A stretch of DNA of 21,825 nt, taken from a virus. The DNA lies in the IMG/VR virus record IMGVR_UViG_3300028388_001086, positions 1-21,825 of that record; one strand, written 5' to 3'. Positions 1-21,825 of the stretch are shown here, piece after piece. The translations under genes and the position numbers were made by a program. Each line of letters opens with the position of its first letter. Within the stretch, counting starts at the first letter, position 1. Below the pieces are notes generated by a model that saw only the letters and a program-made list of their open reading frames with translations, had not been told where the DNA came from and searched no databases.

Positions 1-441
1 GGCCGGAAGAAGATGGTCGCGGATCGCTTCGCGAGCACGATCTTCCGTCTGTGGTTCGAGGAAGCCGTCAACAGCGGCCACATCGAGACCATGAACACCC
101 GATCCGTCCCGAATATGTATGAGGGGCTGAACATGGAGGCGTTCACGAACGCTCAGTGGATCGGTGCCGGTCGCGGCCAGATTGACGAACTCAAGGAAAC
201 CCAGGCCGCGATCCTTCGGATCAAGAGCCGCCTGTCCACCCACGAGCAAGAGATCGCTCGCATGGGCGAGGACTACCGCCCGATCTTCCGTCAGATCGCC
301 CGCGAACAGAAAGAGATGGAAGACCTGGACATCATGCCGGAGGAAGCCAACGCGATCAACGCCGCCTCGGGTGACATCCGCGAAGCTGGCGACGGCGATG
401 TGGATGAAAGCGCAGCCGAGGAAAGGAAACGCGACACATGA
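1..441 (+). CDS. Phage portal protein (lambda gpB family), C-terminal part
   Basis: This is the last 146 residues of an open frame that runs in from the left edge; the first ATG at 13 is probably internal. Portal proteins form the dodecameric ring at one head vertex through which DNA is packaged and ejected. The segment QWIGAGRGQIDELKE followed by an alternating charged helix (LRIKSRLSTHEQEIARMGEDY) matches the conserved C-terminal part of lambda-type portals, where a W-I-G-x-G-R-G motif precedes a helix with an S-T-x-E-x-E pattern. The tail is acidic (EEANAIN to ESAAEER), as is common in the family. The stop codon overlaps the next gene by ATGA at 438-441, which implies translational coupling to the protease. 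The missing 5' part lies outside the window. Function is inferred from the family motif and from its position directly before an S49 protease. Confidence 0.9.
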   Translation, partial: GRKKMVADRFASTIFRLWFEEAVNSGHIETMNTRSVPNMYEGLNMEAFTNAQWIGAGRGQIDELKETQAAILRIKSRLSTHEQEIARMGEDYRPIFRQIAREQKEMEDLDIMPEEANAINAASGDIREAGDGDVDESAAEERKRDT

Positions 442-1736
442 CCCTCCCCAAGATCGAGATGCCGTCCATCACGGCAGAACCCTTCGTCCGGCGCGTCCTG
501 GACGGCCCCGTCCTGGTGGCCGAGACCCAGGTGGCCCAGGTGGTCGCGAACCTCCAGGAGCTTGCCTCGAACGAACACTTCGCCGAGCTTACGGCCCACG
601 TCAGTTCGATGGAGAGCGATGAGGACTTCTGGGACGGCGACGGATACCGCGCTTCCCGGAGGCCCTACAACGTCCAGGACGGCGTGCTCATCATCCCCGT
701 CATGGGCACCCTGATCCATCGGTTTTCGTTCCAGATGGGCAGCACGGCCACGGGCTACGAATACATCCAGCGCGCGTTCAATCGCGGCATGGACGATCCC
801 GAGGTCGAGTCCATCGTGCTCCACATCGACTCCCCTGGCGGCCAGGCCGCAGGGAACTTCGACCTGGTCGAGCACATGGTCTCCCGCCGGGGCGAGAAAC
901 CCATCAAGGCGATGGTGGAAGACAAGGCGCTTTCGGGCGGATACTCCATCGCGACCGCAGCAGACGAAATCGTTTCGACACGATCCGGGTCCACCGGCTC
1001 CGTCGGCGTCGTCGTCATGCACGTCAACTTCGGCAAGGCCCTGTCGAACTTCGGCGTGGAGGTCAACTTCATCAAGGCCGGTGAGCGGAAGACGGACGGT
1101 AACCCGTTCGAACCGCTCTCGGATACCGCCCGCGCCCGCATCCAGGCTGGCGTGGACAAGTTCTACGGCATGTTCGTGTCCACGGTTGCAAATAACCGAG
1201 GAATGTCTGATGATGCTGTTCGCGAGACTGAGGCAGATGTCTATGATGCCGAGGAGTCGATTGAGGTAGGCTTTGCAGACCGCATCGGCGATTTTCGAAC
1301 CGAACTGGCCTCCCTGGGGGCCACCCAACCGAGAGGAATTGCGATGAGCAAGGAAAACGAAGCTCCCACCATCGACGCGGCCAAGGTCGAGTCCGATGCA
1401 CGGATCGCCGAGCGCAAGCGTTTCAGCGCCGTCATGTCGTCTGAGCACTATGCCGGGCGTGAGGCGCTGGCCGGTCATCTTCTGGAGAACTCCGAGATGA
1501 GCGCCGAACAGATCGCCGCCACGCTGGAGAAATCCCCCAAGGTCGAGGAAGCTCCGGCTCCCGAGCCCGAGGCGGGCCAGCGCAACCACTTCGCCGAGGC
1601 GATGAACAAAGCGGGCACCCCTGGCGTGGGCGCAGAGGATGATGATGCCGACGCGGGCGCGAACGCCCCGCAGGACGCATCCGCTTCCATCCTGGGCGAC
1701 TACCGGAAAGCCGGTGGCCGCGTCCGCACCCACTAA
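438..1736 (+). CDS. S49-family (SppA/ClpP-fold) head maturation protease, lambda gpC-like
   Basis: This 432-residue protein is a capsid-associated serine protease that, by family knowledge, trims scaffold and portal during prohead maturation. The core spans about residues 75-290. A strand-rich VIPVMGTLIH is followed by the oxyanion-type HIDSPGG, then ALSGGYSIATAADEI with the predicted nucleophile Ser166. AGERKTDGNPFEPLS carries the predicted general base Lys218. The Ser-to-Lys distance of 52 residues equals the one I recall for Bacillus SppA (S147/K199), supporting a Ser-Lys dyad. From about residue 300 the protein becomes a charged, Ala/Glu/Asp-rich, low-complexity scaffold-like tail with its own internal start. 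It starts in an ATGA overlap with the portal gene and lies directly before the decoration protein, as in the lambda order B-C/Nu3-D-E. Confidence 0.92.
   Translation: MTLPKIEMPSITAEPFVRRVLDGPVLVAETQVAQVVANLQELASNEHFAELTAHVSSMESDEDFWDGDGYRASRRPYNVQDGVLIIPVMGTLIHRFSFQMGSTATGYEYIQRAFNRGMDDPEVESIVLHIDSPGGQAAGNFDLVEHMVSRRGEKPIKAMVEDKALSGGYSIATAADEIVSTRSGSTGSVGVVVMHVNFGKALSNFGVEVNFIKAGERKTDGNPFEPLSDTARARIQAGVDKFYGMFVSTVANNRGMSDDAVRETEADVYDAEESIEVGFADRIGDFRTELASLGATQPRGIAMSKENEAPTIDAAKVESDARIAERKRFSAVMSSEHYAGREALAGHLLENSEMSAEQIAATLEKSPKVEEAPAPEPEAGQRNHFAEAMNKAGTPGVGAEDDDADAGANAPQDASASILGDYRKAGGRVRTH
1344..1736 (+). CDS. Nested scaffold protein (Nu3-like), in-frame internal start within the protease gene
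   Basis: An ATG at 1344 is in frame with the protease gene at its residue 303. It is preceded by a good ribosome-binding site, GAGAGGA at 1331-1337, six bases upstream. Translation from there gives 130 residues starting MSKENEAPTIDAAKVESDAR. The product is highly charged and rich in Ala and Glu, with an acidic patch near residues 95-105 (GAEDDDADAG) and a basic C-terminus (YRKAGGRVRTH). This mirrors lambda, where the Nu3 scaffold is the separately translated 3' part of gene C. Scaffolds guide capsid protein into procapsids and are then removed, usually by the protease encoded in the same frame. The start is seen in the sequence; its use in vivo is inference. Confidence 0.68.
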   Translation: MSKENEAPTIDAAKVESDARIAERKRFSAVMSSEHYAGREALAGHLLENSEMSAEQIAATLEKSPKVEEAPAPEPEAGQRNHFAEAMNKAGTPGVGAEDDDADAGANAPQDASASILGDYRKAGGRVRTH

Positions 1737-1745
1737 CGTCAGACC

Positions 1746-1755
1746 GAGGAAAGGA
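1746..1755 (+). promoter_or_regulatory. Strong ribosome-binding site of the decoration protein gene
   Basis: GAGGAAAGGA lies seven bases before the ATG at 1763. It offers two overlapping purine-rich matches to the anti-Shine-Dalgarno sequence, which fits a very abundant virion protein and fixes the start codon. Confidence 0.6.
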
Positions 1756-1762
1756 CTAACCC

Positions 1763-2170
1763 ATGACTGACATTCCGTTCGGAAACCCCGGTCGCGCAGA
1801 GGACGCCTTCGAGGCGTTCACGCAACGCGACCTTCTCCTGTCGGATACTCCGGCGTTCTTCACCGAGGACATGACTCTTGCGGCTTCGCAGACCATCGCC
1901 CTCTATGAAGTCGTCGGTGTGGACGGCTCCGGCAACGTCATCCCGGCAGATCAGGCCACCACGACTGCCATCGGCATCGCGGCTGGCGCGATCACTTCCG
2001 GGTCCGGCGAAAACCCGACCATCCAGATCATCCGGGGTGGACACTTCAACGCCGACATGCTCGTGTGGGATGCGGGCTACGACACGGACGCGAAGAAGAT
2101 CGCGGCTTTCCGTGGCGCAGACACGCCCACGCAGATCGTCATCGGCTTCAACAAGTATCACAAAGCCTAA
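1763..2170 (+). CDS. Head decoration protein (lambda gpD / HDPD family)
   Basis: This 135-residue protein probably caps the capsid surface as trimers and stabilises the expanded head, as gpD does in lambda (110 residues). The N-terminal stretch LLLSDTPAFFTEDMTLAASQT, the beta-rich middle with a G-I-A-A-G-A-I pattern (reported small-molecule status), and the stretch RGGHFNADMLVWD are typical of the HDPD family. That family often reads 'G.fn...l.wp' at the last position. No membrane segment or signal peptide is present, as expected for a soluble virion protein. The gene sits between protease/scaffold and major capsid genes, exactly the lambda D position. Its 26-base upstream gap holds a strong ribosome-binding site. 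Confidence 0.88.
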   Translation: MTDIPFGNPGRAEDAFEAFTQRDLLLSDTPAFFTEDMTLAASQTIALYEVVGVDGSGNVIPADQATTTAIGIAAGAITSGSGENPTIQIIRGGHFNADMLVWDAGYDTDAKKIAAFRGADTPTQIVIGFNKYHKA

Positions 2171-2182
2171 GCTGCGTGATCT

Positions 2183-2194
2183 GAGAGAAAGGAA
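2183..2194 (+). promoter_or_regulatory. Strong translation leader of the major capsid gene
   Basis: GAGAGAAAGGAA lies just before the ATG at 2201, with AAAGGA at 2188-2193 spaced seven bases from it. The identical 12 bases recur at 5183-5194 in front of the major tail tube gene, the other very abundant virion protein. This suggests a shared high-output translation signal. Confidence 0.6.
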
Positions 2195-2200
2195 AAACAG

Positions 2201-3176
2201 ATGACGATCACTCGCACTGTCTACAACACCGAAGAACTTCTCGGTGTCTATCGCGATCTTGAGCCCAGCCAGGAGTTTTGGCTGTCGTTCTTCCCCGGCA
2301 TGTTCACGTCGGAGAGCGAACGGATCGAATGGTCCAAGATCACCGACTACCGCCACCTGGCCCCGCTCGTGCTTCCGACGGCCCAGGGTCGCCCGACCTT
2401 CAAGGCCGAAGAAGATATGTATTCGGTCAAGCCGGGCTACCTCAAGCCGAAGGATGCCGTCCAGGCCGCCGCGATGCTCACCCGTCGCGCTGGTCTCGGC
2501 GAGATCGGCCAGGCCCAGCCCCTTTCGCCGCAGGGCCGCTACAACGCGACCGTCGCGGCGATCCTCCAGAAGCATCGTTCGGACATCGAGCGGCGCTGGG
2601 AGTGGATGGCCGCCCAGGCGATCCTCTACGGCACGATCACCCTCGAAGACGACGGCTACCCCGCCGCCACGGTGGACTTCCGCCGGGATGCTGGGCAGAC
2701 CGTGGTCCTCACGGGCGCGAACGCCTGGGGCCAGGCGGGCGTCTCCATTGTCGATCTGATCGACGGCTGGAACGACACGATGGCGGACGCCAAGTTCGGC
2801 GGCCCGGCCACCGATGCCATCATGGGCACGACCGCCTGGTCCGTGTTCAAGGCGGACGCGGAAGTGCAGAAGCTCCTGGAAGCGGACATCCGCAACACCA
2901 GCGGCACGTCCCTGGACCTCGGCGTCGGCAACGGCGACAAGGTGCAATACAAGGGCAACCTGTCGCGGAACCTCCGTCATGGTCGGCCAGGCGGTTCGGG
3001 GCGTGAAAGCGTTTGGTGCGATCCTGGACACCCGTGCGAGCTTCCAGCCGCTTCCGATCTTCCCGAAGATGTGGGAAGAGAACGATCCGTCGGCGACGAT
3101 GCTGATGACCCAGAGCGCGCCGCTCATGGTCCCGGTGAACCCGAACAACACGTTCCGGGCTCGCGTGGTCGAGTAA
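2201..3176 (+). pseudogene. Major capsid protein gene (lambda gpE-like, HK97 fold), reading frame broken near 2960-2975
   Basis: The capsid shell protein starts at 2201 and reads well for about 255 residues, including FWLSFFPGMFTSESERIEW, LVLPTAQGRPTFKAEE, a pleated E-loop-like region and LLEADIRNTSGTSLDLGVGN. After VQYKGNLS (about 2965) this frame becomes Arg/Gly/Pro-rich noise. The typical gpE C-terminus continues in the +1 frame: GTSVMVGQAVRGVKAFGAIL, then FPKMWEENDPSATMLMTQSA and PLMVPVNPNNTFRARVVE, ending at 3176. Homologues carry roughly 20-25 more residues at the junction (the segment ending in a 'FLPDGTVVL'-like strand). A short deletion whose length is not a multiple of three therefore explains both the frame change and the reduced joined length of about 324 residues (lambda gpE is 341). 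It may be a true lesion of a defective prophage or an assembly error. The neighbours are intact. Confidence 0.85.
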
Positions 3177-3184
3177 TCGGCATA

Positions 3185-3208
3185 GGAGGGGGCTTCGCGG
3201 CCCCCTCC
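3185..3208 (+). terminator. GC-rich hairpin after the major capsid gene
   Basis: GGAGGGGGC at 3185-3193 pairs perfectly with GCCCCCTCC at 3200-3208 around a six-base loop (ttcgcg), nine bases after the capsid stop. Only a weak pyrimidine tract (ctctttccc) follows. It may act as a partial intrinsic terminator or an mRNA-stabilising 3' end rather than a full stop, since the next gene in the same direction must still be expressed. Confidence 0.6.
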
Positions 3209-3257
3209 ACTCTTTCCCGCAAGACTTCATCGCAACCCCCCTCTGGAGGAAAAGAAC

Positions 3258-3632
3258 ATGGCAAAAATGGAACTCATCGCGATCAATCGCATCGGCATCG
3301 GAAAGCCGGACAAGAACGGCCAGATCGGCTACGTCCAGCCCGGCGAACGGTTCGAGATCGAGGAAGAAACCGGCAAGAACCTGGTCGCGGCCAAGGCGGC
3401 TCGCGTGCCGCAGACCGAAGGCCCGAAGAAGGCCGACACCACGTCGCCCGAAGAACTGGAGCGTCTGTCGCTCCTGGAGGAAGCCAAGGCCGAAGGTGTC
3501 AAGGGCCTCCGCGCCAACTCCAGCACCGAGACCATCAAGTCGAAGCTGGAAGAACACCGCGCCGCGCAGACCAAGGACGGCGACGGTGACGGCAAGGCCG
3601 ACGACGGCACCGACCAGGAAGACCTGGTGTAA
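3258..3632 (+). CDS. Small head/neck protein at the lambda FI position, with HeH-like helical domain
   Basis: This 124-residue protein has a beta-rich N-terminal half (MELIAINRIGIGKP, then GYVQPGERFEIEEETGKNLV), a pattern often seen in small phage proteins encoded right after the capsid gene. Residues about 68-100 (LEEAKAEGVKGLRANSSTET, then IKSKLEEH) resemble the helix-extension-helix (HeH/SAP-like) fold. The C-terminus is very acidic (DGDGDGKADDGTDQEDLV). Position after the capsid gene corresponds to lambda FI, a packaging accessory protein, but I see no clear homology to gpFI and the role is inferred only from place. The start is fixed by GGAGGA at 3245-3250, seven bases upstream. The stop overlaps the next start (TAATG at 3630-3634), so the two are probably translationally coupled. 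Confidence 0.62.
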   Translation: MAKMELIAINRIGIGKPDKNGQIGYVQPGERFEIEEETGKNLVAAKAARVPQTEGPKKADTTSPEELERLSLLEEAKAEGVKGLRANSSTETIKSKLEEHRAAQTKDGDGDGKADDGTDQEDLV

Positions 3633-4003
3633 TGTCGCTTCGCGCGATCAAAGACACGGCCAGGGCTCGGCTCCATTCCCGGATGAGGGTCGAGACCCTG
3701 TGCTATGCGGACGGTCCTTCGGGGCCGTCCTCTACTGTCTTTGTCCGCGTGAACTCGAAGGATGAGGCTGTGGGCGATCTCGCCGGGACTTCCCTGGCAT
3801 ATGCCGAGCGCATGGAGACCGTCCCCAAGCTCATCTTCCTGGCGGACGAACACGTCCCCCAACGGAACAACGTCTACATGGTGACGGCCTACGAGGGCTA
3901 TCGCGTGGACCACATCGAACCCCGAGATGGGATCACGATCACGGCCAATGCGACCCGCCTGAGTTCTCAGGAAGTCGGAGACTTCGCACCACCGGGGGCT
4001 TGA
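3632..4003 (+). CDS. Head-tail joining protein (gpFII-like)
   Basis: This 123-residue protein probably sits at the neck, where the filled head meets the tail. Several stretches recall gpFII-type head-tail joining proteins of proteobacterial phages: the N-terminal helix RAIKDTARARLHSRM, the beta segments VFVRVNSKDEAVGDLAG and VPKLIFLADEH, and the late strand GYRVDHIEPRDGITITANATRLS. In those proteins a '.G..Y.vd.v.p.dg.ti.a.v.rl' ending is common. It starts in a TAATG overlap with the upstream gene and is followed by the Z-like gene, matching lambda FI-FII-Z. The C-terminus ends in a flexible FAPPGA tail. The family call rests on pattern memory and gene order, not on an alignment. Confidence 0.62.
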   Translation: MSLRAIKDTARARLHSRMRVETLCYADGPSGPSSTVFVRVNSKDEAVGDLAGTSLAYAERMETVPKLIFLADEHVPQRNNVYMVTAYEGYRVDHIEPRDGITITANATRLSSQEVGDFAPPGA

Positions 4004-4005
4004 GC

Positions 4006-4620
4006 ATGACGCAATTCGCAGTCGCCGTAGAGGGGCTTGAGACCTTCCGAGATGTCCAGGAGCTAGGCTCCAAGACCAAGATGGCCGCAGTCCAGGCGAT
4101 CAACAAGATCGCCCGCGACACGCGCGTAGACGCGGCCAGGATGATCGGCGAACAGATCAACCTCCCGAAGCGTATGCTCGGCCCGGCAGCAGGCAACCTC
4201 ACTGTCTCGAAGAAGGCCCAGCGGGCGAGCCTGGAGGCGCGCATCCAGGCGCGCGGCAGGCCGACCTCCCTGGCCCGCTTCTCCAAGGGCTCCCCAGGCA
4301 AGGCAGGCGTCCAGGTGGAGGTCAAGCCGGGCCAGGCGCGCTTCATGCGCCGCGCCTTCCTGATCCGGTTGCCGCAGGGCTCCGCGCTCACCGAGACCAG
4401 GTTCAACCTGGGCTTGGCGATCCGACTCCGGCCAGGCGAGCGGCTGGACAACAAGACGAAACAGGTCCAGCTTTCGAAGGGCCTCTATCTGCTATACGGA
4501 CCCTCGATCCAGCAGATATTCCTCGACAACCAGGGCAAGGGTGTCGCCGACGATCTGGCGGACCCGACCGCCGACGCTCTGGAGCAAGAAATCATTCGGC
4601 TATTGGGGCTCCGCAAATGA
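4006..4620 (+). CDS. Minor tail / tail completion protein (lambda gpZ-like)
   Basis: This protein of 204 residues (lambda gpZ has 192) probably completes the head-proximal end of the tail. It has an N-terminal strand (FAVAVEGLETF) and a long helix with MAAVQAINKIARDTRVDAAR, where the 'A.n...r..r..a...i' pattern is typical of Z and HK97-gp10-like neck proteins. A basic middle (ARGRPTSLARFSKGSPGKAG) and a GPSIQQIF motif near the end follow; the GPS motif recurs in gpZ relatives. I chose ATG at 4006 because GGGGG at 3994-3998 is correctly spaced from it. A TTG at 4000, overlapping the preceding stop, would add two residues but lacks a well-placed binding site. It overlaps the next gene by ATGA at 4617. 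Confidence 0.72.
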   Translation: MTQFAVAVEGLETFRDVQELGSKTKMAAVQAINKIARDTRVDAARMIGEQINLPKRMLGPAAGNLTVSKKAQRASLEARIQARGRPTSLARFSKGSPGKAGVQVEVKPGQARFMRRAFLIRLPQGSALTETRFNLGLAIRLRPGERLDNKTKQVQLSKGLYLLYGPSIQQIFLDNQGKGVADDLADPTADALEQEIIRLLGLRK

Positions 4621-5177
4621 CCTTAACCTCTCCGCTCAATGACGCCATCTTCCCGCTCGCGCCGGTTGCCCCGCCCGACCCTTTCCGGCTCCGCGTGCAG
4701 AAGGCGTTGTCCGCAGCTTTCGGCCAGATCACCGTGGCGAACGGTTTCCGTTCCGAGATCGGCCCAGGCTCCGTGTATCGAGGTCGCACCATGTTCGGTG
4801 ACGGCGATCCGATCCCGATGATCTCGATGCTGGAGGAACCCGTCGCCCCTGAGTCCGACCTGTCCGGTGAAGCCGGTGTGGGCGGCTCGGGCAACTATGT
4901 TCTCATGGTCCAGGGCTTTTGCCAGGACGATAAGGACAACCCGACCGACCCTGCCCACGTCCTCTTGGCCGACGTGAAAAGGCGGCTGGTTGAAATCAAG
5001 CAAGATGAATGGCGAGACGATAGGGTCTTCCGTTTTGGCCCGAAAGCGAATACTGTTCTAGGTGTTTCGTGGGACGGCGGCGTGGTTCGACCAGCAGATG
5101 AGGTTAGCGCCGTCGCCTACTTCTGGCTCCGCGTGACCCTCGAACTGGCCGAGGACCACACAAAACCGTTCGAATGA
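4617..5177 (+). CDS. Tail terminator protein (lambda gpU-like)
   Basis: This 186-residue protein probably caps the growing tail tube and fixes its length, judged mainly from its place between the Z-like gene and the tube gene. The sequence shows a helix (DPFRLRVQKALSAAFGQITV), a region ending PMISMLEEP, and then the strand NYVLMVQGFCQDDKDNPTDP followed by the helix AHVLLADVKRRLVEI. This strand-plus-helix arrangement with the 'P.d.ah.l..dv...l' pattern is usual in phage tail terminators. The late strand VAYFWLRVTLEL closes the fold. It is longer than lambda gpU (131 residues). Start and stop neighbours are an ATGA overlap upstream and a 24-base gap downstream that holds a strong ribosome-binding site for the tube gene. 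Confidence 0.7.
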   Translation: MTLTSPLNDAIFPLAPVAPPDPFRLRVQKALSAAFGQITVANGFRSEIGPGSVYRGRTMFGDGDPIPMISMLEEPVAPESDLSGEAGVGGSGNYVLMVQGFCQDDKDNPTDPAHVLLADVKRRLVEIKQDEWRDDRVFRFGPKANTVLGVSWDGGVVRPADEVSAVAYFWLRVTLELAEDHTKPFE

Positions 5178-5182
5178 ACACC

Positions 5183-5194
5183 GAGAGAAAGGAA
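5183..5194 (+). promoter_or_regulatory. Strong translation leader of the tail tube gene
   Basis: GAGAGAAAGGAA precedes the ATG at 5202; AAAGGA at 5188-5193 is spaced eight bases from it. It is identical over 12 bases to the leader of the capsid gene at 2183-2194. Confidence 0.6.
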
Positions 5195-5201
5195 CTGAAA
5201 T

Positions 5202-5990
5202 ATGTCACTCGTATCCAACCGGACCCCGGAATACGTCCTCGGACGCGGCAAGGTCTACTTTGCTTCGTTCACGTCGGGGCAGACCCCCGGCCCCTTCCGC
5301 TACATGGGCAACACGCCTGAGTTCAACCTGACCATCGAGTCCGAGACGCTGGACCACTTCTCCAGCGACGAAGGCATCCGCGAGAAGGATGACTCGGTGG
5401 CGCTGGAAGTCACCCGCTCGGGCTCCCTGATCTGTGACGACATCAACGCCGACAACGTGGCGCTCTTCTTCTTCGGCTCGACCCAGGTGCTCTCCACTGT
5501 GGCCGCTCCGGGGCAGTCCGAGAACTTCGCTGGTGCGAACCAGGGCGATGTCTTCCAGCTTGGCCTGACGACCGGAAACCGTATCGGGACGCGCGGCATT
5601 TCCAGCTTCACCGTCAACGGCACGGGCGGCACGCCGACCTATGTCGAAGGCACCGACTACTCGGTGGACCTGGATCGCGGCATGTTCTCGATCCTCGAAG
5701 GCGGTGGCATCCCCGACGGCACGGACATCGAGACCAGCTTCGACATCGAGGCGTCCGACCAGACCCAGGTGCTCTCCGGCTCCGAGCCCGTGGAAGGCGC
5801 GATGCGTCTTCTGGAGAACAACCCCAAGGGTTCGGATCGCGACATCTTCTTGCCCTACGTCAAGATCACCCCGAACGGCGACCTCGCCATCAAGGGCGAC
5901 GAATGGCGTCAGATTCCCTTCACCATCGAAGCTCTCAAGCCTTCGTCCGGCGAAGCGATCTACATCAACGGCAAGCCGGTTTACTCGTAA
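5202..5990 (+). CDS. Major tail tube protein (gpV-like)
   Basis: This 262-residue protein should polymerise as stacked hexameric rings to form the tail tube. Diagnostic stretches are the N-terminal LGRGKVYFA, then YMGNTPEFNLTIESETLDHF and SSDEGIREKDDSV, and late in the protein LENNPKGSDRDIFLPYVKIT, followed by PNGDLAIKGDEWRQIPFTIE. From memory, many proteobacterial siphophage tube proteins share the order 'GN.p.l.l..e.e.ldHySsdeGi..kd' then 'a.NP.G..rd...P.v...p.Ge.alkGdeW'. A glycine-rich hairpin near residues 130-165 matches the tube-inner-strand region. Lambda gpV is 246 residues. The strong leader upstream and the hairpin downstream fit very high expression. It is immediately followed by the tail chaperone genes, as expected. 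Confidence 0.88.
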   Translation: MSLVSNRTPEYVLGRGKVYFASFTSGQTPGPFRYMGNTPEFNLTIESETLDHFSSDEGIREKDDSVALEVTRSGSLICDDINADNVALFFFGSTQVLSTVAAPGQSENFAGANQGDVFQLGLTTGNRIGTRGISSFTVNGTGGTPTYVEGTDYSVDLDRGMFSILEGGGIPDGTDIETSFDIEASDQTQVLSGSEPVEGAMRLLENNPKGSDRDIFLPYVKITPNGDLAIKGDEWRQIPFTIEALKPSSGEAIYINGKPVYS

Positions 5991-6003
5991 GCCGAACCGT
6001 TTC

Positions 6004-6032
6004 GGGAGGGGGCCACTAGTCGGCCCCTTCTC
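6004..6032 (+). terminator. Hairpin after the tail tube gene
   Basis: An 11-pair stem (6004-6014 with 6022-6032, two G-U pairs) closes a seven-base loop (actagtc), 14 bases after the tube stop. No T-tract follows. It is therefore more likely an RNA-stabilising or attenuating structure than a complete terminator, and it mirrors the hairpin after the capsid gene. Confidence 0.55.
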
Positions 6033-6070
6033 ACCCCTGGACCCCGCAAACACATATCTGGAGAACGCAC

Positions 6071-6520
6071 ATGGGCAAGCTGTCCACATTCACACCTGTC
6101 ACCGAGGAAGTCGAGGTCTCTGGCAACCAGACGATCACGCTACGCGGCCTGTCGGTCAACGACCTGGGCGGCATCCTCCACGAGAACGCATCCACCCTCG
6201 ACAAGCTCTACAAGGACCACATCCTTAACGAAGGCGAAGAAGTGCCGGACATGGATGTCCTGATCCGTGCGCTTATGACCGAGGCCCCCCAGGCCGTCGG
6301 TTCGATCATCGCCCACGCGAACGATGAGCCGGAGATGGCCGATGTCGTCATGCAGATGTCCGGCATGGACCAGATCAAGATGCTCCTGACTGTCGGTCGC
6401 CTCACCTTCCATAGCGAGGAAGAATTGGGAAACGTAGTGACGGCTCTGATCCAAGGGATGAGGGCCGTGACCCAAACGATGACCCGGTTCCAAGACGCGG
6501 ATACGCTCCCCCCAGCCTGA
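6071..6520 (+). CDS. Tail assembly chaperone (gpG-like)
   Basis: This protein of 149 residues (lambda gpG has 140) is placed between tube and tape measure genes. By family knowledge it coats the tape measure protein before tube polymerisation and is absent from the finished virion. The sequence begins with a strand (TPVTEEVEVSGNQTITLRGL) and continues as helices rich in Asp, Glu and Met (MDVLIRALMTEAPQAVGSII, MADVVMQMSGMDQIKMLLTV), typical of these small acidic chaperones. GGAG at 6060-6063 fixes the start. The last codons read ctc-ccc-cca-gcc-tga. The six-C run just before the stop is a good place for ribosomes to slip into the -1 frame, which stays open for 80 more codons. Confidence 0.78.
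   Translation: MGKLSTFTPVTEEVEVSGNQTITLRGLSVNDLGGILHENASTLDKLYKDHILNEGEEVPDMDVLIRALMTEAPQAVGSIIAHANDEPEMADVVMQMSGMDQIKMLLTVGRLTFHSEEELGNVVTALIQGMRAVTQTMTRFQDADTLPPA
6508..6514 (+). other. Likely programmed -1 ribosomal frameshift site of the G / G-T pair
   Basis: The heptamer C-CCC-CCA fits the X-XXY-YYZ slippery pattern relative to the upstream frame and lies four bases before the stop of the G-like gene (6518-6520). Slipping back one base continues through SLRAWLWEYRKLVSLVMAHG to the stop at 6754-6756, giving a 228-residue fusion. The same gene arrangement is frameshift-controlled in lambda and many other tailed phages. Confidence 0.72.
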
Positions 6521-6756
6521 GAGCGTGGCTCTGGGAGTATCGCAAGCTCGTGAGCCTGGTGATGGCTCACGGGCAGTTCGAGGCCCGGCACTACCCTCTC
6601 GGGATGTTGACCGACGAACATAACCTATGTGTCCGAAGGGACAATAATGGTCATGTTACGACGGCAACCCTTCTACAACAGGCCGTTTCCGGTGTATTGT
6701 CGAAGAAGGGCAACAAGCTGTTCGAGAAGAGCATCGGAAAGCTCCTGGAGGACTAG
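6514..6756 (+). CDS. T-like C-terminal extension of the tail chaperone (expressed by -1 frameshift)
   Basis: This is the reading frame entered by the -1 slip at the C run. It adds 80 residues to the first 148 of the G-like protein. The join reads smoothly: SLRAWLWEYRKLVSLVMAHG, then a segment with YPLGMLTDEHNLC and a basic-acidic helix (LSKKGNKLFEKSIGKLLED). The first ATG in this frame (6562) and the GTGs near 6550 lack a convincing ribosome-binding site, which argues against separate translation. In lambda the gpGT fusion binds the tape measure protein through G and recruits tube subunits through T. A similar role is inferred here, although the T part is shorter than lambda's. The stop (TAG, 6754-6756) abuts the tape measure ATG. 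Confidence 0.7.
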   Translation, partial: SLRAWLWEYRKLVSLVMAHGQFEARHYPLGMLTDEHNLCVRRDNNGHVTTATLLQQAVSGVLSKKGNKLFEKSIGKLLED

Positions 6757-9700
6757 ATGGCGCGGCGCAATGTAGAACTGGTAATCCGAGCGCGGGACGA
6801 AGCGAAGACCGCACTCACGGCGATCAACAAGGCCCTGGACGACTTCTCTGGGAACACCCAGAGAGTTCGGGACGAAGCCTCGAAGACCGACACCCGGCTC
6901 GACTCCCTGGGCTCGGCCTTCCGCGAGCTACGGCAAGCGGTCGGCCAGCTTGGGGCCACCGGCCAGGTGGAGCGCCAGCTTCGCAACATCACGGGCGAGA
7001 TCACCCGCCAGGAAGCCGCCATCCAGCGCACGGAAGCGGCCCTCCAGGACTACTCTTCCAGGTTCGCTCAGACGCGATCCGAGACAGATCGCCTTGCCGC
7101 CACCCAGGCCCGTCTCTCGGGGGAACTGGAGCGCGGCAAGGCGGCTGTCGAACGGTCCCAGGCGGCCCAGCGTGCCCTGGCCTCGGCCACCGGCCAGGCG
7201 CAGCGCGCCCAGGACCAGTATGCCGCGCGCCAGAACAAGCTCAATGAACAGATCACCCGGCAGAACCAGAAGCTCCAGGAGTATGAGACTCGCCTGGCCT
7301 CTTTGCGCGGGGAGATCGCGAACACCGCGAAGCCGACTGCCGCTCTCGTGCGGAACTTCGAGCGCACCGAGAAGGCCATCGGCAACACGCGGGCGCGGAT
7401 CAATGATCTGGTCGAGACGCAACGCCTGATCTCGGTCGAGTCTGACCGCGCCGCACGATCCGTCCAGCGCGCGAACACGATCTACGGATCGCAGGCCGCC
7501 GCCCTGGATCGGAACCAAGCCGCGCTGGAGCGCACTGAGCAAGCCTACCGGGAATCCGCCGCAGCCGCCAAGGCATCGGCGACCGAACAAGCGCGCCTGG
7601 AGGCCGCCGCGAAGAAGTCGGCGGGGAGCCTAGAGCAACAGAACGCCGCGCTCCAGCGTGCGCGATCCGCATACGAACAGACCCAGGCCACGGTTCGGGA
7701 GACCGCCGACGCCCTGAGTAGGCTGGACGCAGAGACACGGCGCGGTCTTCTCCGCAGCCTCCGCGAACAGATCACTCGCGTATCTGACGCCCGCCAGTCC
7801 TACCGGGAACTGAGCGCCGAGGCATCGCGACTTGGCAATGAGCTTCGGAAGACGACGAACCCGACGAACGCCCAGGTCCAAGCCTTCGAACGGTTTCGGG
7901 TCGCGGCGGCCCAGGCTCGCCAGGAGTTCCGCGCCCAAGGCCAGGCACTCTCGAACCTTCGGTCGGTCCTTCGCGAGACCGGCGGGGATGTCGATACGAT
8001 CTCCAGCCGCGTGCAGCGGTTCCAGAACGTCCTCCAGGGCGCACGGAGCGGCTACGCAGGGCTCCAGCAGTCTTCCCAGGCGGCAGCAGCCGCAGCCGCC
8101 CGTCTGGCCCGCGAGCAAGGCCGTGCAGCCGGGAACACCGAGCGCCTTCGCGGCGGCACGGACAGGCTGGGTGCGTCCATGCGCCAGGGTGCCCGCTCCA
8201 CGGGGCTCTTCGCCAATGCCATCCGCCAGTTCTACGGCGAGACCCGCACGGCCTTGGGCTTCACTCAGCGTCTCCGTGGCGAGGTCCTGTCGCTGATCGC
8301 AGCCTATGGCGGCTTCTTCGCGGCTATCGAGGGCATCCGGGGCGTGGTCAACGCCTACCGGACCCTGGAGCAAGCCCAGAACCGTTTGAACGCGGTCTTC
8401 GATAACGATGAGATCGCGGTCGGCAATGAAATCGACTTCCTCCGGCGCACAGCGGATCGGCTCGGCATCCAGTTTGGCGTGCTGTCGCAGGAATACACCA
8501 AGTTCGCCGTCGCCACCCAAGGCACGAACCTGGAGGGCGAGAACACCCGGAACATCTTCCGCCAGGTGGCCGAGGCCGCCAGGGTCCAGGGCCTCTCCCT
8601 GGACAACCTCCAGGGCGTGTTCGTCGCTCTCACCCAGATCGTCTCGAAGGGGACGGTCTCGATGGAAGAGCTTCGGCAGCAGCTTGGCGACCGCCTTCCT
8701 GGCGCTCTGCAAATCCTGGCAGCGGGCCTCGGGAAAACCACGGAAGAGCTTATCGACCTGATCGAAAATGGTGAGCTATCGTCCGACTCCTTGATTGCGT
8801 TCGGCGACGAACTGGAGCGCCGTTTCTCCGGCCAGCTTCCAGCGGCACTGGAAGGCGTGAACACGGCCATCGGACGGTTCGAGAACGCGATCTTCAACGC
8901 CTTCGTCACCATCGGGCAGGGTGGGGCCATCGAGGGTTTCGCAGACCTCTTGAACGATCTGGTGGACGCGCTCGACACGGCGGCTGTCCAGGACTTCCTG
9001 ACGAACGTCGGAGCGGGTCTCCAGCAGTTCTTCAACATTCTCGGCCTGGTGGTCGAGAATTGGGACCTTTTGATCGTTGCGATCACCACCTTCATTGGGC
9101 TCAAGATCGCGCCCTTCGTCGTCGCGATCATTGGGCTCATGGGGCGCTGGCAAGCCATTGTTCGCCTAGCTCGTATTCGCACCGCTACACTAACCGGGGC
9201 CTTGGGTGGCCTGGCAGGCGGAGCACGGGGCGCAGCGGGTGCTCTGACGGCCTTGCGGGGGTCCTTGACGCTTCTCCTGTCTTCCACGGGAATCGGGCTT
9301 CTGGTGACCCTCATCGGCACCGGGATCGGTGTTTGGGCGACACGGGGGTCCGAGGCCACCGAGGTTATGATCCAGCACCGCCGGATCATCGACTCCGTGC
9401 GGAACGCTTACGATCAAGTAGGCGACTCGATCACCGAGATCAGAGACCGCTTGTCGAACCTCACGGCCATCCAGGTTGAAGGGCAAATCCGCGAGGCGGC
9501 TCGCCAGTTTGAGTCTGCGCTGAGTGAGTTCGAGGATGCAATCCCCCGAAACATCTTCGGGAACATCATCGACAATGATCGGATCGGGGGGTTCTTTACG
9601 GAAGTCGATGCGCTCACGCAACGTCTCCGAGATGGGGAGATCGACGTTGCCGAGTTCCGTTCCGAGCTTGAAGACCTGTCGCTGGAGATGCGTGACAACG

Positions 9701-11730
9701 TGCCGATCAACGCGGAGATGGCAGACCAATTCGATGCCTTGGCTCGTGCCTTGGTCGAGCCCGGAGAGAACCTGGAAGAGCTTCGCGATGTCCTGATAGT
9801 CCTGACCGGCGATGAAGAAGAAGCGGAAGCCGCGCTACGGCGGCTCTCGGGGGCTGTCGAGGACACAGGGGACGCCGCCACCGAAGCCGCCTCTCAGGCC
9901 GAACAGTTCGGAGCCGCTCTCCGCAGACTCCAAGAAGAAGTCCCAGGGTTGGTCGAAGAACTGGACCGCCTGGACCAGATCAACGTGCTCGCCCGCCTCC
10001 GAGACGAAGCCTTGGCCCTCGCCACGAACACGGAAGAGGCGATCGCAGCACTCGAAGCCTATCGTCTCGGGATCGCTAACCTGGACTCCGAAGGCATATT
10101 CGCTGGGGCGTCTGGAAGCGTGGAAGCCTCGGCAGCTTTGCTTCGAAACCGAGAAGGATTCCGAGAGACCCCGTATTGGGACGTGAACGCTCTCAGGATC
10201 GGTTTCGGGTCAGACACCATTACGTTGTCCGACGGCACGGTGCAGCGCGTTGTCGAGGGTATGCGTGTTTCGGTGGCAGACGCAAATCGCGATCTTATTC
10301 GCCGCATCGGCGAGTTCCAGGGCGTTGTTCGCGGGCAGATCGGCGGCGCAAGGTTCGAGTCTTTTTCCGATCAGCAGCAAGCGGTTTTGACCTCCATTGC
10401 GTATAACTATGGCAGTTTGCCTGGGCGCATCATTGAGGCGGTTCGGACGGGTTCTTCGGAAGAGATCGCCACGGCGATCAGGGGCCTCCAGAACGATAAC
10501 GAGGGCGTCAACAGGGAGCGTAGGCTCCAAGAGGCTGACATTTTCCAGCTTGGCGGTGCGGCGGACTTCGGTCCCTACGTCGAGGCAGAACGCGAGCGAA
10601 CCCGGCTGGCCGAGCGTGCGGCAGCGCAAGCCGAGCGTGAAGCCGAGGCAACGGCCCGGCGTATCGCCGACGCACAGTTCGGTATCGAGCAGCAGACCCT
10701 TCTCAATAACGGCAGGGAGCGTGAGGCGGCCATCGCGGAGGCTATCCGAGAAGCACGCCAAGAAAACGCGAATATCACCGAAGCCGAGATCGCCCAGGTA
10801 GCGGAATTGGCTGGCAGGCAGTTCGACCTCCAGGCCCAAGAAGAGGCCGCTACGACCCAACGAGAGCGGGCACGAGAGGTCGAGACGCAGATCAACGAAC
10901 TGGTGCAACAACGAACTGCGCTCCAGTCTCTCCTGGAGCAGCAGATCGCGCGAGGGGTGTCGGCAGACGCCATCGAAGAGACCCGTGCTGGCCTGGCGAG
11001 CGTGAACGAACAGCTTCAATCCGCTATCGAAAACGCCCTCCAACTTTTGCTCACTTTCGATCAGACAGACCCCGCAGTCGCGGCCATCGTGGCCCGTATG
11101 CAGGAACTCCAGGTGGAAGGGCAGACCGCCGCCCAGGGGATCAGGATCAGCTTCCAAGACCTATCCCAGGCGTTCACCGGGGCGTTCACCAACGCGGTCA
11201 ACGGGTTCGCCAACGCCATCGCAAACGGAAAAAGCGCAACTGACGCGCTTGCGAACGCCTTCCGCCAGTTCGCGGCAGACTTCCTTCGTCAGATCGCGCA
11301 GATGATCCTCCAACAGCTTGCCTTGAACGCAGCCCAAGCCATCGGGAGGATGTTCGGCTTCTCTGTTGGGGTGTCGCACTCCGGGGGGATTATCGGAGCG
11401 CTCGGCGCGGGGCTTAAGGTCTCTCCAGCATCGTTTGCAGGAGCTATGAGGTATCATTCTGGCGGGATCGCAGGGCTCCGGCCAAACGAAGTTCCGACGA
11501 TCTTGGAGCGCAACGAAGAGGTCTTGACGACCAGTGACCCCCGGCACGCCTTCAACATGGGCAAAGGGGGCGGATCGGGCGGCGCACGAGGCGGAAGCAT
11601 CAAGATCGTGAACGCCTTGAACTCGGAAGACCTGGTGTCGGAAGGGCTGTCGTCTCGCCGGGGTGAGCAAGCCGTGTTGAACGTCATTCGGTCCAACAGT
11701 TCCGTCGTGAAGGGGGTGCTGGATGGCTGA
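6757..11730 (+). CDS. Tape measure protein with embedded lysozyme-like domain
   Basis: This 1657-residue protein sets tail length and is ejected ahead of the DNA. GGAGG at 6747-6751 fixes its start. Residues 1-500 are an almost unbroken Ala/Arg/Gln/Glu-rich coiled coil. Residues about 530-730 match the conserved tape-measure domain (YRTLEQAQNRLNAVFDN, GTVSMEELRQQLGDRLPGAL, TAIGRFENAIFNAF). Hydrophobic segments at about 772-795 and 837-858 could insert in the inner membrane. Residues about 1118-1265 resemble a T4/GH24-type lysozyme: E1133 in REGF, D1142 nine residues later in YWDVNALRIGFGSDT, then FSDQQQAVLTSIAYNYGSLP. An Arg (R1148) occupies the position of the T4 catalytic Thr. The C-terminus is hydrophobic and glycine-rich. 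At roughly 0.15 nm per residue, as in lambda, the tail would be at most about 250 nm, less for the globular part. Confidence 0.93.
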   Translation: MARRNVELVIRARDEAKTALTAINKALDDFSGNTQRVRDEASKTDTRLDSLGSAFRELRQAVGQLGATGQVERQLRNITGEITRQEAAIQRTEAALQDYSSRFAQTRSETDRLAATQARLSGELERGKAAVERSQAAQRALASATGQAQRAQDQYAARQNKLNEQITRQNQKLQEYETRLASLRGEIANTAKPTAALVRNFERTEKAIGNTRARINDLVETQRLISVESDRAARSVQRANTIYGSQAAALDRNQAALERTEQAYRESAAAAKASATEQARLEAAAKKSAGSLEQQNAALQRARSAYEQTQATVRETADALSRLDAETRRGLLRSLREQITRVSDARQSYRELSAEASRLGNELRKTTNPTNAQVQAFERFRVAAAQARQEFRAQGQALSNLRSVLRETGGDVDTISSRVQRFQNVLQGARSGYAGLQQSSQAAAAAAARLAREQGRAAGNTERLRGGTDRLGASMRQGARSTGLFANAIRQFYGETRTALGFTQRLRGEVLSLIAAYGGFFAAIEGIRGVVNAYRTLEQAQNRLNAVFDNDEIAVGNEIDFLRRTADRLGIQFGVLSQEYTKFAVATQGTNLEGENTRNIFRQVAEAARVQGLSLDNLQGVFVALTQIVSKGTVSMEELRQQLGDRLPGALQILAAGLGKTTEELIDLIENGELSSDSLIAFGDELERRFSGQLPAALEGVNTAIGRFENAIFNAFVTIGQGGAIEGFADLLNDLVDALDTAAVQDFLTNVGAGLQQFFNILGLVVENWDLLIVAITTFIGLKIAPFVVAIIGLMGRWQAIVRLARIRTATLTGALGGLAGGARGAAGALTALRGSLTLLLSSTGIGLLVTLIGTGIGVWATRGSEATEVMIQHRRIIDSVRNAYDQVGDSITEIRDRLSNLTAIQVEGQIREAARQFESALSEFEDAIPRNIFGNIIDNDRIGGFFTEVDALTQRLRDGEIDVAEFRSELEDLSLEMRDNVPINAEMADQFDALARALVEPGENLEELRDVLIVLTGDEEEAEAALRRLSGAVEDTGDAATEAASQAEQFGAALRRLQEEVPGLVEELDRLDQINVLARLRDEALALATNTEEAIAALEAYRLGIANLDSEGIFAGASGSVEASAALLRNREGFRETPYWDVNALRIGFGSDTITLSDGTVQRVVEGMRVSVADANRDLIRRIGEFQGVVRGQIGGARFESFSDQQQAVLTSIAYNYGSLPGRIIEAVRTGSSEEIATAIRGLQNDNEGVNRERRLQEADIFQLGGAADFGPYVEAERERTRLAERAAAQAEREAEATARRIADAQFGIEQQTLLNNGREREAAIAEAIREARQENANITEAEIAQVAELAGRQFDLQAQEEAATTQRERAREVETQINELVQQRTALQSLLEQQIARGVSADAIEETRAGLASVNEQLQSAIENALQLLLTFDQTDPAVAAIVARMQELQVEGQTAAQGIRISFQDLSQAFTGAFTNAVNGFANAIANGKSATDALANAFRQFAADFLRQIAQMILQQLALNAAQAIGRMFGFSVGVSHSGGIIGALGAGLKVSPASFAGAMRYHSGGIAGLRPNEVPTILERNEEVLTTSDPRHAFNMGKGGGSGGARGGSIKIVNALNSEDLVSEGLSSRRGEQAVLNVIRSNSSVVKGVLDG

Positions 11731-13039
11731 TCCAGAATTGTTTGTCATCGCAGCCCCGAATTGGGGACGGTCTGTCACTCTTGGAGTCCAGTTCAAGACC
11801 AAGATTTTCAAGAGCCGTCTTGGGTATGAGACCAGGAGCGCCTTGAAAGAGTTCCCGAGCGTGGCTCTCGAATATGGTGTAACGGCGGCCAGGAAAGGTT
11901 CACCAGCGAGCCGCCAGTTTTTTGCGAGACGGTTGGCCGAGGACGTGATCTTCCCAGACCTCCTGTTGAAGACTTCTGCGACCAGCACAGGCGTCACCAC
12001 CGTCTCAGGCGATGTGGACGACCATCGGTTTGCGGTGGGCGAGAGGGTCTTCATAGAGGGGGAGCTATCTGGGCACCAGTCCGGCATAGTTCAAACCAAC
12101 GACAAAGCCGAAATCGTTTTGGACTCCTCCGTGGAGATGGTCCCTGGCGAGTCCGTAAAGTTATATCCAGGTCTCAGTGGTCGATTGGAGGGTGGACTGA
12201 AATCCCGGATGAGCACGTCGTCCGCAGCGGGGTTCAACGTTGCATTGAAAGCCCACAACGACCAGGGGCGTATAAAGGACCTCGTGACGTGGACTCCGAA
12301 CCAATGGTATAGGGATCGCCCTGTCGCGCTCTGGGCACCGAATTGGAGGGACTCCGTGTCTGAGGATTGGAGCCGAGATCAATTCAGCATGGACATCGAC
12401 TACGCGACTCCATTCTACAAAGCCAAGCGCAAGCACCCCGAGCGTGCGAGCAACCACACCACGCTATTGCGAACACCGGATGAAGCCGCCGAAATCGTTT
12501 CGTTCTTCTGTTTCTGTCGCGGCAGGCAGAAGAGTTTCTATGCGCCGACCTGGGTAGACGATTTCTTGTTCGAGATGCCTGTCACTGTCGGCCAGACAGA
12601 GATCAAGGTTTTCGGCCAGGACGCGCTCGATTTATACTCCAGGGGAGGGGTCTTCCAAAGCATCGCGATCAGAAAAGGGAGTATCTTCCACCTCTCGGGC
12701 ATCCTCGATTTCAGGGCCGATGGTCGGGATAGCGTCGTCACGCTATCGGACCCTATCCCCGCTTCTGTCGCTGGGGCAGACAGGGCGTCTTGGTTGCTCC
12801 GGCAGAGGTTCAATTCGGATCAGATTGAGTTCGAATACGTCACGGATTCCGTGTCCGAAGTGGAAGTGAAGATGGTCTCGGTCCTGGAGGATTACCCTGC
12901 GATCCGAGTGGACAATATCGAGATCGTGATCGACGGGAAATTCATTACGTTGGGGTCCGGTAGGGAAGTCTTGCCCTCCGACCAAGGCATCCGAAGCGAT
13001 GGGTTCCAGATCAGCATCAACGGGGACTACCTGACATGA
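11723..13039 (+). CDS. Distal tail (Dit-like / DUF2460-like) tail-tip protein
   Basis: This 438-residue protein overlaps the tape measure gene by eight bases, with AGGGGG at 11711-11716 as ribosome-binding site. Such proteins form the first ring of the tip below the tube. The N-terminus APNWGRSVTLGVQFKTKIF, then SRLGYETRSALKEFPSVALE, follows the pattern 'W...v......tdv..s..G.e.R..l...Pr..l.y' found in proteobacterial Dit-like proteins. A second APNW at residues 205-208 begins a similar unit (WRDSVSEDWSRDQFSMDIDY). It leads into LLRTPDEAAEIVSFF and CRGRQKSFYAPTWVDDF, typical of the family's conserved 'GR...fw.Ptw..D' segment. Between them lies a beta-rich insertion (about residues 85-160). The next gene is the DUF2163 hub, which supports the placement. 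The exact family label is from pattern memory. Confidence 0.72.
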   Translation: MADPELFVIAAPNWGRSVTLGVQFKTKIFKSRLGYETRSALKEFPSVALEYGVTAARKGSPASRQFFARRLAEDVIFPDLLLKTSATSTGVTTVSGDVDDHRFAVGERVFIEGELSGHQSGIVQTNDKAEIVLDSSVEMVPGESVKLYPGLSGRLEGGLKSRMSTSSAAGFNVALKAHNDQGRIKDLVTWTPNQWYRDRPVALWAPNWRDSVSEDWSRDQFSMDIDYATPFYKAKRKHPERASNHTTLLRTPDEAAEIVSFFCFCRGRQKSFYAPTWVDDFLFEMPVTVGQTEIKVFGQDALDLYSRGGVFQSIAIRKGSIFHLSGILDFRADGRDSVVTLSDPIPASVAGADRASWLLRQRFNSDQIEFEYVTDSVSEVEVKMVSVLEDYPAIRVDNIEIVIDGKFITLGSGREVLPSDQGIRSDGFQISINGDYLT

Positions 13040-13872
13040 CCGAAAAGTTTGTCCAAGAAATCGAAGGCGCGCATAGCGCGTATAGGCTCTATGAGTTCGA
13101 AGTGTCTGAGGGGGTCTTCTTCCGATACACGGACGCCGATGAAGACGTGTATTACCTCGGGAACGCCTTTCGGAGTGTCCCGATCACGATCAGCGCGACG
13201 GAAGACGACGGGACGTTGAAGAAGGTCTCGACCAAGGTCAAGCTCCCATACACGACCAAAATCGCGAAAGTCCTCCGCGTCGATCCGCCGAGCTATGTTA
13301 CGACAATAAAGGTCCTAGAAGGCGATTTTTCTTCTGGATTGGAAGAAGTGAGCCTGGTGTGGCAAGGCCGCGTGTTGAACAGCAAAACAGAGCCCCCAGA
13401 GACGGAACTGGAGTGCCAACCAGCTTCGACTTCTTTGCGCCGACCCGGCCTCCGCAGGCACTATCAAAGACCATGCCCGCACGCTCTATACGGGCCGCTC
13501 TGTCAGGCCGTGAAAGCGGACCAGCCTGTTGAACTCGTGGAGTTCTCAGGCGGCGTCTGGGTGCTGACTCTCCCGTCCTCTGGATACCTGGGGGCTGAGA
13601 CATACGAAGGGGGGCTCGTTTCTTGGGTGGACGAAGACGGCCTTCAAAGGAAACAGACCATCCTCCGAGCCGTAGAGGTATCAGGGAGCCTCCAGATCAC
13701 CGTCAACAAAGCTCTAGCCCCCCAAGGGGCGTTTACCGACCTGACCGTCAGGAAAGGGTGTAACCATACCGAGACGGCTTGCTCCACCTGGCACAACAAT
13801 ATCCAGAATTACGGAGGGTGCCCGTTCATCCCTCTCGACACGCCATTGAATAAACTGTCCACCTACTACTGA
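13036..13872 (+). CDS. Tail-tip hub protein, DUF2163/BR0599-like with probable Fe-S cluster
   Basis: This protein of 278 residues starts by ATGA overlap with the Dit-like gene. The N-terminal half is beta-rich (YRLYEFEVSEGVFFRYTDAD, then SVPITISATEDDGTLKKVST). The C-terminal half carries the cysteine signature of DUF2163-type and lambda gpL-type hub proteins: YQRPCPHALYGPLC, then RKGCNHTETACSTW, then GGCPFIP. Predicted ligands are C147, C156, C242 and C249. The spacings of 9 and 7 residues equal those I recall for the [4Fe-4S] ligands of lambda gpL (C173/C182 and C205/C212). C127 and C262 are extra. Family knowledge places it at the junction between Dit ring and central fibre, as in gene transfer agents. 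Cluster binding is inference from cysteine spacing. Confidence 0.82.
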   Translation: MTEKFVQEIEGAHSAYRLYEFEVSEGVFFRYTDADEDVYYLGNAFRSVPITISATEDDGTLKKVSTKVKLPYTTKIAKVLRVDPPSYVTTIKVLEGDFSSGLEEVSLVWQGRVLNSKTEPPETELECQPASTSLRRPGLRRHYQRPCPHALYGPLCQAVKADQPVELVEFSGGVWVLTLPSSGYLGAETYEGGLVSWVDEDGLQRKQTILRAVEVSGSLQITVNKALAPQGAFTDLTVRKGCNHTETACSTWHNNIQNYGGCPFIPLDTPLNKLSTYY

Positions 13873-13881
13873 GGGACCGGT

Positions 13882-14136
13882 ATGCCTTTCACACTAGCGA
13901 CCTTCTTGATAAGTCTGGCGGTGAGCGTGACGCTTACGGTGTTGGCCGCCCTCATCATGCCGAAACCCAAGCCCCCTAAGACGGAAGCTCAGGATTTCGA
14001 AGACCCAAAAGCCGACGCCGGGCGACCGATTCCGGTAGTTTTCGGGACCAAGACAGTGAAGGGCCTCGGCTTACTGTGGTATGGCGAGAAGACAACCAGG
14101 AAATACGAAATCAGCACTGGCGGCGGCAAGAAGTAA
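13882..14136 (+). CDS. Small membrane-anchored tail-locus protein
   Basis: This protein of 84 residues has AGGGA at 13872-13876 five bases before its ATG. Residues about 4-26 (FTLATFLISLAVSVTLTVLA) form one hydrophobic membrane segment. A proline/lysine linker (PKPKPPKTE) and a soluble part with AGRPIPVVFGTKTVKGLGLL and WYGEKTTRKYEI follow. The 'GRPIPVVFGT..vkG.n..WYG' stretch is a recurring pattern in small proteins encoded just before J-like tip proteins, and resembles the beginning of some tip proteins. Its role is unknown; it may chaperone the tip protein or anchor at the tail end. It stands where many DUF2163-type tail modules encode an NlpC/P60 cell-wall peptidase, but has no catalytic Cys/His pattern. 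Confidence 0.7.
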   Translation: MPFTLATFLISLAVSVTLTVLAALIMPKPKPPKTEAQDFEDPKADAGRPIPVVFGTKTVKGLGLLWYGEKTTRKYEISTGGGKK

Positions 14137-14147
14137 GAGGACCTGAG

Positions 14148-14339
14148 ATGGCAGACCGATTGAGAATAAAGCACATCCGAGAGGCCGGGCATTGCGTTGC
14201 GGGGGTTCGAACGACATGTGAAATGCACGGGTTCGATATGCGCCGACTTGTTCGCGAGGGCATCCCTTTGTCTGAATTGGAAGCAATCGAGGACGCAAAC
14301 GTCCAGCAGGTTGTCCGCATCGCGAAGGAGGACGTGTAA
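14148..14339 (+). CDS. Small conserved tail-locus protein, function unknown
   Basis: A 63-residue protein runs from the ATG at 14148, chosen because GAGG at 14137-14140 sits seven bases upstream; an earlier in-frame ATG at 14076 would lie inside the preceding gene. It is mainly helical: RLRIKHIREAGHCVAGVRTT, then MHGFDMRRLVREGIPLSELE and AIEDANVQQVVRIAKEDV. From memory, short proteins of the form 'lR...lC..G.r.w...hGlD...fl..Gi....l.atgDa.a..vve.a' occur right before J-like tip genes in several proteobacterial phages; this one fits, with Cys16 at the usual place. The stop codon directly abuts the next ATG (TAAATG). No biochemical role is known to me; the constant location suggests help with tip assembly. 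Confidence 0.7.
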   Translation: MADRLRIKHIREAGHCVAGVRTTCEMHGFDMRRLVREGIPLSELEAIEDANVQQVVRIAKEDV

Positions 14340-16628
14340 ATGGGCGGCGGGGGTAAAGGCGGCGGCACGCAAACAGTCTACGATTACCGGATGAGCCTCC
14401 ATTACGGGGTTTGTGTCGGCCCGGTGGATGAGTTCATCGACATCGAAGTGAACGAGAAATGGCTCGGTTTGCAGTCTTCGGCAGAGAACACTGTTTACGC
14501 GGTAGACGACATGAACCTTTTCGGTGGACCGAAAAAAGGGGGTGGCGTTCGCGGCTCCATTTTCACTCTATTCGGCGCGGCGGATCAAGTTCTCCCGGAG
14601 TTTTTGGCCGCTAAACTCGGAAGATCATCCAACACTGTCACGGCGTATCGGAACATTTTTAGCGTGTGGTTTACTGCCCCCCAAAGCGTGTTTTCTACTG
14701 CCCTTTCAGGGGCCTTTGGTTTACTCGGAAGTCTCATCACTTCCGGGTTTTCTGTCGGAACCGAGGGGTTCACTTGGTCTACGAACATGCCGTCCATCCC
14801 GCCTGTCCGCGTAAAGGTCAAGAGAGCCCCGGTGAGTATTTCCGGGGACGATTCGATGATCGGGCCAAACGCTAATCCGGCGCACATCATCTACGAGACG
14901 TTGACGAACTCGGATTGGGGTGCGGGCTATGACCCAGCGCAGTTCAAGGAAAACACTTTCCTGGAGGCCGCGCAGACCCTACGAGACGAAGACTTCGGGT
15001 TGTCTTTCATCTGGACAGGGCAGTCAGCTTTGGAAGACTTCGTAAACGAAGTTCTCCAGCATATCTCGGCCAATCTCACGTTCGACCTCAAGACGGGGCG
15101 ATGGGAACTGAAACTTCTCCGAGGCGACTACGAAATCGAAACGCTCCCGGAGATCAATCCGAAAAATGCGGAACTCGTGGCCTTTCAACGGAAGTCGTGG
15201 GGCGAGACGATCAACGAAATCGTTTTGACCTGGAGCAACCCGGAGAACGAAGAGGAAGAGACCGTAACGCAGCAAGACGCCTCCGGCATGTCCATTCAGA
15301 GATTGGCGGTGTCGGATAGTTCGAAAAATTATCTCGGGATCAGGAGTCAATCTCTGGCTTGGAGGGTGGCGGAACGCGATCTCCGGCAAGAAGGGACCCC
15401 CCTGGCGACGGTAGAAGTGGAGGTTTCGAGAGACTTCCAACGCGACTACGATGTCAAGCCCGGAACCGTGTTGTGGTTTAATTGGGGCGAACTCGATGAA
15501 GACGGAGACGTGTTCTCTGCCCCCTTCGCCGCGAGAGTGTCCGCCGTCAAGAACCCATCGCGCGGAGACGCTGGACTTGTGTTGACTCTGGTGGAAGACA
15601 TCTTCTCTTACGGTGTTTCCCAGACGGGAGAGCAAGGATCAGAGTTCGTGAGCCCGGATCAGTTACCGATTGACCCCCCGAACGTCTACATCCAGGACGC
15701 GCCATATTTCGCAATCGTTCAGCGAGCGGGAGACTCTTTCGCACAAGAACTGACCTACCCAGAGAACTACACCGTCGTTCTCGTAGATACCGGGTTGACT
15801 GACATCCGCGACATCCATCTCAATCGGATCATAACCTTACCAGAACAAGACCCTGCCTACGCCGAATTGGCTTTGTTGGATGACCTGGCGGTGTTCGAAT
15901 TGGAGGATGTGCTCGACCAGGAGATCACGTCAGTCATCAACTTTCCGGGGGGATACTACCCCGAGGGTCTGACCGTTGGCGGCTTGATTTTCATGGGGAG
16001 CGGAGCTTCCGAAGAAATCGCCGTAGTCACATCGTTGTCGGCTACCTCTGTAGGCGTCCGACGTGGCGTTCTGGACACAACGCCGAAAGCACACCCAATA
16101 GGGACCAAGGTGTGGGGACTGAATCGGACATCGAGTATCAGCGATGACCGCGAAGCCGCCGTTGGGGATGTTCTGTCCTACAAACTCTTGCCTTCGACTT
16201 CCCTGGGGAAGTTTCCTCTTGCGGACGCCACCGAGCACACGCACACCGTCGGAGAGCGGGCCTACTTGCCATACCGACCAGCCAATGTCCAAGTGAACGG
16301 AACGCAGGTCTTCGAGGCAAGCATCTCGGCGGCGGACACGTCGATTGCGTTGGCCTGGTCAAACCGAAACCGTTTCACCGAGACAACGAATGTGTTGACT
16401 TGGGACGCGGCAAACGCCACGCCAGAGGTCAACCAAGAGACAGAAGCCGAGCTTGTCCACAACGGTTCGGTTATCGCCACCATGCCCGCAACGACGGGGA
16501 CCACCGGAACTCTTACTATTCCTGGTGCGACGATCACGGCGGGAGACACTCTGACCGTTCGGGTCTGGGCGTCTCGCGACGGGTTTGAGTCTTGGCAAAC
16601 TGTCGAAATACCTGTATCCGTAACGTAA
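14340..16628 (+). CDS. Central tail-tip protein (J-like / TipJ-like host specificity protein)
   Basis: This 762-residue protein begins MGGGGKGGGTQTVYDYRMSL, then HYGVCVGPVDEFIDIEVNEK, the usual opening of J-like tip proteins in DUF2163-type tail modules (Gly-rich start, then 'Y....h..lc.GPvD.i..i.v..k'). Residues about 60-75 (NLFGGPKKGGGVRGSI) match the following conserved Gly-rich loop. The middle (NPAHIIYETLTNSDWGAGYD, LQHISANLTFDLKTGRWELK) looks like the hub domains that form a trimer sealing the tail. The last 110 residues (from about 650) are beta-rich and Thr-rich, ending in an Ig/FN3-like domain (TVRVWASRDGFESWQTVEIP) that could carry fibres. No NlpC/P60 or lysozyme domain is visible. 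It is shorter than lambda gpJ (1132 residues). The start abuts the preceding stop. Confidence 0.82.
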   Translation: MGGGGKGGGTQTVYDYRMSLHYGVCVGPVDEFIDIEVNEKWLGLQSSAENTVYAVDDMNLFGGPKKGGGVRGSIFTLFGAADQVLPEFLAAKLGRSSNTVTAYRNIFSVWFTAPQSVFSTALSGAFGLLGSLITSGFSVGTEGFTWSTNMPSIPPVRVKVKRAPVSISGDDSMIGPNANPAHIIYETLTNSDWGAGYDPAQFKENTFLEAAQTLRDEDFGLSFIWTGQSALEDFVNEVLQHISANLTFDLKTGRWELKLLRGDYEIETLPEINPKNAELVAFQRKSWGETINEIVLTWSNPENEEEETVTQQDASGMSIQRLAVSDSSKNYLGIRSQSLAWRVAERDLRQEGTPLATVEVEVSRDFQRDYDVKPGTVLWFNWGELDEDGDVFSAPFAARVSAVKNPSRGDAGLVLTLVEDIFSYGVSQTGEQGSEFVSPDQLPIDPPNVYIQDAPYFAIVQRAGDSFAQELTYPENYTVVLVDTGLTDIRDIHLNRIITLPEQDPAYAELALLDDLAVFELEDVLDQEITSVINFPGGYYPEGLTVGGLIFMGSGASEEIAVVTSLSATSVGVRRGVLDTTPKAHPIGTKVWGLNRTSSISDDREAAVGDVLSYKLLPSTSLGKFPLADATEHTHTVGERAYLPYRPANVQVNGTQVFEASISAADTSIALAWSNRNRFTETTNVLTWDAANATPEVNQETEAELVHNGSVIATMPATTGTTGTLTIPGATITAGDTLTVRVWASRDGFESWQTVEIPVSVT

Positions 16629-16644
16629 CCGGAAGGACCGAAAA

Positions 16645-18396
16645 ATGCCTGGAACGACGCGCGAACTGAGAAACCGAAACGATTTCCCCTTGTGGTCGGA
16701 TTTGACCGGTAGCGAAATCATTCCAGCGGTGAAAGCTGACGGATCACCAGTGGCGATCCCAACAAGTGCTTTTTCCCAGAACACCGGGGATGTGCGTTAT
16801 ATCGAGCCTTCATTGACGGACTTGCAGGCTGTTTCTGGGGCCTCAGAGGGCGATTTCGGTCTGGTCCGAAATGATCTACCGGAATCCGGCTATTACGAAT
16901 ACGTCTCCGGCTCTTGGGTGAAGAAAGCGGAAGCTCCCGCGTTGATTGGGGGGTATTCCGAGGAACGCATTATCTACGTCTCCCAGGACGGGTCCGACGC
17001 GGCAAACGGGGAAGGTCGTGACCGCGCCGTCAGGTCCATTGAAGCAGCCCGCGATCTCGCGGTAGCGAGTGGAGACCCCACGGCGATCTACGTTTATCCA
17101 GGCATTTATGAGACCAGTGGGCACATCGACATGCCCGACAACATGACGGGTTTGGTGGCCGCCACCAACAGCCGATCTACCAAGATTGTGCCGTCAGCCG
17201 GAAACGAGGTCAAAAACGTCTTGCGCCTCGGGGACAACGGCTACGTCGAAGGTTTCAGCTTTGAGGGCTGGCAGGTTGACGATTTAGACAACCCTTCGGA
17301 GGGGTTCGCCGTGAGTTTTCGACCAGGGGCCATCATTCGCCGAACCGTTTTCGCGTTCAACATCACCGTCTTTCGGGGGAGCCCCGCAGTCTTGGTTCCA
17401 CCACCTTTGGATCGAGACAACGGCAACCCGCTAGTAGGGAATGGCCCTGGTGTTGCCTTGGCGGACAAGGCAGTCGTGTCGCAATACTCTGTCTTTCCCC
17501 AAATCATGCTCTGGGGCGCAACTCCTGTTTGCCCCAACGGCATCGGGTATTGTGCCAAGAACGGGGCTTTCATCAACGGGATAAACGCAGTCGCCTTGTG
17601 GATGCACAAGCATTACATGGCTCTTTCGGGCGGTGAAATCATTCTGACAAACTGCGCTTCTCAGTTCGGGGATTACTCTCTCTGGGCTGACGGCTCCACG
17701 CAAAAGATCGTTCCGGCCTCAACGGATGTGACGATACTGTCGGACAACACCGCAGCGGATGTGATCGCCGCCAACAAGCAAGCCATCATTGACGACATGT
17801 GGGTCGATCTCATTTCGGAATACACTGCGCCCCCGGAGCAAGCGACACGAGACGACGCCGCCAATTTCCTGTTGTCTCTGGAGTATGATCTCCGTGCTGG
17901 GCAGCAAGAGAGTATGCGACGGTTCGCGGCTGGCCTGTTTGACTACAAAGGCGACTTCGTTGCTTCCGAATTGTTGAAAGCCGAGTTTATTCACACTTTT
18001 GAATTTATGAAAACCAGGCTGTATTCCCTGATTTCGACGACATCAACTCAGGTTTCTATTAACGGCTTGGTCCAACTGGTCATAGACACGGTGAACAACC
18101 CTGTGACCCAAGTGAAGCCGTCCAAGATAACTAGCGTCGGACACCAATGGAACAATACGATGGCTGGCGTGAATGGGCGCGCTTTAGACCGCCCTTCACT
18201 GGATGTTCCTGACAGCATAATCCAAAGAAATCTGGGCGAAGTCGTATTCAGTGGCATTGACGATCAAGGCAAGCAATATTTCTCCGGCGGTGCTATTGTG
18301 AACCCACTTACAGGTAAACTCGAAGGACCGCCTATCGGACGGACCATCGACCCACGCGCCAGGCGGGCGGCAATCATCTCTGGAGGTCAACAATGA
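16645..18396 (+). CDS. Putative tail fibre with beta-helix-like domain
   Basis: This 583-residue protein has GGAAGGA at 16631-16637 eight bases before its ATG. The N-terminus (LRNRNDFPLWSDLTGSEIIP, then DLQAVSGASEGDFGLVRNDL and YYEYVSGSWVKK) resembles virion-attachment parts of tail fibres, including a small 'YY.y..g.W' unit. From about residue 109, IIYVSQDGSDAANGEGRDRA, then AIYVYPGIYETSGHIDMPDN, has the opening pattern of right-handed beta-helix (pectin-lyase-fold) proteins; beta-rich sequence continues to about 360. A helical section and a C-terminal segment follow (ITSVGHQWNNTMAGVNGRAL, DDQGKQYFSGGAIVNPLTGK). That segment recalls structural proteins of marine phages. No catalytic residues for glycan cleavage are evident. 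It overlaps the next gene by ATGA. Fibre or spike function is inferred from fold and location. Confidence 0.66.
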   Translation: MPGTTRELRNRNDFPLWSDLTGSEIIPAVKADGSPVAIPTSAFSQNTGDVRYIEPSLTDLQAVSGASEGDFGLVRNDLPESGYYEYVSGSWVKKAEAPALIGGYSEERIIYVSQDGSDAANGEGRDRAVRSIEAARDLAVASGDPTAIYVYPGIYETSGHIDMPDNMTGLVAATNSRSTKIVPSAGNEVKNVLRLGDNGYVEGFSFEGWQVDDLDNPSEGFAVSFRPGAIIRRTVFAFNITVFRGSPAVLVPPPLDRDNGNPLVGNGPGVALADKAVVSQYSVFPQIMLWGATPVCPNGIGYCAKNGAFINGINAVALWMHKHYMALSGGEIILTNCASQFGDYSLWADGSTQKIVPASTDVTILSDNTAADVIAANKQAIIDDMWVDLISEYTAPPEQATRDDAANFLLSLEYDLRAGQQESMRRFAAGLFDYKGDFVASELLKAEFIHTFEFMKTRLYSLISTTSTQVSINGLVQLVIDTVNNPVTQVKPSKITSVGHQWNNTMAGVNGRALDRPSLDVPDSIIQRNLGEVVFSGIDDQGKQYFSGGAIVNPLTGKLEGPPIGRTIDPRARRAAIISGGQQ

Positions 18397-18857
18397 CACG
18401 AATCAATACCGACCAAGCCGCGACGGCGCGGCCCGAACTTGTCGCTTTGGCCGACATCCCGACGGGGTGGGTGACGGTGGTGGAGGCCAACGACTACAGC
18501 ATCCCGGATACCACTGGAAAATGGCCGGAGCGTGACCCGTTGGACTCTACTCGCCGAATCCAGCACGGTCAGGCGCTAGTAGAAGCCCCTCTTATGTTCT
18601 ACAACAAGGACCCGAACACCGACCACCTGGTGGAAGTTCGTATTTTGACCGAGGGCGGGGATTCGATTCAACAACTCAGTGTTCGTATCCCGCCTTTGGA
18701 GACTTACGCGCATCCGGCTCCAGGTCAAATACTGACGAAAAAGCAAATTGGAACTACTTCCGGGGACGCCCTTCAAGTCAAGGCGGACGCCTCGGGGGCC
18801 ATCGACATGACTACCGCAGCGTCTTTTGGCTCGGCTGAACAAGACTTGCCCGCATAA
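18393..18857 (+). CDS. Virion-region protein of unknown function
   Basis: A 154-residue protein translated from an ATGA overlap, with GGAGG at 18382-18386 six bases upstream. I do not recognise the family. It has no signal peptide or membrane segment. The middle looks like one beta-sandwich-sized domain: TGWVTVVEANDYSIPD, ALVEAPLMFYNKDPNTDHLV, EVRILTEGGDSIQQLSVRIP. The C-terminal 45 residues (TKKQIGTTSGDALQVKADAS, then AIDMTTAASFGSAEQDLPA) resemble the end of small fibre-associated or fibre-adaptor proteins. Tight coupling to the fibre gene upstream and the BspA-type adhesin downstream suggests a joint or chaperone for the host-contact apparatus. This is inference from neighbours only. Confidence 0.6.
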   Translation: MTRINTDQAATARPELVALADIPTGWVTVVEANDYSIPDTTGKWPERDPLDSTRRIQHGQALVEAPLMFYNKDPNTDHLVEVRILTEGGDSIQQLSVRIPPLETYAHPAPGQILTKKQIGTTSGDALQVKADASGAIDMTTAASFGSAEQDLPA

Positions 18858-18871
18858 AGGATGATGGTGCT

Positions 18872-21493
18872 ATGACTCGTAGGTATCTAGGACTAGATCG
18901 ACACCTGACCTCGGACCTTCTTCTAGGTAAGGGCAGACCCATCCAAGTTCCGGTCGAAGACGTGCTGGACGCGCAGTGGCACGAGGGCGCTCTGGTTTAC
19001 GGGAACGATGGCGTTTTGTATTTCTCGGATGGCGTGGAATGGGCACCGCCCATCGAGCCGCCGATCATTCGTCGCCCTTTTGGGCAAACTCCGAGGACAG
19101 ACGAAGAAAGGCTAAAGCTGACTCTATCGGATTTCTTTTCGAACGAAGTGGCAGTAACCCAAGAAGGGATTCTGTTTGAAGTTGCCAGCGATAACGATTT
19201 CAACAACATATTGTTTTCCCGGATCGTTGATACCGTAGATGGGAACCACTACGATATTCTTCCCTCCGATGGGCTTGTCGGAGATCAAAGAATTTTTTGG
19301 CGAGGAAAGTATCTGGGGTCTGGCGGGATCGAGAGCAAATTTTCTCCGATCATATCGCAAGTGTATCCTCCAGAAGTTTCCACTCCTGTTCCTGTCACGG
19401 AGCCGGGGGTGCTGACCGCTACGCTGGAAGTGACTCCCTACGAGAGCGGTTTTGGTTTCCAATACAACCGAACCACTTGGGAGATATATGATGTAAACGA
19501 CGCCAGCGGGTCTCCTGTTTATACGACTACGACAACTGACGGAGAGACTTTGCCGACTCCCGATGTGGCGTTGGCTGGAACTTTCTATTTTCGCGCCAGA
19601 TACACCGGGCTTGAAATCGCTGTAAATCGTTTTGTGGACGGAAATTGGTCCGAGCTTCGCCGATACGTCCAGCCGCCACTCGCAACACTTCTAATCTACG
19701 ATACTACCTTGAGCGCAGGAACATCTATCTCGATTTACCTCAATTCCAGCGACGTGGAAATAGATTGGGGGGACGGAACCGTTGAAAGTTTCACTGGAAC
19801 TACAAACGCTTCCCACACTTATGCATCCGAAGGGACGTATAATGTGACCATTTCCGGGACGGCAGTTGGTTTTCGTCCCGGAAACACCGGTAGCGCCGGT
19901 CAAGAAAAGCTATTGAGTTGTCAGGCTATCGGATTCAATCACGGCCTTACGACGTTTGCCGACATGTTTTTAGGTTGTTCAAACCTTACTTTCGCTCCGG
20001 CTCAAATCCCCTCCGGGATAGCATCTTTCAATAGGTGTTTTCAATCGTGCGCATCATTCAACGCGCCTATAGGCTTGTGGTCTATGGGTTCGGCAACGGA
20101 CCTTGGACACATGTTCCGAGGTTGCAGCATTTTTGACCAAGATTTGAGTTCTTGGGACGTATCCATAGTGACTACTTTTCAGGGCATGTTCGACAACGCC
20201 ATTGCGTTCAATAACAACGGCTCCCCAGGCATAAACAATTGGAACACAGGGAGTGCCATTTCGTTTTTTGACATGTTCTACAATGCCGATAGCTTCAATC
20301 AGCCGATTGGTGCTTGGGATACTGGCAATGTAACTACAATGCAAAGAATGTTCTTTGGTGCTGACGTTTTCGACCAAGACATCGGAAACTGGAATGTTGG
20401 CGCGGTAAACAGCATGACAAACATGTTCTACGGCGCAGCTTCTTTTAACAACGGGGGGTCGCCCAGCATAAACTCGTGGAATACCTCCAATGTCACGAGT
20501 TTCTCAGGGACGTTCCAATTGGCTGACAGTTTTAATCAGCCAATTGGGTCGTGGAACGTTAGTGCCGCGACCAACATGGCGAACATGTTTCGAGATGGGC
20601 GCGACTTCAACCAAGACATTGGTTCGTGGGATGTTTCGACTGCAGCCGCAACTGGAACAGGCTTGACGACTATCTTTTACGGACTAACAAATTTCAATAA
20701 CGGCGGCTCTCCCAGCATCAATAACTGGAATGTATCAGGTCAAACGGATTTCAATTCCATGTTCTTCCTAGCAAGCAATTTTAACCAACCTCTGGAGGGT
20801 TGGGACGTTTCTTCTGGAACAATTTTTGCAAGGATGTTCCGAGGTGCGGTATCGTTTAACCAAGACATCGGGGCGTGGGATGTCTCTTCGGCTCTGGACA
20901 TGAACAATATGTTTCGAGATGCCGATCTATTCAATAACGGGGGCTCACCGTCAATAGACAATTGGAACGTCGCCTTGGTCACGCGAATGGACAACATGTT
21001 CTATGGAACTTCTTTCGATCAACCAATTGGATCGTGGAACGTGTCAAATGTGGAAAACATGTCCGGGATGTTCGCATTGCAACTTTCTCCTGAGTTCAAC
21101 CAGGACATATCTTCTTGGGACGTGGGGAACGTCACAAGTTTTCGCAGCATGTTCTCTTTCAATGGGAGCTTTAACCAACCAATCGGATCGTGGAATACGA
21201 GCAGCGCGACCGACATGGTGGCGATGTTCAGGAGCACAGCCGCCTTTGACCAAGACTTGTCTGGGTGGAATGTGTCTCTAGTGGAAGAGTTTGACCTGTT
21301 CCTCAGTTCCAATTCTCTCTCAACCTCTAACTACGATGCGCTTTTGGTCGCTTGGGAGGCGCAGCTTGTTCAATCTAATCTTGTAGCGCATTTCGGATCG
21401 TCAACTTACACAACGGGTAGTGCGGCAGCTACCGCTCGTGCTGCATTGATTGCAGACCACGGGTGGACAATAACGGATGGAGGGGCGGTATGA
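18872..21493 (+). CDS. BspA/DUF285 leucine-rich-repeat tail adhesin, candidate receptor-binding protein
   Basis: This 873-residue protein has AGGA at 18858-18861 as a weak ribosome-binding site. Residues 1-85 form an N-terminal part that probably attaches to the virion (WHEGALVYGNDGVLYFSDGV). Two Ig/FN3-like domains follow (about 85-165 and 175-265), then a PKD-like domain at 270-335 with VEIDWGDGTVESF and HTYASEGTYNVTISG. Residues 359-808 are about 17 repeats of the BspA/DUF285 (26-residue surface repeat) type, each reading roughly 'm..MF..a..FNq.ig.WnvsnvTn'. The last 65 residues (NYDALLVAWEAQLVQSNLVA to LIADHGWTITDGGAV) are the cap usual for such solenoids. No signal peptide or membrane anchor is seen, unlike cell-surface BspA proteins, which fits a virion part. 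Base composition is lower in GC than the head genes. Receptor binding is inference from position and architecture. Confidence 0.82.
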   Translation: MTRRYLGLDRHLTSDLLLGKGRPIQVPVEDVLDAQWHEGALVYGNDGVLYFSDGVEWAPPIEPPIIRRPFGQTPRTDEERLKLTLSDFFSNEVAVTQEGILFEVASDNDFNNILFSRIVDTVDGNHYDILPSDGLVGDQRIFWRGKYLGSGGIESKFSPIISQVYPPEVSTPVPVTEPGVLTATLEVTPYESGFGFQYNRTTWEIYDVNDASGSPVYTTTTTDGETLPTPDVALAGTFYFRARYTGLEIAVNRFVDGNWSELRRYVQPPLATLLIYDTTLSAGTSISIYLNSSDVEIDWGDGTVESFTGTTNASHTYASEGTYNVTISGTAVGFRPGNTGSAGQEKLLSCQAIGFNHGLTTFADMFLGCSNLTFAPAQIPSGIASFNRCFQSCASFNAPIGLWSMGSATDLGHMFRGCSIFDQDLSSWDVSIVTTFQGMFDNAIAFNNNGSPGINNWNTGSAISFFDMFYNADSFNQPIGAWDTGNVTTMQRMFFGADVFDQDIGNWNVGAVNSMTNMFYGAASFNNGGSPSINSWNTSNVTSFSGTFQLADSFNQPIGSWNVSAATNMANMFRDGRDFNQDIGSWDVSTAAATGTGLTTIFYGLTNFNNGGSPSINNWNVSGQTDFNSMFFLASNFNQPLEGWDVSSGTIFARMFRGAVSFNQDIGAWDVSSALDMNNMFRDADLFNNGGSPSIDNWNVALVTRMDNMFYGTSFDQPIGSWNVSNVENMSGMFALQLSPEFNQDISSWDVGNVTSFRSMFSFNGSFNQPIGSWNTSSATDMVAMFRSTAAFDQDLSGWNVSLVEEFDLFLSSNSLSTSNYDALLVAWEAQLVQSNLVAHFGSSTYTTGSAAATARAALIADHGWTITDGGAV
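19946..21295 (+). repeat. Tandem BspA-type leucine-rich repeats with three-unit superperiod
   Basis: About 17 coding repeats of 24-29 residues. Three unit classes alternate in order: FNQPIGSW-type, FNQDIGSW-type, and a four-residue-longer FNNGGSPSINNW-type. QP-type units start their motif at residues 396, 475, 554, 637, 715 and 767. The long type starts at 446, 525, 608 and 687. The period is therefore about 79 residues for four rounds, after which the long unit drops out and the last two rounds are shorter. The DNA copies differ mostly at synonymous positions. Confidence 0.85.
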
Positions 21494-21825
21494 CCGATCA
21501 CGAGATAACTGAGGACACATGGGCTGTCGTTCATCGCAACGGCACGGGGGCGTCTTTCCATGTGCTGGGCGCAGGTTCGACGCTTTCAACCACGGCGACA
21601 ATCGAGACGTTTGGTGCGCCGGGGCCAGCGATTGAACGTATGCGCGACTTTGACCCTCTGTTCCAGATCGAGGCAATCGACGTGAACAACGCCGAAGCGA
21701 GCGATCTGACGGTCCTTCCGGGCGTCGGTGCGACCCTAGCCGACGCGATCATCGAGGGGCGACCCTATGCCGATCCTATCGACCTGGCCGCCGTGTCCGG
21801 TGTGTCGGTAGAGATGGTCGAGGTG
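21490..21825 (+). CDS. Protein with ComEA-like helix-hairpin-helix domain, cut by window end
   Basis: An open frame begins by ATGA overlap with the adhesin gene and continues past the window (112 residues visible, no stop). Residues 1-55 look like a small beta-rich domain (WAVVHRNGTGASFHVLGAGS, then a Thr-rich stretch). Residues 64-112 match a tandem helix-hairpin-helix of the ComEA type: DVNNAEASDLTVLPGVGATL, ADAIIEGRPYADPIDL, AVSGVSVEMVE. The classical pattern is 'iNiNtA...eL..LPGiG...A..Ii..R.f.s..dL..v.Gi'. Such domains usually bind DNA non-specifically, but here the gene is coupled to a tail adhesin. It could be a virion component, an assembly factor or a DNA-contact protein. The fold call is good; the role is unknown. 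Confidence 0.72.
   Translation, partial: MTDHEITEDTWAVVHRNGTGASFHVLGAGSTLSTTATIETFGAPGPAIERMRDFDPLFQIEAIDVNNAEASDLTVLPGVGATLADAIIEGRPYADPIDLAAVSGVSVEMVEV

Follow-up and report, generated by a model that had tools for sequence, protein, structure and literature searches.

A putative phage tail-tip adhesin with a DUF285 solenoid whose three-coil superperiod may follow from a neighbour rule between coils

The locus studied here raises the question of why the repeats of a phage protein should follow one another in a fixed three-step order. The window, which is the whole stretch of DNA analysed (21,825 nucleotides), corresponds to the linear 21.8 kb IMG/VR record IMGVR_UViG_3300028388_001086, for which no near-identical entry was found among phage records. 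A preliminary description, based on the letters alone, had read in one of its genes a solenoid with a strict three-coil superperiod, placed it in a tail protein, and proposed that a bulge on every third coil forms a ligand-contact ridge kept by selection.

The gene (18872..21493) encodes a protein of 873 aa, a putative tail-tip adhesin. It matches the Pfam family DUF285 (PF03382; E=7.4e-119, 390.8 bits) and the NCBIfam PARCEL repeat TIGR02167 (E=8.5e-27, 92.4 bits), exceeding the curated cut-offs of 25 and 30, respectively; no match to the BspA LRR_5 family of Pfam (PF13306) was found at E up to 5. Upstream on the record are head genes followed by genes for a tape-measure protein, a hub, a J-like protein and fibres, which bears out the placing of the DUF285 solenoid among tail genes. 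The nearest upstream genes, which like the DUF285 gene and all of its parts described below lie on the + strand, are those of a J-like (GTA gp15-type) tail protein (14340..16628; PF13550 E=2.5e-7, phrog_1101 E=1.5e-164), a tail-fibre-like protein (16645..18396; PHROG tail matches) and a 154-aa protein (18393..18857), an ORF without a family match among the Pfam and PHROG profiles. The J-like gene looks split, since two ORFs about 200 bases apart (13882-14136 and 14340-16628) match consecutive parts of PHROG 1101 (4-79 and 74-798). The gene for major capsid protein E (PF03864) is likewise split between two frames (2201-2959 and 2958-3173, profile positions 19-218 and 265-329), and the frameshift either arose in the record or is genuine. 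The tape-measure protein contains a phage lysozyme domain (PF00959, E=6.7e-7) at 10069-10635.

Concerning the domains of the 873-aa protein, the N-terminal part (aa 1-273, 18872..19690) is characterised by its blastp matches to phage proteins and by its AlphaFold2 model and Foldseek matches; aa 1-30 are modelled with low confidence and are followed by beta domains resembling tandem FN3. A PKD-like domain lies directly before the solenoid (aa ~291-330, 19745..19861; PF00801 E=2.1e-4, PF18911 E=5.7e-4), its PF00801 score of 21.6 bits being under the cut-off of 23.5. The solenoid itself spans residues 396-816 (20057..21319), and the C-terminal cap (aa 817-873, YDALLVAW...WTITDGGAV, 21320..21490) is predicted to contain two helices (818-829 and 851-863, pLDDT 91-96). 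The alignment of most DUF285 relatives runs on through this cap to aa 868-873.

Coils were called by anchoring on the conserved Trp, which gave 16 coils of about 25 residues, and were sorted, from the residue at coil position 4 or from the distance between F and W, into the classes P (QP coils), D (QD coils) and L (coils with a four-residue NNGGSP bulge). The resulting order is PDL PDL PDL PDL PD PD. The F-x-x-P coils start at residues 396, 475, 554, 637, 715 and 767, the QD coils at 421, 500, 579, 662, 742 and 792, and the long coils at 446, 525, 608 and 687. The long-coil starts are exactly those given in the preliminary description, and its QP starts hold as well, with the motif at residue 396 being FNAP and not QP. 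The long coils are FNNNGSPGINNW (20207..20293, with an F-to-W distance of 11, not 7), FNNGGSPSINSW (20444..20530), FNNGGSPSINNW (20693..20779) and FNNGGSPSIDNW (20930..21013). Coil lengths are 25,25,29 / 25,25,29 / 25,29,29 / 25,25,28 / 27,25 / 25,25, and the QP-to-QP spacings of 79, 79, 83, 78 and 52 reproduce those described before. The spacing of 83 is not due to the bulge but to a separate insertion of four residues after the Trp (WDVSTAAATG...) in the QD coil 579-607 (20606..20692).

The three-class cycle is real: an order in which each P precedes a D and each L follows a D is found in 15 of 1,681,680 possible arrangements and in 18 of 2,000,000 shuffles. The self-alignment peak near 79 residues, on which the preliminary description had staked its reading, is present (0.243), together with peaks at lag 162 (0.248) and at lag 25, the basic coil (0.235); the maximum in 200 residue shuffles was 0.15. 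The lag-79 peak taken alone was reached by 149 of 2000 coil-order shuffles (p ~0.07), whereas the class order lies far outside them, so the information is in the order of the loops and not in the similarity of whole units. A phase test on the window protein by coil length only was weak (p=0.088), and loop classes were therefore used instead. The cycle is confined to the loop before the Trp.

Is this order particular to the window protein? A DNA pattern describing only the long coil was used to scan IMG/VR and matched at least 120 stretches; among the matches listed, 90 non-redundant runs of coils on other viral contigs were used for neighbour statistics. Loci ranked against a P-D-L query were set aside, because such ranking could bias these statistics, and the rule rests on the loci of the long-coil scan. 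Among those 90 runs, a P coil directly before an L coil occurs once (31.2 expected, z -7.2) and an L before an L also once (17.2 expected), whereas N before L (70 vs 25), D before L (39 vs 23.1) and L before P (73 vs 31.5) all exceed expectation. In bacterial and archaeal genomes the coil runs deviate in the same directions for P, N and L, with D before L at chance (7 vs 8.7). Looking at single positions, coil position 4 before an L coil is N in 60%, D in 29% and P in 1%; after an L coil it is P in 66%, compared with 22% elsewhere. Coil position 6 before L is Gly in 87% vs 41% elsewhere, and most other positions are nearly unchanged next to L. This local coupling at positions 4 and 6 favours loop packing over simple descent, although part of the signal could come from N-L-P triplets that are related by descent.

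A Markov chain with the family transitions, run for arrays of 16 coils, yields the order LxxLxxLxxL in 2.0% and LxxLxxL in 11.4%. The former order is also found in another phage contig (L094, the same as L045/L223) and the latter at the loci L019 and L117. In five other phage DUF285 proteins (L034, L042, L053, L064 and L104) a two-coil superperiod is seen, with lengths alternating between 25 and 33-39. Contigs that bear the labels Candidatus Lokiarchaeota and Prochlorococcus also carry DUF285 genes with these coils (L204, L190 and L205), where transfer, a provirus or mis-binning could account for them. On balance we lean towards the view that DUF285/PARCEL solenoids follow a nearest-neighbour loop code, in which bulged coils come after an N- or D-type coil and preferably before a P-type coil, and which yields regular superperiods. 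No description of a neighbour rule for DUF285 coils was found in the open-access literature.

Our reading of the locus, to which we give a probability of roughly two in three, is that of a tail-tip adhesin solenoid whose three-coil superperiod follows from this DUF285-wide rule. The 16-coil solenoid, which probably binds a ligand on the host surface, would be carried by an N-terminal region for attachment and by spacers resembling FN3 and PKD domains. The bulged coil would need a small polar loop on the preceding coil (Gln-Asn or Gln-Asp, then Ile-Gly) and would favour Gln-Pro on the following one; QP and bulged coils are hardly ever found directly before a bulged coil. Packing between adjacent loops may be the cause. 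The shortest repeating order that such a rule allows is P-(D/N)-L, with 79 residues, as in the window protein.

Alternatively, the superperiod might stem from tandem duplication of a 79-residue block, kept by descent and involving no structural rule. Compared with the first superunit, the others show 42-48% identity, which, like the self-identity peak at lag 79, agrees with duplication. However, the coil cores, taken without the loop, show no higher similarity at lag 3 (identity 0.376) than at other lags (0.31-0.44, with 0.39-0.44 at lags 2, 4, 6, 7 and 8), and conserved residues share identical codons at the rate expected from codon usage (37.6% vs 38.1%). Synonymous sites are saturated (pS 0.69-0.85 between superunits). 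These data leave no trace of a block duplication, and the earlier view that the copies do not stem from a recent one stands. The accompanying statement that the copies had diverged mostly at synonymous positions is only partly right: pS is high as claimed, but pN is high as well (0.33-0.44). A very old duplication could have left no trace, because the synonymous sites are saturated; as a whole, we consider the duplication explanation unlikely.

Two AlphaFold2 models bear on the geometry of the bulges. The first, built with 40 sequences, has a mean pLDDT of 86 (71-97 in the solenoid blocks). In both models one backbone bridge residue per coil is predicted at W+7 in 15 of the 16 coils, long coils included, the exception being the coil 579-607 with its insertion. 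A turn at F+2..F+4 is predicted in all four bulges and in no other coil in the first model; the second, with 12 sequences, keeps the bridge ladder and has this turn in one of the four bulges, with a moderate bulge pLDDT of about 66-75. In both models the bulges occupy an equivalent coil position, as had been expected, with moderate model confidence for the bulges themselves. The further idea that they line up is less direct: the per-residue secondary structure suggests a row on one edge with one bulge per three coils. A sequence search of the PDB returned a chance match only and no solved structure of a DUF285 repeat. FN3 domains dominated the matches of the whole protein in a PDB fold search, so the solenoid was searched by itself; its best matches are the LRR proteins TLR2, TLR9, TLR3 and GARP, none of them significant (E >= 0.014, TM ~0.14). 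In BFVD the matches are to phage and giant-virus proteins annotated as 'BspA family'.

The N-terminus of the protein is common to at least 10 IMG/VR loci, eight of them distinct among the matches listed (blastp, 32-38% identity, E 4e-37 to 1e-43). These relatives came out of the long-coil DNA pattern scan; the N-terminus as a query returned nothing in an IMG/VR scan and nothing by tblastn in phage records. A search of 385 genomes from the class to which the genome bearing L177 (record Ahrensia) belongs did not find it either; that search had no positive control and shows little. A fibre gene lies directly upstream in 10 of 10 orthologous loci (27-29% identical to that of the window), and a matching tape-measure stretch is present in eight of 10. 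At one of these loci, L041, PHROG matches identify the neighbours as tail genes, and a 137-aa ORF occupies the place of the 154-aa protein. One of the contigs with the cassette, that of L044 (IMGVR_UViG_2795385478), is a prophage. The eight distinct orthologues each have one L coil, as D/N-L-P; the exception is L070, in which a further lengthened coil stands between N-L and P. The neighbour rule is thus largely kept in the orthologues. The strict cycle is particular to the window protein, which argues against a need for it in the function of this adhesin family.

These orthologues weigh on the proposal of the preliminary description that the NNGGSP bulges form a row selected as the ligand-contact ridge of the adhesin. 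In its favour, the four bulges are nearly identical in sequence at saturated synonymous distance, and the models give them a common coil position. Against it, eight orthologous tail proteins have a single L coil each and no cycle, and unrelated DUF285 proteins from phages and bacteria often carry an identical bulge sequence, whose conservation therefore reflects the family and not the ligand of the window protein. The family-wide neighbour rule suffices for the three-coil phase, and a selected ridge seems improbable to us. That three coil types fell into this order by chance, for which it could be said that 7% of coil-order shuffles reach the lag-79 identity, is hardly credible given the rarity of the class order and the recurrence of the pair preferences across the family.

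Concerning function, tail-tip receptor binding is the most likely role as judged from gene position, from the combination of a conserved N-terminus and a variable solenoid, and from the tail-fibre neighbours in unrelated phages. The N-terminus is conserved (32-38%) in the eight relatives while the coil patterns of their solenoids vary, which matches the layout of receptor-binding proteins. Tail-fibre or tail-gene neighbours are also seen in L045 and Nohivirus (fibre upstream in both) and in cyanophage ACG-2014f. The DUF285 protein may instead have an unlinked role as a chaperone, enzyme or decoration protein.

DUF285/PARCEL repeats were found in 111 phage records, and the window protein belongs to a known kind. 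Like PARCEL proteins, often annotated as 'BspA family', it has 25-residue coils with the core F-N-Q-x-I-G-x-W-[ND]-[VT]-S and an excess of inverted repeats at the DNA level. Multi-coil DNA palindromes spanning coil blocks are described for PARCEL (PMC2996958). In the solenoid DNA (20057-21319) inverted 8-12-mers are in excess over synonymous shuffles and direct ones show little or no excess at 10-12 bases; the excess is moderate for inverted 10-mers (21 vs 5.5 +/- 4.5, reached in 3 of 300 shuffles). This is in line with PARCEL dyad symmetry, scored here against synonymous shuffles and in the PARCEL paper with MEME. The window protein differs from PARCEL in its strict three-class coil order and its siphophage tail cassette; no such order was found in the parts of Roske et al. 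2010 (PMC2996958) that were consulted. ORF 200 of Vibrio phage pir03 is a PARCEL protein of a phage (PMC7765460), and a DUF285 solenoid is likewise found in the tailed phages Aeromonas D3, Pseudomonas OBP and cyanophage ACG-2014f; the DUF285 gene adjoins tail genes in ACG-2014f and Nohivirus, as in the window. The known phage PARCEL proteins are mostly from jumbo phages and cyanophages, and the N-terminal part of the window protein has no match in phage records. Periodic alternation of repeat classes is likewise known from the three-repeat LRR super-motifs (STT) of about 80 residues in TLR7/8/9 and small leucine-rich proteoglycans (PMC1899181, PMC2637281), where the superperiod is also set by repeat class or length; no sequence homology to these was shown, and the DUF285 coil differs in having one bridge residue and no clear beta strand. 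The preliminary description knew of no three-coil phase in a phage adhesin; phage DUF285 proteins and three-repeat super-motifs had each been described before.

Bacteria, phages and giant viruses widely display DUF285/PARCEL repeats on their surfaces, and DUF285 proteins are present in purified virions of a giant virus (PMC7507832); our searches brought up neither a solved structure nor a binding partner for the repeats. The tail cassette and an N-terminus common to at least nine phage proteins offer a genetic handle for asking if these repeats bind to hosts. A neighbour rule that predicts the sites of bulged loops is a testable step from the sequence to the surface of the solenoid, and the loop code, if true, could be read or designed to set loops at fixed intervals on the surface of an adhesin.
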